From NCBI GenBank assembly GCA_021731025.1, contig JAKFYD010000037.1, forward strand, positions 1-64,000: DNA of 64,000 nt. Reading direction: 5' to 3'. The notes under the pieces are model-generated. The model did no database searches and had not been told where the DNA came from. It was given only the letters and a program-made list of their open reading frames with translations. Position numbers and translations under genes: made by a program. The stretch is from Pseudobdellovibrionaceae bacterium (GTDB lineage: Bacteria; Bdellovibrionota; Bdellovibrionia; Bdellovibrionales; Bdellovibrionaceae). This document shows, piece by piece, positions 1 to 64,000 of this stretch. How positions within the stretch are numbered: position 1 is the stretch's first letter; each line of letters begins with the position of its first letter.

Positions 1-1
1 A

Positions 2-625
2 AATGCAGTTCTCAGTGATTCTATTGGTCGAATAAAAACGGATCTTCAAACGGCGTTCCCAGAACAAAAGCCGGAATTTTTACGTGTGGACACGGTGGGG
101 CCTCAGGTGGGTGCCGAGTTGAAACGCAATGGATTCCTTGCGGTCTTTTACTGTTTGTTGGTCATTCTTATTTACGTCGCGCTTCGCTTTGATTACAAAT
201 ATTCTCCGGGCGCGGTCATTTGTCTTTTTCATGATGCTGTCATTACCTTGGCTATTTTCGGCTTGGTTGGCAAAGAAGTTAACGTTCCTATCTTAGCAGC
301 CATCATGACTTTGATTGGTTATTCACTGAATGATACCATTGTGGTGTTCGACCGTATTCGCGAAGTTGAACATCTGCACAAAGGAAAACCTTTTTCCTTT
401 ATTATTAATAAATCCATCAATGAAATGCTTCACCGAACAATAATCACATCCGGAACAACTTTTGTGTCTGCTGTTTGTTTGTATTTATTTGCTGGAGGCA
501 CTGTATCCGATATTGCATTCGCCATTGGTATAGGAATTTTCTTTGGAACTTACTCTTCAATTTACGTGGCTGCGCCATTTATTTTGGTGATGGAAAAACT
601 GAAATCTAAAAAGTCTTACGCATAA
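2..625 (+). CDS. secF: SecF, protein translocase subunit (C-terminal part)
   Basis: Inner-membrane subunit of SecDF, which uses the proton gradient to help pull exported proteins through SecYEG. The frame is open from base 2, so the gene starts upstream of the window and only its C-terminal ~207 residues are here. Visible are a transmembrane segment after GAELKRNGF, the loop with VALRFDY, then segments carrying LAAIMTLIGYSLNDTIVVFDR, which is the conserved SecF TM4/TM5 signature, and two more hydrophobic stretches before a basic tail (KLKSKKSYA). The first Met-like codon (GTG at 86) is internal, not the start. recJ begins 13 bases after the stop, so the two are probably co-transcribed. Identification is firm; secD should lie just upstream. 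Confidence 0.93.
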   Translation, partial: NAVLSDSIGRIKTDLQTAFPEQKPEFLRVDTVGPQVGAELKRNGFLAVFYCLLVILIYVALRFDYKYSPGAVICLFHDAVITLAIFGLVGKEVNVPILAAIMTLIGYSLNDTIVVFDRIREVEHLHKGKPFSFIINKSINEMLHRTIITSGTTFVSAVCLYLFAGGTVSDIAFAIGIGIFFGTYSSIYVAAPFILVMEKLKSKKSYA

Positions 626-638
626 TAAATGAGGTTGA

Positions 639-2396
639 ATGAACCCGGTTTGGAAATCAAAGTCGAAAAACAACGGGAAGAATACGTGGGTAACGGAGCG
701 ACAAGAAGTCATTCCCGCGCCCATCGTTCGACTTTTGCAGAGCCGCGGTTTCGAAGATTATCAACAAGCGCGAGATTTTCTTTATCCTCAACTTAAATCC
801 CTTCAGGATCCCTATTCTATTACAGGAATGAAAATGGCTGTGGACCGAATGGTCCAAGCCTTTGTTCAAAGTGAAAAAATTTGCATCTATGCTGATTTTG
901 ACTTGGATGGAACTTCGGGGCTGGCACTTTTAAAGCAGGGCTTAGAAGGTTTAGGTTATCGAAACTTAATTTGGTATCAACCGAAACGCTTGAGTGAAGG
1001 TTACGGCTTTCATCTTTCTGCGGTGGAAGATCTCGCTCGTATGGGTGTGCAACTGATCGTCACCGTTGATGTCGGTATTACGGCGCCAGCAGCCTGTGCC
1101 AAAGCAAAAGAATTAGGAATTGATGTTATCCTGACAGATCATCACTTGCCTTCAGGAGAACTTCCCCAGGCTTTTGTCATTCTGAATCCCAACCAACAAA
1201 ACTGCGCTTCGAATTTAAAATATCTTTGTGGGGCCGGGGTTGCTTTTTATCTTTTGCGCGCTTTAAAAAGAGCCTTTTTTGAAAATGAAAGTTTACCAGA
1301 AACAAATTTTGATCTGCGTTCGGTTTTGGATCTTTTAACGATTGCGACTTTGACGGATATGGTTCCTTTGCTCGAAGACAATAGGGTTTTAGTGAAACAG
1401 GGACTGATTGAACTGCAAAACACTCAACGTCCAGGAATTCGCGCTTTAATTGAAGAGTTGGGTTTATCAGGGCAAACCCTAACGGGGCAAGATGTCGGCA
1501 TGAAGTTAGCGCCAAAAATCAATGCCCTCAGTCGAATGGAAACTGAAATTCTCCCCCGAGATTTGTATTTAGCTAAAGACCTCAAAGAGGGCAGAGATCT
1601 TGTATCCCAGGTTTTGAAGAACAACACAGACCGAGTGCAAAAGCAGAGTGAGGCCGAAGCTGAAGCCATCGAGATGGTCAAGCAGTGGAACAATCCTCAT
1701 TATATTTTTGTTGTTTCTCCGCGTTTTCATCGGGGGGTATTGGGCCTCGTCGCGACTAAACTCGTGCAAGTTTACAACAAGCCTTGCTTTGTAGGCTCGC
1801 TGACGGAAAGCGAAGGAGTTGTCGTGGGCAGCGCCCGTGCTCCTGCGGGTTGCGAAGTCAGTTTAGTTGAAGCCTTAGCTTCAGCATCGGGGGCCCTCAG
1901 CCGACATGGGGGCCACTCGGCTGCGGCGGGTTTTGAGTTATTTCATAAAAACATCGAACAAGCTCACTCCTTGCTAAATGAGTTTTTCCTGGGCTTATCG
2001 CTGAAACCGCGACAGCGCCTTGTTGAATACGATACGGATTTAGACCTGGGGGAAATTAGCCCTCAGTTTATGGATTGGCATAATTTTATTGGCCCTTTTG
2101 GAGCTGGATTCCCAGTGCCTTTGTTTCGTCTGTCAAAATTTCGTATTGTTCAGGTGAAAGAGCTTAAAGGCGGTCACTTAAAATTCGAAATTGAATCTGC
2201 CGAAGGAAAACGAATTAAAGACGTTCTTTATTTTTCACCGCCTAAATCTTTTCTTCCAGCACTAAAAAAATCGGAACAAGAATTTGATGCTCTTGTCGAG
2301 CTTCAGTGGAATTACTTTTTGGGTCGTAAGAGCATACAGATTTTATTGAAAGAAATATTTTGTCCTGCTGAACTTTCTATCGAGTTGAGTTTATGA
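639..2396 (+). CDS. recJ: RecJ single-stranded-DNA 5'-3' exonuclease
   Basis: Exonuclease of the DHH family used in RecF-pathway recombination and mismatch repair. At 585 residues it matches the usual length (about 575). Motif I reads YADFDLDGTSG near residue 85, with the Asp residues that bind Mn retained although DFDLDG replaces the usual DYDADG. Motif III is DHH at 167-169 (ILTDHHLPSG). The DHHA1 part carries SARAPAGCEVSLVEAL and GALSRHGGHSAAAGF around residues 400-430, and an OB-like C-terminal part follows. The ATG at 639 has a GAGG Shine-Dalgarno sequence. Its stop overlaps the next gene's start by 4 bases (ATGA), implying translational coupling. Confidence 0.95.
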   Translation: MNPVWKSKSKNNGKNTWVTERQEVIPAPIVRLLQSRGFEDYQQARDFLYPQLKSLQDPYSITGMKMAVDRMVQAFVQSEKICIYADFDLDGTSGLALLKQGLEGLGYRNLIWYQPKRLSEGYGFHLSAVEDLARMGVQLIVTVDVGITAPAACAKAKELGIDVILTDHHLPSGELPQAFVILNPNQQNCASNLKYLCGAGVAFYLLRALKRAFFENESLPETNFDLRSVLDLLTIATLTDMVPLLEDNRVLVKQGLIELQNTQRPGIRALIEELGLSGQTLTGQDVGMKLAPKINALSRMETEILPRDLYLAKDLKEGRDLVSQVLKNNTDRVQKQSEAEAEAIEMVKQWNNPHYIFVVSPRFHRGVLGLVATKLVQVYNKPCFVGSLTESEGVVVGSARAPAGCEVSLVEALASASGALSRHGGHSAAAGFELFHKNIEQAHSLLNEFFLGLSLKPRQRLVEYDTDLDLGEISPQFMDWHNFIGPFGAGFPVPLFRLSKFRIVQVKELKGGHLKFEIESAEGKRIKDVLYFSPPKSFLPALKKSEQEFDALVELQWNYFLGRKSIQILLKEIFCPAELSIELSL

Positions 2397-2647
2397 AAAA
2401 AAAGACAGCTGTAGTTAAAAAAACAAAAGTCAAAGCTAGAGCTAAAGCGAAGATCAAAAAAGCGACGAGGCCGGCTCTTCCGAAGGCAACCAAGGCCCGC
2501 CAGGCCGAGAAGCCACAGTCTGAAAAAAATCAAAAAATTTTCTTTAAAAAAATGATTGAAAATATTTTTCCTCAGATGACTCAGCAGATTGTGGATCGGG
2601 CTCAACGCATTGGTCAGCAAATTCGGCGCCGAGGCTCAAAGCCATGA
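2393..2647 (+). CDS. small Lys/Ala-rich basic protein between recJ and queC
   Basis: 84 residues, family not recognised. The first ~45 residues are a repetitive K/A/R-rich low-complexity tail (KKTKVKARAKAKIKKATRPA and similar), like the disordered tails of histone-H1-like or ribosomal proteins. The last 40 residues (FFKKMIENIFPQMTQQIVDRAQRIGQQIRRRG) look like an amphipathic helix. It starts in a 4-base overlap with recJ and ends in a 4-base overlap with queC, so it is embedded in a coupled operon, which supports real translation. Nucleic-acid binding is a reasonable guess from charge only. Confidence 0.7.
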   Translation: MKKKTAVVKKTKVKARAKAKIKKATRPALPKATKARQAEKPQSEKNQKIFFKKMIENIFPQMTQQIVDRAQRIGQQIRRRGSKP

Positions 2648-3330
2648 AGAAGAAATTCGTCGTGCTCCTGTCAGGGGGGCTCGACTCAAGTGTCAATCTC
2701 TTCGAATCTCACAAGGATGGGGAGGTTGTTCTAGCTTTGAATTTTGATTACGGGCAAAAAGCTGCCGCGGCCGAAAAAACTTCCGCTCTTAAATTAAGTC
2801 ATCATTTGGGATTAAAGCTAAAGACAATTGAATTGCCTTGGTTCAAAGATTTTGGTCGATCTTCGCTCTTGCAAAAAGATCAGCTTATTCCGACGGGGAA
2901 ACAGGTGGATATTGAAAGCTTGGAAACAAGTTTTCAAACGGCTCAGTCGGTTTGGGTTCCTAATAGAAATGGAATTTTTTTAAATATTGCAGCGGGTTTT
3001 GCTGAAGCTTTGGGAGCGGATTATATCGTTCCAGGATTTAACTGGGAAGAAGCTCAAACATTTCCTGATAACACTCAAGAGTTTATGACATCGGTTGATA
3101 CGAGTTTGAATTACTCGACCGCAAATCATGTGCGAGTGCATTGCTACACGACCTCGCTGAAAAAGCCCGCCATTTTGAAGCGTGGCTTAGAGCTGAAGTT
3201 GCCTTTAGAGATGCTCTGGCCCTGTTACGAGGCTGGGGCAAAATGGTGTGGTCAGTGCGAATCTTGTTTGCGTTCAAAACGGGCTTTTCAAGAGAATCAG
3301 ATCGACACTCGAAAATATTTTTTGGGATAA
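2644..3330 (+). CDS. queC: QueC, 7-cyano-7-deazaguanine synthase
   Basis: ATP-dependent enzyme that converts 7-carboxy-7-deazaguanine to preQ0, the precursor of queuosine in tRNA anticodons. 228 residues, normal length. The PP-loop pyrophosphatase motif SGGLDSS lies at about residues 10-16. VWVPNRNGIFLNIAA and the C-terminal zinc-binding cysteines (CYEAGAKWCGQCESCLRSKRAF region) are characteristic of QueC. Its start overlaps the preceding small gene by 4 bases, and the DUF366 gene follows directly. No queD, queE or queF is visible here, so the rest of the pathway must be elsewhere. Confidence 0.95.
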   Translation: MKKKFVVLLSGGLDSSVNLFESHKDGEVVLALNFDYGQKAAAAEKTSALKLSHHLGLKLKTIELPWFKDFGRSSLLQKDQLIPTGKQVDIESLETSFQTAQSVWVPNRNGIFLNIAAGFAEALGADYIVPGFNWEEAQTFPDNTQEFMTSVDTSLNYSTANHVRVHCYTTSLKKPAILKRGLELKLPLEMLWPCYEAGAKWCGQCESCLRSKRAFQENQIDTRKYFLG

Positions 3331-3900
3331 ATGATGAAAACGAAATTTGTTAAAGGCCAGATGAAATATGACGGGCGCCAACTTCGTCCCTTGTGGGCTT
3401 ACACTCAGCATGGTCTTTCCGGTGATTCCATCGTCAGCTGGTTAGGCGCTTGTGACATTAAATTTGAAAATATGGTGGATGCTGAAGATCAGATAGAACA
3501 ATCAGAGATCCGCGGGGATCTGATGTTGCATTTTATCATTGAAATGTTTGATCGCGAATTATTTACGGCTGTTGCTTTACAGCGTCTGTTTGCATCTTTG
3601 GTGCAAGATCATTTAAATGGCTCTTCAAAAATTTTACAAAAAACCGAAGGATTGCGCCGTCACGGCGATGATCTATACTGGAAAAAATCCAAACTCAGTA
3701 TCAGTATTGCGTCTTGTTCGGCTGTTTCAAATCAGATTCATTTTGCCGTGAATGTGGTCAATACGGGAACTCCGGTCAAAACCTGCAGTCTTGGTGATTT
3801 TAAAGTGAGCCCTCAGGCTTTTGCTTTAGAGATCATGGGACTTTTTTCCCAGGAATATAAATCAATTCAGTTTGCTACACAGAAAGTTCACCCTCTTTGA
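3331..3900 (+). CDS. DUF366 family protein
   Basis: 189 residues. The N-terminal half (KFVKGQMKYDGRQLRPLWAY, then GDSIVSWLGACDIKFENMVDAEDQ) matches what I know of DUF366, a family of unknown function. The stretch SEIRGDLMLHFIIEMFD is also typical. No signal peptide or membrane segment. It follows the queC stop without a gap (ATGATG, either ATG possible), so a role linked to deazaguanine or tRNA modification is suggested by neighbourhood only. A weak hairpin (GCTGG/CCAGC) follows the stop. Confidence 0.75.
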   Translation: MMKTKFVKGQMKYDGRQLRPLWAYTQHGLSGDSIVSWLGACDIKFENMVDAEDQIEQSEIRGDLMLHFIIEMFDRELFTAVALQRLFASLVQDHLNGSSKILQKTEGLRRHGDDLYWKKSKLSISIASCSAVSNQIHFAVNVVNTGTPVKTCSLGDFKVSPQAFALEIMGLFSQEYKSIQFATQKVHPL

Positions 3901-3937
3901 GGCTGGTGTTTATCTCCAGCGCAATCTGATATTATTA

Positions 3938-3965
3938 TTGACCCCTATAAAGCTCATCAGATAAT
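3938..3965 (+). promoter_or_regulatory. sigma70-like promoter, predicted leaderless start of the histidine kinase
   Basis: TTGACC (3938-3943), 16-base spacer, GATAAT (3960-3965). The ATG of the kinase gene is only 7 bases after the -10 box and has no Shine-Dalgarno sequence, so transcription should begin at or within a base or two of the start codon. Spacing and both boxes are read directly; leaderless translation is inference. Confidence 0.55.
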
Positions 3966-3972
3966 TAATCCT

Positions 3973-5961
3973 ATGACCAATTGGTGGCGAAATCTCTCTG
4001 TGGTGAAGAAGTTGTATGCAGTTGTTGGCCTCATGGCCTTCCTGATTGCTATCGAACTTTTTACTCTGGTTTTTGCTATGAATACTTTGTCTGCGGTCCG
4101 CGCCCTTGTTGAAGGGGAAGCTCGATGGTCTAAAGCTCAGAAAGATGCGATCCATGATCTCTATCAGTATGCTTTGACTGGGGATGCTCGTCACTATGAG
4201 GCTTTTCAAAAAGATCTAGATATACCTATGGGTGATCGTCAAGCGCGTCTGGAGCTTCTGAAACCTGATTACAATTATGAAATTGTCAGAGAAGGGCTTG
4301 CCCGAGGGGGTAGTCATCCTAATGATACTCGAGGAGTCATAAAACTTCTCGCTCGTTTTAGCAGCATCAGCTTTGTTAAGGATGCCACCAAAGCTTGGGC
4401 TGAAGCCGACATGATTTTAGATCAGCTTTTGATTATTTCAAAAGAGCTTCACGAAACCCTTCAGCAAGAAGGTCCTACTTCACCCAAGATTGGTACTTTT
4501 TTCGATCGTATTTCCACAATCAATCGGGAGCTCACACGGCTTGAAATTACTTTTTCATCTTCTTTGGGTGAGGGATCTCGGTGGTTGGAAACAGTTCTTA
4601 TGACCTTGCTGACCCTCACAGTTTTAGCTATCGAAAGTACCGGCTTAATGCTGACAGTTCGTTTCAGTCAAAATCTTCATCGCAGTTTAAAAGAGCTCAC
4701 CGAAACGGCAAAGGAAGTCGGGCAGAAAAATTTCAATCGGCGCGCGCCGGTTCACTCGAAGGATGAATTAGGTCAACTTGCAGAATCTCTCAATGAAATG
4801 GCTGAAAGCCTAAAAATAAATATCGGTGAAAAAAAGCAGGCAGAAAATGCAAATCAGGTGAAATCGATTTTCCTAGCTAATATGAGTCACGAGATTCGCA
4901 CTCCTTTGGGAGTTATTTTAGGTTTCGTGGGTGTTCTTAAAAATTCCCACCTTTCACGTCAAGAAGAACTCCAATACTTGGAGATTATCGAAAAAACTGG
5001 TAAAAATTTAGGGAAGATCATTAACGATATTTTGGATCTCTCTAAGATTGAATCCGGCCATCTTGAAATTGAAATGGATGTTTTCTCCATTGAAGATTTT
5101 TTCAGTGAGCTGCGAATACTCTTCCAATTCAAAGCCCAACAAAATAATAATAAAATCACATTCGAGATTGATGAACAGAGCCCAAAGGAAATTGCGACCG
5201 ATCGTTTGCGTTTACAGCAAATCTTGATGAATTTATTGAGCAATGCCCTTCGATTTACTGAAAATGGAAATATTACTTTAAAATACAGTGGAGATTCTGC
5301 AAAAGCGCAATTTTCAGTGACTGATACAGGAATTGGTCTCACGCCAGAACAAGTGAAAAAACTTTTTGCTTTATTTTCCCAAGCAGATCAATCGACAACA
5401 AGAAAGTACGGCGGAACAGGCTTGGGACTTATTCTGTCGCAGAAGTTGGCTCAGGCTTTGGGGGGCGACGTGATCTTGGCCCAAACAAAGCCAGGGGAAG
5501 GTGCAACTTTTCTTGCCACTGTTAACAGCAACATTCACAATATTGCTCGAATAAAAATGGAAAAGAAATCTGAAATTTGTGAAGTTTATTCTCGCGAAGT
5601 TCTGGTCGGTAAAAAGATTCTTGTTGTTGATGACAGTATGGAAAATCAGCTGCTCTTAAACATTCTGCTGAAAAAAGTTGGTCTGATTGTGGACACAGCT
5701 GATAACGGGGATCAGGGTGCGCACAAAGCCTTGCAAGGAGAATACGATGTGATTCTCATGGATTTGCAAATGCCGGTGCTCGATGGATACGCGGCAACTT
5801 TAAAATTACGAGAAGAAGGTTACCTCAAACCAATCATTGCTTTAACTGCAAATGCGATGAAAGAAGATTGGGAAAGATGTATGACTGTGGGTTGTAATGA
5901 TTATTTAACAAAGCCAATTGAGGCTGAAAAATTATTGAACGCTATAGCTAAAAATATCTAG
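3973..5961 (+). CDS. hybrid sensor histidine kinase (TM sensor-HAMP-HisKA-HATPase-REC)
   Basis: 662-residue membrane-bound hybrid kinase. TM1 lies at about residues 13-37, a ~165-residue extracytoplasmic sensor region follows, and TM2 is near 203-228. A HAMP linker (FSQNLHRSLKELTETAKEVGQ) precedes the HisKA domain with phospho-accepting His306 in NMSHEIRTPL. The ATPase domain has the N box (MNLLSNALRFTENG), G1 (DTGIGL) and G2 (YGGTGLGL). The C-terminal receiver has DD (VVDDS), phospho-acceptor Asp597 (VILMDLQMPVLDGY) and the Lys in TKPI. No Hpt domain, so phosphate must go to a separate Hpt protein or the receiver acts as a brake. The sensor domain matches no family I recognise. No response regulator is adjacent. 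Confidence 0.93.
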   Translation: MTNWWRNLSVVKKLYAVVGLMAFLIAIELFTLVFAMNTLSAVRALVEGEARWSKAQKDAIHDLYQYALTGDARHYEAFQKDLDIPMGDRQARLELLKPDYNYEIVREGLARGGSHPNDTRGVIKLLARFSSISFVKDATKAWAEADMILDQLLIISKELHETLQQEGPTSPKIGTFFDRISTINRELTRLEITFSSSLGEGSRWLETVLMTLLTLTVLAIESTGLMLTVRFSQNLHRSLKELTETAKEVGQKNFNRRAPVHSKDELGQLAESLNEMAESLKINIGEKKQAENANQVKSIFLANMSHEIRTPLGVILGFVGVLKNSHLSRQEELQYLEIIEKTGKNLGKIINDILDLSKIESGHLEIEMDVFSIEDFFSELRILFQFKAQQNNNKITFEIDEQSPKEIATDRLRLQQILMNLLSNALRFTENGNITLKYSGDSAKAQFSVTDTGIGLTPEQVKKLFALFSQADQSTTRKYGGTGLGLILSQKLAQALGGDVILAQTKPGEGATFLATVNSNIHNIARIKMEKKSEICEVYSREVLVGKKILVVDDSMENQLLLNILLKKVGLIVDTADNGDQGAHKALQGEYDVILMDLQMPVLDGYAATLKLREEGYLKPIIALTANAMKEDWERCMTVGCNDYLTKPIEAEKLLNAIAKNI

Positions 5962-5986
5962 AAATCGATTTCTGATCGCTCAAGAT

Positions 5987-6331
5987 TTAAGAGCGGAAAA
6001 CAAAATAGACAGCTCCCACTAAACACAGCGAGGCCCATAAGTAATCCAACTTTAAAGGGATACTCAAATAGAAATAAGAGAAGCCTCCAAACACCAGCAT
6101 GGTAATTACTTCTTGAATGATCTTCAGCTGAGCGACCGAGTAAACTTCGTTTCCCCAGCGATTTGCAGGAACTTGAAAACAGTATTCGAAAAAAGCAACG
6201 CCCCAACTGAGAAGCACCACAAACCACAGGGGTGAAAAGCGATGATCACGCAAATGCCCATACCAAGCGTAAGTCATAAAGACATTCGAGATCGCCAGTA
6301 AAATCACTGGCGTGACGAAAGCAAAATTCAT
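5987..6331 (-). CDS. DMT-superfamily (DUF486-type) membrane protein
   Basis: About 114 residues, four predicted transmembrane helices. NVFMTYAWYGHL, LLSWGVAFFEYCFQVPANR and YSVAQLKIIQEVITMLVFGGFS match the DUF486 / DMT family, small multidrug-transporter-like proteins of unknown substrate. I place the start at 6331, where TAATG couples it to the stop of the preceding Na/Pi gene and AGGAG sits 7 bases upstream; the longer open frame to 6388 would overlap that gene. The two form a minus-strand operon. Confidence 0.82.
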   Translation of the reverse strand: MNFAFVTPVILLAISNVFMTYAWYGHLRDHRFSPLWFVVLLSWGVAFFEYCFQVPANRWGNEVYSVAQLKIIQEVITMLVFGGFSYFYLSIPLKLDYLWASLCLVGAVYFVFRS

Positions 6332-7926
6332 TAGACTTCTCCTGCCGTCGGTCGAACTGCAGAGTGGGGAGCGTAAGCGTGATTGCAAAGAAGACTGGCA
6401 ATGCGGCGGTATTCGCTGAGTAAATCCAAGTGAATCGAACTGGTGTTGATGGATTCGCGCAGCCCTTGATTCAAACGGTCGATGTGATGTTCCCGAAGAG
6501 TAAATTCAGTTTTTGCGAGTTCGCGCTTTAGTTGAATGGCTTGTGGATTTAAATCTTTATTCTGAAAGGCATTCACGGCCAGGGCAGCGAGCTCGGAAGT
6601 TTGCTCGTGCATGCGGATGAGCTCTTTCCAATCGTGGGGTTCAAATTCGAGCTTTAAGGCATTCTTTTTAATCGCTAAGGTGGTGATATTGATATCAATG
6701 GCATCGGCAGCCCGCTCGAGATCAGTGATGAACATGATCAAACTCATAATATTCTGATGAACAGCCGAGTTGCTTTTATTCGCGTGATCCAACAAAAACA
6801 TTTTAATTTCACGATAAAGGAAATCCACTTTATTGTCTCTTTCCTTAATGCTTTCGATCAGAATGGGATTTGGTTTTTCAAACATGCAGATGGAATCTTT
6901 CAGCATACTCAGAAAAATATCTGCTGTTCTCATGATTTCCCGTTGGGCGTAGGACGTGGCTAAGGCAGAACTTTGGTAATTATTCAGTTTTAAAAATTCC
7001 GCCCCAAATTCTGTCGAAGGATCCCGAGGAAAAGCCTTTTCAATTAAACGTGAACCAATGTTGATGAAAGGGAAAAACATGACAGCCGAAGCCAAATTAA
7101 AAATCAAATGCGCATTCGCGATAATCCTCGAACTGCCGGAATCAATTTTTTCGAGGAACCACAACAGATAAGCCGTAGCTGGGTATAAAAGAATAACACT
7201 TAAAGTTTTGTAAAAGAAATGGGCCCAGGCCACCTGTTTACCGATGTAGTTGCTACCAACCGCAGCCATAATCGCTGTAAACGTAGTTCCGATATTAGCT
7301 CCGTACACCCAAATCATCGCATCATGCAAATCAATGGCTTTGGCTGCAGCTAAACTCATGGCCACCCCAATGGTGATTGAACTTGAATGCACCAGAGCGC
7401 AGAACACCGTCGAGATCAGTAATGAAAGAAAAGAATTTTCGCGAAGGCTAACAAAGAAGTCCTGCAAGGCGGGATTTCCTGCCAGCATATGAGCCGTTGT
7501 CGAAATCATCGATAAGCCCAAAAATAAAAGTCCAAAGCCCATCAGAATACTGCCGAAGTTTTTAACGGGAGCATGACGGCTGGTGAAAAAAATGGCAAAG
7601 CCAACAGTAAAAATAGGAAGAGCGTAAGGAGCAATTTGTAATGAAATCAATTGCACGGTTAACGTGGAGCCGATTGCGGTACCAATAATAACGCCCATCA
7701 CTTGACGCAGATTAATTACCCGCGCCGAGCCTAATCCCACCAACATCGAAGTCACTGCGCCAGAACTTTGAAGGATTGTCGTGATCGAAATGCCAACAAC
7801 AATGGCTAAAAATTGGCTGTCATTCAGTTTGGTTAGCAGTTGCGAGATTCGTTGGGCTAAAAGTTTTTCTAAAGCCTGGCTGGCCATTGTCATGCCGTAA
7901 AGGAAGACAGCGACCCCGGCCACCAT
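6331..7926 (-). CDS. Na+/phosphate cotransporter family protein with PhoU-like C-terminus
   Basis: 531 residues from the first ATG. The membrane half contains two inverted Na/Pi-cotransporter repeats with the QSS signatures TTILQSSGAVTSMLVGLG near residue 50 and VHSSSITIGVAMSLA near 180. The C-terminal ~200 residues are soluble and helical and resemble PhoU. Role: sodium-driven phosphate uptake or export at the inner membrane, as for NptA/YjbB-type proteins. The frame stays open upstream of the ATG for 24 codons, and the ATG has no Shine-Dalgarno sequence. A CTG at 7959 does have one (GGAG, 7 bases upstream) and would add a short N-terminus before VAGVAVFLYGM, so the true start is uncertain. 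Confidence 0.88.
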   Translation of the reverse strand: MVAGVAVFLYGMTMASQALEKLLAQRISQLLTKLNDSQFLAIVVGISITTILQSSGAVTSMLVGLGSARVINLRQVMGVIIGTAIGSTLTVQLISLQIAPYALPIFTVGFAIFFTSRHAPVKNFGSILMGFGLLFLGLSMISTTAHMLAGNPALQDFFVSLRENSFLSLLISTVFCALVHSSSITIGVAMSLAAAKAIDLHDAMIWVYGANIGTTFTAIMAAVGSNYIGKQVAWAHFFYKTLSVILLYPATAYLLWFLEKIDSGSSRIIANAHLIFNLASAVMFFPFINIGSRLIEKAFPRDPSTEFGAEFLKLNNYQSSALATSYAQREIMRTADIFLSMLKDSICMFEKPNPILIESIKERDNKVDFLYREIKMFLLDHANKSNSAVHQNIMSLIMFITDLERAADAIDINITTLAIKKNALKLEFEPHDWKELIRMHEQTSELAALAVNAFQNKDLNPQAIQLKRELAKTEFTLREHHIDRLNQGLRESINTSSIHLDLLSEYRRIASLLCNHAYAPHSAVRPTAGEV

Positions 7927-8073
7927 AATTATAAAACTGGAATTGCCAAGATTAATCAGGAGGAAGCTCCGTTTCTTTTTTGTCGACGGGAAACATCAAA
8001 TATGAGCGAGCTGCCTGTCAGGAAGTTGCTTCTGTGAGAGAACATAGTTAGATTTTAGGAGTCAGGAGTAAGA

Positions 8074-8508
8074 ATGAGGAGTCCAGAAAAGGAATTTCTT
8101 AAGAGTATTCAAGTCGTTGGTGCTATCATTGCTGAGCCCCGCTTAGCTTCGGCCGAGGGAAAAATTTTGCTCGTCCAACGAGGTCAGGGTGATATCGGCG
8201 AAGGTCTGTGGGAATTCCCAGGCGGAAAAATTGAAAGAGGTGAGTCACCTCAGCAAGCACTTCGCCGAGAAATCGACGAAGAACTCAATTTACAAATCGA
8301 AATTGTCACCTCTTTGGGGAAGCTCGTTCACACTTATCCTAAAGTTCGAGTCGAGCTCGAAGTTTTTTTTACACATTTCAGGTCGGGGGAAATCATCCTG
8401 CGCGAGCATCAAAATATGAAATGGGTGAAGCCCCGGGAAATCATTCAGGACGATCTCCTCGAGGCCGACCGGCCCTTTGTCCAGAGGCTCGTCGAGTATC
8501 TGAAATGA
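8074..8508 (+). CDS. Nudix hydrolase, MutT/8-oxo-dGTP diphosphatase type
   Basis: 144 residues, cytoplasmic. The complete Nudix box (GGKIERGESPQQALRREIDEEL, residues ~49-70) fits G-x5-E-x7-REUxEExGU apart from the final Gly, which is Asn-Leu here. GEGLWEFPGGKIE and the later LVHTYPKVRVELEVFF are typical of MutT-type enzymes that remove oxidised nucleotides. Start ATG at 8074 follows a GGAGT sequence. Substrate is not proven by sequence; other (d)NTPs are possible. Confidence 0.88.
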   Translation: MRSPEKEFLKSIQVVGAIIAEPRLASAEGKILLVQRGQGDIGEGLWEFPGGKIERGESPQQALRREIDEELNLQIEIVTSLGKLVHTYPKVRVELEVFFTHFRSGEIILREHQNMKWVKPREIIQDDLLEADRPFVQRLVEYLK

Positions 8509-8565
8509 ATTGGTAATGTGTCGTGAATAACATAATCTAAAGACATATATCGGAGTTTAGTTTTC

Positions 8566-9183
8566 ATGGATGTCTTTTTGTTTCCCTTGGTCAATGTGAC
8601 CTTATTTCCCAAAACAACGAAACCTCTGAATATTTTTGAAAATCGTTACATTGAAATGGTTCGCGAATCGATATCGACACAGACTCCGGTAGCCATTGGT
8701 TTTATCGAAGATCCCGGCAAAGTTTATAATGTGAAGCCGGGGGAAAAAGTCGATTTCGTGCGCGAGATTGTTGGCTATGGAATTCCCCAGATCATGGAAG
8801 AGCGAAGTAACGGAACTCTGTTGGTTTTCCTTCAGGGCCAGGGGAAAGCTCGTTTAGGTCGAGTCAAGGCCTCAACAACTTCTTATTTAGTCTGCGATGC
8901 TGAAGTTGTTCCAGAAAATGTTGAAGTTGACCCAAATTTACGTGGTGCCGTTCATTCTCTGAATAAGATCTTAGCGCGATGGATTCAAACTCACATCCCT
9001 GATCAGATGCAAAGAGAAGTTTTCATGCGCAATATGACGGGACCCGAAGAGATTATCGGTGCTTTTGCCTCTTACCTTATCCGTGATTATGATCTCCAAC
9101 AAATGGCTTTAGAGTTTAACGACATCAATAAAAAGATCGAGTTTCTTTATCGTTTAGCTGAATCCAGCGAAATTACGGCCTGA
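8566..9183 (+). CDS. Lon N-terminal (substrate-binding) domain protein
   Basis: 205 residues. FLFPLVNVTLFPKTTKPLNIFENRYIEMV is the hallmark opening of the LON substrate-binding domain (PUA-like fold plus helical part), here without ATPase or protease domains. Such stand-alone proteins are common but their role is unclear; adaptor or chaperone-like functions have been proposed. ATG at 8566 has GGAG upstream. Its last 37 bases overlap, in antisense, the end of the convergent heme A synthase gene. Confidence 0.88.
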   Translation: MDVFLFPLVNVTLFPKTTKPLNIFENRYIEMVRESISTQTPVAIGFIEDPGKVYNVKPGEKVDFVREIVGYGIPQIMEERSNGTLLVFLQGQGKARLGRVKASTTSYLVCDAEVVPENVEVDPNLRGAVHSLNKILARWIQTHIPDQMQREVFMRNMTGPEEIIGAFASYLIRDYDLQQMALEFNDINKKIEFLYRLAESSEITA

Positions 9184-10067
9184 CGAATAAGCATTATCCA
9201 TAAAGCATGAGCTAAAGCTAAGTGAGTTAACTTCATCCATACGGGTGACAGCAGAAGCAAAGTAAAAATTCCGAACACCAGAGCTAAGGCTCCCGTCAGC
9301 GACGTTTGCAAATTTATTTTTTTCAGGGCTTCACTTTGGCTAGCATGGACAGATTTTCGATAGAAGTGAATGACGTAATATCCAATCAATCCTAAAGCAA
9401 GAAGTGGATGGCTTAAGCGAAGACGTAAAAGGAAATGCGACTGCTCGTTGAAGTCTTGCTTAAAACCTTCGATAAGATGAGTGCTAGGAAATAAAGTGCT
9501 CGACAGAGCAGCCCAAGCTCCTGTGATTGCAACCAGCACAAGAGCTATCAGAAAAAAGTTCTTATTGAATAATGTTTTTAATAATACGCGTGCGAATTTC
9601 TGTGATTGTTCGATCTGTGGAGTTAACACAAAGGCAGCCGTTGCTCCCACCAAGAGTAAACTGTTCAGTTGATGCAAAGACATCGCGAAAGTGCGAAAGG
9701 CGCTCGAGTTCGAACCCACCAAACCGAATAAAACTAATTTTGCACCTAGCAGGGCTTCGGTAACCATAAAAATCAGGATCATCAAAGCATAGCACCGAGC
9801 TAAAGAAGCGGGAGCAAAAATCTTTCGAGCTTGCCAGTAAAAAAACATCACAAAAATTCCGTAAATTCCCGACATCAAACGGTGAGTGTATTCCACCCAA
9901 GTTTTATTTTGAACAGCACCAGGAATGAGTTGTCCTTGGCACAGGGGCCACGTATCACCGCAACCGTCACCTGAATGAGAAATCCGAACCCATGCGCCCC
10001 ACAAAATCACGAGGAGGGTGTAAAACATCAATATTTTCCCAAAAAGGAGAATTCTTTCTTTATTCAT
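9147..10067 (-). CDS. ctaA: heme A synthase (CtaA/COX15 family)
   Basis: Membrane enzyme that oxidises heme O to heme A for aa3-type cytochrome oxidases. About 306 residues with eight hydrophobic helices. It carries the extracytoplasmic Cys pair in GDGCGDTWPLCQG, EYTHRLMSG with a heme-ligand His, LHQLNSLL, and a second-half pair (RLRLSHPLLALG, HLALAHALW). I start it at the Met at 10067 (MNKER); the open frame runs 13 codons further but would leave the divergent CDF gene almost no promoter space. No oxidase genes are adjacent. Its 3' end overlaps the Lon-N gene by 37 bases. Confidence 0.9.
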   Translation of the reverse strand: MNKERILLFGKILMFYTLLVILWGAWVRISHSGDGCGDTWPLCQGQLIPGAVQNKTWVEYTHRLMSGIYGIFVMFFYWQARKIFAPASLARCYALMILIFMVTEALLGAKLVLFGLVGSNSSAFRTFAMSLHQLNSLLLVGATAAFVLTPQIEQSQKFARVLLKTLFNKNFFLIALVLVAITGAWAALSSTLFPSTHLIEGFKQDFNEQSHFLLRLRLSHPLLALGLIGYYVIHFYRKSVHASQSEALKKINLQTSLTGALALVFGIFTLLLLSPVWMKLTHLALAHALWIMLIRQAVISLDSAKR

Positions 10068-10107
10068 TTTGCCGAAAGAGCTAACATGACGGCAAGAAGG
10101 GGTCAAT

Positions 10108-11028
10108 ATGGGGCAAGGCCACCACCATCATCATGGTCATCATCACCACCATCACGAGCATGGTCACGAACAAACCTTAAGCCGTTTGCGAATTGTCTTT
10201 TTCCTGAATTTAGCATTTGCAATTATTGAGTTGGTGGGTGGACTTTGGGCGAACAGTTTAGCGGTAACTTCAGATGCCCTTCATGATTTCGGCGATGCGC
10301 TGGCTTTAGGCTTAGCTGTCTTTTTAGAAAAATCGTCTCAACAAACTGCAAATAGCAAATACACCTATGGCTACCGAAGGCTCTCTGTGGTTTCGGCTGT
10401 TGTCTCTGGATTAATATTAATGATGGGATCTTTTTGGATTCTTAAAGAATCCGTTGAAAGATGGAGTGAGCCTCAAGTGCCTCACAGCACAGCTATGATT
10501 TTTCTGGCCTTGCTGGGTTTAAGTGTTAACGGCTACGCGGCTTGGAAAGTTTCGGGCGGAAGTTCCCTGAATGAAAAAATGATTCGCTGGCATTTGATTG
10601 AAGATGTTCTGGGGTGGCTTATTGTTTTAGTTGGCGCCATCTTTATAAAAATTTTCGAATGGCCTCAGGTCGATAGTATTTTGGCTGTGGGTTTATCCAT
10701 TTGGGTCATTTACAATGTCATTCGAAATTTGCGTCAATCTCTTGCCGTTTTTTTACAAGCCATTCCTGACGGAATGAATGTGGGAGAGATAAAAAAATCA
10801 CTGATGCAATTACCAGGTGTCGAAGACGTGCACCACATGCATCTGTGGTCACTGGATGGGGTGGAGCATATTTTAACTTCCCATGTTCGAGTTCGTGCGG
10901 ATTTTAATATTAAAACCACGGAAGAATTAAAAAAGAAAATTAAGACTCATCTTAAGCAGTTCGGAATTGTTGAAGCGACGATAGAGTTTGAGTGGTCAAC
11001 AGACGATTGCGTCGACCCTCACCACTAG
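10108..11028 (+). CDS. cation diffusion facilitator (Zn2+/heavy-metal exporter)
   Basis: 306 residues, CDF family. The first 22 residues contain 13 histidines in a metal-binding tail (GHHHHHGHHHHHHEHGHE). Six transmembrane helices follow, with the metal site NSLAVTSDALHDFGDALALG in TM2 (HxxxD) and a matching VEDVLGWLIVL in TM5. The C-terminal ~90 residues are the cytoplasmic dimerising domain (VEDVHHMHLWSLDG). Zinc is the likeliest ion, with cadmium or cobalt possible. ATG at 10108 follows AGAAGGGG. A long hairpin element begins at the last base of its stop codon. Confidence 0.93.
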   Translation: MGQGHHHHHGHHHHHHEHGHEQTLSRLRIVFFLNLAFAIIELVGGLWANSLAVTSDALHDFGDALALGLAVFLEKSSQQTANSKYTYGYRRLSVVSAVVSGLILMMGSFWILKESVERWSEPQVPHSTAMIFLALLGLSVNGYAAWKVSGGSSLNEKMIRWHLIEDVLGWLIVLVGAIFIKIFEWPQVDSILAVGLSIWVIYNVIRNLRQSLAVFLQAIPDGMNVGEIKKSLMQLPGVEDVHHMHLWSLDGVEHILTSHVRVRADFNIKTTEELKKKIKTHLKQFGIVEATIEFEWSTDDCVDPHH

Positions 11029-11151
11029 GAAGGCTTGCTAATAAACCCGGGCCCTTCGTTGCTTAGTCGGTCGGCTTGTGCGGCGTACTTTCGTACGCCT
11101 CCGCGCCTTCCTTCTGCGCGCCTCGGTCGCGGGCTTATTAGAAAGCCTTCC
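11028..11151. repeat. hairpin element A1 (variable arms, conserved core)
   Basis: Left arm 11028-11049 and right arm 11130-11151 are inverted repeats of 22 bases with 2 mismatches. The 80-base core (11050-11129) opens with CCCTTCGTTGCTTAGTCGG and contains an inner hairpin (11082-11088 with 11093-11099). About 30 bases at the start of the core and CGCCTCGG near its end recur in element A2 at 49085-49168, whereas the outer arms differ. The left arm starts on the last base of the CDF stop codon. It lies between convergent genes and could act as a two-way terminator; GTTTTTT occurs downstream at 11167-11173. Confidence 0.75.
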
Positions 11152-11187
11152 CCATCTTCGAGCGGAGTTTTTTCTGAAATCAGAACC

Positions 11188-11691
11188 TTAATTAGTTGAG
11201 CTGAGTCGCTTTTTTATTTCTGCGATGTTTTTGCGGAAATTTTCTTTGGATTCTTTGGTGAAACCTTTTTCGGTTTTTAGGACTTCACCGTTTTTGTTGA
11301 TGAAATAGAGGATGGGTAAGGCGCTGACTTTCAGTTTTTGCGCGAGTTCTTTTTTTTCATCGTGAAGAACCCAGGTGTCGAGAGGAATTTTTTTAAGAAA
11401 ATCGAGAGCCTGTTCTTTTTTTGTATCCATATTGATGGCGACGAGTGTCCAATGGGTTAACTTCATTTTTTTAAGTTCTTCCGTGTAAAAGGGAAGTGAT
11501 TCAAGACAGGGGGCACACCAGGATGCCCAAAAATCAACCAGGTAAACTTCGGATTTCTTCTCAATTAAACTTTTAACAGTACGCTCATTCAAGCTGATGG
11601 ATGGCCAATCCTCTTTAGGATTTATTTTTAATGTTTCGGTATAAGCCTGAAGGGATAAAGAAAAAATAAATAGGAACGAAATGAGTTTCAT
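11188..11691 (-). CDS. TlpA-like thioredoxin, exported
   Basis: 167 residues. A signal peptide (MKLISFLFIFSLSLQAYT) precedes a thioredoxin fold with the active site WASWCAPCLESLPF near residue 73 and the cis-Pro region VSALPILYFINKNG. The family reduces or oxidises periplasmic thiols, often in cytochrome c maturation; the many CxxCH proteins at the far end of this window may be clients, but that is conjecture. It lies 2 bases after the AarF-like kinase gene on the minus strand, so the two are one transcription unit. Confidence 0.88.
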   Translation of the reverse strand: MKLISFLFIFSLSLQAYTETLKINPKEDWPSISLNERTVKSLIEKKSEVYLVDFWASWCAPCLESLPFYTEELKKMKLTHWTLVAINMDTKKEQALDFLKKIPLDTWVLHDEKKELAQKLKVSALPILYFINKNGEVLKTEKGFTKESKENFRKNIAEIKKRLSSTN

Positions 11692-11693
11692 AA

Positions 11694-13076
11694 TTAGACC
11701 CTTTCTAAATATTTCAAGAGAAGATCGCGCGCTTTAATTTTAGCCTGGAGCAAGCTTAGGAACACAAAGACTCCACCGGTTTTCCTGTCGATGAAGACTA
11801 TTTCTCGAGGGGGGGTGCGCCAAGAAAATTCTTTGATCATGGCAAAAACTTTTTGCGAAAGTCTTTTGGGAAGATCGGTGTTTTTCCAATCGTAAGTCCC
11901 ATCCGCAGCAATTTGCCCCCGATTGCGACGATCTTCATGTAAAATGAAGGGCTCTACGGTTTCAAAACAAAATTCTTCAAAAACCTTAATTAAATCGGTT
12001 GGGTCATTTTTATGTATAAATTTAAGTTGTTCCGCCGCGCTGTACAAGAGTCTACGATCATTCAGCAAAGCACCGCGAATCATCATGTAATAGGTCTGCA
12101 AAAATTCATCCGAGTATCTGCGGGTGGCGCCAAAGTCAAAAAGCACAAGTTGATCTTGGCCTTGGTTATCGACCCGAATTCTATAATTACCAAAATGAGG
12201 GTCGGTCTGCATTTCTTTCCAGATAAAAAGTTCCATAAAATAAAGCTCAAGAAAATTAAGAGCTAAATCATTTCGGCGAGTTTGGCTTAAAGAAAGAATT
12301 GCGGGATCGTCAACTCGCAGTCCACTTTCATAGGTGGTTGCTAGAATTCTTTGGTTCGAAAATTCTTTAATAACTCTTGGGACAATAAATCTTTTATCGT
12401 CTTTTAAGCGTTCACGAAATTCTTCGGTGTGTTTTGCTTCAATTCTGTAATCGGTTTCTTGAATGAGCATCTCACGAACTTCGTTGAAGATAGGATCCAT
12501 ATTTAAATTTTGCGGTAATATTTTAAGTAAACTTAAAAAAGACTTAATAGCTTTAAGATCACTATCGATCGCTTTATCAACTCGAGGGTATTGAATTTTT
12601 AAAACGATTTCTTCCCCCGTTGATTTGATCTTTGCACGGTGAACCTGACCTAATGAAGCACAAGCTAAAGCTTCTTTTTCGATGTCCAAGTCATTGAATC
12701 TTTCGGCAGAAAGTTCTTGGCGCAGGATTTTTTCCATGGCTGGCCATGCCAGTGCTGCTGAATCTTGCTGCAGTGTCTTTAAGAGCAAATTAATTTCTTC
12801 AGGGAAAAAGTATTCGCCATACATTGAAAGCATTTGCCCGGCTTTCATCAAGCTTCCCTTCAATTCTCCGACTTCAAGGCTGAAGGAGAGAGCCTGCCTT
12901 TTTAGAAAGGCATTCCAGGTCAGTTGTTTGGCTTCTTTTTCTTTCATCAAAGAGGTTATACTTTGCCCTGCCATTTGCGCACCGGCATTGAGTGAAAGTT
13001 TAGCCATGCTCATGGTCCGAGAAAAAACAGAAGTTTTGATTTTATTTATCGTTTTGCGATCTTTTTTGTCAGCCAT
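11694..13076 (-). CDS. AarF/UbiB (ABC1/ADCK) family kinase-like protein
   Basis: 460 residues. The ABC1-specific motif KAGQMLSMYGEYFFPEEI (KxGQ) is near residue 61. VHRAKIKSTGEEIVLKIQYP supplies the ATP-binding Lys, DPHFGNYRI is the catalytic-loop equivalent and LFDFGATR the metal-binding DFG. Family members are atypical kinases or ATPases required for ubiquinone biosynthesis or lipid handling at membranes. No C-terminal transmembrane pair as in E. coli UbiB, so it may be an ABC1 protein of other function. Coupled with the downstream thioredoxin gene. Confidence 0.86.
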   Translation of the reverse strand: MADKKDRKTINKIKTSVFSRTMSMAKLSLNAGAQMAGQSITSLMKEKEAKQLTWNAFLKRQALSFSLEVGELKGSLMKAGQMLSMYGEYFFPEEINLLLKTLQQDSAALAWPAMEKILRQELSAERFNDLDIEKEALACASLGQVHRAKIKSTGEEIVLKIQYPRVDKAIDSDLKAIKSFLSLLKILPQNLNMDPIFNEVREMLIQETDYRIEAKHTEEFRERLKDDKRFIVPRVIKEFSNQRILATTYESGLRVDDPAILSLSQTRRNDLALNFLELYFMELFIWKEMQTDPHFGNYRIRVDNQGQDQLVLFDFGATRRYSDEFLQTYYMMIRGALLNDRRLLYSAAEQLKFIHKNDPTDLIKVFEEFCFETVEPFILHEDRRNRGQIAADGTYDWKNTDLPKRLSQKVFAMIKEFSWRTPPREIVFIDRKTGGVFVFLSLLQAKIKARDLLLKYLERV

Positions 13077-13140
13077 AGTTTCCCGAGTTTACCTGGATTT
13101 TTGGGCTTCATAAATATACAATCAAAACCGAGGCTGAGGA

Positions 13141-14457
13141 ATGTCAAAATTAACAATTTTCTGGTTTCGTCGAGATTTAAGGCTCAAAGACAATCACGCT
13201 TTGTTTCGGGCTTTAAGCGCATCAAGTCATGTGCAAGCTATCTTTATTTTTGACCCACATATTCTGAACTCATTGAAAGTGAAAACGGATGCCCGAGTTC
13301 ATTTTATTCACGAAAATCTTAAAAAGTTGAAAAGTGATTTCGTCGACCAGCAAAGCGATTTACAAGTGCACTTTGGTGATCCCTTGCAGGTCTTTAAGAA
13401 AATTCTTGGTCATCACAAGGTTGAGGCTGTCTACGCCAACCATGACTATGAGCCATACGCTCGACAACGCGATGAAAACATCCGTCAGTTTTTAGATCGC
13501 AGAGGGATTTCATTTCATACATTTAAAGATCAAGTGATTTTCGAGAAAGATGAGATTGTTTCGAAGTCAGATCGGCCTTACACGGTTTACACTCCTTATA
13601 AAAAAGCTTGGTTATCGAAGTTGAACAGTGAAGCTCTCAAAGAGTATCCAAGTCAGAAAAAATTAAAAAATTTAAACCTTGTACGATCTCCCAGTCGGAT
13701 GTTGAAACTTGAAGACATCGGTTTTTCACCATCCGAAAGAATTTTTGAAATAAAAAATCTAAAAGGCTCCTGGTTAAAAAGTTATGGGAATCAAAGAGAT
13801 TTCCTGTTTCTTCCTGATGGAACATCGCGAATGGGTGTTCATTTGCGTTTTGGCACTGTCAGTGTGCGGACCGTGGTTAAAACCGCAGTGAAAGCCAGCG
13901 ATTCATGGCTTTCAGAACTCATCTGGCGAGAATTTTTTATGCAAATTCTTTGGAATTTCCCCCACGTCGAGAAAAAATCTTTTCGTCCTGCCTATGATAA
14001 AATTGTGTGGAGAAAAAATAAAAGCGATTTCAAGAAATGGTGTGACGGAAACACCGGCTACCCCTTAGTTGATGCCGGTCTGCGAGAACTCAATGCCACA
14101 GGACATATGCACAATCGTGCGCGAATGGTGACCGCTAGTTTTTTGTGTAAGCATTTACTGCTTCCCTGGTCTTGGGGTGAAAAATATTTTGCCGAGAAGC
14201 TGAATGATTACGAATTGGCCGCAAACAACGGAAATTGGCAGTGGGTTGCAGGCTGTGGATGTGATGCCTCTCCTTACTTCCGAATCTTTAATCCTGAAAT
14301 TCAAAGAAAAAAATTTGATCCTGACTGTGAATACATTCGCAAATGGGTCCCGGAATATGGAACTGAAAAATATCCGGCACCCATCGTTAATCATCAGTTT
14401 GCAATTATCAGAGCCTTAAGGACCTACAACGAAACACTCAAAGGAAAACGCACTTAA
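13141..14457 (+). CDS. phr: deoxyribodipyrimidine photolyase / cryptochrome family
   Basis: 438 residues, FAD-dependent blue-light repair of pyrimidine dimers. The N-terminal photolyase domain starts with IFWFRRDLRLKDNHALFRAL. The FAD-binding half contains ELIWREFFMQILWNFP, CDGNTGYPLVDAGLRELNATGHMHNRARM and NNGNWQWVAGCGCDASPYFRIFNP, all class-I photolyase signatures. It is ~30 residues shorter than the E. coli enzyme. GAGG precedes the ATG. Its TAA overlaps the next ATG (TAATG), so it is coupled to the epimerase gene. Confidence 0.92.
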   Translation: MSKLTIFWFRRDLRLKDNHALFRALSASSHVQAIFIFDPHILNSLKVKTDARVHFIHENLKKLKSDFVDQQSDLQVHFGDPLQVFKKILGHHKVEAVYANHDYEPYARQRDENIRQFLDRRGISFHTFKDQVIFEKDEIVSKSDRPYTVYTPYKKAWLSKLNSEALKEYPSQKKLKNLNLVRSPSRMLKLEDIGFSPSERIFEIKNLKGSWLKSYGNQRDFLFLPDGTSRMGVHLRFGTVSVRTVVKTAVKASDSWLSELIWREFFMQILWNFPHVEKKSFRPAYDKIVWRKNKSDFKKWCDGNTGYPLVDAGLRELNATGHMHNRARMVTASFLCKHLLLPWSWGEKYFAEKLNDYELAANNGNWQWVAGCGCDASPYFRIFNPEIQRKKFDPDCEYIRKWVPEYGTEKYPAPIVNHQFAIIRALRTYNETLKGKRT

Positions 14458-15377
14458 TGGAAATTTTAATTACGGGAGCCACGGGCCTAGTCGGAAGTCA
14501 TTTAATTCCAGAGCTTTTAAAAAAGGGTCACAGTTTGACGGCAGTGACTCGGGATCGGAGTACCGCAAGTCAAATTTTACCTAAAGAAGTTAATGTTGTT
14601 GAAGGGAACCTGTCCTCGGCACCACTCAAAGAAAATCTTCAGCACATCAAGGCGGTGATTCACTTGATGGGTGAATCAGTTGCAGGTCGGTGGAGTTCAA
14701 AGAAAAAAGAAAAAATTTATAATTCACGAATCAACAGCACGAAACATTTAATTCAAAGCTTCTCGAAAGCACCAGAAATATTTATATCATCATCGGCCAT
14801 TGGAATCTATGGGGATCGCGGTGAAGAACTTCTGACGGAACAGAGCCAGTCAGGAAATGATTTTTTAGCTCAGGTTTGTCGTCAGTGGGAGTCCGAGGCC
14901 TTAAATGTCTTGTCGCGTTCGCAGGAAAAACAATGTCGAGCTCTTCAATTGCGCACGGGTTTAGTTTTGTCCGCACGGGGAGGGGCTCTCAAAAAAATGC
15001 TTCCCGCCTTTAAGCTTGGGCTGGGGGGGAAATTAGGCAATGGGCAACAGTGGATGAGCTGGATTCATATCCAGGATCTTGTGCGGCTTTTTTGTTTTGC
15101 TCTTGAAACTTCGTCTTTATCAGGTCCCATAAACGCGACAACTGAAAATCCAATACGAAATGTTGAATTTACGAAAACTTTGGCTGATGCTCTTGGTCGC
15201 TCTGTGGGTCCATCGGTACCGGCTTTAGTTTTGAAAGCAACATTTGGCGAAGCAGCGACGCTTTTCTTATCTTCACAGAAAGTGGTTCCGGAAAAACTAC
15301 ATCATAGCGGTTTTCAGTTTGAATACCCAACTTTGAAGAAAGCCGTAGAAAATATTTTTCAAGTTACATCCAATTAA
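14457..15377 (+). CDS. TIGR01777-type NAD(P)-dependent epimerase (SDR39U1/YfcH-like)
   Basis: 306 residues, extended SDR fold. ITGATGLVGSHLIPELLKKG is the nucleotide-binding Gly-rich loop. VIHLMGESVAGRWSSKKKEKIYNSR is diagnostic of the TIGR01777 group, ISSSAIGIYGDRG holds the Tyr, and QWMSWIHIQDLVRLF the later motif. Substrate unknown. Its stop is shared with the convergent gloB gene through a TTAA at 15374-15377. Confidence 0.88.
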   Translation: MEILITGATGLVGSHLIPELLKKGHSLTAVTRDRSTASQILPKEVNVVEGNLSSAPLKENLQHIKAVIHLMGESVAGRWSSKKKEKIYNSRINSTKHLIQSFSKAPEIFISSSAIGIYGDRGEELLTEQSQSGNDFLAQVCRQWESEALNVLSRSQEKQCRALQLRTGLVLSARGGALKKMLPAFKLGLGGKLGNGQQWMSWIHIQDLVRLFCFALETSSLSGPINATTENPIRNVEFTKTLADALGRSVGPSVPALVLKATFGEAATLFLSSQKVVPEKLHHSGFQFEYPTLKKAVENIFQVTSN

Positions 15378-16123
15378 AAGTTATTGCGAGCCGATCGAAG
15401 TTCCTTGAATTCTTCTGGCGTTTGCGCCAACAAAAATGGGTTGAGCATTTTGTCTTTACCGAGCAGAAAGGGGATTGTGGGTTGATTTTTTTCCCTCAGC
15501 GCGGTGATTTCTTGATGGGCTTCTACTAATTTTTTTAGCAAATTCTGATTTTGTTGTTTCTTCGCCCAGGCCATACTGAACTCAAGGTTTTTTTGGCTGT
15601 ATTCATGGGTACAATAAACCAAAGTTGAATCCGGTAAAGATTTAATTTGCTGTAAACTTTGATAGGCCGTTGAGAAATCACCTTCGAAAAGTCGACCGCA
15701 ACCATATCGAAAAAGAACATCTCCTGAAAATAGCCATCCTTTTTCTGCTTCAAAGTAAGCCAAATGATCTAAAGTGTGTCCCGGCAATTTCAAGACATCA
15801 AAATGAAGACCAGCAATCTGCAGACGTTCGCCGCCTTTCAATCCATGTTGGATTTCGGGCACTTTGTTTCGAGAGACCTCCGGTCCCCAAACTTCACAAG
15901 AAAAGTTTTGTGTCAGTTCACTGAGCCCATCGACATGATCCCAGTGATGGTGAGTGATTAAAATTTTCAGTTTCACATTCTTTCTGGATTCTAAATCTTT
16001 TATTAAGGTCGAGGCTTCGCCAGGATCAATGACAAGCACTAGGTTCGAATTCTCTGCATCTTCAACGGTGAAGATGTAATTATCCGTATAGGCGGGGATG
16101 ATTCGAGTGGACAGCTGCGACAT
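15374..16123 (-). CDS. gloB: hydroxyacylglutathione hydrolase (glyoxalase II) or close MBL relative
   Basis: 249 residues, metallo-beta-lactamase fold. The metal site THHHWDHVDGL lies near residue 57, followed by LPGHTLDHLAYF, LFSGDVLFRYGCGRLFEG and YCTHEYSQKNLEFS, all in the glyoxalase II pattern. It hydrolyses S-lactoylglutathione in methylglyoxal detoxification. AGGAG precedes the ATG. Terminal residues are shorter than in some GloB proteins but fit the family's C-terminal helical domain. Confidence 0.88.
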   Translation of the reverse strand: MSQLSTRIIPAYTDNYIFTVEDAENSNLVLVIDPGEASTLIKDLESRKNVKLKILITHHHWDHVDGLSELTQNFSCEVWGPEVSRNKVPEIQHGLKGGERLQIAGLHFDVLKLPGHTLDHLAYFEAEKGWLFSGDVLFRYGCGRLFEGDFSTAYQSLQQIKSLPDSTLVYCTHEYSQKNLEFSMAWAKKQQNQNLLKKLVEAHQEITALREKNQPTIPFLLGKDKMLNPFLLAQTPEEFKELRSARNNF

Positions 16124-16176
16124 ATTTTAACTCCTGCTGTTTCCGGATGAAAGGCCGGGAGCTCGTTTATATACCT

Positions 16177-16204
16177 TTATCACAATCTGTCTGTGTTTTA
16201 ACAT
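16177..16204 (+). promoter_or_regulatory. putative promoter of the BFD-domain gene
   Basis: TTATCA (16177-16182), 16-base spacer ending in TGTGTTT, then TAACAT (16199-16204), 8 bases before the ATG at 16213. It would place transcription initiation next to the start codon and favours 16213 over the upstream ATG at 16147. Confidence 0.4.
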
Positions 16205-16212
16205 TGAAAAGT

Positions 16213-16656
16213 ATGACGAAAGAGAAGCCTAAAAGCATCCAAGTTCACTTAAACGGGCGGGACCACCTTGAGTTCAGCGAGGATCAAGGCAAAAGCCAAT
16301 TCCGATTTATTGGTTGTCATGAATTGAATCAATTTTTAACAAATTATCGTCAACATCACGGGGACAATATTAAAAGTTGGCCTTTGCCTGAAGGTCTCAG
16401 TCACAGTGAACTTTTATTAAAAGAACTGCTTCTGAAAATTAAGGGCCAATGGAATTTCCCTTATCAAGCTGATGAACTCTGTCATTGTCGCTGTGTACCC
16501 ACAGCCATTGTCGATCAAGCTATTCTTGCAGGAGCTCACACTCCTGAAGCCGTTTCTCGGTGGACATCAGCTTCTACCGCTTGTGGAACTTGTCGCAGTG
16601 ATGTTGAAAAAATGATCAACTACCGTTTAGGCTTAAAAGATAAAGTGAAGGCATAA
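16213..16656 (+). CDS. BFD-like [2Fe-2S] domain protein
   Basis: 147 residues from this start (an in-frame ATG at 16147 would add 22 residues). The N-terminal ~90 residues are of unknown fold. The C-terminal part has CHCRCVPTAIVDQAIL and STACGTCRSDVEKMI, the CxC...CxxC pattern of BFD-like ferredoxin domains that hold a [2Fe-2S] cluster. Probably an electron-transfer or iron-storage partner. The serine protease gene begins 2 bases after the stop, and a second BFD-like gene lies convergently at 17940. Confidence 0.75.
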   Translation: MTKEKPKSIQVHLNGRDHLEFSEDQGKSQFRFIGCHELNQFLTNYRQHHGDNIKSWPLPEGLSHSELLLKELLLKIKGQWNFPYQADELCHCRCVPTAIVDQAILAGAHTPEAVSRWTSASTACGTCRSDVEKMINYRLGLKDKVKA

Positions 16657-16658
16657 CC

Positions 16659-17939
16659 ATGAAACATCTCTTATTTTTGATTTTTACAAGCTGTACAATC
16701 TTGAATCTTCAAGCGGCCCGTGGCGAAGTTGTATGTGAGAAGCCGGAAGACTGCCCGGCCTATATGGCCCAGTTGCAAGGGAATGGTATCCTTTGCACAA
16801 GCTTTCTCGTTAGGAATGAGTTTATTGCGACAAACTTGCACTGCTTGCCACCAGAGCTCAGAACAGCGGGAACATCTTGCAAAGACAAAATTCACTTTAT
16901 TTTCCCTGCGACAACAAAAACACCTGAAGAAAAAGCAGAGTGTGACACGGTTCAATTTGTTTCCCAACCTTTAAATGCCGGAAGTTTCAATGTCGACCTG
17001 GCAGTTTTAAAATTGAAGGTCCCCGTACCTCGGGAACATGTGCGCTTTTCACAAGATGGCTTCAAGCCTAAAGAAAAAATTACGATTTATAAGTTTGATC
17101 CAACCAAGACGGGCGGAATACTGCGCAAGACAGTTTGTGAACCTAAACCAAATTCAATTTACAATCCCTACTTTACTTCCGAGTATAGCCCCATCATTAA
17201 CCTTGCCCCCTGTGAATCCATCAGTGGTAATTCGGGCTCGCCCCTTATCGCGGAAGATGGAAACGTACGAGGAATTTTACACTCGATAGCGAACGTTCCC
17301 TTTTTGCTGAACAAGGATATGAGCTTTTCTGAAAAAACAGAAATGAAGATGACTTTTGGAACGAACATGAGTTGTGTCCACCTCAGTCTGTTTAGTTATC
17401 CACGTCGAAATTATTCAGCTTGTGATGTGGTTGTTTCTCCGGCAAATCAAAAGAAATTGGAGGATGGGCTTCGCCAAAAGGCCTTAGATGAAGCCATTAA
17501 AATGATCGACCAAAAGATGCGCGTGATCAGTGAAAAGTATAAGTCACCAGAGTTGATGATGTTCGATTGGGAAGTGGCTCAACGAAAAGCTTCGGCCGAA
17601 GATCAAAAGGCAGCCATCATATCCCGTTTCGTGTTCCAACCCAAATGCGTTGCCCTTTCAACAGCTCCTTTGGGAACCTTAAGAAGTGCGATCAAGGGAA
17701 ATCTGATGTCTTTTGAAATAAAAGTGCCCTACTACCGAATGGTGAGCGCCGTGAATACCGATCTGGTGTATGTGATCGACTTAAAAGAGGAAGAACATAA
17801 AATGAAAGTCACCAGTACATTGCAAGACTGGTTGACCGGTAAAAAAGTGAAACTGAAAGTTGATACTATCGCGCCTGACGGCAAATCTGACAATGTGGAA
17901 ATGGAACTTGTTGAATGTCCACGCCGAACACGGCCTTGA
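16659..17939 (+). CDS. secreted trypsin-like serine protease (V8-like active site)
   Basis: 426 residues. Signal peptide of ~20 residues (KHLLFLIFTSCTILNLQA). A chymotrypsin-fold protease domain follows with catalytic His61 (ATNLHCLP), Asp113 (VDLAVLKL) and Ser192 in GNSGSPL, a variant typical of glutamyl-endopeptidase (S1B) relatives rather than GDSGGP. Several cysteines may form disulfides. The C-terminal ~180 residues, including a predicted helical section after ALDEAIKMIDQKM, match nothing I recognise. Likely periplasmic or secreted. It sits 2 bases downstream of the BFD-domain gene, an odd partner for an exported protease. Confidence 0.85.
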   Translation: MKHLLFLIFTSCTILNLQAARGEVVCEKPEDCPAYMAQLQGNGILCTSFLVRNEFIATNLHCLPPELRTAGTSCKDKIHFIFPATTKTPEEKAECDTVQFVSQPLNAGSFNVDLAVLKLKVPVPREHVRFSQDGFKPKEKITIYKFDPTKTGGILRKTVCEPKPNSIYNPYFTSEYSPIINLAPCESISGNSGSPLIAEDGNVRGILHSIANVPFLLNKDMSFSEKTEMKMTFGTNMSCVHLSLFSYPRRNYSACDVVVSPANQKKLEDGLRQKALDEAIKMIDQKMRVISEKYKSPELMMFDWEVAQRKASAEDQKAAIISRFVFQPKCVALSTAPLGTLRSAIKGNLMSFEIKVPYYRMVSAVNTDLVYVIDLKEEEHKMKVTSTLQDWLTGKKVKLKVDTIAPDGKSDNVEMELVECPRRTRP

Positions 17940-18194
17940 TTATTTTTTATCTGGAGGAAATTTCCCGGTAAGATCTTCGGTGATCTTTTCAGGAAATTCA
18001 TTGTTTTGAAGATAGTGTTCTAACAAAGGACCTAGTTTGCGTCGGCAACTTCCTCCGCAAGGTCCAACCCCAGCCGTTGTTGCATCAAATATTTTATTTA
18101 AAGTGTCGCAGCCATCGACGATAGCCTTTTCAATTGTCTGACGGGAAACATTGTTGCATCGGCATATGATTTCGGGACGCTTTTGCTTTTTCAT
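17940..18194 (-). CDS. small BFD-like [2Fe-2S] protein with unusual Cys spacing
   Basis: 84 residues. CRCNNVSRQTIEKAIVDGCDT and GVGPCGGSCRRKL resemble bacterioferritin-associated ferredoxin, but the second pair is C-x3-C instead of the usual C-x2-C. If a cluster binds, one ligand is shifted by a residue. Its stop codon abuts that of the convergent protease gene (17939/17940). The NrnA-type gene lies 9 bases upstream on the same strand, so they may be co-transcribed. Confidence 0.75.
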   Translation of the reverse strand: MKKQKRPEIICRCNNVSRQTIEKAIVDGCDTLNKIFDATTAGVGPCGGSCRRKLGPLLEHYLQNNEFPEKITEDLTGKFPPDKK

Positions 18195-18203
18195 AGCTTT
18201 CTG

Positions 18204-19196
18204 TTAGGCGCTCTTTAAAAGTTTAGTCATCTCGTTGACGATCTGGAGTTTAAGATCTTCATATTTGCCGTTAAGATAAGCTCCCGAGGCCGAGAAATGC
18301 CCGCCTCCACCCACCATTTCTGCGATGGGCAGAACATTGATTTTGCCTTTCGAGCGTAAGGACAGCTTGTAAACATCGGGTGCATCTTCTCGAAAAACAA
18401 CAGCTGCATCGAGCTGATCAATATTCATGATGAAATCAATCAGGTCTCGAGTGTCATCCATGTCCAGATGATGATACAGTAAATCTTTGCTCTGAATGCG
18501 AATGAGTCCAAGTCGACCATTGCAAGTGTATTCAATTTTTTGCAGAGCCTTCGCTAAAAAATTCATTTTCTCTGGTGTTTGGTGAGAAAATAAATAGCGA
18601 TGAACCTCATCAATATCAAAATGCTGGGATAAAAGTTGAGCAGCGATCAGATGCGAATTCGGGGAATTTCGAACATAACGGAAAAGTTGAGTGTCAAAAA
18701 CAACACTCGTATAAATCGCCTTTGCCATCTGCGCATCCCAAGGAACCTGGAGTTTTTCAATGAGTTGGAAAACAATTTCACCAGTGCTTGCGGCGGTGAC
18801 ATCAATCCAAGAATGCTCGCTCGGAGCGGGGATAATGTTCAAAATAGGGTGGTGATCCACAAAAGCAAACTTGGGTTTTTTCTCGGCCAATTTTTGGTAA
18901 AGCGGCTCGAGTAGGCGGTAATCATTGGTGTCGAAAATAAGAACTAAATCAATTTCTGCTGGAAGACGGGAATCGTTTTCAAAAATTTGGATGTGTTTTT
19001 CGGGATTCAAAAATTTGTATTTTTTTGGTGTTGCATCGACGTTGATCAGATGGACAGTTTTTTTGAGTTTTTTTAAAGCATAAAACATAGCCAACTGAGA
19101 TCCCAAGCCGTCACCATCACATTGTCGGTGGGTGCTCAAAACAATATGCTTCGATTCTTGAATCAACTGAGTTAGTTTATGCAAAGAGACTCCCAC
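18204..19196 (-). CDS. DHH/DHHA1 phosphoesterase (NrnA-like oligoribonuclease/pAp phosphatase)
   Basis: 330 residues. STHRQCDGDGLGSQLAM holds the first Asp cluster, LIFDTNDY the second, FVDHHP the DHH motif, and GGGGHFSASGA the DHHA1 RNA-binding motif. NrnA proteins degrade nano-RNAs and dephosphorylate pAp. The start is GTG at 19196 with no clear Shine-Dalgarno sequence; no nearer ATG exists. Separate from recJ in length and role. Confidence 0.9.
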   Translation of the reverse strand: MGVSLHKLTQLIQESKHIVLSTHRQCDGDGLGSQLAMFYALKKLKKTVHLINVDATPKKYKFLNPEKHIQIFENDSRLPAEIDLVLIFDTNDYRLLEPLYQKLAEKKPKFAFVDHHPILNIIPAPSEHSWIDVTAASTGEIVFQLIEKLQVPWDAQMAKAIYTSVVFDTQLFRYVRNSPNSHLIAAQLLSQHFDIDEVHRYLFSHQTPEKMNFLAKALQKIEYTCNGRLGLIRIQSKDLLYHHLDMDDTRDLIDFIMNIDQLDAAVVFREDAPDVYKLSLRSKGKINVLPIAEMVGGGGHFSASGAYLNGKYEDLKLQIVNEMTKLLKSA

Positions 19197-19292
19197 TGAT
19201 GTAATACAAGTCTTAGTGCTTTTCGGAAAAAATGCAGAAAACTCGAGGAGTTCCGCAACGACGCAATGCGTATTTTACTCGATCTATTAGAG

Positions 19293-19321
19293 TTGCCGGG
19301 CTAGCTAGACTTATGTATAAA
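19293..19321 (+). promoter_or_regulatory. sigma70-like promoter of greA
   Basis: TTGCCG (19293-19298), exactly 17 bases, TATAAA (19316-19321). The predicted transcript has a leader of about 22 bases with GGAGA before the ATG at 19350, so unlike several neighbours this gene has a conventional leader. Confidence 0.6.
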
Positions 19322-19349
19322 GGTTGGCTTCGAAAAAATGGAGACCTTC

Positions 19350-19853
19350 ATGAGTATAGAAAAAGACACAGCTAATAAAATCGATAAGTTGCCTATGACC
19401 GTTCGTGGCAAAGCCCTTCTGGATGCTGAACTCAAAAAGCTTCTCCACGAGGAACGTCCAGCTGTTATTCGTGCCATTGAAGAGGCTCGCGCCCATGGTG
19501 ATATCAGCGAAAACGCAGAATACGAGGCCGCAAAAGAACGCCAAGGCATGATTGAAGGGCGAATTGCTGATATTCAGGGCAAACTAGCCGGAGCCGAAGT
19601 TGTCGATATACAAAGTTTAAAATCTGATCGTATCGTTTTTGGTGCTCAGGTGACTGTGCTTGATACAGACTCTGATGAAGAGTCGACTTACCAAATCGTG
19701 GGTGTTGATGAAGCTGACGTAAAAAACGGTATGATCTCGGTTCTTTCCCCTTTGGCTCGCGCTTTGATCGGAAAAAAACCTGGCGAAACCGTCGTCGTCC
19801 AAAGTCCTAAGGGTGATCGCGAATACGAAATCGTTTCATTCAAATTCGTTTAA
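19350..19853 (+). CDS. greA: transcription elongation factor GreA
   Basis: 167 residues. It rescues backtracked RNA polymerase by stimulating transcript cleavage. The N-terminal coiled coil (ALLDAELKKLLHEERPAVIRAI, EARAHGDISENAEYEAAKERQ) carries the acidic tip residues, and the C-terminal FKBP-like domain includes VFGAQVTVLD and SPLARALIGKKPGE. Two ATGs are possible. The one at 19350 is preceded by GGAGA at the right distance, whereas the one at 19338 contains that sequence, so 19350 is preferred. Confidence 0.95.
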   Translation: MSIEKDTANKIDKLPMTVRGKALLDAELKKLLHEERPAVIRAIEEARAHGDISENAEYEAAKERQGMIEGRIADIQGKLAGAEVVDIQSLKSDRIVFGAQVTVLDTDSDEESTYQIVGVDEADVKNGMISVLSPLARALIGKKPGETVVVQSPKGDREYEIVSFKFV

Positions 19854-19866
19854 AATTCTAACACTG

Positions 19867-19900
19867 TCTGGCCATGCTTGTTCTTGGCCAGAAGTTTGTT
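19867..19900 (+). terminator. hairpin after greA, partly inside the next open frame
   Basis: TCTGGCCA (19867-19874) pairs perfectly with TGGCCAGA (19885-19892) around a 10-base loop, followed by AGTTTGTT. It lies 13 bases after the greA stop and resembles an intrinsic terminator with a weak U-tract. It includes the ATG at 19874 that opens the next frame, which argues against that ATG being the true start. Confidence 0.5.
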
Positions 19901-19912
19901 CAGAATGAGTAT

Positions 19913-21922
19913 GTGAAAAATTCTAAATTTGAACGACGAACAATTGACAGCGAGCTGGTCACTGATCAGCCTGGTTTTTTAATTTTTTTAGGCGGCCTTG
20001 CCATTGCCATTGTGGCAGGACTTTTTTTTAGGGGATTTTTTTCTCCAGATAAAATTCGTGCGCATCTCACTGGTGCAGCGGCAAATATTCATAAAAATAT
20101 TAAAGTGGATTTCTCTTCGGCCGAGTTGAGTCTATCGAAGAATGGCCTTCCCCGTGTTGCGGTGATCGTAAAAGATGTGAAATTGCTTTCCTCGGAAAGC
20201 TGCTGGATGGCTCCTGAAATCAATATCGATGAAATCATTTTGCCCATTTCAATCAAGAATCTTGTCCTTGGTCACTCGGCCGTCAGCGAACTGAATTTTG
20301 GAAAAATGGAACTTAAGCTAGCAGGGGAGTGGAAGTTTTGCCAACCTCGTGAACGCACGGGGGCAACGCCTGCTGATGCAACAAGTTCTAAAAAGTCGGT
20401 GGCTTTGATTGAGACTGAAAAACCTGCGGACATCCAACTTCAAGAGCAAATCCGTGAATTAAGAATCGATGAAGTAAAACTTGTGCATAAGAATTTGGAA
20501 AATATTCCCTCTTTGTTGACGAACGTGGTGATTTCTTTAAAGTCCGTCCAGCCTAAGATTATTTTATTGCAGGCCCAAAGTTATTTTTTCAATGAGAATC
20601 AACAGCGTGATTACACTTCGAGAGGGGAAATTCACATTGAGTACAATGAATTCCCCGAGAGGAAATTGCAGACTCATGTCTTAGGGCAGTTTCGTGAAGG
20701 ACATTTTACGATCCAGATGCAAAATCGTCTTGATGAAGGCGAATACAATTTAGAATTAGATTTACGTCATTTGCCTTTAAGCAAAATTTTTTCAACCCTG
20801 CGGGGATTTGGGTTCAGTGCCGAGCTGAATCCAAAGCAGGCGTGGTTATCCTTAAAAGGAAAATCCCGTGGGTTTTTAGATAAAATCCAAAGTGAAAGTT
20901 TTGAAGTCAAAGATCTAAAACTGGAAGGCGATGTCGGTGAGCTGAGCACGGAACTGATTGAATTTTCCCAGTTGAATCCTTTAAAGATGAAACCTTTTTT
21001 GATGAAAGCCGAGCAACTCGATTTAGGAAAAGTATTATCCTTTTACAACAAATCCCAAATTATTCCTATTTTAGGTGACCTTGGACGGTTTAGCGGTCGT
21101 ATCGAAATTTTCGACAATGAAGAGTTCCGATTTTTCGGTTTTCACCGGGGCTTGGAATTTATATTTTCAAGCTTAGGCCGTCGCGAGCTTCAAAAAATAA
21201 ATCAGATGTCCTTGGATGCCTCGCTGAAAAAGAAAAAATGGAACTTAAAACTGAACCGTTTCGAAATGGAAAACGGGAAGTTCGCAGGGGAGCTTCATTT
21301 GAATGCGGATCGCAATTTTCAAAAGATAGACACAAAAGTTATGGTTGAACATTTATCTTTGTCACCTCAGGTACAAAACTTAGTGACTCAAGGCGGAGGC
21401 TTGGCCCCCTTCCGTGGAAATTTGAATTTCATTTGGGAAGAAGGGGTGCTGCAAAAGATTCTTGGCTTGATCGAGTCTGATGAAGCCACCGTCAATCAAA
21501 TTAAACTTGAAAACTTAGCCTTTCAATTTGAAAACAGTTCGGGAACACCTTTTGTCTTAAAAACAAAATTTCAAAATGTGATGATTGCCGAAGATTATCT
21601 GACTAAAAGTTTTTTAAGTCCCGCAGTGAAGCCTCAGTGGATTGTTAATGGCGGAATTCATTTGAATAAGGTGACTGGCCAAATGAAGTTTGCCCATGAT
21701 CGTTCCGCCGAGTGGAGAGGTTTTCAAGCAAACCTTACTGGCGGCGTCGAAAAGTTGGCTTCGGATGGAGGCTGGACAAGTCAGGGAATATTGGACGCGA
21801 CACTCAGTTTAAAATCTCCGCGTGGAAACACCAAATGGAAAATTACAGGAACTCGAGATGAACCAACTATTAAAGAGCTCGGTGATTCTGCCACTGCTCG
21901 AACTGAATCTGCTTCGCACTGA
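19913..21922 (+). CDS. AsmA-like inner-membrane-anchored protein
   Basis: About 669 residues. One N-terminal transmembrane helix (FLIFLGGLAIAIVAGLFFRG) is followed by a long periplasmic region rich in beta-strand pattern (KNIKVDFSSAELSLSKNGLPRVAVIVKDVKL), as in the AsmA/TamB/YhdP group that bridges the envelope and helps lipid transport. I did not find a specific C-terminal motif, so the subfamily is open. Start is uncertain: ATG at 19874 is buried in the greA hairpin, so I prefer GTG at 19913, with no strong Shine-Dalgarno sequence for either. The GDPD gene begins inside its last codons. Confidence 0.72.
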   Translation: MKNSKFERRTIDSELVTDQPGFLIFLGGLAIAIVAGLFFRGFFSPDKIRAHLTGAAANIHKNIKVDFSSAELSLSKNGLPRVAVIVKDVKLLSSESCWMAPEINIDEIILPISIKNLVLGHSAVSELNFGKMELKLAGEWKFCQPRERTGATPADATSSKKSVALIETEKPADIQLQEQIRELRIDEVKLVHKNLENIPSLLTNVVISLKSVQPKIILLQAQSYFFNENQQRDYTSRGEIHIEYNEFPERKLQTHVLGQFREGHFTIQMQNRLDEGEYNLELDLRHLPLSKIFSTLRGFGFSAELNPKQAWLSLKGKSRGFLDKIQSESFEVKDLKLEGDVGELSTELIEFSQLNPLKMKPFLMKAEQLDLGKVLSFYNKSQIIPILGDLGRFSGRIEIFDNEEFRFFGFHRGLEFIFSSLGRRELQKINQMSLDASLKKKKWNLKLNRFEMENGKFAGELHLNADRNFQKIDTKVMVEHLSLSPQVQNLVTQGGGLAPFRGNLNFIWEEGVLQKILGLIESDEATVNQIKLENLAFQFENSSGTPFVLKTKFQNVMIAEDYLTKSFLSPAVKPQWIVNGGIHLNKVTGQMKFAHDRSAEWRGFQANLTGGVEKLASDGGWTSQGILDATLSLKSPRGNTKWKITGTRDEPTIKELGDSATARTESASH

Positions 21923-22634
21923 AAAGTGGCCTGAGCATTCATTCACTTTGCCAAAATTTCAAGCTCACCGCGGATTTTGGTGTGAAGGACTTCAAGAAAA
22001 CACTTTGGAGTCTTTGGTGGCAGCGAAGAAGTTAGGTTTTCAAATGGCTGAATTCGATGTTCAGCTCAGTCATGATGGCATTCCTATACTATTTCATGAT
22101 TTAAATTTAAGCCGAATTGCAAAAAAAAATATTCCCATCAACCGATTGTCCGCCAACGAACTTAAACGCTTAGCTGCAGTTTCTACTCTCGAAGAAATTC
22201 TACACCATTCCGATGTGCCCGATTATTTGAATATCGAAATTAAATCGGGCTTTTTGGTGAAAGATCCTTTGATCGAGCCTGTTGTGAGGGGCATTCGTCA
22301 AGCGAAAGCTCAATCCAGAATCGTCATTTCCAGTTTTAATCCTTGGTGCTTGGTTAAACTTAAACGCTTAATTCCAGAAGTGCCACTGGCCTTGTTAGCG
22401 TCCCCGGAAAAGGCGAATGGGAATTACATTTACCTGCGAAGACTGTGGATGACTCCCTTGTTAAGACCGCATCTGCTGCATTTGGATTACCGCATGTTAG
22501 ACAGTTATTTTCTAAAGCTGATCCGTCAAAATAATTTATCAGTGGCAGCCTGGACGGTGAACGATTCGCAAGTAGCAAAAAATCTCTTAGAAAACGATGT
22601 GCTTTCCATCATTACCGATAAGAAACTGTTTTGA
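21858..22634 (+). CDS. glycerophosphodiester phosphodiesterase
   Basis: About 258 residues, TIM-barrel GDPD family. FQAHRGFWCEGLQENTLESL (catalytic His, Arg, Glu) is followed by FDVQLSHDGIPILFHDLNLSR with the second His, LNIEIKSG with a Glu, and WTVNDSQVAKNLLENDVLSIITD at the end, as expected. It releases glycerol-3-phosphate from deacylated lipids. No signal peptide is obvious, so cytoplasmic action is likely. I chose ATG at 21858 (AGGA 7 bases before); it overlaps the AsmA-like gene by 65 bases. An upstream ATG at 21822 lacks a Shine-Dalgarno sequence. Confidence 0.88.
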   Translation: MNQLLKSSVILPLLELNLLRTEKWPEHSFTLPKFQAHRGFWCEGLQENTLESLVAAKKLGFQMAEFDVQLSHDGIPILFHDLNLSRIAKKNIPINRLSANELKRLAAVSTLEEILHHSDVPDYLNIEIKSGFLVKDPLIEPVVRGIRQAKAQSRIVISSFNPWCLVKLKRLIPEVPLALLASPEKANGNYIYLRRLWMTPLLRPHLLHLDYRMLDSYFLKLIRQNNLSVAAWTVNDSQVAKNLLENDVLSIITDKKLF

Positions 22635-22725
22635 TTTTGTTGCTTCCTACAAAGGTCGAGCTTTCATTTCCCAGTTTCTTTCTAGGTCAGAACATTTCAT
22701 ACTTAGAAAGTCCACTGGAGGATTT

Positions 22726-23271
22726 ATGAAATCAGCAGCTTTAATGACTTTGAACTTAATCTTTTTACCTTTACTAGGATGGGCCGAACCCTCGGCCGTG
22801 GTTCATCTCAAGCTGTCTCCTGCTGGTTCATTCAAGGGCGAAACCCGCGACGTCAAAGGCTCTGCCCAACAAAACGGAACAAAAGTGACAGCACAAAATA
22901 TAGTGGTGGATCTTAAAAATATAAGTACCGGAATCAGTCTGCGTGATGAGCATACAAAGAATAAATATCTCGAAGTTTCAAAATTCCCCACAGCTATCTT
23001 AGTTTCCGCAACAGGTGAAAACGGAAAAGGTACGGGCATTATCAAGATTAAAGGAATTGAAAAACCGATTTCAGGAACCTATAAAATTCGCGGTAAAGAA
23101 CTTGATGCCGAATTTGAAATTAAACTTTCTGATTTTGGGATCAAAGGGATCAAGTACATGGGTGTCGGTGTTAATGATACAGCTAAAGTGAGTGTCACGG
23201 TGCCCATCGATGCGGGTCGAAATCCTCAAAGCCTCAGAAAACCCGTCAGTAAAAAGCCAATTAAAAAATAA
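22726..23271 (+). CDS. YceI-family periplasmic protein
   Basis: 181 residues. Signal peptide MKSAALMTLNLIFLPLLGWAEP. The mature domain has the YceI lipocalin-like pattern (GTKVTAQNIVVDLKNISTGI, LRDEHTKNKYLEVSKFPTA, IKIKGIEKPISGTYKIRG). Family members bind isoprenoid-type lipids in the periplasm. TGGAGG precedes the ATG at 22726. A basic C-terminal tail (SLRKPVSKKPIKK) is an unusual addition. Confidence 0.85.
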   Translation: MKSAALMTLNLIFLPLLGWAEPSAVVHLKLSPAGSFKGETRDVKGSAQQNGTKVTAQNIVVDLKNISTGISLRDEHTKNKYLEVSKFPTAILVSATGENGKGTGIIKIKGIEKPISGTYKIRGKELDAEFEIKLSDFGIKGIKYMGVGVNDTAKVSVTVPIDAGRNPQSLRKPVSKKPIKK

Positions 23272-23277
23272 TTTTAA

Positions 23278-23490
23278 TTAATCTTTCTTTGTTTTATTCT
23301 GAAATTTCTTCTGTCGTTCGATGAGTTCGGGGTCATCTTTTATATCTGTCTCATCGACATCAATTTCATTTATAGATTCTTTGAAATTGCGGCCGGCTTT
23401 CCCAATGGATTTACCCAGTTCGCTCAATTTGTTCGAGTTAAATAAGACGTACCCCAAGGCGGCGAGAAGCAATATTTCGATTAAGCCCAT
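23278..23490 (-). CDS. tatA: TatA/TatE-like twin-arginine translocase subunit
   Basis: 70 residues. A short N-terminal transmembrane helix (IEILLLAALGYVLF) joins an amphipathic helix (NSNKLSELGKSIGKAGRNFKES) and an acidic tail, the layout of TatA, which forms the Tat export pore. The FGPKKLPELG-like hinge is degenerate (FNSNKLSELG). No tatB or tatC is adjacent. The window encodes at least one Tat substrate (59787-61250). Confidence 0.75.
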   Translation of the reverse strand: MGLIEILLLAALGYVLFNSNKLSELGKSIGKAGRNFKESINEIDVDETDIKDDPELIERQKKFQNKTKKD

Positions 23491-23498
23491 GGCCGATG

Positions 23499-24002
23499 TT
23501 ACTCGGTTTGGGCTTCGGGTTCAACTTCATTTGCGGGGCTGCTGACTTCCACAGTGGTTGATTCAGTCGTGTGAATTTCCATATCCGTTGTTGCCGAGGC
23601 CTCTGGAAGATTCTGCACAGGAAGGGTTTGCCCACTTTGAATTTTCTTTTGGGGTAAAGTCGAAGTCACTCCAGACGGTCGCGCATCGCCAGTGGAAAGT
23701 TTTGATGATTTTTTCCCTTTGGCTGCTACCGAAGCTTTTGCACCTGCTTTGGCCCCTGGAGCTAACTTTTTAAGTTCTCCGTCGTAGTGAGATTTTAATT
23801 CGCTCATTTTAGATTGGTACTCTTTGCGAATCTCTTCGACTCTTTGTTTGCGAGCTGTCGACACGCAAGATTGGTAAGTTTGCACGGCAATTTCTTTAGC
23901 TTGCGAACGGCAAGTGAGATCAAAGGGATTCGCCGTTTCGGCACGAGCTAAAAGAAATGATCCTAGGTAACTGACGATAAGTACGTAAAGAACTTGTTTC
24001 AT
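23499..24002 (-). CDS. exported protein with low-complexity C-terminus
   Basis: 167 residues, family not recognised. Signal peptide MKQVLYVLIVSYLGSFLLARAET. A helical, charged section (QKRVEEIRKEYQSKMSELKSHYDGELKKL, preceded by two Cys) is followed by an Ala/Gly/Lys-rich linker and a Thr/Glu-rich acidic end. Probably a periplasmic or envelope-associated coiled-coil protein. Encoded 8 bases upstream of the TatA-like gene on the same strand. GAGG precedes the ATG. Confidence 0.65.
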   Translation of the reverse strand: MKQVLYVLIVSYLGSFLLARAETANPFDLTCRSQAKEIAVQTYQSCVSTARKQRVEEIRKEYQSKMSELKSHYDGELKKLAPGAKAGAKASVAAKGKKSSKLSTGDARPSGVTSTLPQKKIQSGQTLPVQNLPEASATTDMEIHTTESTTVEVSSPANEVEPEAQTE

Positions 24003-24147
24003 AAGAACCTCGCACCCAGAATTACTACAAATTCCAAACCAACAGAAAAATCGGGGCAGAAGGTTTACTTTGAAGAACAGGCGGTTATCGGGCCGGCAAG
24101 CTTGTAGTTTTTTTACAAACTGTCAAATTTAGTTACACTGGAAACCC

Positions 24148-24873
24148 TCACCACAGATGAGATAAGGCCAATTTTCCGCTCGCGCTGGAACCGACGCTAT
24201 CAATATTCATCATCGAAATTCCAAGATTTAAATTCCACTGATGGTTGAAGGAGTAATACAGATCGAGGTTTGCCCCTTCCCCATCGAAATAGGTCCTGGA
24301 ATTAGAAGTGACACTGCCGAAACTGCTAAGGATCGCGTTCGTTAGAATACCCGCCGAAACATATCCGGAAAATTTTGAGAAGCTAATTTTGCCGGCAAAT
24401 TTCTGTGTAAATTGGTACAAGGGACCAGCGGAAAATGTCGATAAATGAATTTTTAAAATAAGCGTATCAAATTCACTGACATTATAATTGAGATTCAAAG
24501 CCCAATCCTGCGCTAATCTATAGCGGTAATCCACATCGGCGGTACCACCTAATAAGAGATACATAGCTGAAGCTCCGAGGCGGTGCTTCTCTTCTCTGTG
24601 AATCTGCCATTTTATCCCTAAGGGAAGTGGCACCCACACCACAGAAAAATCGTCTGATAAGGACATTTCCCAAATCAGAGGATGAGGCAGAACTGAGTTT
24701 TCGACGGGGATAAGCCAGATATTCCAACTGTCCACCGAATAGGGAAGAGTGTAAGGGCGATCAATTTCACTGAGGGGATACTTCTCGGCAAGGTTGGTTT
24801 TGCTGGCGCAGCCTGCACCAAGAAAAAGACAAAATAAAATCAAAAGGCTTAAAGATGAAAAATGTTTTTGCAT
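24148..24873 (-). CDS. lipoprotein with beta-barrel-like body
   Basis: 241 residues. Lipoprotein signal with lipobox LGAGC near residue 22. The body has alternating hydrophobic strands and aromatic residues (LGASAMYLLLGGTADVDYRY, WALNLNYNVSEFDTLILKI, YFDGEGANLDLYYSFNHQWN), ending in a hydrophobic/aromatic LALSHLW that looks like an outer-membrane beta-signal. A lipid-anchored barrel is odd; the protein may instead be an OmpA-barrel-like outer-membrane protein with a Cys near the signal cleavage site. Family not recognised. A leaderless promoter precedes it. Confidence 0.65.
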   Translation of the reverse strand: MQKHFSSLSLLILFCLFLGAGCASKTNLAEKYPLSEIDRPYTLPYSVDSWNIWLIPVENSVLPHPLIWEMSLSDDFSVVWVPLPLGIKWQIHREEKHRLGASAMYLLLGGTADVDYRYRLAQDWALNLNYNVSEFDTLILKIHLSTFSAGPLYQFTQKFAGKISFSKFSGYVSAGILTNAILSSFGSVTSNSRTYFDGEGANLDLYYSFNHQWNLNLGISMMNIDSVGSSASGKLALSHLW

Positions 24874-24879
24874 TTAAAA

Positions 24880-24907
24880 AGTATGACTGAAAACGATAAG
24901 TTTTCAA
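24880..24907 (-). promoter_or_regulatory. sigma70-like promoter, predicted leaderless start of the 24873 lipoprotein gene
   Basis: On the minus strand TTGAAA (24907-24902), 16 bases, CATACT (24885-24880), then 6 bases to the ATG at 24873. No Shine-Dalgarno sequence is present, so the mRNA should start at the AUG. Confidence 0.5.
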
Positions 24908-24955
24908 ATTAAAGAAAAGCCAATAAATTTACAAAGTAAAACTTTAGCCCAAAAT

Positions 24956-26188
24956 CTAGCGACGAATGGATTTGGGATCGACGGCATCTTGTAAACCATC
25001 ACCAATAAAATTAAAACTGATGGTCGTGAGCCAAATCATGACTCCAGGAAGTATCGTGAGCCATACATTTTTATAAATCACTTCTTGGGCGTTATTGAGC
25101 ATATTTCCCCAACTGGGAGTTGGGGGCATGATCCCTAGGCCTAAGAAACTCAATGCGGCTTCGAAGAGGATCGATTGACCTACGCCCAGAGTGATCGCCA
25201 CCAACATCGGTGCAATCACATTTGGAAACATATGACTGAAAATGATGGTGCGATCGCGAGCTCCTAAAGTTCGCGCAGCGAGAACAAACTCACGCTCGCG
25301 CAAGGAAAGAATACTTCCTCGAACAAGTCGAGCCACTGTCATCCACGAGAAAAGACAGAGAATCAGAAACATCTTAACGATACTTTCATTTTCTGGATTC
25401 ATCATCGATTTAAGGGCTGGAAGTTTTTGGAGGTCGATGGCAGCAACGACGATCAAGACAGGAACGAGAGGCAAAGAAAGTAAGGAGTCAGTGACTCGCA
25501 TCAAGATCGTATCAATCGTTCCGCCGTAGAATCCCGCCAGGCTTCCGATAAGAAGTCCAACCAATGCAGAGGCTACCGCAACCATAATTCCAACACCCAT
25601 GGAAACGCGAGTTCCATAGATCAATCGAATGAAAACATCACGACCAACCTCATCAGTGCCGAACAAATGAAAAGTACCAAAGCGGTTCAGCATTTCTTTA
25701 AAACTTTTATACTGGGGGCTGTCCACTTTGCTGTAAATTTCCAAGGCTTCAGTTTGGGAGCGAGTTCCCATTTCATAAAGAATTTCATCAGCAGGTCTTT
25801 GGGTCATCAAGGCCTGCTTGTCCATCAAATCTTTAGAAAGAGCCTGTGCCTTTTCGGGATTATCTTGAATCCAATTTTCAATGGCATTTTCTTTAACATC
25901 ATTAGTAACTTCTGTGCGAGTGAAAGGTAGTAAATAACGAGCTGAAACATTTTGTTGATTGGGATCTAAAGATAAAACACTTGAGATAAGATCTGCAGAC
26001 AAAGCGACAAGAACAAAAAAGCAAATGACACCAAGGCCAACGACAGCCATACGATGTTCCAAAAATTGGTTCATCACGATCTTCCAAAGCGGAAGAGCTT
26101 GTTCGAGACTTTTTCTCTGTTTCTCGGTTAAAGCGGTTTCATTACTGAAAGCTTTAACTGTATGTGATTCTTGGGTCTGCAAATCCAT
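24956..26188 (-). CDS. oppC: oligopeptide/dipeptide ABC transporter permease OppC/DppC
   Basis: 410 residues, second permease of the importer. After ~45 cytoplasmic residues comes TM1, then an unusually long periplasmic loop, FGTDEVGRDVFIRLIYGTRVSMGVGI (family hallmark), and the EAA loop LAARTLGARDRTIIFSHMFPNVIAP contacting the ATPases, then LGLGIMPPTPSWGNML. The first ~110 residues with the insert between TM1 and FGTDEVGRD make it ~100 residues longer than E. coli OppC. The start at 26188 overlaps oppB by 35 bases. Confidence 0.9.
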   Translation of the reverse strand: MDLQTQESHTVKAFSNETALTEKQRKSLEQALPLWKIVMNQFLEHRMAVVGLGVICFFVLVALSADLISSVLSLDPNQQNVSARYLLPFTRTEVTNDVKENAIENWIQDNPEKAQALSKDLMDKQALMTQRPADEILYEMGTRSQTEALEIYSKVDSPQYKSFKEMLNRFGTFHLFGTDEVGRDVFIRLIYGTRVSMGVGIMVAVASALVGLLIGSLAGFYGGTIDTILMRVTDSLLSLPLVPVLIVVAAIDLQKLPALKSMMNPENESIVKMFLILCLFSWMTVARLVRGSILSLREREFVLAARTLGARDRTIIFSHMFPNVIAPMLVAITLGVGQSILFEAALSFLGLGIMPPTPSWGNMLNNAQEVIYKNVWLTILPGVMIWLTTISFNFIGDGLQDAVDPKSIRR

Positions 26189-27125
26189 AAAGAATATCCG
26201 CCAATAAATTCATCAGGAGCACCATGCTCACAGAGATAATAAATGAAATCATCGCCACATTGTAATCATTGGCAATGATCGAGTCGTAAACCAATTTGCC
26301 CACGCCTTGATAAGCGAAGACCGTTTCCGTCAATAGTGCTCCCGAAAACAATCCTGAAAAGCTCAGAGCTAAAATCGTGATCAAAGGAATAAGTGCATTG
26401 CGAAAAGCGTGGCGCCAAATCACTGTGTGTGAATCAAGACCTTTCGCTCGTGCCGTGCGGATGTAGTCATTCCGCAAAGTTTCCATCATTGAAGATCGGG
26501 CGTAACGAACAAAACTTCCGATTTGTTGAACGCTAAGACTCAAAATGGGAAGTATTAAATAAATCCCACGATCTTTAATAAAATTAAAAAAGTTTCCAGG
26601 ATCGATCCCTACGGTTTCGGTGCCCCCTGCAGGAAGTACTCCCAGTTGAACGGAAAAAACAATGATCAACATTAAGGCTAACCAAAACGAGGGAATAGAA
26701 ATTCCCGAAAAAGCAAAAAAGTTAACAACCGAGTCTAACTTTCCTCCAGGATTCAGTGCCGAATAAATTCCTAGTGGTAGGGCGATAGCCAAACTTAAAA
26801 GCAAGGACAGTAAAGAGAGGATAAAAGTATTTTTAAGACGGGGGCCCATGAGTTCTTCCACAGGGACGCGGTAAGTTCGGCTGTAGCCTAAATCCCCGCT
26901 CAAGATTGTGCCCACCCAGGTGCCGTAACGTTTGTAGGCAGGTTGATCTAAACCGTAAAGCTCGCGTAAGCGGGCAACATCTTCAGAAGTGATCTTTGGA
27001 TTGCTCTGAATCATCAACTCGACGGGATCGCCCGGCATAAGCGTCATCAAATAAAAACACACGTAAGAAAGAATGACGATAACTAAAACAGTTTGAATCA
27101 TTCGTCGGAGAATGTATGTGCTCAT
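26154..27125 (-). CDS. oppB: oligopeptide/dipeptide ABC transporter permease OppB/DppB
   Basis: 323 residues, first permease of the importer. YILRRMIQTVLVIVILSYVCFYLM opens TM1, LMPGDPVELM follows, and the EAA loop TARAKGLDSHTVIWRHAFRNALIPL is intact. I place the start at ATG 27125, which overlaps the oppA stop as ATGA with GAGGAG upstream; a GTG at 27137 in the same frame is less likely because it overlaps the ribosome-binding sequence. Confidence 0.92.
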   Translation of the reverse strand: MSTYILRRMIQTVLVIVILSYVCFYLMTLMPGDPVELMIQSNPKITSEDVARLRELYGLDQPAYKRYGTWVGTILSGDLGYSRTYRVPVEELMGPRLKNTFILSLLSLLLSLAIALPLGIYSALNPGGKLDSVVNFFAFSGISIPSFWLALMLIIVFSVQLGVLPAGGTETVGIDPGNFFNFIKDRGIYLILPILSLSVQQIGSFVRYARSSMMETLRNDYIRTARAKGLDSHTVIWRHAFRNALIPLITILALSFSGLFSGALLTETVFAYQGVGKLVYDSIIANDYNVAMISFIISVSMVLLMNLLADILYGFADPRITYS

Positions 27126-28825
27126 TCTAAATTCCACTCCTCAATTTTACCTGTTTCATGAAATTGGTGTCCTGGGGGTCGGTAGTTTTTCAAATTCGGA
27201 GGAATCACAGAAACATCTGAACGATAGTAAAGAGGAATCACTGGGGCATCTTCTGTGTAAAGTTTTTGAAGTTGCCAAGCCAATTCCAAGCGTTTCTTAG
27301 GATCAAATTCCACTTCGAGAGCGTCGATAGTTTTGTCGACATTAGGATCGTTCCAGCCCGGTTGATTTTGCCCCGAATAACCATTTTTTGCAGAAGGTAT
27401 TGAAGTGCTGTGAAGAGTGGATCGAGGAGTGTTTTCCGGCGATGAAACCCAGGCATACATAGCTAAGTCAAACTTACGTTTTTTTGTTGTTTCGCCAAAG
27501 AAAACCCGTGCAGGTTCATTCTTGATATTTACTTCGATACCGACTTGCTTCCACTGATCTTGTAAATAAACTTGCACCAATTCACGAACTTTATTCCCAG
27601 CCGTTGTGCCAAAGTTCACTGAGAATTTTTTATTATCTTTGTACAAATAGCCGTCTTCGCCTTTTTTCCAACCAGCTTCGGCTAAAAGTTTTTCAGCTTC
27701 CCGTTTTGAAAATTTGAAACCATGAACGTATTTTTCATCACGGGTGAACCAAGGGTCTTTAGGCGATACAAAGTGAACAGCGAATTCTTGTTTTCCTTCA
27801 AAAATGGATTTCGTCAAGCTTTCGCGGTCGATGGCTTGGATCATTGCCCGACGAACACGAGCGTCTTTAAGAAAAGGATGATCTAAATTGAAATCAATAT
27901 GTTCGTAAGTAATGCCAGGAGTGAAAGTGACAACGTAAGGTAATTTTTCTGCAGACACTTTCTTTTCGAAAGCTAAGGCTTGATCGAAACTCAATCCCAA
28001 TGTGGAAATCATATCAACAGTGCCTGAACGCAAATTGGCTTCGAGAGCAGCTGTATTAGGAATAAGTTTGATGATGACTTTTTGGATATGAGGTTTAGGT
28101 CCATAAAAATGGGGATTCGGAGAAAATGTAACGTGATCACCCAATTTCAATTCTGAAATAAGATAAGGTCCATTGTAGAGACCGGGATTTGTGGGTTGCT
28201 TCGTGAAAACAGAATTCTTTTCGTAACCTTCTTTTTGAGCGCTAAATTTTTTGAAAGGTTCTTCTTCGAGATGTTTAGGAACGGGATAAAAAGTTCCATG
28301 CATATAAAAATCCCAACGAGCCTTCGTGTACGTGAAGGTGCATTTTTTTGGATTTTTTGCATCGATGTCGATTTTTTCAATGGTGGCATAAGATTCTTTA
28401 TCGCCAACAGAAACATTAGGACTCATTGCAATGGTGCGAGCCATAGCAAAGTCATGGCAGGTCACAGGAGTACCATCTCCCCATTTTGCATTTTCAACAA
28501 TCTCCCAGTCGGCAGTGATCTTCTTTTTACCACCAGCAGTGATGACCTTAGCTTTACCGTTTTCCAGAGTAGGAATTTCTTTTGCTAATTGAGGATACCA
28601 TTTTGCATCCGCATCCATATGCACAAGCTTACGACCACTCATATGGTACATATAACTGGTCTGTGACATCGTCATGATCAGTGGATTTAAAGTTTCAAAT
28701 TCTTGCGAAGTTCCAATTTTTAATTCCGTGTTTTTAGGTCCTGAGCCTGCGTTTCTTTTGCCGGTGCAACCAACAAGGCTTAAAGAAAGTGCAAGTGCGA
28801 AACCGATGAGATTCAATTTTTTCAT
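27122..28825 (-). CDS. oppA: oligopeptide-binding lipoprotein OppA (SBP family 5)
   Basis: 567 residues. Lipoprotein signal [20 protein letters not shown] with a good lipobox (LVGC). SBP_bac_5 features follow: LKIGTSQEFETLNPL, ENAKWGDGTPVTCHDFAMA, YNGPYLISELKLGDHVTF, and the late FDLAMYAWVSSPENTPRS. It binds peptides in the periplasm for the permease. The open frame runs 42 codons upstream, but AAGGAG before the ATG at 28825 and the signal peptide fix the start. That ATG overlaps the stop of oppF (ATGA). The binding protein sits inside the operon after the two ATPases, an order different from E. coli. Confidence 0.93.
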   Translation of the reverse strand: MKKLNLIGFALALSLSLVGCTGKRNAGSGPKNTELKIGTSQEFETLNPLIMTMSQTSYMYHMSGRKLVHMDADAKWYPQLAKEIPTLENGKAKVITAGGKKKITADWEIVENAKWGDGTPVTCHDFAMARTIAMSPNVSVGDKESYATIEKIDIDAKNPKKCTFTYTKARWDFYMHGTFYPVPKHLEEEPFKKFSAQKEGYEKNSVFTKQPTNPGLYNGPYLISELKLGDHVTFSPNPHFYGPKPHIQKVIIKLIPNTAALEANLRSGTVDMISTLGLSFDQALAFEKKVSAEKLPYVVTFTPGITYEHIDFNLDHPFLKDARVRRAMIQAIDRESLTKSIFEGKQEFAVHFVSPKDPWFTRDEKYVHGFKFSKREAEKLLAEAGWKKGEDGYLYKDNKKFSVNFGTTAGNKVRELVQVYLQDQWKQVGIEVNIKNEPARVFFGETTKKRKFDLAMYAWVSSPENTPRSTLHSTSIPSAKNGYSGQNQPGWNDPNVDKTIDALEVEFDPKKRLELAWQLQKLYTEDAPVIPLYYRSDVSVIPPNLKNYRPPGHQFHETGKIEEWNLE

Positions 28826-29808
28826 ACTGCAGGATCTCCTTTTTGGTCGTAAAGCCAACAAGCTTGTTGATGATGTTCTGTGCCAGTTAGTATTGGAATT
28901 TCTTTTGGACATATATCCATTCGTTTCGAGCAGCGGGGATGAAACGAACATCCCGAAGGCGGGTTGATGGGGCTTGGAACTTCGCCTTTCAGCGATTGCT
29001 GCATTTTCTTTTTTCCTTCGCCCACGCGGGGGATAGCGCTCAGCAAGGCTTGAGTGTAGGGATGTTTCGGATTTTCGAAAATTTCTGTGCGTGTGCCAAA
29101 CTCGACAATCTTTCCCAAATACATAACAGCAATGCGATCACAAAAATACTGAACCACTGATAAGTCATGAGAGATAAAAACGTAAGTGAGTTTAAGGCGC
29201 TCTTGAAGATCTTTCAGTAAATTCAAAATTTGAGCCTGAATAGAAACATCTAAAGCGGAAACAGGTTCATCACAAATAATAAGTTCAGGTTCAAGAGCAA
29301 TAGCACGAGCGATGCAAATTCTTTGTCTTTGACCGCCCGAAAACTCATGGGGATAGCGATTAACGTGAGAGGCTTTAAGGCCAACCATTTCCAAAAGCCA
29401 TTTTACTTTTTCATCACGTTCGTTACTTTTTAAGATGCCGTGAATTTCAAAAGGCTGTTTAAGAATTTGTCCTATGGTCATTCGTGGATCTAAAGAGGCA
29501 TAAGGATCTTGAAAGATCATTTGCATCTGTTTGCGCTTTTGTCGCAGCTCTTCGCCTCCCAAATGAAGGAAATCTTTTCCGCTAAATTGGATTTGTCCCG
29601 CAGTGGGTTCATACAGACGAATTAAAGTTCGACCCAAGGTGGATTTCCCGCAGCCGCTTTCGCCAACGATGCCTAAAGTTTCACCTTTTTGAACAACTAA
29701 GGAAACATCATCAACAGCTTTAACGTCAGCAACATGACGTAAGAGCAAACCTTTTTTAATGGGAAAATATTTCTTAATATTTTTCGCTTCGAGAATGATC
29801 TCGTTCAT
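28822..29808 (-). CDS. oppF: oligopeptide ABC transporter ATP-binding protein OppF/DppF
   Basis: About 328 residues. Walker [13 protein letters not shown] near residue 55, Q-loop [14 protein letters not shown], signature [19 protein letters not shown], Walker [13 protein letters not shown], then the oligopeptide C-terminal extension with cysteines ([19 protein letters not shown]), which in this family can bind an Fe-S cluster. ATG at 29808 has GAGG upstream; the frame opens earlier but would overlap oppD. Confidence 0.93.
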
Positions 29809-29815
29809 GAAGACC

Positions 29816-30838
29816 TCAAAGAGGATTAAAGCAAGCCACTTCGTGGCCTGGTTGAAGTTCAATTAAAGGAGGTTTTTGGTCTCGGCATTCAGTTTTGGCG
29901 CGAGGGCAGCGATTCACAAAGGGACAGCCTCTGGGAAGTTCGTGCGGAGCCGGCACTGAGCCTTCAATGGTTTTAAGTCGGTGAGGCCGATGCCCCACGC
30001 GAGGACGAGAATCAATCAAAGCTGCCGTATAAGGATGTCGGGGATTGCGGAACAATGTCAGGGTATCTGCCTTTTCACACATTTGGCCCGCGTACATCAC
30101 CAAAACTTTATCTGAGATCTCGGAGATGACGCCCAAGTCGTGAGTGATGAACTGCAAAGACATATTAAATTTTTCTTGGAGATTTTGAAAGAGCTCGAGA
30201 ATTTGCGCTTGAATGGTTACATCCAAAGCTGTCGTTGGTTCATCGGCGATCAGAAAAACGGGATCACATGAAAGAGCCATGGCGATCATGGCTCGCTGGC
30301 GCATTCCCCCAGAAAGTTGATGGGGGTAATTAGAGTAGCGTTCAGCAGGAGCAGGAATCCCAACAAGTTTTAACATTTCAATGGAGCGCTGCTTAGCTTC
30401 GGCTTGGGAGCATTTTTTATGTCGTAAAATTTGTTCGTCAATTTGATAACCAATGGTCAGAACGGGATTCAATGCAGTCATGGGTTCCTGGAAAATCATG
30501 GCCATTTCGCCGCCGCGAACTTCTTGCATTTGCGATTCATTCAAACTGAGTAAATCGCGACCTTTCAGAAAAGCTTTGCCTGCGGTGATCCGTCCCGGTT
30601 TTTCAATAAGTCTCATCAGTGAAAATGAAGTGACGGATTTCCCACAACCGCTTTCGCCAACGATGCCTAAAGTTTCACCTTTTTTGATATCATAAGAAAT
30701 ATTATTTACGGCGCGGAAGGGACCTGATTTCATAAAGAAAGTCGTTTCGAGATTTTCAACTCGAACGATGGTGTCAGAGCTCAAGCTCTTATGGTTTGCT
30801 TTATCCACAGTCGTTTCAATCACTTTTTCCCCACCCAA
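29816..30838 (-). CDS. oppD: oligopeptide ABC transporter ATP-binding protein OppD/DppD, first gene of the operon
   Basis: 340 residues from TTG at 30838, or 335 from GTG at 30823, which has GGTGGGG 6 bases upstream and is the better start. Walker [15 protein letters not shown], signature [19 protein letters not shown], Walker [14 protein letters not shown], and the Cys-bearing C-terminal extension ([18 protein letters not shown]). Two different ATPases, one binding protein and two permeases make a complete peptide importer. A possible promoter (TTTACA-N17-GTAATC) lies upstream. Confidence 0.92.
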
Positions 30839-30912
30839 TAGACAGGAAAATGATTACCTCAGTCATAGGATAAATGTAAAGAGAGATTGACCTTTTCCTG
30901 TATTGGGTCGCA

Positions 30913-31917
30913 TCAAATATGACGTCGAGATTCGAGATCTTCCCAAAATTTCGAGAGCCCATTTTGAAGGGCTTGTCCTAGAATTCCTGAAAGTTTTTCA
31001 CGGATAGCCTGCTTTTTATTGATCTTCAGATTAAGAATCTGATGGCTGTGAAAATGAGATAAAATAAAATCATCGCTGGTTTGAATTTCATCGACTAAGC
31101 CTAAACCTTGAGCATCGAGACCATACCAATATTCACCGGTGGCCACTTTTTCGATGTTCATTTGAGGACGATTTTTTGTGACAAAACCTTTGAATAGAAG
31201 GTGAGTCTGTTCCAATTGCTCTTGAAATTTTTCTTCACCTTTTGGAGTGATCTCCCCGAAAATACTGACTGTTCTTTTGAATTCACCTGCAGTGTATTCC
31301 TTGTATTCAACATCATTCTTACGCAGAATGCGATTGAAATTAGGAACCTGGGCGACAACGCCAATAGAACCAACAATTCCAAAAGGGGCACAGAGAATAC
31401 GATTTGCTGTACAGGCCATCAGGTAACCGCCGCTGGCGGCAACTTTGTCAACGCAAGCAGTAAGGGGAATGCCTCGCTCTTTAATTCTCAGCATTTGTGA
31501 AGCTGCGAGTCCGTAACTGTGCACAACGCCGCCCGGGCTTTCTAATCTTATAATCACGTGATCTTTAGGAGTTGCCACGAGGAGGAGCGCCGTGATCTCG
31601 TCGCGGAAGTGTTCAACGGCTGAAGCTTTAATATCACCTTTGAAATCCAAGACGAAAAGTTTTGGTTTTTCTAAAACATTGTCTTTCTTTTTTTTATTCG
31701 ATTTCTTTTCAACTTTTAATTGCTCTTTGGAAGATGACAATTGAGTCAGCTGCGCTTTTGTTGATTTGTACTTTTCGTGAAGCTGCTCGACTTCCAATTC
31801 AGGCTTCTGCTGAGATCGAGCCGCCACGAATGCAACTAAAAGTATGAGAGCCGCGATTGAAAAAACAATGAGGCCCGTTTTTGCAGCAAAAAGTCCAAAA
31901 TGAGATAGAAATTCCAT
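30913..31917 (-). CDS. sohB: SohB-like inner-membrane S49 peptidase
   Basis: 334 residues. N-terminal MEFLSHFGLFAAKTGLIVFSIAALILL matches the SohB opening and forms a membrane anchor. A Lys-rich linker follows, then the S49 domain: RLESPGGVVHSYGLAASQM, catalytic Ser in VDKVAASGGYLMACTANR, and the Lys-containing-partner region PFGIVGSIGVVAQVPN. A signal-peptide-peptidase-like protease. I prefer the second Met (31917), with AAGGA 5 bases upstream; the first ATG (31923) overlaps that sequence. Confidence 0.9.
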   Translation of the reverse strand: MEFLSHFGLFAAKTGLIVFSIAALILLVAFVAARSQQKPELEVEQLHEKYKSTKAQLTQLSSSKEQLKVEKKSNKKKKDNVLEKPKLFVLDFKGDIKASAVEHFRDEITALLLVATPKDHVIIRLESPGGVVHSYGLAASQMLRIKERGIPLTACVDKVAASGGYLMACTANRILCAPFGIVGSIGVVAQVPNFNRILRKNDVEYKEYTAGEFKRTVSIFGEITPKGEEKFQEQLEQTHLLFKGFVTKNRPQMNIEKVATGEYWYGLDAQGLGLVDEIQTSDDFILSHFHSHQILNLKINKKQAIREKLSGILGQALQNGLSKFWEDLESRRHI

Positions 31918-32036
31918 AGACATCCTTATTGATTGGAAGGGTTAATCTGGATCTTTGTCTAAAGAAAGTCAAATGAGTTAAGGGGCGAATAAAATTGCAG
32001 CAGCCAGGGGGCAAAAATCCTGTTATTCTGGAGCCC

Positions 32037-32795
32037 ATGAAAAGTTTCGTTTTCGCCCATCGTATCAATTTTAGAATCGCTTTTTCGATTTTTCTGGTGA
32101 TGACCTTTTCGGTAAACTCGTGGGCTGTTGATACTCAGGCGGAAGCTGACGATGCGGTTTATAATGAAGTGAAAAGACTAGCAGGATTTAAAGAACACAA
32201 ACAAGATGAAAAAACTTTTGATCATGAACGCGAGCGGGGAAGAGTCGCCTATGATGAACTCCTGGAGCAGCAGTCGATTCAGTACAAACAAGATCTCGAG
32301 GAATACCGCAAATCCAAGAAGAAAGAATCTGTTCCTGAAGAGACCGAGGAGTATGAAGAGTACGTAGCCCGAAAGAAGAAAATATTTTTAGAAAAAGAAG
32401 AGCTCGAAAAAAGTTATGCTCAAAAGACCGATAAAATTCGCAAGCAACTGGTAAAGCGCTCTGTCTCTGAAGAAGAGGAGCTAGGTTTAAATGTCGAGAC
32501 TGAACGGGTGGACTACAAAAAGCGTGTCCTTTATGGAGCAAAACCCCAGTTCAAAATCGGAGGAAGTTCCTCGGGCTCTTCCGGGAGTTCGGGATTTGGG
32601 ACTCCAGCTCGTAATAATCCCAGTTTTCCTTCTCAACCCGATTTCTCTGACACAGGTTTTATTCCACCGCCACCTATGCCTGAGCCCTTCGAACCCAATA
32701 ACGATTTTCCAATTCCACCGCCTCCGCCAGATTTCATGAACGATGCGGACTTTCCACCACCGCCACCACCCCCACCAGACTTTGGAGATTTTTAA
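32037..32795 (+). CDS. exported coiled-coil protein with Pro-rich C-terminus
   Basis: About 252 residues, family not recognised. Signal peptide ending NSWAVD near residue 33. Residues ~45-165 are very charged and helical (coiled-coil-like: EEYEEYVARKKKIFLEKEELEKS). A Ser/Gly linker (GGSSSGSSGSSGFG) leads into ~65 residues with three oligo-proline runs (FIPPPPMPEP, PIPPPPPDF, FPPPPPPPPDF). Such tails often span the periplasm or bind partners. Start chosen at ATG 32037 with GGAG upstream; the frame opens at 31995 but that part is not signal-like. Its stop shares a TTAA with the convergent gene. Confidence 0.7.
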   Translation: MKSFVFAHRINFRIAFSIFLVMTFSVNSWAVDTQAEADDAVYNEVKRLAGFKEHKQDEKTFDHERERGRVAYDELLEQQSIQYKQDLEEYRKSKKKESVPEETEEYEEYVARKKKIFLEKEELEKSYAQKTDKIRKQLVKRSVSEEEELGLNVETERVDYKKRVLYGAKPQFKIGGSSSGSSGSSGFGTPARNNPSFPSQPDFSDTGFIPPPPMPEPFEPNNDFPIPPPPPDFMNDADFPPPPPPPPDFGDF

Positions 32796-33541
32796 TTTTT
32801 ACGGAGGATTTGGTCTAGGTTTAGGCCGGTGATTTGTTTGAGGCCACGAATGAGGTAGGCGAAGACTAAGAGGAGCACGGCCATCGATGGCAGTAGAATA
32901 ACGACGAACGACCACTGAGTCATCTCGGCAATTTGTGTGTTCAGGATTTCGGAACGCGCAGTTTCTTGAAGCTGGAGATCCAGTGGTTTAAAAATTCTTG
33001 CTGCCAAATAAAAATTGAGGAAAGCGCTCAGGGCAAAAGAAAACGAAAGTAAAATTGTACTCATTTTTAACAGACGAAAAAAATCGTGCTGACGTTGCGA
33101 AGCTTCGACTTTTGTTTGTAAAAGCTCAACATCAATGAGCTGGGGATTCAAAAAAAGCTTTTGGATAACAGGACGACGCGTGAACGCCGAGATCAAAACA
33201 AAAAGACCGATAAGACCAGGAAAAGCGGCTTCCTTGATGGCAAACCAAATACCAGTTAAGCCACTTAAAGCCAAGCCACCGGTGAAGGCAATGTTGAGCA
33301 ATCCCAAAATGGAAAAGAAATTAGTTTTTTTGCGTTTCCACCAATCATAGAGACCAAAGCCCATAGGAAATGACAGTGCCAAAATGAGAGCCCAGAAGGG
33401 GCCAATCAATCCTGTGCCTTTGTTGAGAATAAAAATGGGCAAGAAGATATTGAAGATGATGTTTAAGAAAGGATTTTCTCGCTCAGTTTTAGCTTTAATG
33501 AAAGCATCTTGTTCATTTTTAGGTGTATCAGAGTCTGACAT
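32792..33541 (-). CDS. VC0807-family integral membrane protein
   Basis: 249 residues with about six transmembrane helices. NIIFNIFLPIFILNKGT, FWALILALSFPMGFGLYDWWKRKKTNFFS and FTRRPVIQKLF fit the VC0807 family of unknown function. Cytoplasmic acidic N-terminus. AAGGA 7 bases before the ATG. Convergent with the Pro-rich protein gene, stops shared through TTAA. Confidence 0.72.
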   Translation of the reverse strand: MSDSDTPKNEQDAFIKAKTERENPFLNIIFNIFLPIFILNKGTGLIGPFWALILALSFPMGFGLYDWWKRKKTNFFSILGLLNIAFTGGLALSGLTGIWFAIKEAAFPGLIGLFVLISAFTRRPVIQKLFLNPQLIDVELLQTKVEASQRQHDFFRLLKMSTILLSFSFALSAFLNFYLAARIFKPLDLQLQETARSEILNTQIAEMTQWSFVVILLPSMAVLLLVFAYLIRGLKQITGLNLDQILRKN

Positions 33542-33599
33542 TTCGCTATCCTTATCTTGTTTATGGTGAAAGGCAAGACTGAACTTTAGACGGGAACCC

Positions 33600-33628
33600 T
33601 TCTCAATTCACAGTCCATCAGTTACACT
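33600..33628 (+). promoter_or_regulatory. sigma70-like promoter, predicted leaderless start at 33635
   Basis: TTCTCA (33600-33605), 17 bases, TACACT (33623-33628), 6 bases to ATG at 33635. The upstream sequence is A-rich without a Shine-Dalgarno sequence. Confidence 0.5.
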
Positions 33629-33634
33629 AAAAAA

Positions 33635-34321
33635 ATGAATCGAACATCTCAGGAATTTTTCTATTCGCTTGTATTAAGTGTTGTTTTTATTGGTGTAGCG
33701 AGCGCAGGTCCAAAAATGGGTTTATCCGTAGCGCCCATAAAGCAGAGCAATGCTTGTCCTTCAGAAAAAGCACCTAAATTATGGCGATGGGGTCAAACTC
33801 TCCCCGGGGGACCTCAATTTAAAAATATGGATTTGGCTAAGATTAGATTGAACTGCAAAGAGTTCGAATTGCCCGAAGGAACTTTGATTTATGACCATTC
33901 TAATATTTATGTTCTTAAACGGGGTAAAGAAACGACAAATTGGTGGGATTTAAAAACGGGCAAGTCTTATCGGGGGGTGATGATTCTAAAGAATGCTGCA
34001 GATTCAGGAGAGCTCATACAGCTTTTGTGGCCCGCCAAGCCTAAGAACTCGCATTTGCTCAATCAAAGAACCTCAAATTTTCAAGAAGAAAAAAACTATC
34101 CTGCTGGAGACGTGCAACGTAAATCCATCAATACAAAAATAACTTTAGTTCTGAAAAGTCGAGAGCATGATTTGAAATTTCAAGATTTCGTAAAGTCTTA
34201 CGTTGAAGCTAATAAAGTTAAAATTCCTATTCCTTTTAAAGCAACTCCCGAGCTTTTGGAAGCTGAGCTTGAGGAAGTGATCCGGCTCATCAATACTTAC
34301 TATCTCCAAAGAAAAGGTTAA
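33635..34321 (+). CDS. exported protein of unknown function
   Basis: 228 residues. Signal peptide ending GVASAGP near residue 26. The mature part has two Cys (SNACPSEKAP, RLNCKEFE), a Trp/Gly-rich segment (KLWRWGQTLPGGPQ) and a charged helical end (TPELLEAELEEVIRLINTYYLQ). No family recognised. The DUF2252 gene follows at once, so a shared function is possible. Confidence 0.7.
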   Translation: MNRTSQEFFYSLVLSVVFIGVASAGPKMGLSVAPIKQSNACPSEKAPKLWRWGQTLPGGPQFKNMDLAKIRLNCKEFELPEGTLIYDHSNIYVLKRGKETTNWWDLKTGKSYRGVMILKNAADSGELIQLLWPAKPKNSHLLNQRTSNFQEEKNYPAGDVQRKSINTKITLVLKSREHDLKFQDFVKSYVEANKVKIPIPFKATPELLEAELEEVIRLINTYYLQRKG

Positions 34322-34332
34322 CGGTAGACCCT

Positions 34333-35469
34333 CTGAAAACAATTTTTCTTTTTATTTTATTTTTTCTTTTTTATTCCCAGCAAACAATGGCTGCAACGGC
34401 CTCAAGTTATCAGTGTCGGATGATCTTTTCAGGAAAGCCTACGGATTGGCACTCTACAGGAGGTGGCCTTTTTGATGACCTTCGTGAGAACGCTTTCCAC
34501 TATATGAATTGGGTGAAGAATTCCGCCAAAGAAAATATACCTCAAGATCTTTTGGCGGATGGGCAAACCGCTGGCGACGCTCATATTCTTAATTTTTCAG
34601 ATCTCTTGATTAACGGGAAACGAAAACTAAGGCTTAACGACAAAGATGATTCCGGCCTTGGACTATTCCTTTTTGACTTCGTGAGATTTGCAACAACAGT
34701 TAAAGCGCAGCGCTTAGGTTTAGAAACTGTGGATCTTTTTATGTCCTATCGCCAAGGGCTTTTAGAAGAAAAAAAGGATAAACCCAAGTTTTTGGAGAAA
34801 ATTCTCGAGACCTCCAAAAAAGATGAAGCTGAAGCCCATAAAGAGTATCTCGAAAAGTACACTCAAGGAAAAAAATTTATTTTTTCTGACGAGACCAGTT
34901 TAGTTGAAATTTCAAAATCCCCAGAAAGTGCTCAAAAAATTTACCGTGAAGATGTTCAAAAATTAAAACGTGAATTAAATTCTTACACGATTCTGGATGA
35001 AGCTTACCGAGTAAAAACAAGCGGAGGCAGCCGCAATCAAGCTCGCTTTTGGTTTTTAGTTAAAGATAACAATGATGAAAAACATATTATCGAGTTCAAA
35101 TTGTCCGGCGAGCCAGCTACGTCTCTCGTGAGGAAGCAAAAAGACTTTGTGAATCGGATGAAGGACGTCGAAGAAGTTTATTGGAAGGGTGAGAAAGACC
35201 CCTTGTATAGGGCAATCCGAATAGGCGAACGGGATTACTACATGCGCCCTAAGATGAAAGAATTTGTGAACTTCAAAAAAATAGAATCAGAAAAAGATAA
35301 GGAGCAGGCCCGCGAATTCCTACTCCATGTCGCTTATCATATGGGAAGAATGGTGGCCGATCAAAACCCCACATCATATATCCAAGCTATCGTTGGAGAG
35401 CCCGAAAATTCATTTCGCTGGGTTCACCGTCTCGTGAATGAGTATATCACCCTAGTCAAAGACCTTTAA
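34333..35469 (+). CDS. DUF2252-like kinase-fold protein with apparent signal peptide
   Basis: From the first ATG (34387) 360 residues. The conserved core DGQTAGDAHILNFSD, RLNDKDDSGLGLFLFDFVRFATTV resembles DUF2252, a group related in fold to aminoglycoside-type kinases: GDAHxxNF matches the catalytic loop and the FDF region the metal site. The frame is open upstream, and codons 34333-34386 (CTG AAA ACA ...) encode KTIFLFILFFLFYSQQTMAATA, a textbook signal peptide. No ATG, GTG or TTG occurs before the in-frame stop at 34270, so a CTG start at 34333 is the best way to include it. If so, this is an exported kinase-like protein. Confidence 0.72.
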   Translation: MKTIFLFILFFLFYSQQTMAATASSYQCRMIFSGKPTDWHSTGGGLFDDLRENAFHYMNWVKNSAKENIPQDLLADGQTAGDAHILNFSDLLINGKRKLRLNDKDDSGLGLFLFDFVRFATTVKAQRLGLETVDLFMSYRQGLLEEKKDKPKFLEKILETSKKDEAEAHKEYLEKYTQGKKFIFSDETSLVEISKSPESAQKIYREDVQKLKRELNSYTILDEAYRVKTSGGSRNQARFWFLVKDNNDEKHIIEFKLSGEPATSLVRKQKDFVNRMKDVEEVYWKGEKDPLYRAIRIGERDYYMRPKMKEFVNFKKIESEKDKEQAREFLLHVAYHMGRMVADQNPTSYIQAIVGEPENSFRWVHRLVNEYITLVKDL

Positions 35470-35603
35470 TAATAAGTTTGCACTTATAAACTAGGACATT
35501 TCGACTTTTACTGTGTCTATCTTTTGGACACTCAGGTATTTTATTTCAGTCACATTTGAAAATTTGTGTTCATGACAGATTGTTTTAGCTTAGAAATGTA
35601 AAA

Positions 35604-35614
35604 CATATTATAAT
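35604..35614 (+). promoter_or_regulatory. -10-like TATAAT upstream of the 35694 gene
   Basis: A perfect TATAAT (35609-35614) lies about 75 bases before the ATG at 35694; an upstream TTAGCT at an 18-base spacing is a weak -35. The leader contains GGGG before the start codon. The 224-base gap 35470-35693 otherwise holds only a weak inverted repeat (AGTTT/AAACT) after the DUF2252 stop. Confidence 0.35.
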
Positions 35615-35693
35615 GCGCTCCGAAGACTCAGTGATAGTGGGGTTTAGTTTTGAGATTTAATGAGTCCATGGTTTTTAAAAGGGGTAGCCGTTT

Positions 35694-36563
35694 ATGAATA
35701 CAATGAATTTGGTCTTTACTTTATCTTTCCTTTTAATGGGTTCCATTTCGAATGCCTCAGTCTTTGATAGCGAAATTGATCCTTGTCATGGAACTTATAG
35801 TGAAAGTGACCTTCGCGCAAAAGGTAATAAATTATTAGAAGGTGATCTTAATTTTATTACAGTTAAAGAACCTATTCCTGGGACTAATATTTATTACCGT
35901 CTTACCTGTGATCGTCGGCTGTATTCTCTTCTTGTCATTAAAGAGCAGAAAGAAAGTCACCAGCAGATCGAGCAAGCGCTCAGCGCCATTGCTTGGCAAT
36001 CCACTTTTTCACTTGAGGCCGCAGAGACTCTGATGAACTTTATTAATACCTCACCTAGCAATATCCTGAAAGGAAAGGCGGCCTTTTCATTTTACTACCT
36101 GCATGACGTCTTTCCTAAGGTTCAGGTGATGATTGACTTTTATGAGAAGCAAAAGTTCAGAAATTTTTATCGAAAGATGCTTGCCAGTGATCACGTCGAA
36201 CAATCAAGCCACTTTGCGCAAGTGGCGCAAAAAATTGCCGGCTATTTTTTAAGCACTGAAAACAGTTGTTATCGCTCACAGTTTTCAGATGAGATTCGTA
36301 TTCAGGGGGAACGGGCAGCTAAAATATTTATTCCGATGTTAATGGAGGCTTTACTTTCCCATCGAATTAACATGGAGCCCGATGCCGTTGTGGTTCGCAG
36401 CGAAATCTTGGTCGCGTTGGGGAATTTTGCTTATTCCGAATTTGCTCGGACGGATAAGACTTACCATGATCAACTGACTTATTATAAAAATAAAACCGAA
36501 GACAAAGTTGATGCTCAAAATGTTGAGTCTCTCTTCGCTTCAATGAAGCAAGTTTGCCCTTAA
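35694..36563 (+). CDS. exported helical protein of unknown function
   Basis: 289 residues. Signal peptide MNTMNLVFTLSFLLMGSISNASV. The mature chain is mainly helical with three or four Cys (DPCHGTYSE, LTCDRR, SCYRSQ, KQVCP) and reads like an alpha-solenoid or HEAT-like protein (EILVALGNFAYSEFA), but no family is recognised. AGGGG precedes the ATG. Cys near both ends suggests disulfides in the periplasm. Confidence 0.68.
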   Translation: MNTMNLVFTLSFLLMGSISNASVFDSEIDPCHGTYSESDLRAKGNKLLEGDLNFITVKEPIPGTNIYYRLTCDRRLYSLLVIKEQKESHQQIEQALSAIAWQSTFSLEAAETLMNFINTSPSNILKGKAAFSFYYLHDVFPKVQVMIDFYEKQKFRNFYRKMLASDHVEQSSHFAQVAQKIAGYFLSTENSCYRSQFSDEIRIQGERAAKIFIPMLMEALLSHRINMEPDAVVVRSEILVALGNFAYSEFARTDKTYHDQLTYYKNKTEDKVDAQNVESLFASMKQVCP

Positions 36564-36593
36564 TCTTAGGCCAGGTTTAAAGTTCTGATTTGT

Positions 36594-37394
36594 TTATTTC
36601 CCGGCCCGGCGGCGAAAGTCGCTGGGAAGAATTCCTTCAATTCTTTTGAAGGTTCCAATAAATTTAGAGAGAGAATTATAACCGACCTCTAAAGCAATAT
36701 CGGTAATGGTTAATCGACTATCTTGCAGCAGAGTCTTCGCTTTTTCAATCCGCGCTAAAATTAAATAGTCTTTGGGAGTTATTCCCGTTTCCTTTAAAAA
36801 AAGACGACTGAAATTTCGAGAACTTAAACCACTTTTCTTGGCGACTTCAGTGAAGCTCAAAGCCCCAAGATCATTTTCAATAATTTGCAGAGCTTCTTGA
36901 ATACGTGGATCCAGAACTTTCCCTTGAAGATGCTCGAGGTGAATTTTTTGTTTTTGGATTTGGGCGGAATTTAAAGACTCTTTCAAAGTTTCAATCAGGG
37001 CCGCCGTAAAAAACCGGAAGCCTTCAGCCTTTTTATTAATCAATAAATAGAAAAGCAGCTCTTTCGCCAACGAGTTCGCAGAGAAGGCACAGGTCGAAAA
37101 GTTTTCTGAACTGTGTTGATTCCAAGCTTTCTTACTGATGAGCCAAATCAATCTTTCACCAGAACCCTGGGCCGATGACGAGAAACTGTGATCGAAATCG
37201 GGTGGAACATAAAGCATTTTTCCGGGGCCAGCTTTAATGGTTTTCCCTTCAGCCGTGATCGAAATTTCGCCTTGAAGGGGCAAGAAGAATTCGTGCTCTT
37301 CATGTTGGTGGCGGCCCACTTGGCTGGCGGGAATTTTTTGGTGGAGGATAATTAATCCCGGAAACTCTGTCAGAAGGTCATGATGTGGCTTCAT
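36594..37394 (-). CDS. AraC-family regulator with cupin sensor domain
   Basis: 266 residues. N-terminal cupin: HQHEEHEFFLPLQGEISITAEGKT and GPGKMLYVPPDFDHSF. C-terminal double helix-turn-helix: LSFTEVAKKSGLSSRNFSRLFLKETGITPKDYL and LTITDIALEVGYNSLSKFIGTFKRIEGILPSDFRR, the AraC signature. It diverges from the MBL lipoprotein gene at 37513 with 118 bases between them, so it probably controls that gene and/or itself. Ligand unknown. AGGA 8 bases before the ATG. Confidence 0.9.
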   Translation of the reverse strand: MKPHHDLLTEFPGLIILHQKIPASQVGRHQHEEHEFFLPLQGEISITAEGKTIKAGPGKMLYVPPDFDHSFSSSAQGSGERLIWLISKKAWNQHSSENFSTCAFSANSLAKELLFYLLINKKAEGFRFFTAALIETLKESLNSAQIQKQKIHLEHLQGKVLDPRIQEALQIIENDLGALSFTEVAKKSGLSSRNFSRLFLKETGITPKDYLILARIEKAKTLLQDSRLTITDIALEVGYNSLSKFIGTFKRIEGILPSDFRRRAGK

Positions 37395-37462
37395 AAATTG
37401 ATCCTACCTGAAATGGCTCAAAAGGGAAGTGACTTTGGCCGAAAGGGGTTAGTGGGGATTTC

Positions 37463-37483
37463 AAAAAGTCGGTAGAACTTTTT
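37463..37483. promoter_or_regulatory. inverted repeat in the AraC/MBL intergenic region
   Basis: AAAAAGT (37463-37469) and ACTTTTT (37477-37483), 7-base spacer. A shorter AAGTGACTT palindrome lies near 37425. Both sit between the divergent starts and are candidate regulator sites, though AraC proteins more often bind direct repeats. Confidence 0.35.
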
Positions 37484-37512
37484 CATCTTTAACACAAACA
37501 AGGAGATGAAAG

Positions 37513-38469
37513 ATGAAAAAGAATTTAAGTTTAATAATGATGGCGGTTTCCCTGATAGGTTGTGCTTCGGCAAGAACAACGGCGAACACTTTCCGCGGCC
37601 GAATCATCGAGTTTAAATCCGGAGCAGAAGGTTTTGATACTCGCACGTTTTTTTACGAAGGGGAGAAAGACGTTGTTGCTTTTGATTCGCAATTTACGGG
37701 AGAGTTAGCTCGGCAGTCCATCGAGCATTTGCGGAAGTTCACTTCTAAACCCATTTCGTGGTTGGTGATCACTCATCCTAATCCTGATAAATTCAACGGT
37801 GCTTCCGTTTTCAAATCCATGGGCGCACGAATTATGGCATCGAATTCCACCGTGCAAGCGATGCCTGAAGTCCATTCTTATAAAGAATACTTTTTCGTGA
37901 ACATCGCAAAAATGTTTAAGAAAGAAGATTATCCAAGCCTGACTTCTGTTGATGAAACTTTTGAAGGGCAAACCGAAATTGTTTTAAGAGGTGGAGAAAA
38001 AATTCAATTGCGTGAGCTGTCACATCCCGGTGTGAGCAGCACTCAATCTGTGGCTTACATTCCTTCTGTTCAGGCTCTGATAGTCGGGGATCTTATACAT
38101 CATCGGGCGCACGCGTGGCTTGAAGGTGGAATCGTCAATGGAAAAGCAAAGCCGACAATCCAAAAATGGATTTGGGCACTTCAGGAGTTAGTCACTCTTT
38201 ACCCTGCGGAAACAAATGTCTTTGGTGGACGAGGAGTCAATGCGGACTTAAAAACTGCAGCGTCAGCCCAGATCAATTATTTGAATGAAGCCCGTGCTCT
38301 CGTGAAAAGTGAAATTAAGGCGGCAAAGAAAATGAAAGAAAGTGAATTGAAAGAATTGTACAAAAAACTCACAAAAAAGTTTCAGGCGCGATTTCCTGAG
38401 TACGATTTAGCTTATATGATCGAGTACAGCATTTATGGCCTAGTCCAATCCGAAATTGAAAAAAAGTAG
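37513..38469 (+). CDS. MBL-fold lipoprotein with degenerate metal site
   Basis: 318 residues. Lipoprotein signal with lipobox SLIGC near residue 16. The metallo-beta-lactamase fold is visible (VVAFDSQFTGELARQSIEHL, WLVITHPNPDKFNGASVF, LIVGDLIHHRAHAW), but the metal motif HxHxDH reads HPNPDK: the first His and the Asp remain, the second and third His are lost. LSHPGVSS and VGDLIHH keep later ligands. Activity may be altered or mononuclear. AAGGAG precedes the ATG. Divergent AraC regulator. Strong terminator downstream. Confidence 0.8.
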   Translation: MKKNLSLIMMAVSLIGCASARTTANTFRGRIIEFKSGAEGFDTRTFFYEGEKDVVAFDSQFTGELARQSIEHLRKFTSKPISWLVITHPNPDKFNGASVFKSMGARIMASNSTVQAMPEVHSYKEYFFVNIAKMFKKEDYPSLTSVDETFEGQTEIVLRGGEKIQLRELSHPGVSSTQSVAYIPSVQALIVGDLIHHRAHAWLEGGIVNGKAKPTIQKWIWALQELVTLYPAETNVFGGRGVNADLKTAASAQINYLNEARALVKSEIKAAKKMKESELKELYKKLTKKFQARFPEYDLAYMIEYSIYGLVQSEIEKK

Positions 38470-38481
38470 GTCCAACGTCGT

Positions 38482-38508
38482 GCCGCTGAAAGAATTTTTT
38501 TCAGCGGC
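38482..38508 (+). terminator. terminator-like hairpin after the MBL lipoprotein gene
   Basis: GCCGCTGAAA (38482-38491) pairs with TTTCAGCGGC (38499-38508), a perfect 10-bp stem with a loop containing T residues. Located 12 bases after the stop. The T-run is in the loop rather than after the stem, so strength is uncertain. Confidence 0.6.
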
Positions 38509-38561
38509 CAAACCATTTAAAATTTAGCCTCTTTTTAAGTCTAATAAAATTTCTGTTCTTA

Positions 38562-38590
38562 TTGACTCTAAAAAAATCCTAGGGTTAACT
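38562..38590 (+). promoter_or_regulatory. sigma70-like promoter, predicted leaderless start at 38598
   Basis: TTGACT (38562-38567), 17 bases, TTAACT (38585-38590), then 7 bases to the ATG at 38598. No Shine-Dalgarno sequence. Confidence 0.5.
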
Positions 38591-38597
38591 CTCGACC

Positions 38598-38936
38598 ATG
38601 CGTGTTGTCGGTATGAATTTTTTTCTTATACTCATTCTTCAAGTTTGTTTTACGGCAAACGCATTAGATCTATCTCCACGCTTATTGATTGAAGACAATA
38701 TTGTCACCTCGATGTGGTCGCAAAATCAAAACCCTGAGCCGATAAATGAAGAAACTGACGAGAACACCACTTCCGCTCAGACTCAGGAAACAGTGGAAGA
38801 TGATGATTTTGAAGTGTGGCATGAATCCTCATTTTTACTGAGTTCTCTCAACTCAACTTTGTTGTCTTATAAAATAGAAAAGGTCCATCGTGGGCCATAT
38901 CCGTTAGGCCTTGATAAGCCCCCCAGTCTCGCTTAG
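38598..38936 (+). CDS. small exported acidic protein
   Basis: 112 residues, not recognised. N-terminal signal peptide (MNFFLILILQVCFTANAL after five residues). The mature part is acidic and Asn/Glu/Thr-rich (NEETDENTTSAQTQETVEDDDFEV) and ends in a Pro-containing tail (GPYPLGLDKPPSLA). The promoter geometry supports the ATG at 38598 rather than the Met at 38613. The next gene (carbonic anhydrase) starts 71 bases later. Confidence 0.55.
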   Translation: MRVVGMNFFLILILQVCFTANALDLSPRLLIEDNIVTSMWSQNQNPEPINEETDENTTSAQTQETVEDDDFEVWHESSFLLSSLNSTLLSYKIEKVHRGPYPLGLDKPPSLA

Positions 38937-39007
38937 TCCGATTCACCCTGTTCCACCATCAAAGTATCGATTTTAATTTTAACTCATTTTTCGGAGAGGT
39001 CTTAGTT

Positions 39008-39721
39008 ATGCAATTTCAGATTAGCTGGAAAGAGTCCCTATCTAAACTCATTGAAGGGAATATGCGTTTTCGACTTGGATTAAGGTCTGTCGAGTCTTTC
39101 GCAAGCGCCCTTAAACTTCGTGAGCTCGCTGATAATGGTCAAAGTCCTTCGGCCATTATTTTAACTTGTTCAGATTCACGGGTACCCACAGAAATTTTAT
39201 TTGATAAAGGAGTCGGTGATCTCTTTGTTATTCGTGTCGCAGGAAATGTGATTTCACGTTCCATTATTGCGAGCATCGAATACGCAGCCACAGTTTTGCG
39301 AACTCCCTTATGTATTGTCATGGGACACACTCAGTGTGGAGCGGTTAGAGCTGCTTACACCTGCCTTCAGCAAGAAAGCTCGAACAACACTCCCAATTTG
39401 GATCGGTTGCTTGAAAAAATAACACCGGCTGTACAAGAAACTATAAGAAAACATCCCCATGCCAATGAAGGGGACTTATTGCGACTGTCAGCCATTACGA
39501 ATGTACAGCACCAGGCGGAGTTGATTCATCGAAAAAGTCCCGAGCTTGCTTCTTTGGCTCGAAGCGGGAAATTTAAAATTCTAGGTGCTCTTTACAATCT
39601 TCATGATGGAGAAGTTAGTTTTGACGTCCGAGGTATTCCTGACTTGAAGATTGATGCTCCGATGACAAATGCGATGATAAACAAACACTTGTTTACAGTG
39701 ACAGCGCCGGAGATCTTATGA
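39008..39721 (+). CDS. beta-class carbonic anhydrase
   Basis: 237 residues. Zinc ligands in CSDSRVPTEILFD (Cys) and MGHTQCGAVRAAY (His, Cys) plus DLFVIRVAGNV, the full beta-carbonic-anhydrase pattern. It interconverts CO2 and bicarbonate. CGGAGAGG precedes the ATG. The stop overlaps the SulP transporter start by 4 bases, so enzyme and transporter form a coupled bicarbonate module. Confidence 0.93.
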   Translation: MQFQISWKESLSKLIEGNMRFRLGLRSVESFASALKLRELADNGQSPSAIILTCSDSRVPTEILFDKGVGDLFVIRVAGNVISRSIIASIEYAATVLRTPLCIVMGHTQCGAVRAAYTCLQQESSNNTPNLDRLLEKITPAVQETIRKHPHANEGDLLRLSAITNVQHQAELIHRKSPELASLARSGKFKILGALYNLHDGEVSFDVRGIPDLKIDAPMTNAMINKHLFTVTAPEIL

Positions 39722-41013
39722 AAATGAAAAAAGAAGATCTGCTCGCAAGTTTTATTGTTTTCATTGTGGCATTGCCATTGTCGTTGGGGATTGCACTGGC
39801 ATCGGGAGCTTCGCTAGAAGCGGGCATTATCACCGCTGTCCTGGGTGGTGTTATTTGCGGAATGCTATCGGGAGCGCCTCTGGTGGTAGCTGGGCCCGCA
39901 GCCGGCTTAACAGCTTTAGTTTTTCAGTTGGTGCAACAGTATGGAATTAAAGGTTTAGCAATAATAACTGTGTTCGCTGGCCTCATACAAGTGGCAATGG
40001 GTTTGTTCAAGTTAGGGCGCTTTTTTAGATACATGCCTAAATCGATTCTTGAAGGTATGCTCAGCGTGATTGGTTTTATCATCGCGATTTATCAACTGCA
40101 TGTCTTGATGGGTTTTAAAGTGCCCAGTTCGGTTTTTATGGCCTTTGCAAAAATCCCTGATGCCCTCCAAAATTTTCACTGGCCTGTGCTGATCTGTGGT
40201 TTGATCGCTGTCGCTATTCAGTTGGTGTGGCCGAAGCTTCCCGCGCAAGTCAAATGGATACCCGGAGCTCTACCAGCGGTAGTTATTGCTACGGTCATAA
40301 GTTTATCCTGGGAAATGCCTCGAGTTGAAATTGCGAATTTTCTAGGACACATTTCTTCAGCTTTTTCAGGCTTAGCTTTAAGTGATTTTTTTGGGGTTCC
40401 TCTGAAAATGCTTTTTTCTGCATTGGGTTTAGCTATCGTTGCCAGTGCCGAAACTTTGTTAACGGCTATCGCTCTGGATGGATTGATTGCAGCCCGTCGA
40501 GGGGAGAACCCAAAGCCCGCAGCACTGGATCACGAGTTGTTAGCTCACGGTTTTACCAATTCTGTATCTGGCTTGTTTGGCGGTTTGCCAATGACTGGAG
40601 TTATTGTCAGAAGTGCAGTCAATGTGAGTTCGGGAGCTCGCACCCGTTATTCGACGGTGCTTCATGGTTTGTGGATAGGACTTTTCGTTATCTTCGCTCC
40701 TGATCTTTTACAGAAAATACCCTTGACAGCTTTAGCTGCCGTGCTTGTTGTAACAGGTTTCAAATTGCTGAATCTTGGCGAGTTTATGAAGGTGTTAAAA
40801 CAATCTCGTTGGCAGGCCAGTCTATGGGCAACCACTTTCGTTGCGATATTGGCGACTGATTTATTAGTGGGCCTTGCTTTAGGTGTTCTGCTTTTTGTGA
40901 TTGGTCAAGTGGTTCGAGTTCCTATGGGAGTTGGCGAGCGATTTAAAGTTCTGAAGAAATGGGCCTTTGAAAAAGAGAGCGCCGTTCAAGTTCAAAATAA
41001 AATGGCTGAATAG
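39718..41013 (+). CDS. SulP-family anion (likely bicarbonate) transporter
   Basis: 431 residues, 10-12 transmembrane helices. LPLSLGIALASGASLEAGIITA and VVAGPAAGLTALVFQLVQQYG are SulP family signatures (residues ~15-75), and SVSGLFGGLPMTGVIVRSAVNVSSGARTR is also conserved. The cytoplasmic STAS domain is missing: only ~25 residues follow the last helix. Coupling to a carbonic anhydrase points to bicarbonate, as in BicA-like or SulP-CA fusion systems; sulfate is the alternative. Confidence 0.9.
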   Translation: MKMKKEDLLASFIVFIVALPLSLGIALASGASLEAGIITAVLGGVICGMLSGAPLVVAGPAAGLTALVFQLVQQYGIKGLAIITVFAGLIQVAMGLFKLGRFFRYMPKSILEGMLSVIGFIIAIYQLHVLMGFKVPSSVFMAFAKIPDALQNFHWPVLICGLIAVAIQLVWPKLPAQVKWIPGALPAVVIATVISLSWEMPRVEIANFLGHISSAFSGLALSDFFGVPLKMLFSALGLAIVASAETLLTAIALDGLIAARRGENPKPAALDHELLAHGFTNSVSGLFGGLPMTGVIVRSAVNVSSGARTRYSTVLHGLWIGLFVIFAPDLLQKIPLTALAAVLVVTGFKLLNLGEFMKVLKQSRWQASLWATTFVAILATDLLVGLALGVLLFVIGQVVRVPMGVGERFKVLKKWAFEKESAVQVQNKMAE

Positions 41014-41036
41014 AAGCCGATTGAAATTTATCATTA

Positions 41037-41067
41037 AAAGGCTGCCTTTGGGGGCAGCCTTTTTTTA
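41037..41067 (+). terminator. rho-independent terminator of the CA-SulP operon
   Basis: AAAGGCTGCC (41037-41046) pairs with GGCAGCCTTT (41053-41062), followed by TTTTT. GC-rich stem plus T-tract, located 24 bases after the stop. A canonical intrinsic terminator. Confidence 0.88.
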
Positions 41068-41093
41068 TCCCCTGCGAACTGCGTCAGAGATGG

Positions 41094-41122
41094 TTTACAA
41101 GCACTAACTCCTTCACTAAAAT
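41094..41122 (+). promoter_or_regulatory. sigma70-like promoter, predicted leaderless start of mutM
   Basis: TTTACA (41094-41099), 17 bases, TAAAAT (41117-41122). Six bases later is the second of two tandem ATGs (41129). Initiation there gives a protein beginning MPELPE, exactly what Fpg needs, so promoter and enzyme chemistry agree on this start. Confidence 0.55.
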
Positions 41123-41128
41123 CAAATG

Positions 41129-41947
41129 ATGCCAGAACTTCCTGAAGTCGAAGTCGTTCGGAGGGATTTAGAAAAAGAAATCTGCAGTGATCAACAGATC
41201 CTGCAATTTATTTTTCACCGCAAAGATATTCGCGATCCCATTCCTATAAAGAAAATCAACAAGCTGGTTGGATCTTCGATTTTAAAAATTCGTCGCCGGG
41301 CTAAATATTTGCTTTTTGAAACTGAGCAGGGCAATTTAATTTCTCATCTTGGAATGTCGGGGAGTTGGCGGATTTGCGACGTGGCGGAAAAATCACTGCG
41401 GAAACATGATCATATTGAAATTCATTTTAGTGATGGAAAATGTTTTATCTATAATGATCCGCGGCGCTTTGGAATTTTCGATTTTTCAAAAGATTTAGAA
41501 AATTATAAAAAAATGGTGGGACTGGGGCCCGAGCCATGGGCGGCGGAATTTTCTGTCCCATATCTTGTTGAAAAATTTAAAAAAATAAATCGCAGTATCA
41601 AGTTGTCACTGATGGATCCCAAGATTGTTGTTGGTGTGGGGAATATTTATGCCAGCGAAATTCTTTTCGAGGCGGGCATAAAACCCCAAAAAAAATCTTG
41701 TCGACTGTCCCAGCAAGAGTTGGAAAAAATCATTTCGATCACTCAAAAAATATTAGAGCAAGCCATCCTTGGTGGTGGTTCGACGATTAAAACTTTCCAA
41801 CAAACCAACGGAAATTCGGGAAAATTTCAGAATCAACATCGAGTCTACGGACGCCACGGAAAGCCTTGTTATGAGTGTCATCAGTTCATTCGCAAAGCTG
41901 AAATTGCGGGAAGAAGCAGCTTTTGGTGTCCTCGATGTCAAAAATGA
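41129..41947 (+). CDS. mutM: formamidopyrimidine-DNA glycosylase (Fpg/MutM)
   Basis: 272 residues. Removes oxidised purines such as 8-oxoguanine and nicks the abasic site. PELPEVEVVRRDLEK supplies catalytic Pro1 and Glu2 after Met removal, which requires initiation at the second ATG. KIRRRAKYLLFE holds the Lys, HLGMSGSWRI and DPRRFGIFDF follow, and MDPKIVVGVGNIYASEILFEAGI leads into the H2TH helix. The zinc finger is complete (CYECHQF...FWCPRCQK). Works with the MutT-like Nudix enzyme at 8074 in GO repair. Confidence 0.96.
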   Translation: MPELPEVEVVRRDLEKEICSDQQILQFIFHRKDIRDPIPIKKINKLVGSSILKIRRRAKYLLFETEQGNLISHLGMSGSWRICDVAEKSLRKHDHIEIHFSDGKCFIYNDPRRFGIFDFSKDLENYKKMVGLGPEPWAAEFSVPYLVEKFKKINRSIKLSLMDPKIVVGVGNIYASEILFEAGIKPQKKSCRLSQQELEKIISITQKILEQAILGGGSTIKTFQQTNGNSGKFQNQHRVYGRHGKPCYECHQFIRKAEIAGRSSFWCPRCQK

Positions 41948-42024
41948 AGTTCTTGGGGTTGACATTCAAAAAAAATCGGTCAACTCTACGGAAGTCGAGT
42001 CACCCATGTGAAAGGAAATTTACA

Positions 42025-42246
42025 ATGAAAACAATTTTAGTTTTTGCTTTGTCTGCTTTGGTATTAACAACTGGTTTTACTTGCTCAAAAAATCCACCAG
42101 CTCCACAAACAACTGAAACTCAACCCGCTCAAGAGCAAATGACTGCTCCTGCTGACGGAACAACGACAGCACCAGCTCCCACTGATGGAACAACTGCACC
42201 TGCAACTCCTGAAACTGGCAAAGAAGCTGCTCCAGAAACTAAGTAG
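42025..42246 (+). CDS. small Pro/Thr-rich exported protein (possible lipoprotein)
   Basis: 73 residues. Signal peptide MKTILVFALSALVLTTGFTC with a Cys after FT, an atypical lipobox (TGFTC). The mature part is a low-complexity Pro/Ala/Thr sequence with repeats of TDGTTAPA type. AAAGGAAA precedes the ATG. Unknown function; such peptides often decorate the envelope. Followed by the fadE control region. Confidence 0.6.
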   Translation: MKTILVFALSALVLTTGFTCSKNPPAPQTTETQPAQEQMTAPADGTTTAPAPTDGTTAPATPETGKEAAPETK

Positions 42247-42254
42247 TTTTGTAA

Positions 42255-42346
42255 GGTATCCACTCTAAAAAATTTGATTCCAGTGCTTGCACTCGCTCTT
42301 CGAAAGGAGTGTAATGATGGAATCAAAGGAGTGATATGTGGATACC
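42255..42346 (+). promoter_or_regulatory. fadE control region: promoter inside nested inverted repeats
   Basis: Promoter TTGCAC (42287-42292), 17 bases, TGTAAT (42310-42315). It is enclosed by TTTGATTCCA (42273-42282) and its inverse TGGAATCAAA (42318-42327), and these by GGTATCCAC (42255-42263) and its inverse GTGGATACC (42338-42346), which includes the GTG start codon. AGTGCTTGCACT (42282-42293) is a further small palindrome over the -35. The four arms share a TCCA core. GGAG (42328-42331) lies between two arms. Either four operator half-sites or, in a read-through transcript, a hairpin that occludes the start. Confidence 0.6.
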
Positions 42347-44785
42347 GCCCAACTGCACGGAATCTTTCTAGAAAATTTGTGTTTAAGCCTGTTTCTTAGC
42401 GTTTTTGCGCTATTAGTTATTGGCTATTTGAGTAGTCCTCTTTTTATATGGACTATCGCGGGTGCCATTTTATTCTATGGATTTGGCGCTCCGGAATGGC
42501 TGTTGGCGGCTTACATCGTCATCATGGTCATTTTCAATATCCCACCTTTGCGAGCCAACCTCGTTTCGTCCTTGGTGGTCGCTCTTTTTAAAAAGTTTGA
42601 ATTCATTCCTAAAATTTCTGAAACCGAACGAACGGCCTTAGAGGCCGGTGTTGTTTGGGTTGAAAAAGATCTTTTTTCAGGAAAGCCCGATTTTCAAAAG
42701 ATCATGGCCGAGTCTTATCCGCAGTTAACTCCGGAAGAAAAAGCCTTTCTGGAAGGGCCCGTCGAAAAACTTTGCCAAATGGTCAATCCTTGGAAAATTT
42801 GGAAGACTCGCGATATCCCTGAAGATGTTTGGGCTTTTATTAAGAAAGAAAAATTTTTAGGAATGATCATTCCTAAAGAGTACGGCGGTCTGGGTTTTTC
42901 AGCTCTCTGCCATTCTGAAGTGATCATGAAATTATCTTCGCGTTCACTGCCTGTCACCATCAGCGTGATGGTTCCGAACTCCTTGGGGCCAGCCGAATTG
43001 TTAATTCACTACGGCACTGACGAACAGAAAAAATATTTACTTCCACGTTTAGCTCGCGGCGAGGAAATGCCTTGCTTCGGTTTGACAGAACCCATGGCCG
43101 GTTCTGATGCTGGGTCAATCACTTCCAGCGGAGTTTTATTTAAAGGGACTGATGGGAAACTTTATATCAAATTAAATTGGAATAAACGTTGGATCACATT
43201 GGCTGCGATCAGCAGTTTGATTGGTCTGGCTTTCCGTTTGCGCGATCCAGAAAATTTATTAGGTAAAGGCGAAGACATTGGAATTACCTGTGCTTTGATT
43301 CCGGCAACAACGCCTGGAGTTGTCATCGGTCGCCGTCACGATCCTTTGACTATCCCTTTTCACAATTGTCCCACTCAGGGGAAAGACGTTGTTATACCTT
43401 TGGATGCTGTCGTGGGTGGGGCTTCAGGTTGTGGTTTAGGTTGGCATATGTTGATGGACTGTCTTTCTGCTGGTCGAGGTATTAGTTTGCCCGCACAATC
43501 GACAGGGGGAGCAAAACTTGTTGCTCGAGTGGTGAGTGCTCACGGGATTGTTCGTCGACAGTTCGGTGTTAGCATCGGGCGTTTTGAAGGGGTTGAAGAA
43601 CCCATGGCGCGAATTGGTGCCGCGACTTATGCGCTTGAAGCGATGAGGAAGTTCACACTAGGCGCCTTGGATAAGGGAATTAAACCTCCGGTGATCACGG
43701 CGATGCAAAAGTATTATTCCACGGAAATGGGTCGTAAAGTCATTAACGATGGAATGGATATCATGGGTGGCGCGGGAATTTCTTTGGGTTCGCGAAACCT
43801 TTTAGCCGAAATTTATATTGCAACTCCGATTGGGATTACTGTCGAGGGTGCAAATATCTTAACGAGAACTTTGATTGTTTTTGGTCAAGGGGCTTTACGC
43901 GCTCATCCTTACGCTTATGAAGAGGTTCGCTCCCTCGAATCGAATGATTTGCGTCGATTTGATCGGGCTTTTTGGGGACACGTCGGACATGTGATTCGCA
44001 ACACTTGCCGAAGTATTTTGTTGTCTCTTACTCGCGGTTACATTGCGACAGCTCCTAACTGTCATCCTCAGATGAGACGTTACTTCCGTCGTTTGCAGTG
44101 GTCGTCAGCAACATTCGCGATTATGGCTGATATCGCTATGGGAAGTTTAGGCGGGGCCTTAAAACTGCGCGAAAAAATTACGGGAAGATTTGCTGATATT
44201 TTAGCTCATATGTACATTGCCTCTTCGGTGTTACGTCGCTTCGAGTACGAAGGTCGTAAGGAAGAAGACTTACCATTAGTGCATTACAATTTGAAACTGT
44301 GCATGGCCGAGATCCAAAAAGGTTTCGATGGTCTTTTTGATAATTTAAAAGTTCCGGGCTTGCGCTGGTTTCTGAAAGGTTGGGTCGGGGCGTGGTCGCG
44401 AATTAATTCGATCGGGAGTCAAGCTTCTGATGGTTACTCTCATTTGATCTCTCGTGCGATGTTGGAAGATTCTGAAGCGCGCGAACGCTTAACCAGCGGG
44501 ATTCATATTCCAAAATCCCGCGAAGAACAGTTGGGTCGCCTGGAGCATGCTTTCCGAATTGTGCTGCAGGCTGAAGGCGCCGAGAAAAAAATCAAGAAAG
44601 CTATTCGTGATAAGGTGTTACCGAAAAAGAAAGTGCATGAGCTTTTAGAAGAAGCGCGCAGTAAAAACATTATTACTGAAGAAGAACTCAAATTAGTGCG
44701 TGATGCTGATGGCGTTCGCTACGACGCCATTTTGGTGGATGATTTTGACGAGGATCAATTTCACGGACGAAGTCCTTCGTATTGA
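42338..44785 (+). CDS. fadE: acyl-CoA dehydrogenase FadE
   Basis: 815 residues, essentially the length of E. coli FadE (814). First step of fatty-acid beta-oxidation. Two or three hydrophobic helices in the first ~80 residues are a FadE trait. The dehydrogenase core includes FLGMIIPKEYGGLGFSALCHSEV, CFGLTEPMAGSDAGSITSSG, RRQFGVSIGRFEGVEEPMARIG and GAGISLGSRNLLAEIYIATPI. The C-terminal DUF1974 part holds KKIKKAIRDKVLP. The start is GTG with GGAG 6 bases before it, lying in an inverted-repeat arm. No fadAB is adjacent. Confidence 0.93.
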   Translation: MDTAQLHGIFLENLCLSLFLSVFALLVIGYLSSPLFIWTIAGAILFYGFGAPEWLLAAYIVIMVIFNIPPLRANLVSSLVVALFKKFEFIPKISETERTALEAGVVWVEKDLFSGKPDFQKIMAESYPQLTPEEKAFLEGPVEKLCQMVNPWKIWKTRDIPEDVWAFIKKEKFLGMIIPKEYGGLGFSALCHSEVIMKLSSRSLPVTISVMVPNSLGPAELLIHYGTDEQKKYLLPRLARGEEMPCFGLTEPMAGSDAGSITSSGVLFKGTDGKLYIKLNWNKRWITLAAISSLIGLAFRLRDPENLLGKGEDIGITCALIPATTPGVVIGRRHDPLTIPFHNCPTQGKDVVIPLDAVVGGASGCGLGWHMLMDCLSAGRGISLPAQSTGGAKLVARVVSAHGIVRRQFGVSIGRFEGVEEPMARIGAATYALEAMRKFTLGALDKGIKPPVITAMQKYYSTEMGRKVINDGMDIMGGAGISLGSRNLLAEIYIATPIGITVEGANILTRTLIVFGQGALRAHPYAYEEVRSLESNDLRRFDRAFWGHVGHVIRNTCRSILLSLTRGYIATAPNCHPQMRRYFRRLQWSSATFAIMADIAMGSLGGALKLREKITGRFADILAHMYIASSVLRRFEYEGRKEEDLPLVHYNLKLCMAEIQKGFDGLFDNLKVPGLRWFLKGWVGAWSRINSIGSQASDGYSHLISRAMLEDSEARERLTSGIHIPKSREEQLGRLEHAFRIVLQAEGAEKKIKKAIRDKVLPKKKVHELLEEARSKNIITEEELKLVRDADGVRYDAILVDDFDEDQFHGRSPSY

Positions 44786-44809
44786 TCGTGTTTTAAAGGA
44801 AGTCGCTCT

Positions 44810-45520
44810 ATGAAGAAAAATATTTTTGGAATTGTTTTGTTGATTGGTGGTGTTGGCTGTAGCTCTTCGACGAAAAGAGAAGGGCAAGATAAAGAAATAG
44901 CCAGTCAGCCCACGTTGATAGAGCTGAAGAAAAAATGTCTGCCTGACCGAATTCAACCGGTCAAGGGGCCCTTTCTTGAATACATTTACACAATAAAACC
45001 GGATCACAAGGAGCCGGGCTACAAGATCAACACCTTTTGGTTAGGTCATGGTTACGGCTATGGTGAAGGCCCTTATGATAGCTATCTGCTCGAGTTTTTT
45101 CTTTTCCGTGGCAAAGGTCGTGACCTTGTGTTGATGCAGAAAAGTGGTTACGACACCAGTGAAGAAAGAAAATTTGGATACACGATAACACCGTATTTTT
45201 TTGAAAATAAAAATATGACGGAAGCTAAACTGGAAGATGTTTTGCCATTAAAAGAAATGGAACTTCTGTTCGAAGCGCAAACGTCTCGATTTCAAAAAAT
45301 GAAAGCTTACACGAATCGAAAAGAGCCCTGGAGTTTCTATAAGTTGGTGCGCTTGCCTTTATTAGGAACAAATATCGAGCTTAAGATTTGTCGTGATGCC
45401 CAGGAAAAACTTTTCTTAACTGAATCACCTTGCGCTCTTGTTGGAGCTTTGAAGTGGAACAAATCGAAGTTCACACTGCAAAAATTGAATTCTTTTGAAA
45501 TAGCGAACGAAAAATACTGA
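44810..45520 (+). CDS. lipoprotein of unknown function
   Basis: 236 residues. Lipobox GGVGC at residue ~17 followed by SSSTKREG. The mature part has an aromatic-rich segment (YKINTFWLGHGYGYGEGPYDSYLLEFFLFRGKG) and a central charged region; no family recognised. AAAGGA precedes the ATG. The fadE gene ends 24 bases upstream, so it may share that transcript. Hairpin element B1 starts one base after its stop. Confidence 0.7.
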   Translation: MKKNIFGIVLLIGGVGCSSSTKREGQDKEIASQPTLIELKKKCLPDRIQPVKGPFLEYIYTIKPDHKEPGYKINTFWLGHGYGYGEGPYDSYLLEFFLFRGKGRDLVLMQKSGYDTSEERKFGYTITPYFFENKNMTEAKLEDVLPLKEMELLFEAQTSRFQKMKAYTNRKEPWSFYKLVRLPLLGTNIELKICRDAQEKLFLTESPCALVGALKWNKSKFTLQKLNSFEIANEKY

Positions 45521-45521
45521 C

Positions 45522-45639
45522 GGAAATATATCCACCCAAATCCTTCGGACAGTCCTCGGGCGCGGGGTGGTTTATCGAGTTCACACTCGAAGTCCTGTGG
45601 CGCTCCCTGTGGAACTTGAATTTGGGTGGATATATTTCC
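45522..45639. repeat. hairpin element B1 (variable arms, conserved core)
   Basis: GGAAATATATCCACCCAAAT (45522-45541) is a perfect 20-base inverted repeat of 45620-45639. The 78-base core begins CCTTCGGACAGTCCTCGGGC and recurs inverted in element B2 at 46387-46508 with only 5 differences. The innermost 8 bases of the arm (ACCCAAAT) are shared with B2, the outer 12 are not. Its left arm begins one base after a stop codon. On the minus strand TATTTTTCG follows the arm, so a terminator role is possible. The element and its T-tract are read directly; function is unknown. Confidence 0.78.
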
Positions 45640-45721
45640 TTTGCGCGGGGATTTGGGTCGCCTCGGTGATCCCGAAGATTTATTTACTGACTTTTTTCAG
45701 AAATTTTGGTGCAATAAAGTT

Positions 45722-46096
45722 GTGCAAAATTTATTCTTAGTATCATTTTTTGGTTTATCTGGGATTCTGCTTCGTTATAGCATTGATCAGTTTTTTTCAG
45801 ACTGGAACGATGAATTTCCCGTAACGACCTTGGCAATAAACTTACTCGGATCATTTGCAGCTGGAACGGTCTACGCCTGGATTGAACATCGAGAAGTTTC
45901 TAGTGCTCTTCAGGTAGGTTTATTGATTGGTTTTTGTGGCGGATTTACTACCTTCTCTGCTTATGCTCTTCAAACTCTAAACATGATCGAACGAGGAAGA
46001 ATTATCCCAGCATTTATGTATCTATTTCTGAGTCCAGTGTTGGGATTAATAATGGCATTTATCCCTGTCTTACTCACACGGAAGTTGTCCACATAA
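45722..46096 (+). CDS. crcB: fluoride channel CrcB/Fluc
   Basis: 124 residues from GTG at 45722, the normal size. It exports fluoride as an inner-membrane dimer. SGILLRYSID, the Asn-Gly motif LAINLLGSFAAGT, and GFCGGFTTFSAYALQ are CrcB hallmarks across four helices. The frame is open back to 45626, but those 32 residues would be encoded by the arm of element B1 and do not look like a helix, so the GTG is preferred even though its Shine-Dalgarno sequence is weak. It is bracketed by inverted B elements. I see no fluoride riboswitch upstream. Confidence 0.85.
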   Translation: MQNLFLVSFFGLSGILLRYSIDQFFSDWNDEFPVTTLAINLLGSFAAGTVYAWIEHREVSSALQVGLLIGFCGGFTTFSAYALQTLNMIERGRIIPAFMYLFLSPVLGLIMAFIPVLLTRKLST

Positions 46097-46386
46097 CTCG
46101 GGACTTTGCCTGTTTATCTTTTGTTAACAATAAAACAAAGAAAACACTGTCTAAAGTCTTTATGGTTATGATTGTGGTTACACCAGTATCTTGGTTGCTG
46201 GAGAAATCCTGGAATATATTTCCACTGAAAGATTTAAAACTTCCGTTGGTTTACTTTCGCAAAATGAATTTAATTCGACCAACTACAATCAACCACCCCA
46301 CTGGGCCGTAAACTGGCAACAACCCAAGCCGCTTTTCCTATAGCAATAACCTAGGCGTAAAAATAAAATGTGAAAAAATTTAGCGA
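46097..46386 (+). other. intergenic stretch with a possible gene remnant
   Basis: With element B2 this is the only gap over 300 bases. One + frame stays open from 46155 to 46343 (62 codons, ending TAG) and reads protein-like (VAGEILEYIS, NEFNSTNYNQPPHWAVNW) but has no convincing start; TTG at 46191 is the best. Another frame gives a 49-residue hydrophobic peptide from 46162. Either may be decay product of a gene lost here. Nothing else supported. Confidence 0.3.
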
Positions 46387-46508
46387 CGGTTTATAAGCAC
46401 ACCCAAATTCAAGTTCCACAGGGAGCGCCACAGGACTTCGAGTGTGAAATCGATAAACTAACTCGCGCCCGAGGACTGTTCGAAGGATTTGGGTGTGCTT
46501 ATAAACCG
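46387..46508. repeat. hairpin element B2 (inverted copy of B1)
   Basis: The 22 bases at 46387-46408 are a perfect inverted repeat of 46487-46508. The 78-base core (46409-46486) is the reverse complement of the B1 core with 5 differences. The right arm ends exactly at the base beside the rny stop codon (46509-46511). Read in the rny direction, TTTTTT follows the far arm after about 10 bases, compatible with termination of rny. The outer 14 bases of each arm are specific to this copy. Confidence 0.78.
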
Positions 46509-48083
46509 CTATCTGGCGACGGTGGATTCATTGACTAATGTTTCGCGAACCACGACGACTTTGATTTGGCCTGGGTAGCTGCATTCTTCTTCGATTTGTC
46601 GAGCGATTTTTTGGGACAGAGCTAGTGCCTCTTGGTCGTTAACTTTTTTACCATTCACCATGACTCGACATTCTCTGCCGCCGCTCAGGACGTAACAATC
46701 GGTGACGCCTTCGTAGCTTCGGGCGATGTCTTGGAGAACTGTGACCTTTTGATTGTAGGATTCAATTGTTGAACGGCGAGCTCCGGGACGGGCTCCTGAA
46801 ATCGCATCGGCTGCGATCACCAAATAGGCCATGTCTGTAGCTGGTGCGACGTCAAAGTGATGGGCGCGCACGTTGTGAACTACGTCTGCGGCTTCATTTC
46901 TTTTTTCAATGAAGTCGGCGCCGATCATCGCATGGCCACCATCGACGACGTGATCCATGGATTTGCCGATGTCATGAAGCAAACCGCTGCGACGAGCTTT
47001 TTTGGTGTCCAACTGCATTTCCGAGGCAAGTAAACCGCAAAGCCAACCGACTTCGCCGCAATGAAAGTATTGATTTTGCGTGAACGAATAACGGTAGCGC
47101 AAACTTCCCATCATTTGGCGAATTTCGGGATGCATATTTTCCATTCGCAATTCACGAGCAATGGCGTCTCCATCATTTTTAATCTGACGGAAAAGTTCTT
47201 TCTTTTGGTTTTCAGCGATTCTGCGAATCACATCAGGAGTGATCGCCTTTTTTTCTTTCATGATGCGTTCGAGAGTTCGCCGGCTGAGTTCGCGACGAAC
47301 GGGATCGTAGCCCGCGATCCCAATTTGATCAGACTGTTCATCCACAATGACATCACAACCACAGGAATCCTGAACGGCCTTGATGTTATTGCCTGCGGGA
47401 TCGCAGAAATTTTTTCGAACTTGAGGATCTGGAAATTGGACATTTCCAATACCTCGTTCGGCGCAATAGGGGCGCATAAAGCGATCCAAGGCCGCATCCA
47501 AGTACTGTTTCGCTTTGGCTTCCGAGTGGCTTTTGAGATCTTCATCCAGCATCTCGAGCCATCTTGTCGCTCGATCACGAACTTCTTTTTCTAAGTCTTG
47601 TTCGATTTCACTTTTAATTGTCGGAACTGAAAAATTAAAGTGTTGAACAACCTTATCAATCAATTGCAAAGCCAGAGTTTTAACTTCTTCTTTGCGTGTC
47701 ATTAAACCTTTTTCGCGATTTTTGATTTTACTTTCTTGAGACTGAACTTCTTTTTCGTAATTTTGGTTGTCTGATTTTAATTTTTGCCAAAAGTCGTCCT
47801 GTTTCTTCTTATTTTCGTCGATCAGTTCTTGCAAATTTTCAATTTTTTCTTCGATACGTAAAATGTCAGCGTCATGTTTGGCCCAGATGGCGGTTTCGAT
47901 CTCTTGGTATTTTTCGTTTTCCTCGAGGGCACGTAAATCAAGCCATTCTTTGACGTCATCTTGGTGTTCTTGAGCTTCCTCTTTTGCTTTTTTTATAAGC
48001 TGTTCTCGCCAAAGGCGAAAAATAATCAGACCTAAAGTTGAGCCAAGAAGAAGTGAAATAAGAGCGGCGATAGCAATTTGCAT
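46509..48083 (-). CDS. rny: ribonuclease Y
   Basis: 524 residues, membrane-bound endoribonuclease that starts mRNA decay. N-terminal transmembrane helix (IAIAALISLLLGSTLGLIIF), long coiled coil to ~residue 190, KH domain (IKAVQDSCGCDVIVDEQSDQ, GYDPVRRELSRRTLERIM) and HD domain (RSGLLHDIGKSMDHVVDGGHAMIGADF). Standard size (about 520). Its presence fits a lineage outside the classical enterobacteria. The KH loop DSCGCDV is more Cys-rich than usual. The predicted mRNA is leaderless. Confidence 0.95.
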   Translation of the reverse strand: MQIAIAALISLLLGSTLGLIIFRLWREQLIKKAKEEAQEHQDDVKEWLDLRALEENEKYQEIETAIWAKHDADILRIEEKIENLQELIDENKKKQDDFWQKLKSDNQNYEKEVQSQESKIKNREKGLMTRKEEVKTLALQLIDKVVQHFNFSVPTIKSEIEQDLEKEVRDRATRWLEMLDEDLKSHSEAKAKQYLDAALDRFMRPYCAERGIGNVQFPDPQVRKNFCDPAGNNIKAVQDSCGCDVIVDEQSDQIGIAGYDPVRRELSRRTLERIMKEKKAITPDVIRRIAENQKKELFRQIKNDGDAIARELRMENMHPEIRQMMGSLRYRYSFTQNQYFHCGEVGWLCGLLASEMQLDTKKARRSGLLHDIGKSMDHVVDGGHAMIGADFIEKRNEAADVVHNVRAHHFDVAPATDMAYLVIAADAISGARPGARRSTIESYNQKVTVLQDIARSYEGVTDCYVLSGGRECRVMVNGKKVNDQEALALSQKIARQIEEECSYPGQIKVVVVRETLVNESTVAR

Positions 48084-48089
48084 TTCGAA

Positions 48090-48113
48090 ATCATACCAGT
48101 ATCAAAAGGGCTT
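48090..48113 (-). promoter_or_regulatory. sigma70-like promoter, predicted leaderless start of rny
   Basis: On the minus strand an extended -10 (TGG then TATGAT, 48095-48090) lies 6 bases before the rny ATG at 48083, with ATGACA 18 bases upstream as -35. No Shine-Dalgarno sequence. It faces the arfB promoter in the same 84-base intergenic region. Confidence 0.45.
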
Positions 48114-48132
48114 TGTCATTTTCCGATAGCTC

Positions 48133-48161
48133 TTGTCGTTGCCAATGTTTCGCGTCATAAT
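48133..48161 (+). promoter_or_regulatory. sigma70-like promoter, predicted leaderless start of arfB
   Basis: TTGTCG (48133-48138), 17 bases, CATAAT (48156-48161), then 6 bases to ATG at 48168. No Shine-Dalgarno sequence. Confidence 0.55.
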
Positions 48162-48167
48162 CCACTT

Positions 48168-48593
48168 ATGGATTTTCGACCTTTGCCCGAAGAGTTCTGG
48201 GCTTTTATCCAACAAGAAGTTAGCTTTACGGCTCAGCGAAGCCGAGGCCCTGGTGGGCAAAATGTTAATCGCACGAATTCGTCTGTGCAGCTGCGTTGGG
48301 AATATCTATTTTCTTCAAAGTTAAGCCAAGAGCAAAAATCACAAATTGCGCAGAAATTGGCTTCGTTTCTGACAAAAGAAAACATCTTAACCTTAAGATC
48401 CGACGTGCATCGTGATCAAGATATGAATAAAAAGGAATGTCTTTCGAAATTAAAGTCCCTCTTAGAAAGAGCTTTTTTCAAACCTAAAATTCGCCGAGCC
48501 ACCAAACCGACAAGAAGTTCCAAATTGAAGAGAAAAGAAAGCAAACTCCGGCGCAGTGAAGTTAAAAAGGGTCGATCAGCAAAATGGAGCTAG
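48168..48593 (+). CDS. arfB: ArfB/YaeJ-type peptidyl-tRNA hydrolase (ribosome rescue)
   Basis: 141 residues. The catalytic GGQ is in FTAQRSRGPGGQNVNRTNSSV (residues ~18-38), and QLRWEY with SDVHRDQDMNKKECLSKL completes the class-I release-factor-like domain. The C-terminal ~35 residues are very basic (RRATKPTRSSKLKRKESK), the tail that inserts into the empty mRNA channel of stalled ribosomes. ATG at 48168 chosen because the upstream frame is not protein-like. Confidence 0.9.
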   Translation: MDFRPLPEEFWAFIQQEVSFTAQRSRGPGGQNVNRTNSSVQLRWEYLFSSKLSQEQKSQIAQKLASFLTKENILTLRSDVHRDQDMNKKECLSKLKSLLERAFFKPKIRRATKPTRSSKLKRKESKLRRSEVKKGRSAKWS

Positions 48594-48673
48594 GCGGGTG
48601 AGCGTCGGCTCAATTCAGCCTGTCTAAGCGCGATAAGGTTGCTTTTTAAAATATCCTGGATGAAAACTAGAGC

Positions 48674-49084
48674 ATGACTATTCTTTTAAAGATTATTTTA
48701 CGACGGTTCTTTATAGTGTTGCTTATCGCCGGTATCGGAGTCTTCTTTTACTTTGGCTATTCCTACATATTTTCAAGGGTCATTACGGGAGAAATCACCG
48801 GTGCTAAACATCTTTTAGAATCAAATGCGATCATCACAAGTCCGAATGTTCGAGCGCAGTCGCCTCAAATTTTTTCATTCGCCATTGCCATTCGTGATCA
48901 TAAGACCGGAGAAATCGTGACGGGTTCTTCAGAAGACCGTCAGTGGGCCGCCGTGAAAGAAGGGCAGTGTGCTCGCGCTGAATTTTTTCCTTATCCCCCT
49001 TGGGAGCTCAGTAAGGCCGGCACATATTTTGGGGCAAGGCTGCTGGGACTTTATGACAATTGCGAAATAGCTCTCAAAAAATAA
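48674..49084 (+). CDS. single-pass membrane protein of unknown function
   Basis: 136 residues. One N-terminal transmembrane helix (RRFFIVLLIAGIGVFFYFGYSYIF) and a soluble, probably periplasmic domain of ~100 residues with conserved-looking QSPQIFSFAIAIRDHKTGEIVTG and GQCARAEFFPYPPWELSKAGTYFGARLL. No family recognised. The start codon has only weak upstream signals. Element A2 starts on the base after its TAA. Confidence 0.65.
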   Translation: MTILLKIILRRFFIVLLIAGIGVFFYFGYSYIFSRVITGEITGAKHLLESNAIITSPNVRAQSPQIFSFAIAIRDHKTGEIVTGSSEDRQWAAVKEGQCARAEFFPYPPWELSKAGTYFGARLLGLYDNCEIALKK

Positions 49085-49168
49085 GCACCTCTTCCTATAA
49101 GCCTGGGTCCTTCGTTGCTTAGTCGGTCGGCTTGTGCGCCTCGGCCGCAGGCTTATAGGAAGAGGCGC
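49085..49168. repeat. hairpin element A2 (variable arms, conserved core)
   Basis: Arms 49085-49104 and 49149-49168 are 20 bases with one mismatch. The 44-base core (49105-49148) shares CCTTCGTTGCTTAGTCGGTC and following bases with A1, and CGCCTCGG near its end, but lacks ~36 bases of A1's inner hairpin. The left arm starts on the base after the stop codon, and the other convergent stop lies 13 bases past the right arm. Read in minus direction, TTATTTTTT follows the arm. Confidence 0.75.
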
Positions 49169-49181
49169 GTGCCTTTATTGT

Positions 49182-50900
49182 TTATTTCTTTTCTGAAAAT
49201 GAATCTTTGAGCTTTTTTAAGCGAGCCACATGTCTGTGGGTACGAATATTCTCGTTTGCAGGAAGAACTGTGGTTTTTATTGTTTCATCCAGTAATTGCG
49301 TCGCTTTGTTTTTGTCTCCTTTTTCGGCTTGCAATTCGGCAAGAAGATAAACAACTCTGAGTTTATTATCGCCGTAGGAGTATTTGTAAGCGGATTCTGC
49401 TTTAGCTAAAGCAAGATCGGGTTGTTTTCTTTCTTTTAAAACCTGAGCATGATTGTAAAAGAAGGTAAATTCTTGAGGATAGATCTTTTGCATCTGTGAA
49501 TACAGCTGATCAGCCTTTACAAAATCTCCGGACTTATAAATGGCCCAGATTCTCGTTATGTTGTAACCCCGTGAAGATTCAGGATTTAATTTTTCAGTGC
49601 GAATCAACTGAGAGTAAGCTTCGGCGCCCTTTTTATAGGCCTCTTTGGCTTCATTTTCCATTTTGAGTTCCTCGAAAGCCGTGGCTTTCAGCAGCCATAG
49701 CTCTGGATAGGTGAATTCCGCAGGGATAGCTTGCCTCTTATTTTTCAGCCAAGCATCAACCAGAGAAAGTGTTTTTTCGTGGATCCATTTATTTAAAGCT
49801 TCATCTTTATGATCTTCTGCAAGTTGAGTGAGCCGACTGTATTTTTCATAGAAAGTTTCGGGGAAAGGGTAGCTTTGCAGAGACAACTTAAGAAGTTCGC
49901 CACTTTGTTTTTGTAAATCTTTATCGGTTGATTTTGCCATCAGAACCAAAGGCAAAAGCTGCAGAAGATCTTTCTCTTTTTCGGTGAGTTTTTTCTTTTT
50001 TGCGGCCAGCGAAAAGTATTTTAAGGCTTCAGAGGTATTTTCCTGCCTCCAGTGCATTTCTCCGAAGGCCCAAGTTTGTTCGGGGGAACGCAGGGACTCG
50101 GCCCTTTTTTTTCTTTCCTCAAAACTGAGATTTTTATCCTTCAGAGCGAGCTTCATTTCTTTTAGAAAATCATTTTTAGGCCGACTGCCAAGAATCCGGG
50201 AAATCTCTTCGGCTTGGGGGTTGGTAAAAATTATTGTTGGGTAGACTTTAACATTGTATTTCACTTTAAGTTCCCAAGAAGCAGGATCATCACCATCCAG
50301 CTTCAAGAAAACAAAATCCTTATAAAATTTTTTAAAATCTTTGGTGTTAAATACTGTTTCATCGAGGACATTGCAGGGGGGACACCAGGTCCCGAAAAAA
50401 TCGATCATCATCGGTTTGCGGCTTTGCCGAGCTTGCTCGAGAGCCTTACTGGCGTCGTTATGAATGAAAATTTCATCAACTTTAGGAGCTTTTGCAACCG
50501 TAGCGGTGGGAGTTGATACCGGCGCCAGAGCAACAACCTTTTGATTGCGAAGATCCTCGCAGCGGTAGGATTTTGTTTGGGGTAAGCAGTAACTGTTAGC
50601 GTCGTCGCAGATGTAAAGTTCAACGTTAAGTTGGCAGCTCGGGTCCAGGTCACTAATGGCAACGCTCCCCGACGTAGATTCAAGCTTTAAGTGAAGAGCA
50701 GAAGTTTGCTGCTCTTGAATCTTTTCTACCTGTGAAGGCGCCTGAAGATTAAAATGATGGCCTTTGGAGGGCTTAAACTGAAGTTCTTTAGTGCCGTTTG
50801 AGCTTTGCAATTCAGCGCTGAAATCCACCTCAGTGGCGGAAAATCCCATTAAAGGTGAAAGAATGATCAAAGAGAAAATAAAAGAAAAGTCCTGCAACAT
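49182..50900 (-). CDS. exported thioredoxin-like protein with TPR region
   Basis: 572 residues. Signal peptide (MLQDFSFIFSLIILSPLMGFSA), an N-terminal domain with DsbD-like beta pattern and Cys pairs (LDPSCQLNVELYICDDANSYCL), then a thioredoxin domain at ~150-250 with MIDFFGTWCPPCNVLDETVFN and the cis-Pro VYPTIIFTN. The C-terminal ~300 residues are tetratricopeptide-like helices (AYKKGAEAYSQLIR, FFYNHAQVLKERKQPDLALAKAESAYK). Probably a periplasmic reductant or chaperone. GGGAGG precedes the ATG. Confidence 0.85.
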   Translation of the reverse strand: MLQDFSFIFSLIILSPLMGFSATEVDFSAELQSSNGTKELQFKPSKGHHFNLQAPSQVEKIQEQQTSALHLKLESTSGSVAISDLDPSCQLNVELYICDDANSYCLPQTKSYRCEDLRNQKVVALAPVSTPTATVAKAPKVDEIFIHNDASKALEQARQSRKPMMIDFFGTWCPPCNVLDETVFNTKDFKKFYKDFVFLKLDGDDPASWELKVKYNVKVYPTIIFTNPQAEEISRILGSRPKNDFLKEMKLALKDKNLSFEERKKRAESLRSPEQTWAFGEMHWRQENTSEALKYFSLAAKKKKLTEKEKDLLQLLPLVLMAKSTDKDLQKQSGELLKLSLQSYPFPETFYEKYSRLTQLAEDHKDEALNKWIHEKTLSLVDAWLKNKRQAIPAEFTYPELWLLKATAFEELKMENEAKEAYKKGAEAYSQLIRTEKLNPESSRGYNITRIWAIYKSGDFVKADQLYSQMQKIYPQEFTFFYNHAQVLKERKQPDLALAKAESAYKYSYGDNKLRVVYLLAELQAEKGDKNKATQLLDETIKTTVLPANENIRTHRHVARLKKLKDSFSEKK

Positions 50901-51025
50901 AATACCTCCCAGCCAGGGAAGATAGCTTCTTTCTTAGGTCTCGCCAACCAGGGAAGTTTGCGCTTTGCTTCACGATAGAAAAAACATTTTTTGAATTTTT
51001 CGAATTCACAGTTACCATAAAGAAA

Positions 51026-51919
51026 GTGGATCCAGAAAAAATTAAAATAGATCAAGATTTGGTTAAGCAGTTGATTGAATCACAATGTGAATTGAAAGTT
51101 CATCAGCTTGAGCTTTTAAACACTTTGGTTTGCGCTGAATATTTGGTGAACGGAGAGTTTGTCTTTCGCTTCGCTCGCCAGAAAGCTCATTTGAAGAATG
51201 AAATCAAAGTTATGCCGTGGCTAAGATCTAAACTGAATTTTATGACCCCGATGACAGAATGGGTGGGTGAACCCAGTGCTCGTTTCCCTTTTCATTTTGT
51301 TGGCGCTAAGAAAACAGCTTACAAAAGTTTAGTCGAGCAACCCTTATGGAGTTGCCAATCTTTAGAGTTTGGAGAAGAGTTAGGATTAGCTTTGAAGCAG
51401 CTCCATCAAATTCCCTCTCGGTCGTCGGCCAAACAAAAACAGCTGAAGACTCCTGCTTTTTTGCGTTTTTCCGAACGACTTCAACGTTGTGAAAATTTAT
51501 GGCGTAAACACGAGGCGTGGTTTGAAGAGTGTGGCTTCCCAACTTCTGTCTTACGAGAAGTTTTTTTGGGTTACGAAGACCTTCAGCCGGGGCATGAGCT
51601 CGTTCCCATTCATGGAAATCTCTATAGCCGGCAGGTTCTGGTTGATGAGCAATTTAATTTTGTTGGTTTGCAAGACTGGGGAAATATGCAGATGGGCGAT
51701 CGGGGGCTTGATTTGTCATTAGCATGGATGATTTTTGAAGAGCCCGTAGCAAAATCATTTTTTAATGCCTATGGTCCCATTGAAGAAGCCCAATTTGAAA
51801 TCAGTTTATTTCAAGCTTTGTACCATTCCGTGGTCATGTTGCCTTACTCCTTTAGGACCCAGGACGAAAATCTAAAACAGTGGACCATTTTTTCTTTGCG
51901 AAAATCCATCGGTCTTTAA
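51026..51919 (+). CDS. aminoglycoside-phosphotransferase-like kinase
   Basis: 297 residues. The APH-type catalytic region is clear (VPIHGNLYSRQVLVDEQFNFVGLQDWGNMQMGDRGLDLSLAW): HGNL in place of HGDxxxxN with Asn absent from the usual site, and QDW in place of the DFE/IDW motif. The N-terminal lobe (VFRFARQKAHLKNEIKVMPWLR) holds the Lys/Arg. Loss of the catalytic Asp suggests altered or absent activity. Start GTG at 51026; an upstream TTGAAT-N16-TACCAT would again give a nearly leaderless mRNA. Confidence 0.72.
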   Translation: MDPEKIKIDQDLVKQLIESQCELKVHQLELLNTLVCAEYLVNGEFVFRFARQKAHLKNEIKVMPWLRSKLNFMTPMTEWVGEPSARFPFHFVGAKKTAYKSLVEQPLWSCQSLEFGEELGLALKQLHQIPSRSSAKQKQLKTPAFLRFSERLQRCENLWRKHEAWFEECGFPTSVLREVFLGYEDLQPGHELVPIHGNLYSRQVLVDEQFNFVGLQDWGNMQMGDRGLDLSLAWMIFEEPVAKSFFNAYGPIEEAQFEISLFQALYHSVVMLPYSFRTQDENLKQWTIFSLRKSIGL

Positions 51920-51921
51920 AC

Positions 51922-51950
51922 TTGGTTATTCAACCTCTTTTGCTTATACT
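51922..51950 (+). promoter_or_regulatory. sigma70-like promoter, predicted leaderless start at 51957
   Basis: TTGGTT (51922-51927), 17 bases, TATACT (51945-51950), 6 bases to the ATG at 51957. No Shine-Dalgarno sequence; a clear example of the pattern. Confidence 0.6.
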
Positions 51951-51956
51951 TAAAAA

Positions 51957-52400
51957 ATGAAATTAATATCAGCACGCTTTGAGCATGAACAAATTGAAGA
52001 ATTTCAAGACGGAGATTGTATCTTTGAAGAAGGAGATACAGGGCGAGATCTCTACATTGTTCAAAGCGGGATTGTGAGTGTGATCAAAAAAACTCCCACC
52101 GATTCCATTCACATTGCTGAATTTACAAAAGGTGATTTTTTTGGGGACATGGCCTTGCTGCAAAGCTTGCCACGGTATGCATCGGCCTATGCGAAAGGGA
52201 CGACGCGATTGTTGGTTTTAAAGCCTGCAGGTTTTTTGTTAAAAATTCGTCGCGATCCCACTTTTGCCTTTGAGATGCTTCAGCAGATGAGTTTCCGAAT
52301 TAAAGTCTCTAACGACCGTCTTATTGAATTGGTCCAAAAATCCCAATTGCCCAAAGATCAGGTGCAAGAAATTCTGACAAGTGTGAATGGAAAATTATGA
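51957..52400 (+). CDS. single-domain cyclic-nucleotide-binding protein
   Basis: 147 residues, one Crp-type cNMP-binding beta-roll and no DNA-binding helix-turn-helix. DGDCIFEEGDTGRDLYIVQSG and KGDFFGDMALLQSLPRYASAYAKG form the phosphate-binding cassette; FGDMALL replaces FGELALL and RYASAYA replaces RxAT/SxxA, so cAMP or cGMP binding is plausible. A helical tail follows. Overlaps the metallophosphoesterase gene by 4 bases, a coupling that suggests a nucleotide-signalling pair. Confidence 0.85.
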   Translation: MKLISARFEHEQIEEFQDGDCIFEEGDTGRDLYIVQSGIVSVIKKTPTDSIHIAEFTKGDFFGDMALLQSLPRYASAYAKGTTRLLVLKPAGFLLKIRRDPTFAFEMLQQMSFRIKVSNDRLIELVQKSQLPKDQVQEILTSVNGKL

Positions 52401-53146
52401 TCACTGCCGTTCACTCGGAAAAAATAGTTATTATTTCTGATTTGCATTTGGGTAACCCATTTTCTAACGCCCGAAAAAATGTCATTCCTTTTCTGCGCCA
52501 CTCGGCTCGTCAAGGTTATGATATCTGTATCAACGGCGATGGTCTGGAGATTGCCCAAGCCAGTTTTGCGAAAGTGGCTTTCGATGTGCCCGAATTGCTA
52601 AGAACTCTCAGCGAAATTCGTCAGATGGGGCGGGAAGTGTATTACATCACTGGAAACCATGACATTGCCCTGGAGCATTTTTTAGAAGATTGGGGCACAA
52701 TGAAAGTGTCTCCCTTTTTAAATTTGCGTTCAGGGCCAATGCGAATTCGCATTGAGCATGGTCATATTTACGATCCTTTTTTTGTGAAGAACGCCGCTTT
52801 GTATGAAGCCCTAACTCACTTTGCGGGCTATTTGCTGAAGCTCCAGCCAAAACTTTATCATCTTTGGATTTCCTATGAAAAATGGAAATCTCGCTGGAGG
52901 AAAAGGAAGGGTGGAATTCGGGGCGAACACCCCGCATTCCGTGAAGCTGCTGATGAATTATCCCGGCGTGGATTTGACGCTATTGTTTTTGGCCATACTC
53001 ATCATCCGGGGGAAATTGCTCTCGAAAACGGAGGGAAATATTTCAATCCGGGCTCTTGGATGTTGTCGACTCATTATGTCCGTGTTGATCATGGAAATGT
53101 CGATCTGTTAGAGTGGAAAAATATTCCATCGAGATTAAACAATTAA
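52397..53146 (+). CDS. calcineurin-like metallophosphoesterase (LpxH-like)
   Basis: 249 residues. Metal motifs: ISDLHLGNP, INGDGLEI (GDxxE), ITGNHDIAL, EHGHIYDPF and VFGHTHHPGEI, the complete calcineurin-like set. The first motif set resembles UDP-2,3-diacylglucosamine pyrophosphatase (LpxH, lipid A synthesis), but INGDGLEI in place of GDLFE-like and coupling to a cNMP sensor make other phosphodiester substrates possible. Stop shared with the MarR gene through TTAA. Confidence 0.85.
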   Translation: MITAVHSEKIVIISDLHLGNPFSNARKNVIPFLRHSARQGYDICINGDGLEIAQASFAKVAFDVPELLRTLSEIRQMGREVYYITGNHDIALEHFLEDWGTMKVSPFLNLRSGPMRIRIEHGHIYDPFFVKNAALYEALTHFAGYLLKLQPKLYHLWISYEKWKSRWRKRKGGIRGEHPAFREAADELSRRGFDAIVFGHTHHPGEIALENGGKYFNPGSWMLSTHYVRVDHGNVDLLEWKNIPSRLNN

Positions 53147-53691
53147 GCTTGTTCGGGATTTTTGTATTCGGCGCAGATTTTATTATCCGCATCCAGTTTC
53201 ACTAAAATTTCTTTGGTGAGTCCGCAATGAAATCTATTGTCATCCAGGTCTTCTTTGAAGCCACAGAGTTTGCAAAGGCCAAATTCCCTATGTTTATTCT
53301 TTTTTTGTAAGTTTCGAAGTACTTGTTCAAAAACCTTTGAAAATTCAATTTCGTCGGGAAGATCGAAACTCATCAGCTCTTTAAATTCCTTGATCAAAGT
53401 TTTACCTTTAGTGGTCAGATTGAGATGAAAAACTCTTTTATCGTTTTGCGATTGCATTTTAGAAATGAAATCCTTTCCTTCCAGCAAAGCGACGCTCTGG
53501 GAAATGCTTCCTTTTGTTTGTCCTAAATAATCACTAAGAGCTTGAACCGTATTTGAATACCGGTTGCAAGAATTGAGGTACTGCAAGATCTCCAAATGAA
53601 CAAGTTGAAGCCCATGCTCATTGGCGAAGTTTCGCATCAGATTGCGGTAAAGTGCGGATAGCCTTTCGATCCAGACATTGATTCGTTGCAT
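53143..53691 (-). CDS. MarR-family regulator with C-terminal Cys cluster
   Basis: 182 residues. A winged helix fits MarR: HLEILQYLNSCNRYSNTVQALSDYLGQTKGSISQSVALLEGKDFISKMQSQNDKRVFHLNLTTKGK. An unusual C-terminal extension carries four cysteines, C140, C143, C156 and C173 (C-x2-C-x12-C-x16-C), likely a zinc or Fe-S site. It diverges from a truncated globin, so sensing of NO, oxygen or redox state is a natural hypothesis. The open frame begins with TTG at 53697, but the promoter geometry points to ATG at 53691. Confidence 0.82.
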   Translation of the reverse strand: MQRINVWIERLSALYRNLMRNFANEHGLQLVHLEILQYLNSCNRYSNTVQALSDYLGQTKGSISQSVALLEGKDFISKMQSQNDKRVFHLNLTTKGKTLIKEFKELMSFDLPDEIEFSKVFEQVLRNLQKKNKHREFGLCKLCGFKEDLDDNRFHCGLTKEILVKLDADNKICAEYKNPEQA

Positions 53692-53697
53692 AGACAA

Positions 53698-53726
53698 AGA
53701 TTATTGAGATTGAACAAATTTGACAA
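53698..53726 (-). promoter_or_regulatory. MarR promoter with overlapping near-palindrome
   Basis: On the minus strand TTGTCA (53726-53721), 17 bases, TAATCT (53703-53698), 6 bases to ATG at 53691. The sequence TTGAACAAATTTGACAA (53710-53726, plus strand), centred on CAAATTTG, is nearly palindromic and overlaps the -35 and the spacer, a natural autorepression site. Confidence 0.5.
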
Positions 53727-53808
53727 GTGAATATTTTCTAGGCAATTTGGATGTTTAGAATCAATACTAATGTTAACGAACTAAATAAAAGATTGTTTGA
53801 TAATAAAT

Positions 53809-54249
53809 ATGTCCGATTCAAATTACTTACGTGACAAAGTTCCTGAGCCTGATGAACAAGCAGAGTTAAACTCTGTTCTGATCAAACATGGGCAGATCCG
53901 GGAAGTCGTTGTTTCATTTTATACCGAGATCGCTCAAGATGACCTTTTATCAAAAGCTTTTTCGAATGTCGAAGATTGGCCTCAGCACTTTGAAATCATG
54001 ACGAACTTTTGGTGGGTGCGCATGGGAAGGGCGAGTTACATCTACTACCCTTATAATCCCATTAAAAAACATTTTGAAAATGGATTCAGCGCTGAACTTT
54101 TGTCGCGTTGGCTAGACCTATTTAAGAAATCTCTGGCTAAACACCTTAATCAGGAACAGATGAATGCTTGGTTCTTGCTCGCTGAAGCAATTGGTAATAA
54201 CTTATTATCAAAGAACAACGAAGTGATAAGGATGTTGAACTCGCGATGA
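53809..54249 (+). CDS. group III truncated hemoglobin
   Basis: 146 residues. TNFWWVRMGRASYIYYPYNPIKKH matches the group III pattern FWxxxLxGxGxYxGxPxxxH, with proximal heme His88 in KKH, and SRWLDLF follows as in the family. Helix A region is longer than usual. Likely handles NO or oxygen. ATG 53809 follows GATAAT by 4 bases; no Shine-Dalgarno sequence and no good -35, so it may need an activator. The downstream gene overlaps by 4 bases. Confidence 0.85.
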   Translation: MSDSNYLRDKVPEPDEQAELNSVLIKHGQIREVVVSFYTEIAQDDLLSKAFSNVEDWPQHFEIMTNFWWVRMGRASYIYYPYNPIKKHFENGFSAELLSRWLDLFKKSLAKHLNQEQMNAWFLLAEAIGNNLLSKNNEVIRMLNSR

Positions 54250-55001
54250 ACACGCTTGAAGGAAAAAGAGTTTTTTTGCTAGCGACCGGTGATGATAAAC
54301 TCAATGCCAGGATTGAAGGCGTCATTGGTGCCAATTTCAAAAATATCAGTGTTTATACGGCGACGGATGGTCTTGATGCTCAATTTAAAATTGAAAATGT
54401 TATACCCCACGTTGTTATCATCAGTTCACAAATTCCTAAAGTGAGTGCTGTCTCTTTAACGAGAAACATTTTAGATCGTAAAGAGCGAGTGGGCATTATC
54501 ATTTTATCTCCGGACCAAGAGTTGGAAGATTTCATGGATGAGGTCGTTACTGGCCAGGTGCAATATCTTGCCAATATCGATAACTCGAATTTACTGATCA
54601 ATCAATTGAGCCGATCTTTAAATTGGGTTTCTCATTCTGAAGAAGCGATCTACCGCATTAAGTTTTTAGCCCCCAATGAAGTTTTGATCAAAGATGGTGA
54701 AGAGGGGCGCTTTGTCTACATCGTTCGCTCGGGCCGAATGAAGGCCTGTAAAAAGCAGGGTGATAAAGAAGTCCTGTTAGGATACATTGAGCCCGGCGAA
54801 TTCGTTGGTGAGATGGCTTACATTAATGGAGAACTGCGTTCTGCCGACGTTATCAGCTTGTCGACAACAGAGCTTATCGAAATACCCAGCCAATCTTTGG
54901 ATTCTATTTTATTTTCGAAGCCTTCCTGGTCGAAGGCTCTCATGAAGACTCTTTCGAAACGACTTAAGGTTTCCAACTTAAAACAGCCGGCCGAAAATTA
55001 A
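54246..55001 (+). CDS. degenerate-receiver plus cNMP-binding domain protein
   Basis: 251 residues. Residues 1-~125 have the receiver fold (VFLLATGDDKLNARIEG, ATDGLDAQFKIENVIPHVVIISSQIPKVSA), but the phospho-acceptor Asp is replaced by Ser in IISSQIP, so it should not be phosphorylated normally. Residues ~135-235 are a cNMP-binding domain: IKDGEEGRFVYIVRSGRMKAC, EPGEFVGEMAYINGELRSADV. No DNA-binding domain. Coupled to the truncated globin gene by a 4-base overlap. Stop shared with the PilZ gene through TTAA. Confidence 0.8.
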   Translation: MNTLEGKRVFLLATGDDKLNARIEGVIGANFKNISVYTATDGLDAQFKIENVIPHVVIISSQIPKVSAVSLTRNILDRKERVGIIILSPDQELEDFMDEVVTGQVQYLANIDNSNLLINQLSRSLNWVSHSEEAIYRIKFLAPNEVLIKDGEEGRFVYIVRSGRMKACKKQGDKEVLLGYIEPGEFVGEMAYINGELRSADVISLSTTELIEIPSQSLDSILFSKPSWSKALMKTLSKRLKVSNLKQPAEN

Positions 55002-55675
55002 GCGGCTTTATTCATATCTAAAAATTGAATTCCAATGCCATTGGTTTTCCCGGCGCGACCTTCTTCTTCACGAACCCACACAACTTTGGCATCCAACTGC
55101 AGAGAGGTTCGTGACGGAGGATTTTCTTGATTGATCATATTGACCTTCAGATTATGCCCAACACGCAAAGAGAAGCCTTTGTACTCTAAAAAGGCGCCAG
55201 TCATCGAATAATTTCTCATTCGGGTGGGAATCAATAATCCTGTCTCCATAACGACCATACGGACAGGTTCATTGGTAATAAAGCGAGGGAACTTTTTTCG
55301 ATCGTGATCATAAGACCCATACAGAACTTCTTCGATGACTCTTTGGAAGAGAGCCTCAGAGCAGGGCATTTGCAAAGTCACAAGATTCTTCATCGAAGAG
55401 ACATGACGATAAGCATGAATCGAAATCTGTTGGGCTAAAATCAAGAACCGAGACTTCACATTGTTTTGGGCTAAAGGTAAAAGCCAGTTGAGTTGATCCT
55501 CGTTAAGGCATTCGCAGTGGTAAAGAACAATATCCTGATTGTCCGTTTTATAATTGGAATGAACTTGGTGAAGAAAAACTTTTTGCTGATTAAACAGAGA
55601 CAGTGATCGCCAAAGGTCTTTTGGGAAAGTACTGATGTGTTCCATTTCGATGACTAAGACTGAATGCTTTTCCAT
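54998..55675 (-). CDS. PilZ-domain protein (c-di-GMP effector candidate)
   Basis: 225 residues. The C-terminal half is PilZ: KKFPRFITNEPVRM followed by RNYSMTGAFLEYKG (N/DxSxxG motif) and GIGIQFLDM. The strict RxxxR at the start is not evident (KFPRF), so c-di-GMP binding may be weak. The N-terminal ~110 residues read like a receiver-type alpha/beta domain (VLVIEMEHISTF, VKSRFLILAQQ) without obvious Asp pocket. The predicted mRNA is leaderless. Confidence 0.8.
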   Translation of the reverse strand: MEKHSVLVIEMEHISTFPKDLWRSLSLFNQQKVFLHQVHSNYKTDNQDIVLYHCECLNEDQLNWLLPLAQNNVKSRFLILAQQISIHAYRHVSSMKNLVTLQMPCSEALFQRVIEEVLYGSYDHDRKKFPRFITNEPVRMVVMETGLLIPTRMRNYSMTGAFLEYKGFSLRVGHNLKVNMINQENPPSRTSLQLDAKVVWVREEEGRAGKTNGIGIQFLDMNKAA

Positions 55676-55680
55676 ATTTT

Positions 55681-55709
55681 TTTATCGGAAAGTTCGGGCG
55701 GCCATTCAA
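55681..55709 (-). promoter_or_regulatory. sigma70-like promoter, predicted leaderless start of the PilZ gene
   Basis: On the minus strand TTGAAT (55709-55704), 17 bases, GATAAA (55686-55681), 5 bases to ATG at 55675. No Shine-Dalgarno sequence. Confidence 0.5.
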
Positions 55710-55765
55710 GGGTTGTTCTTAAAATTCTTTGATGGACTTCTTGTGTGTCGTAATGAGACGAAAAA

Positions 55766-57136
55766 TCAGTCACGGCGTAAGCGTTTTTCGTGATATCGCG
55801 TAAGGTAGTTAATAATAAGCTGTCGAGCGTGTTCAGCGGGAATTTGGTATTGCTGGCTCATGAGTTTAATAAGCTCATTGATCGAGCTTTTTCCATTGAG
55901 ACTAAAAATGATATCCGCATTGATCTTAGCTCGAGCTTGCTCGGTTTTGATGTCTTCGGTGAATGGGATCGGCAAATCATGATTGGTCAACCAATCCGGG
56001 AGATACTGAAATTTTTCACTTTCAGCGTCTTCGATTTTTATGGCACGAAATGCTAAAACCTTTTCGTAGCGCTTCTGGTTTCCACCAGGAGAATGCAAAT
56101 AAGGGACTTCTTCAAAGTTGTGCTTTTCAACTTTAAAGCCGCAGGTTTTCAATATTTCCTGAATTTCTTCAAAGGTCAGGCGTTGGCTTTCTTGACTGGA
56201 CATAAAACCCAAGGGGCCAAAGTTCAACCATTCTCCCGAGGGTTTTAAAATCTGATTTATTTTTCGGGCTAAAGTTTCAAATCTCAGAGGTAAAATATCA
56301 ATCACCCAAGGAGTCAAAACAGAATCTAAAGTTTTTTCTTTAAATGGTAAGGCCTGAATGTCAGCAAATAAAAGATGAAAAGATTTACTCTCGGGGTAGG
56401 GGTTTTGTAGTGAATACTCGGTGGCAACCTGCGAGATTTCGAGTGGTGCCGTTGGTAAATCGTAAAGTTTGATATCAGCCTGTTCTAGAGCTTGTTGGGC
56501 CATAAGTAAAAGCAGGGGATTAAAGTCGACCGCTAAGGTGTGGCGCAGATTGTTCGAATGGTGCAAATCGACAGCAAAGCGAGAAGCGCCCGAGCCCAGC
56601 ACAACAAATTTTTCGGGGGACCAATCTTCAGGCAATATTTTTTTAAGGACCTCTAATGATTTTTGATTTTCGTCTGTGGACCAAAACCAATCGCGAAAAA
56701 TATTTTTAAGGTACAAAGTCAGTGACTGGTGACTTGGAATTTTATCACCAGAGGCTAGCAACGATGTTAACGCAGGCAAAGGCGAAAGGATATGCTGAAG
56801 CACCTTTTGATTGTGCTCTAAAGCTTTTTTTGTTTTTTGCAGGCGCTCCCGTGTCGGCGCAATCAGACGATCTTCATTCAGGGATTTAGTGATGTGTTGG
56901 AGACGATCGGTGAAATAGAGATTCAAGTCTTGTCGTTTTTCCAACCAATGAGCTAGAGAAATATGTGGTTCCGGTGAAAGCCACGGAATTGAATTCAACA
57001 GCGGGTAGATGATTCCTTCTTGATTAGAAAGCTCATTGTCTTTCCACTGAAGATCTTGTTGAGTGCGTGGACAACAAAGGTTTTCCCCAAAAGACTGAAA
57101 AAGAGAATTCAAAGTTGCATTCTTAAGTGGTTTCAT
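55766..57136 (-). CDS. SAM-dependent methyltransferase with Trm112-like and PqqD-like ends
   Basis: 456 residues. An N-terminal ~35-residue segment (CCPRTQQDLQWKDNELSNQE, then IIYPLLNSIPWL) resembles a Trm112-type domain but only one Cys pair remains. The Rossmann methyltransferase core has the SAM loop VVLGSGASRFAVDLHHSNNL, LAVDFNPLLLLMAQ and LFADIQALPFKEKTLDSVLTPWVIDILP. The last ~80 residues (INADIIFSLNGKSSINELIKLMSQQYQIPAEH) resemble a PqqD/winged-helix recognition domain, which in other systems binds peptide substrates. Substrate unknown; carnosine-N-methyltransferase-like proteins have a related core. Confidence 0.75.
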   Translation of the reverse strand: MKPLKNATLNSLFQSFGENLCCPRTQQDLQWKDNELSNQEGIIYPLLNSIPWLSPEPHISLAHWLEKRQDLNLYFTDRLQHITKSLNEDRLIAPTRERLQKTKKALEHNQKVLQHILSPLPALTSLLASGDKIPSHQSLTLYLKNIFRDWFWSTDENQKSLEVLKKILPEDWSPEKFVVLGSGASRFAVDLHHSNNLRHTLAVDFNPLLLLMAQQALEQADIKLYDLPTAPLEISQVATEYSLQNPYPESKSFHLLFADIQALPFKEKTLDSVLTPWVIDILPLRFETLARKINQILKPSGEWLNFGPLGFMSSQESQRLTFEEIQEILKTCGFKVEKHNFEEVPYLHSPGGNQKRYEKVLAFRAIKIEDAESEKFQYLPDWLTNHDLPIPFTEDIKTEQARAKINADIIFSLNGKSSINELIKLMSQQYQIPAEHARQLIINYLTRYHEKRLRRD

Positions 57137-57161
57137 CTCATCCGTGATTTATAATAAATCT

Positions 57162-57899
57162 TTAATTATTAGGAGCACCCGCCATGATCCATTGGTTCAA
57201 TGTCGTCAGCTCGGCCGTACTCAAACGCGCGCCACCTTGGGGCATATAGTTGCCTCCGGTTCTTGTCACCGAACTGTACAACTTTCCACTGGTAGCACTG
57301 GCTTTTACATTCGTGTAGGTTGATAAATTCACATTCCCACTGGCCAGGTTGTTATTGTGGCAGCCCACGCATTTAGGAGTGAATAAACTTGAAGCAAGAG
57401 CCGCGTAGCTGGCGGTCGGCGTGTTGGGCGTCGGCATTGGCACTGGCAGTGGAGTTGGCGATGGAACTTGGCCGACAGTGGCGTCTTTAAGTCCGTTCTG
57501 AACCCACTGAGTGAGTGCATCCAGCTCAGCCGTAGTGACCTGCGTCCCTGTCGGAGGCATGCTGCCTTCACGGATAACACGAATCAAGTCCGAAACATCA
57601 GGTTGACCAGGAATAACTAAACGATTAAACAACAAATAGTTTACGTCAGTGATATTTCCGACTCCACCTTGGGCTAAAGATTCGTTATGACAGAACGAGC
57701 ACTTATTGTTAAGGATAGCCATGGCCTTAGAACCAAGCACTGAAGCTTGATCAAGAGAGCCCCCTTGTCCTCCAGGTGAGGATGATGTTACAACAGAACA
57801 GTTTTGGAAAAAAACCGATGTTGCAAGCACCAGTGAGAACACGCCCAACTGTAGTGTTCGGCGTTTAAAAGCAGAATGTTTTTCGAGGGGCGTGGGCAT
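57162..57899 (-). CDS. exported diheme cytochrome-c-like protein
   Basis: About 245 residues. N-terminal signal with a possible lipobox FFQNC near residue 34 (Asn at -1 is unusual). Two heme sites: CSFCH near residue 70 and CVGCH near 180. Between them are EGSMPPTGTQVTTAELDALTQWVQNGL, a mono-heme cytochrome c pattern (MPP...W), repeated as GGNYMPQGGARLSTAELTTLNQWIMAGAP, so the protein is a tandem duplication around a Pro-rich linker. Start at the Met 57899 with GGAGG 5 bases upstream. Last gene of the cluster. Confidence 0.82.
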   Translation of the reverse strand: MPTPLEKHSAFKRRTLQLGVFSLVLATSVFFQNCSVVTSSSPGGQGGSLDQASVLGSKAMAILNNKCSFCHNESLAQGGVGNITDVNYLLFNRLVIPGQPDVSDLIRVIREGSMPPTGTQVTTAELDALTQWVQNGLKDATVGQVPSPTPLPVPMPTPNTPTASYAALASSLFTPKCVGCHNNNLASGNVNLSTYTNVKASATSGKLYSSVTRTGGNYMPQGGARLSTAELTTLNQWIMAGAPNN

Positions 57900-57934
57900 A
57901 TATCCTCCAGGATACATCGGGTTTACGTACTTAT

Positions 57935-59725
57935 CTAATTATTTTTAGCTCCGTTTAAAATCCAGTTTTCAACTGGACTAATCTCTGTGTCGTAGTCCAA
58001 GTAACCGTCTTTAGGCATAGGCCCTAAAAATGTTCCTATATCTGGATCCTGGGTGTTCATGCGTTTAAACATTTTGCTGGCGTAGGTTTTTATGACGTTT
58101 CCAGTTGTGGGATCAATCCTTCGAAAATCCTGGCCAGGCTTTAAAACACCGCGATTCACCATAAGGTCCCAATCAGCGATGTCGTAGCCACCTTGCTGTT
58201 GAGCTTCGTCAGAGTTATGGCAATTGTTGCAATGAAGTTTTAAAATTCCTGTATTTGCACTCATCAGCATCGAGTAAGTGACTTCGTTCGAGGGTGGAAC
58301 TGGATTTTTCCTTTTATTAAAAACAAGGTGAACAACAGATTTGCCAAGAACAGCATTGCCGATGCCTGTTTCAACCTTTAAAGAAAGAAGTCGATTTGTT
58401 TCGTAACGAACATCTTTCGATAAATTCAGACGAATTGTTTTCGAAGTTTCGCCTACAGCGAAAACCATTGAAGTTGAAGTGAATTTGTAATCCCAATCGA
58501 AGCGATTGAAAGGTGTTCCAGCAATCGAACGCGCACGGGAAAATTTCTGAGCTTCGGGCGAGCAGGTCCCCGATGGACAGATCAAATTATAAACATCGGG
58601 TAAGCAAGTGCTGTTGTTCACACTGACAATGTCACTGTTGACTCCGCAAATTCGGCTGTCATCCGCAGAAATAACGAAAGAAACAGTTTCTGTGGAAGCT
58701 TGGCTCAGTTTAACTTCGAGATCAATGAACCCCGAACTGTCCACGGTGATGGCATTGGGCGCATTGATCGCTAGTTGTACTGGGGGTGGGGGCGGCGGAA
58801 TCACAGTGGCTTCAATCAGCTCGACATCAAATCCGACTTGATCTGATGGAGACATAGCACCAGCGATAACTAAAGCACCTGTCGAAATTATTGCATCAGG
58901 AGTGTTTTCCAGAGTGCCTTTCCTAATTTTGGCTTCGGCAAAACGAAAATTAGTGCTGTACTGAATGTAGCGGCCATTGATTTTTGTGAATAATCCCTTG
59001 AGGTGAATATCCTGTGTGGAATTAAAAATTTTCGGTGAATGAATGACATAGGTCTTATTTTCGCCTTTGACTTCTTTTTTAATCATCACCGAAAACTTTG
59101 CGCCCGGCAAAGTCGGAACGGGCAGGGACTTAAGCGCCACAATCTGAGTGAGATCAAATTCGACCCGCTTTTCTTCGTTGTCATTCATGGCAGGAATAAC
59201 TTTGTTTCCAAAGCTGAACTGAGCTCGTTCATCCAAGCTCAGAGTATTTGTGGAATTTCCATCATTTCCTAAACAGATATCATATTCCGCAAGAGCTTTC
59301 ACCCAAGATAAACGCAATTCGTTGATGGTTTGCAAATGTTGAGGACCAGAAAAAGGAGGATTATGGGCGTCGCTCAGGGCATTGTTGGAAACTTTGCTGT
59401 ATCCCACTTGCATAAAATCTTTGTAAGAAGAGCAAAGATTGTTATTTGCAAATTGCCCTTTGCCGGGTCCCGCAGAATGGCAAGTCGCACAGTTTTGGGT
59501 TAAAAATTGTTGGTAACCACCACCATAAAAACGCATCAGTTGATCTTCGCAGGGAGTTGAATCAACACAGGCCCCGGTGCTGATTGAAGCTGCTAAATTT
59601 GATGACGAGGAAAATGACTTTGTGCCCTTGAAGCTGGTGTTAGGGCTGCAGTTGTTATAACTGAATAAAAGAGACGACAAAATAATCAAATAATTTGTCG
59701 TTCTCCTTACAGTTTGTAAAGTCAT
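57935..59725 (-). CDS. exported multidomain cytochrome-like protein with Calx-beta-like region
   Basis: About 596 residues from the Met at 59725 (GGGGA upstream); the frame opens at 59737. Signal/lipobox SYNNC with Asn at -1. Heme sites CATCH near residue 87 and CNNCH near 500. The middle has two beta-sandwich segments: VEFDLTQIVALKSLPVPTLPGAKFSVMI, an enzyme-free domain with a Cu_monoox-like ring, and IDLEVKLSQASTETVSFVISADD plus MVFAVGETSKTIRLNLSKDVRYETNRLLSLKV, a Calx-beta pattern. End resembles the next gene's (NWILNGAKNN / QWIMAGAPNN). Envelope electron transfer is likely; partner unknown. Confidence 0.75.
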   Translation of the reverse strand: MTLQTVRRTTNYLIILSSLLFSYNNCSPNTSFKGTKSFSSSSNLAASISTGACVDSTPCEDQLMRFYGGGYQQFLTQNCATCHSAGPGKGQFANNNLCSSYKDFMQVGYSKVSNNALSDAHNPPFSGPQHLQTINELRLSWVKALAEYDICLGNDGNSTNTLSLDERAQFSFGNKVIPAMNDNEEKRVEFDLTQIVALKSLPVPTLPGAKFSVMIKKEVKGENKTYVIHSPKIFNSTQDIHLKGLFTKINGRYIQYSTNFRFAEAKIRKGTLENTPDAIISTGALVIAGAMSPSDQVGFDVELIEATVIPPPPPPVQLAINAPNAITVDSSGFIDLEVKLSQASTETVSFVISADDSRICGVNSDIVSVNNSTCLPDVYNLICPSGTCSPEAQKFSRARSIAGTPFNRFDWDYKFTSTSMVFAVGETSKTIRLNLSKDVRYETNRLLSLKVETGIGNAVLGKSVVHLVFNKRKNPVPPSNEVTYSMLMSANTGILKLHCNNCHNSDEAQQQGGYDIADWDLMVNRGVLKPGQDFRRIDPTTGNVIKTYASKMFKRMNTQDPDIGTFLGPMPKDGYLDYDTEISPVENWILNGAKNN

Positions 59726-59786
59726 AAGCATCCCCATTTACGAAGCGCTAGTGATAACGCCTCGGTCCCCAAAAATAATTCTTCAG

Positions 59787-61250
59787 TTAAGTTTTTTTAC
59801 CAAATATTTTAACAACCTTATCAAGGCCAACACTGTCAAAGGTCCTGGCCGTTTCGCTGATGCTCGAAAATTTTCCCAACATCCCATTGAATGAAAGATA
59901 ATTTGCGAAAACAGCTGCCGCTCCGACCTCGACATTTCCCCCAACGATAAATGTGTCATCAGCCGCTTCAGCATCAGGATTGCTTTTCATATGTCCCAAT
60001 TGTGAATCTGAAGCTTGAGTCATTTGTGTTGGATCATAAGCCATCATAAACACTGCACCGGCATCTCCACGATCAGAAACAGGATCAGCTCCGGGAGTGT
60101 CTGAAGCCGGCGAGCCAACGCCACCATCAGAGTTAACAACGATAAAACCTTTTGAGTTCATAACATGAAAAGATTGAATCACTCGACCGATCATGACTCC
60201 TGCCGCAAGATCTTTGTTGTTCGTCGTTGCTAAGTCATCACCGTGGTAATCGTATCCACCCATTTCGATGCCGATGGATCCAGCGTTTCCATTGATGGCA
60301 TTATAGACCAAGGAGGCATTGACATAAGTGGCATCATTTTTAGATGTGTTCGCATTAAGTCCCCAGACTTGAGCAAAGGCCGCATTGTTTCGCGGATCTA
60401 AATCAAGTCCCGTGGGATTACTGATCAATTGCACATTATCGGCATTCGATTGATTAACTAAGTTTGAAAGGGCCGTGCCTCCAGTCATATTGGCAAGACT
60501 GCGCGCTTGTCTTTCCGAGAGTGCAGCCGAAGCTTTAAACAAACTTGTCTTTTGAGCTTGATTCAAAGAGGACAAACGATTGGCAACACCCAAGGCATTC
60601 ACAAGGGTATCAACGTTACTGACGATCAGTGGTGCTGGCGGCATCAAAAACGCAGATGCGTTGCTGACACCAATTCCATTATCAAAGCGTCCTAAGTTAG
60701 GTAAGATTTTTCCTTTGTGACCTGCTTTCGTAACTAAACCTTGAATATCAAATTTATTGGCATCGGTATCATTTTGTGATTGTTGGCAAAGACCAACAAA
60801 GTTTGTAAACATTAAAGCCTGATCTGCTAAACCAGCAACAGCGCTGGTGCGAATTCCTGTGAGCATTTGACTGCCGGCATAGAAGGAAGCATTGTTGCGA
60901 AAACTTTGGACTACTTGAGACGCTAAGGCCGAGCCTAATCCCAATCCGATTTTATGATAGCGCGGTAACAATTGGCGACCTTCTGTTAATGGAATCCAAT
61001 TGCGAGTCAAGCCAGCACCGCCGCTCAAATTGATCGTCACTAAGGGAATCATTTTTTCGGTCGATGTGCTGCAGATTTCTTGCGCTTCGGCGACTCCGCT
61101 ACGGGCAAGGATAGATAGAAAAGATGGTGCCGTCATGTAGGCCATAAAGGGAATTGCACCCGAAGCCAAAAATTCACGACGATTCAATGGCTTTCGGCCA
61201 TGATACAATAACGGCTTAGCCTCATTTGATTTCTTCATTTTGTTTTTCAT
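59787..61250 (-). CDS. Tat-exported DUF1501-like protein
   Basis: About 487 residues. A twin-arginine signal (KPLNRREFLASGAIPFMAYMTAPSFL) near residues 20-50. The mature domain opens with PLVTINLSGGAGLTRNWIPL, recalling the LxGGnDG opening of DUF1501 proteins (alkaline-phosphatase-like superfamily), and carries IGIEMGGYDYHGDD, GFIVVNSDGGVGSPASD and DRGDAGAVFMMAYD. In DUF1501 the usual metal residues differ, so catalysis is open. The ATG at 61250 has GGGG upstream; GTG at 61256 is less likely. Confidence 0.75.
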   Translation of the reverse strand: MKNKMKKSNEAKPLLYHGRKPLNRREFLASGAIPFMAYMTAPSFLSILARSGVAEAQEICSTSTEKMIPLVTINLSGGAGLTRNWIPLTEGRQLLPRYHKIGLGLGSALASQVVQSFRNNASFYAGSQMLTGIRTSAVAGLADQALMFTNFVGLCQQSQNDTDANKFDIQGLVTKAGHKGKILPNLGRFDNGIGVSNASAFLMPPAPLIVSNVDTLVNALGVANRLSSLNQAQKTSLFKASAALSERQARSLANMTGGTALSNLVNQSNADNVQLISNPTGLDLDPRNNAAFAQVWGLNANTSKNDATYVNASLVYNAINGNAGSIGIEMGGYDYHGDDLATTNNKDLAAGVMIGRVIQSFHVMNSKGFIVVNSDGGVGSPASDTPGADPVSDRGDAGAVFMMAYDPTQMTQASDSQLGHMKSNPDAEAADDTFIVGGNVEVGAAAVFANYLSFNGMLGKFSSISETARTFDSVGLDKVVKIFGKKT

Positions 61251-61266
61251 GACCACCCCAATTCAA

Positions 61267-61929
61267 TTAATTCAATAAAGCATTTACACTCGAAAGCATT
61301 GTCGTACAGATCATCAGCGCCGCTTTTCGAGCCGCATTGGCTTCACTGACCCCGACAGAACCGCTGACGCTATCTAAAATTAAACTTCGTTCTTCATTCG
61401 TTTCATTGCCCCGCCAGCAGGACAAAGCAATATTGCTGATGATCGCATTTAATTGCGAATCAGCCGGCAGGGAATTGGACTGCAAGTTGATGCCGTTAAA
61501 GATGCGAGCTCCTGAAGCAATCTCTGCATCAATGACATCAGAACAAATTTCTCCGGCGATGCTGGTGATAGCCATCATCATAGGTGGAGTTATAGAGTTT
61601 GCTGTTCCGTAAGTTGAAATCGAACCCTTTTTTTCATTGTAGACGGTTTGAGTTGTGTCAGAGGGCACAGCTAAGCCAATACAATTGGACAAGTGATTCA
61701 GTAATTGTCCCGAGCCGACCATGGATACAGTTTTTGAACCAGGAATAACCTGTATTTCGCTAGAGCTTCGACACTGCAGACTGCTCAGATCATAAACATC
61801 GGAATGTTTAGTGGAGCTGCCCGTGAAACCACCGGGAGAACAACCGTTCCCGAAAATAATCACGACGAAGACAATGCAGCCAGCTAGCTGAGTGATGTGA
61901 ATAAGGCGTCTGGACATAAAATTTCTCAT
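61267..61929 (-). CDS. lipoprotein of the DUF1501-like cluster
   Basis: 220 residues. Lipoprotein signal with FGNGC near residue 30. The body is a mostly helical domain with four or five Cys (SLQCRSSSE, SNCIGLAV, EICSDVI, LSCWRGNE, MICTTML) and no CxxCH. No family recognised. It starts 1 base after the stop of the large upstream gene (GGGGGAAA before the ATG) and ends 17 bases before the DUF1501-like start, so it is part of the operon. Confidence 0.7.
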   Translation of the reverse strand: MRNFMSRRLIHITQLAGCIVFVVIIFGNGCSPGGFTGSSTKHSDVYDLSSLQCRSSSEIQVIPGSKTVSMVGSGQLLNHLSNCIGLAVPSDTTQTVYNEKKGSISTYGTANSITPPMMMAITSIAGEICSDVIDAEIASGARIFNGINLQSNSLPADSQLNAIISNIALSCWRGNETNEERSLILDSVSGSVGVSEANAARKAALMICTTMLSSVNALLN

Positions 61930-61930
61930 A

Positions 61931-64000
61931 CTAATTTCCCCCTAGGCAGATATCGCTAGCTACGATTCTTTCAAATAAATATCTCAGATCGTAATTTCGT
62001 TCAGCGCTGGAAAATTCGGTGGCAGCTTGATTGATTAAGTTTTCTTCCAAAGGTGTGGCTTCCCGTTTACAAACCGAAAAGAAAACTCTTTTCGCCATAC
62101 ATCTTGGAAAAGATTTGCTTTCGGCTAAGGCTTTTCCAAATTGAGCAACACCTACTCCGGAAGTTATGGTCCATCCGAATTGGTTGCGGTTAGTTCCACT
62201 GGTTGCGTTATTAACCCAGACGTCGTCTTTCACGATCTTCCCCTTAATAAAGGTGTCTTCATTGTGATTCATTTTGCGAGAAACCTTTGGGGCATCGGGA
62301 TGGATTCTCATTGCTGGAGAATTGTCTTCATCCAAATTATTTTGCGTCGAGGTCGGCACAAGAGCCGAATGTTTCAAATAGCCATTGGCAAAGGTCATGT
62401 AAGCAAAAGCTGGGCGAAAACCATCTAAGACTGTATGACAGGCGCGACAAGAGGTTGTGAATTTCGCCATGCTCCCGCCAGGATTACGATCGATGTCTCG
62501 TCCAATCACATCTTCGGGTCCTGTTGAATCCGCGGCATTTTCCAAAGTGGTGCAAGTGAATTGTCGAAGGGCATACTCGACAGGGCGGCGGTTAGTTCCC
62601 GCGATCATATGTGCGGCTGCCCATTGGCGAGTCGTTAATAAACCGGCTGGTGTTACATTTTCGGTAAATGTTGTTCCGTCGCCAGTGACTAAAATTTGTT
62701 TTTTTCGAACTAGAACATTTTTAAGGTCGAAGCCGCCGCGTTCAAGGGCTTCGTAATGATTATTGGATTTTAAAATATCGTTCAGTTCATCACTGGGGAC
62801 GGCGGCTTTGGTGGGATCGGCCTGATAATAGAAATTTTCTGATAACAGCAATTTTGCGTTGATTTTATCACGGACGGCTCCAATGACAGTCGCTGTAAAA
62901 TCATTCAAGGGAACATTAATCGTTTCATCACGATTGGACATGCGTCCCGCAAAATCTTTAACGATAGATCGGTAAAATGAGGACGAGGCCGAATTGGCTG
63001 CCGAAGTTAAAATCGGTGAAGCTGTACTGCCCAGAGTACCGGGATCAGTGATCAAGCGGGCAGCGCCAATCGTATTATTGGCATTGATAAGCACTTCCAT
63101 TTGTTGAAGCAGAGGATTAAAAATCGGAGTTTTCACACCCGTGAGTCGTTCGTAAATTGTTGAAGCTTTTAATAAGCCTGGAGTCACTGTCACTGGCGTG
63201 ATCGGGAAAGTATCATTTTTAACGATTTGAAAGGCGCCACCAAAAACCTGCTCACGCGAAAGAGCATCGCAGTAGATCGCAAGACGGTAGAGTTTTCCCT
63301 TCCAGTAGCGGTTCGGGTTGTCATTGCAGGCTGCGCTTTTACAAGACGCAAAAGTATCTTGGCGTGAGAGCACTGTCGCGATCTCGCTATCAGCAATAAA
63401 ATCATTGGCAACATTCAAATAAGCATCGTTAGCCCAACGATTGTAGAATTGGGAAGCATCGCCACGGAAACCATTGGCAGATTCTTGTGCTAAGAATAAA
63501 TTTCCATACTTGTCAGTAAGGAATAGGCGAGCCACACCACCACGGCTGACACTAAAAATAAGAGTTTGTTTAGTTCCTTTTTTAAAAACACTGGTGTTGC
63601 TTTGTAACGGTTGACTGAACAGATTTCCATTTCCTTGGGTCGTTACAGCGCCCGCATAAAGATTTCCCATATCGTAGAATTGTCCCAGGGCAAAATTCAC
63701 GTTAACCACGTTGTTGACGTTAGAAAATTTTCGCGAGTAGCTGACGATTCTTAAGGGCTGAAGAGCATCCGTTGGAAATTCGCCAGCGCGAAGCTCGACA
63801 GATTCCGAGTTTTCAATTACGGCTTCGATTGTTAAACCAGTAGAACCGGGTTTGACACAAGTGTTGTAGATCTTGCTTCCAGCAGTAACGGAACGAATGA
63901 CCGATGGGGAATCAATTTGGATAAATCGATCACCAGTGCCATCAACACCACGAAGGACGGTTCCTGCTCGGCGGGCTAAATTAAGAGCAGCACCAAAGGT
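61931..64000 (-). CDS. large exported LamG-like / PSD-type cytochrome protein (5' end outside window)
   Basis: At least 690 codons; the frame is open to base 64000, so the start is outside the window. The N-terminal part resembles a LamG/concanavalin-like lectin domain (AVIENSESVELRAGEF, FALGQFYDMGNLYAG, WKGKLYRLAIYCDALS). The C-terminal ~330 residues carry GTNRRPVEYALRQFTCTTLENAAD and the heme site TTSCRACHTVLDGFRPAFAY, similar to DUF1588/DUF1585 parts of Planctomycete-type PSD cytochromes. Probably surface or periplasmic, binding a polymer while handling electrons. GTG at 63709 is internal. Confidence 0.72.
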   Translation of the reverse strand, partial: TFGAALNLARRAGTVLRGVDGTGDRFIQIDSPSVIRSVTAGSKIYNTCVKPGSTGLTIEAVIENSESVELRAGEFPTDALQPLRIVSYSRKFSNVNNVVNVNFALGQFYDMGNLYAGAVTTQGNGNLFSQPLQSNTSVFKKGTKQTLIFSVSRGGVARLFLTDKYGNLFLAQESANGFRGDASQFYNRWANDAYLNVANDFIADSEIATVLSRQDTFASCKSAACNDNPNRYWKGKLYRLAIYCDALSREQVFGGAFQIVKNDTFPITPVTVTPGLLKASTIYERLTGVKTPIFNPLLQQMEVLINANNTIGAARLITDPGTLGSTASPILTSAANSASSSFYRSIVKDFAGRMSNRDETINVPLNDFTATVIGAVRDKINAKLLLSENFYYQADPTKAAVPSDELNDILKSNNHYEALERGGFDLKNVLVRKKQILVTGDGTTFTENVTPAGLLTTRQWAAAHMIAGTNRRPVEYALRQFTCTTLENAADSTGPEDVIGRDIDRNPGGSMAKFTTSCRACHTVLDGFRPAFAYMTFANGYLKHSALVPTSTQNNLDEDNSPAMRIHPDAPKVSRKMNHNEDTFIKGKIVKDDVWVNNATSGTNRNQFGWTITSGVGVAQFGKALAESKSFPRCMAKRVFFSVCKREATPLEENLINQAATEFSSAERNYDLRYLFERIVASDICLGGN

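Follow-up and report, generated by a model that had tools for sequence, protein, structure and literature searches.

Results

Two hairpins behind stop codons and their neighbouring genes

A window of 64,000 nucleotides from a Pseudobdellovibrionaceae bacterium was analysed in this study, and "the window" refers to this whole stretch. Two hairpins in it, A1 and A2, each lie between a gene on the forward strand and a convergent gene. A covariance model, R1, was built on their core and used for the genome scans. The features are as follows.

10108 to 11028, + strand: gene 5' of A1, cation efflux (CzcD/ZitB-like), by inspection of the sequence
11028 to 11050, + strand: 5' arm of A1; its first base is the final G of the zitB-like stop codon TAG
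11051 to 11130, + strand: conserved core of A1, corresponding to R1 positions 1-80
11131 to 11151, + strand: 3' arm of A1
11188 to 11691, - strand: convergent gene beyond A1, thioredoxin-like, by inspection
48674 to 49084, + strand: gene 5' of A2, 136 aa, no assigned function
49085 to 49106, + strand: 5' arm of A2, directly 3' of the stop codon TAA (49082-49084)
49107 to 49148, + strand: core of A2, internally shortened by a deletion of some 38 bases; the inner hairpin is gone
49149 to 49168, + strand: 3' arm of A2
49182 to 50900, - strand: convergent gene beyond A2

The inverted repeat of A1 spans 27 nt (11028-11054 with 11125-11151) at 85% complementarity, and that of A2 spans 26 nt (49085-49110 with 49143-49168) at 88%. 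Besides two of family B, described below, these were the strongest long inverted repeats in the window. When folding was compared with shuffled sequences, z was -6.3 for A1 and -5.9 for A2. The 20-base core occurred twice in the window, against 0 expected from shuffled controls. The inverted repeats, z-scores and core counts confirm the preliminary description of the two hairpins as one core between differing but paired outer arms. Its statement that the arms are perfectly or nearly paired holds for "nearly"; perfection in A1 outside the core does not, as one A.C and one G.A mismatch are present there.

The core of A1 contains an inner hairpin, GGCGTAC TTTC GTACGCC. Read on the complementary strand, the loop of the core is GAAA and its internal loops are tandem G.A/A.A. 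A GC-rich hairpin stands between an A-rich block, which belongs to the 5' arm, and a T-rich block, which belongs to the 3' arm. This T-rich block comes after the inner stem. After the whole stem, where the 3' arm ends, the window's copies show no T run.

Copies in the genome and across the phylum

The preliminary description had proposed a search of the genome and its relatives with the core, and this search recovered about ten copies in the genome and copies in 27 of the 291 genomes sampled from the phylum. With up to 3 mismatches, the 3.49 Mb genome has 9 occurrences of the 20-base core (0 for a reversed control pattern), and R1 detected 10 copies in the same genome (G000). R1 copies were present in 19 of the 66 genomes of the family, and the richest genomes of the phylum sample hold 9-15. 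Presence was patchy: G000 has 10 copies and its genus mate G001 has 0, while the half-complete G026 has 15 and its genus mate G009 has 0. No hairpin was found at the orthologous zitB and RNase Y sites in relatives, and the smc-ftsY junction was empty in G024 and G032.

The inner stem was two-sided in 9/9 readable copies, with CCTG/CAGG in five and CCCG/CGGG in four, so the covariation between CCC/GGG and CCT/AGG noted earlier is real. Covariation in the core exceeded every shuffle. Across the window, Rfam gave no match at the gathering score, and A1 and B reached only chance level. A broad core pattern search of genome contigs returned only 7 loci, of which two were in records of this group, two were Myxococcales contigs with a similarly designed hairpin and three were chance-like. 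The two Myxococcales loci (L104 and L107, Myxococcales bacterium Hm464_bin50) carry hairpins of the A design with a matching core start. Within the literature collection searched, nothing was found on Bdellovibrio palindromes or MITEs. A1 and A2 are members of a previously unlisted hairpin-repeat family of about 85-125 bases in Bdellovibrio-like bacteria.

Three G000 copies (L006, L008 and L145) have an extra piece, GTCGTGCGG, in common after the element, and it is longer in L006 and L008 (GTCGTGCGGCCTTGATCTTTAG). The sharing of this piece shows that there are composite arrays. In L008 the 3' half is missing, and a further inverted repeat is present. Downstream of a small membrane-protein gene in genus g7, 21 species were compared at one gene tail (L174-L194). 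The states seen there were a terminator only, the element, an element of another subfamily, and probable one-arm remnants (L176, L191).

A second family, B, is present in the window as two copies.

45522 to 45639, + strand: B1, core ACCCAAATCCTTCG..AATTTGGGT, beginning 1 nt after a stop codon
46387 to 46508, - strand: B2, with its start immediately 3' of the stop codon of RNase Y
46509 to 48083, - strand: RNase Y gene, with B2 behind its stop codon

The arms of B1 are perfect over 20 bp, the outer 12 bp being unique, and the arm of B2 is perfect over 22 bp, the outer 14 bp being unrelated to B1. The two cores are about 95% identical (counted by eye). B1 and B2 are inverted relative to each other and about 750 bases apart, and no further copy of the family B core was found in the genome. 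A small hairpin, GGGAT..ATCCC, lies directly after B1 at 45645-45675; in it ATTTGGGT, the end of the B arm, is joined to CGCCTCGG, the end motif of A. It is perhaps a remnant linking families A and B.

Docking behind stop codons

The spacing between the stop codon of the same-strand gene and the start of the core is strict, at about 22 nt (15-31 nt in most copies). The settings divide into 20 convergent and 18 tandem. In convergent settings the element was nearer the same-strand gene in 20/20 cases and in tandem settings its orientation was 18:1, counts that include copies orthologous to one another and therefore overstate independence. The ZitB, RNase Y and L160 hydrolase proteins align to, or almost to, the final residue with hairpin-less relatives. 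The stop codons at these three sites, where tested, are ancestral by this sequence comparison.

At L115 (G063), mutS appears to end within the element, which supplies the stop codon. L113 and L191 also have an ordinary A-hairpin-T terminator downstream of the element. At L047 (G021), an inverted repeat with nearly perfect arms of 54 bases lies 19 nt past the RNase Y stop codon.

Ancestry and divergence of the arms

In G253, 11 copies (L229, L231-L240) are near-identical in both cores and arms (RGGCCTATCCCAAAACCCTCATCTGC and its mirror), which indicates that the arms travelled together with the core. All 11 are flanked by TTA/TTA or TAA/TAA (flanks read by eye), a pattern that fits a putative 3-bp target duplication. 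In 53 copies of other genomes, flank duplications were at background level. When the G000 copies were placed in register, their outer arms gave a worn consensus, GRAACYTTCCTAATAAGCCYGG. Over the outer 9 nt, pairwise identity was 41-46%, compared with 24-25% for shuffled letters, and none of 5000 shuffles was as high. L006 and L145 have arms in common, including the same bulge, and arm identity declines with distance from the core. At L160/L007 the 5' arm extends into the coding sequence, and the coding tail resembles the element consensus, unlike the tails of orthologous genes. The outer arms had been described as different sequences; this holds for A1 compared with A2, and over the whole G000 set the outer arms are not unrelated. 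Arms alignable across copies, which the preliminary description regarded as the sign of a normal repeat, were found in G253 and in part in G000; the arms of G026 are unrelated.

Three species (L154, L155 and L156) have three different arms at one site behind smc. Of the 19 positions in each arm, 6-10 (32-53%) differ between these species, and fourfold-degenerate (synonymous) sites differ at 33-40% between the same species. This comparison indicates that the arms change at about the neutral rate while pairing is kept; 56 of 57 pairs were retained and one was broken. Block swapping of the smc-site arms was a first impression that we dropped after calibration against the synonymous sites. Across 49 stems, 962 of 1037 arm pairs were Watson-Crick (93%), and two-sided arm changes were found at orthologous sites. 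Together with the wobble strand bias described below, these two observations support selection on the arms for structure only, as had been suggested.

The cores of the closest pairs in G026 differ at 1-6 of about 79 positions, and their arms are 12-62% identical. For near-identical cores 3-5 changes of 79 apart, arm identity was 19-62%. Over all pairs in this genome, arm identity was uncorrelated with core divergence. Selection on the core by a lineage-specific binding protein, gene conversion of the core, or rebuilding of the arms would explain this uncoupling. Simple co-transposition followed by slow drift does not obviously give it.

The strand that folds

Single-step mismatches on the gene strand comprised 33 A.C and 10 G.U, with shared ones collapsed. 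Conventional terminators from the same loci and genomes had 2 A.C and 12 G.U (Fisher p = 5e-5 against the element). In tandem settings only, the element had 1 G.U and 10 A.C. Read on the complementary strand, the mismatches of the element are mostly G.U. This excess of A.C over G.U suggests that foldability is maintained on the complement of the gene strand. The mean folding energy was -62.2 kcal/mol for the complementary strand and -59.0 kcal/mol for the gene strand (p = 8e-4). Internal-loop columns 20-21 with 143-144 and 26-27 with 133-134 carry the pyrimidines TC on the gene strand, and the complement accordingly shows a pair of tandem 5'-GA/5'-GA motifs. In tandem settings the complement is no ordinary mRNA, and the bias there points to a putative antisense-side RNA or a single-stranded DNA hairpin.

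Search for a mobilising partner

G000, G001, G026 and G009 each have 5-10 Y1_Tnp (RAYT-like) genes (L197-L212). When R1 was run with filters off on a subset of 16 Y1_Tnp loci from these four genomes, no significant match was obtained. RAYT-like genes were equally common in genomes without the element. A RAYT-borne REP was rejected, as the element showed no linkage to RAYT-like genes at the 16 loci scanned. In G253, the search found no autonomous element ending in the arm sequence and no pair of such ends at insertion-sequence distance.

Discussion

Likeness to known systems

IS5 and IS1031 follow the target rule TNA/TWA. The G253 copies resemble MITEs of IS5-like insertion sequences in their terminal inverted repeats, in the putative TTA/TAA 3-bp duplication and in being near-identical. 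Terminal inverted repeats common to recent copies, as in MITEs, are seen in G253 and partly in G000. However, no partner insertion sequence with the G253 ends was found, and duplications did not exceed background outside G253. MITEs conserve their ends and not their interior, whereas the element does the reverse across the phylum. In integron attC sites the bottom-strand hairpin matters, the arms vary and the site lies behind a stop codon, and the element is similar in all three respects. Unlike attC, it conserves the apical core and not the ends, shows no RYYYAAC/GTTRRRY ends by inspection, and is hosted by ordinary chromosomal genes.

REP elements are small dispersed extragenic palindromes with compensatory stem changes (PMC2817692), and REPs of the GTAG type often provide the neighbouring ORF with its TAG stop codon (PMC3733652). 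The element is like the REP/BIME/REPIN and RAYT system of gammaproteobacteria in being a small extragenic palindrome that touches stop codons and undergoes compensatory stem changes. It differs in length (about 85-125 bp, compared with 20-40 bp for REPs), in copy number (tens at most, compared with hundreds) and in its ends, which lack a GTAG or CGTC tag (read by eye). RAYT-like genes are present but, at the loci scanned, unflanked by the element, and the loop is conserved rather than the stem. The element has neither the head motif nor the linked RAYT of a REP, and shows only part of what defines a MITE. By analogy, the family would work most like REP elements and, in G253, most like an IS5-type MITE.

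Origin of the fixed core and the free arms

The element follows stop codons, in many cases where two genes converge (20 convergent and 18 tandem settings), has A-rich and T-rich blocks around a GC-rich hairpin, and is vertically inherited at some sites. In these respects it is like a terminator, and an ordinary cis-acting 3'-end structure, a bidirectional intrinsic terminator inherited vertically and shaped by compensatory evolution, would account for them. Unlike terminators, however, the element has a structured core conserved across a phylum, and its wobble bias on the gene strand is opposite to theirs. The window's copies have no T run after the 3' arm that closes the full stem, L113 and L191 have a separate ordinary terminator downstream, and patchy presence among species together with identical recent copies indicates mobility. 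We consider this explanation unlikely. In another proposal, terminator hairpins were there first, the core entered their loops, and the arms are the old terminators. The arms are indeed site-specific and paired, and g7 genomes have hairpins immediately after stop codons. However, 464 kb of the window's genome contain few long inverted repeats outside these families, the T run is absent after the arm, bare hairpins are missing at the orthologous zitB and RNase Y sites, and the g7 terminator persists beside the element. The rarity of long inverted repeats and the lack of bare hairpins in orthologues led us to reject this proposal, which is very improbable.

The preliminary description had also suggested a fresh inverted copy by template switching at the gene tail. 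In such a process a polymerase would copy one arm, or the gene tail, into the other arm at each insertion or repeatedly in place, and the arms would be rebuilt at every site. Template switching homogenises the arms of inverted repeats, inverting the spacer as well when it occurs between arms (PMC8604942), and quasipalindrome mutations occur in E. coli (PMC7202029). In favour of this process, G026 cores reach 95-99% identity while the near-perfect arms are unrelated and core and arm similarity are uncorrelated, and B1 and B2, at about 95% core identity, have perfect yet unrelated arms. However, the recent G253 copies share their arms, the coding-tail arm of L160 (as at L007) matches the element consensus and not the orthologues, and the smc-site arms change at the neutral rate and no faster; on these three grounds copying of the gene tail was not supported. 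Moreover, no spacer inversions were seen, orientation being fixed (18:1 tandem, 20/20 convergent), and the process predicts mismatches without strand bias, whereas a strong bias was observed. It is quite unlikely.

Concerted evolution would instead start from old hairpins, each with its own arms; gene conversion, or selection through a lineage-specific binding protein, would then make their cores alike. High core identity within genomes and lower identity between them agree with it, as do the fall of arm identity away from the core and the lack of a core-arm correlation in G026. It leaves unexplained the lineage-specific gain and the identical G253 arms. A homology tract of about 80 bp is also short for conversion between dispersed copies. 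We regard this explanation as improbable.

We favour, with modest confidence, a dispersed mobile palindrome, REP/MITE-like, in which the core is fixed, the arms are free but paired, and the complementary strand is kept foldable. The unit would move in the manner of a MITE or REP, as a small foldback element, and would be tolerated only where the stop codon is kept. After landing, foldability may be maintained through recognition of the folded complementary strand, either as an RNA structure at which transcription coming into the gene from its 3' side is blocked or ended, or as a single-stranded DNA hairpin that a mobilising protein recognises. The core sequence would be held by a recogniser that differs between lineages, and the arms would need only to pair. 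With G026 and B1/B2 in mind, a version in which the arms are resynthesised at or after landing around the fixed core, and the single-stranded complement is recognised by its shape, has a low probability.

A mobile palindrome of this kind would add to predatory bacteria a phylum-wide palindromic repeat family with an inverted pattern of conservation. Foldability of the opposite strand would be a testable sign of an antisense-side transcription barrier or of a strand-specific DNA hairpin, and the strand bias may offer a way to separate selection on structure from copying of the arms.
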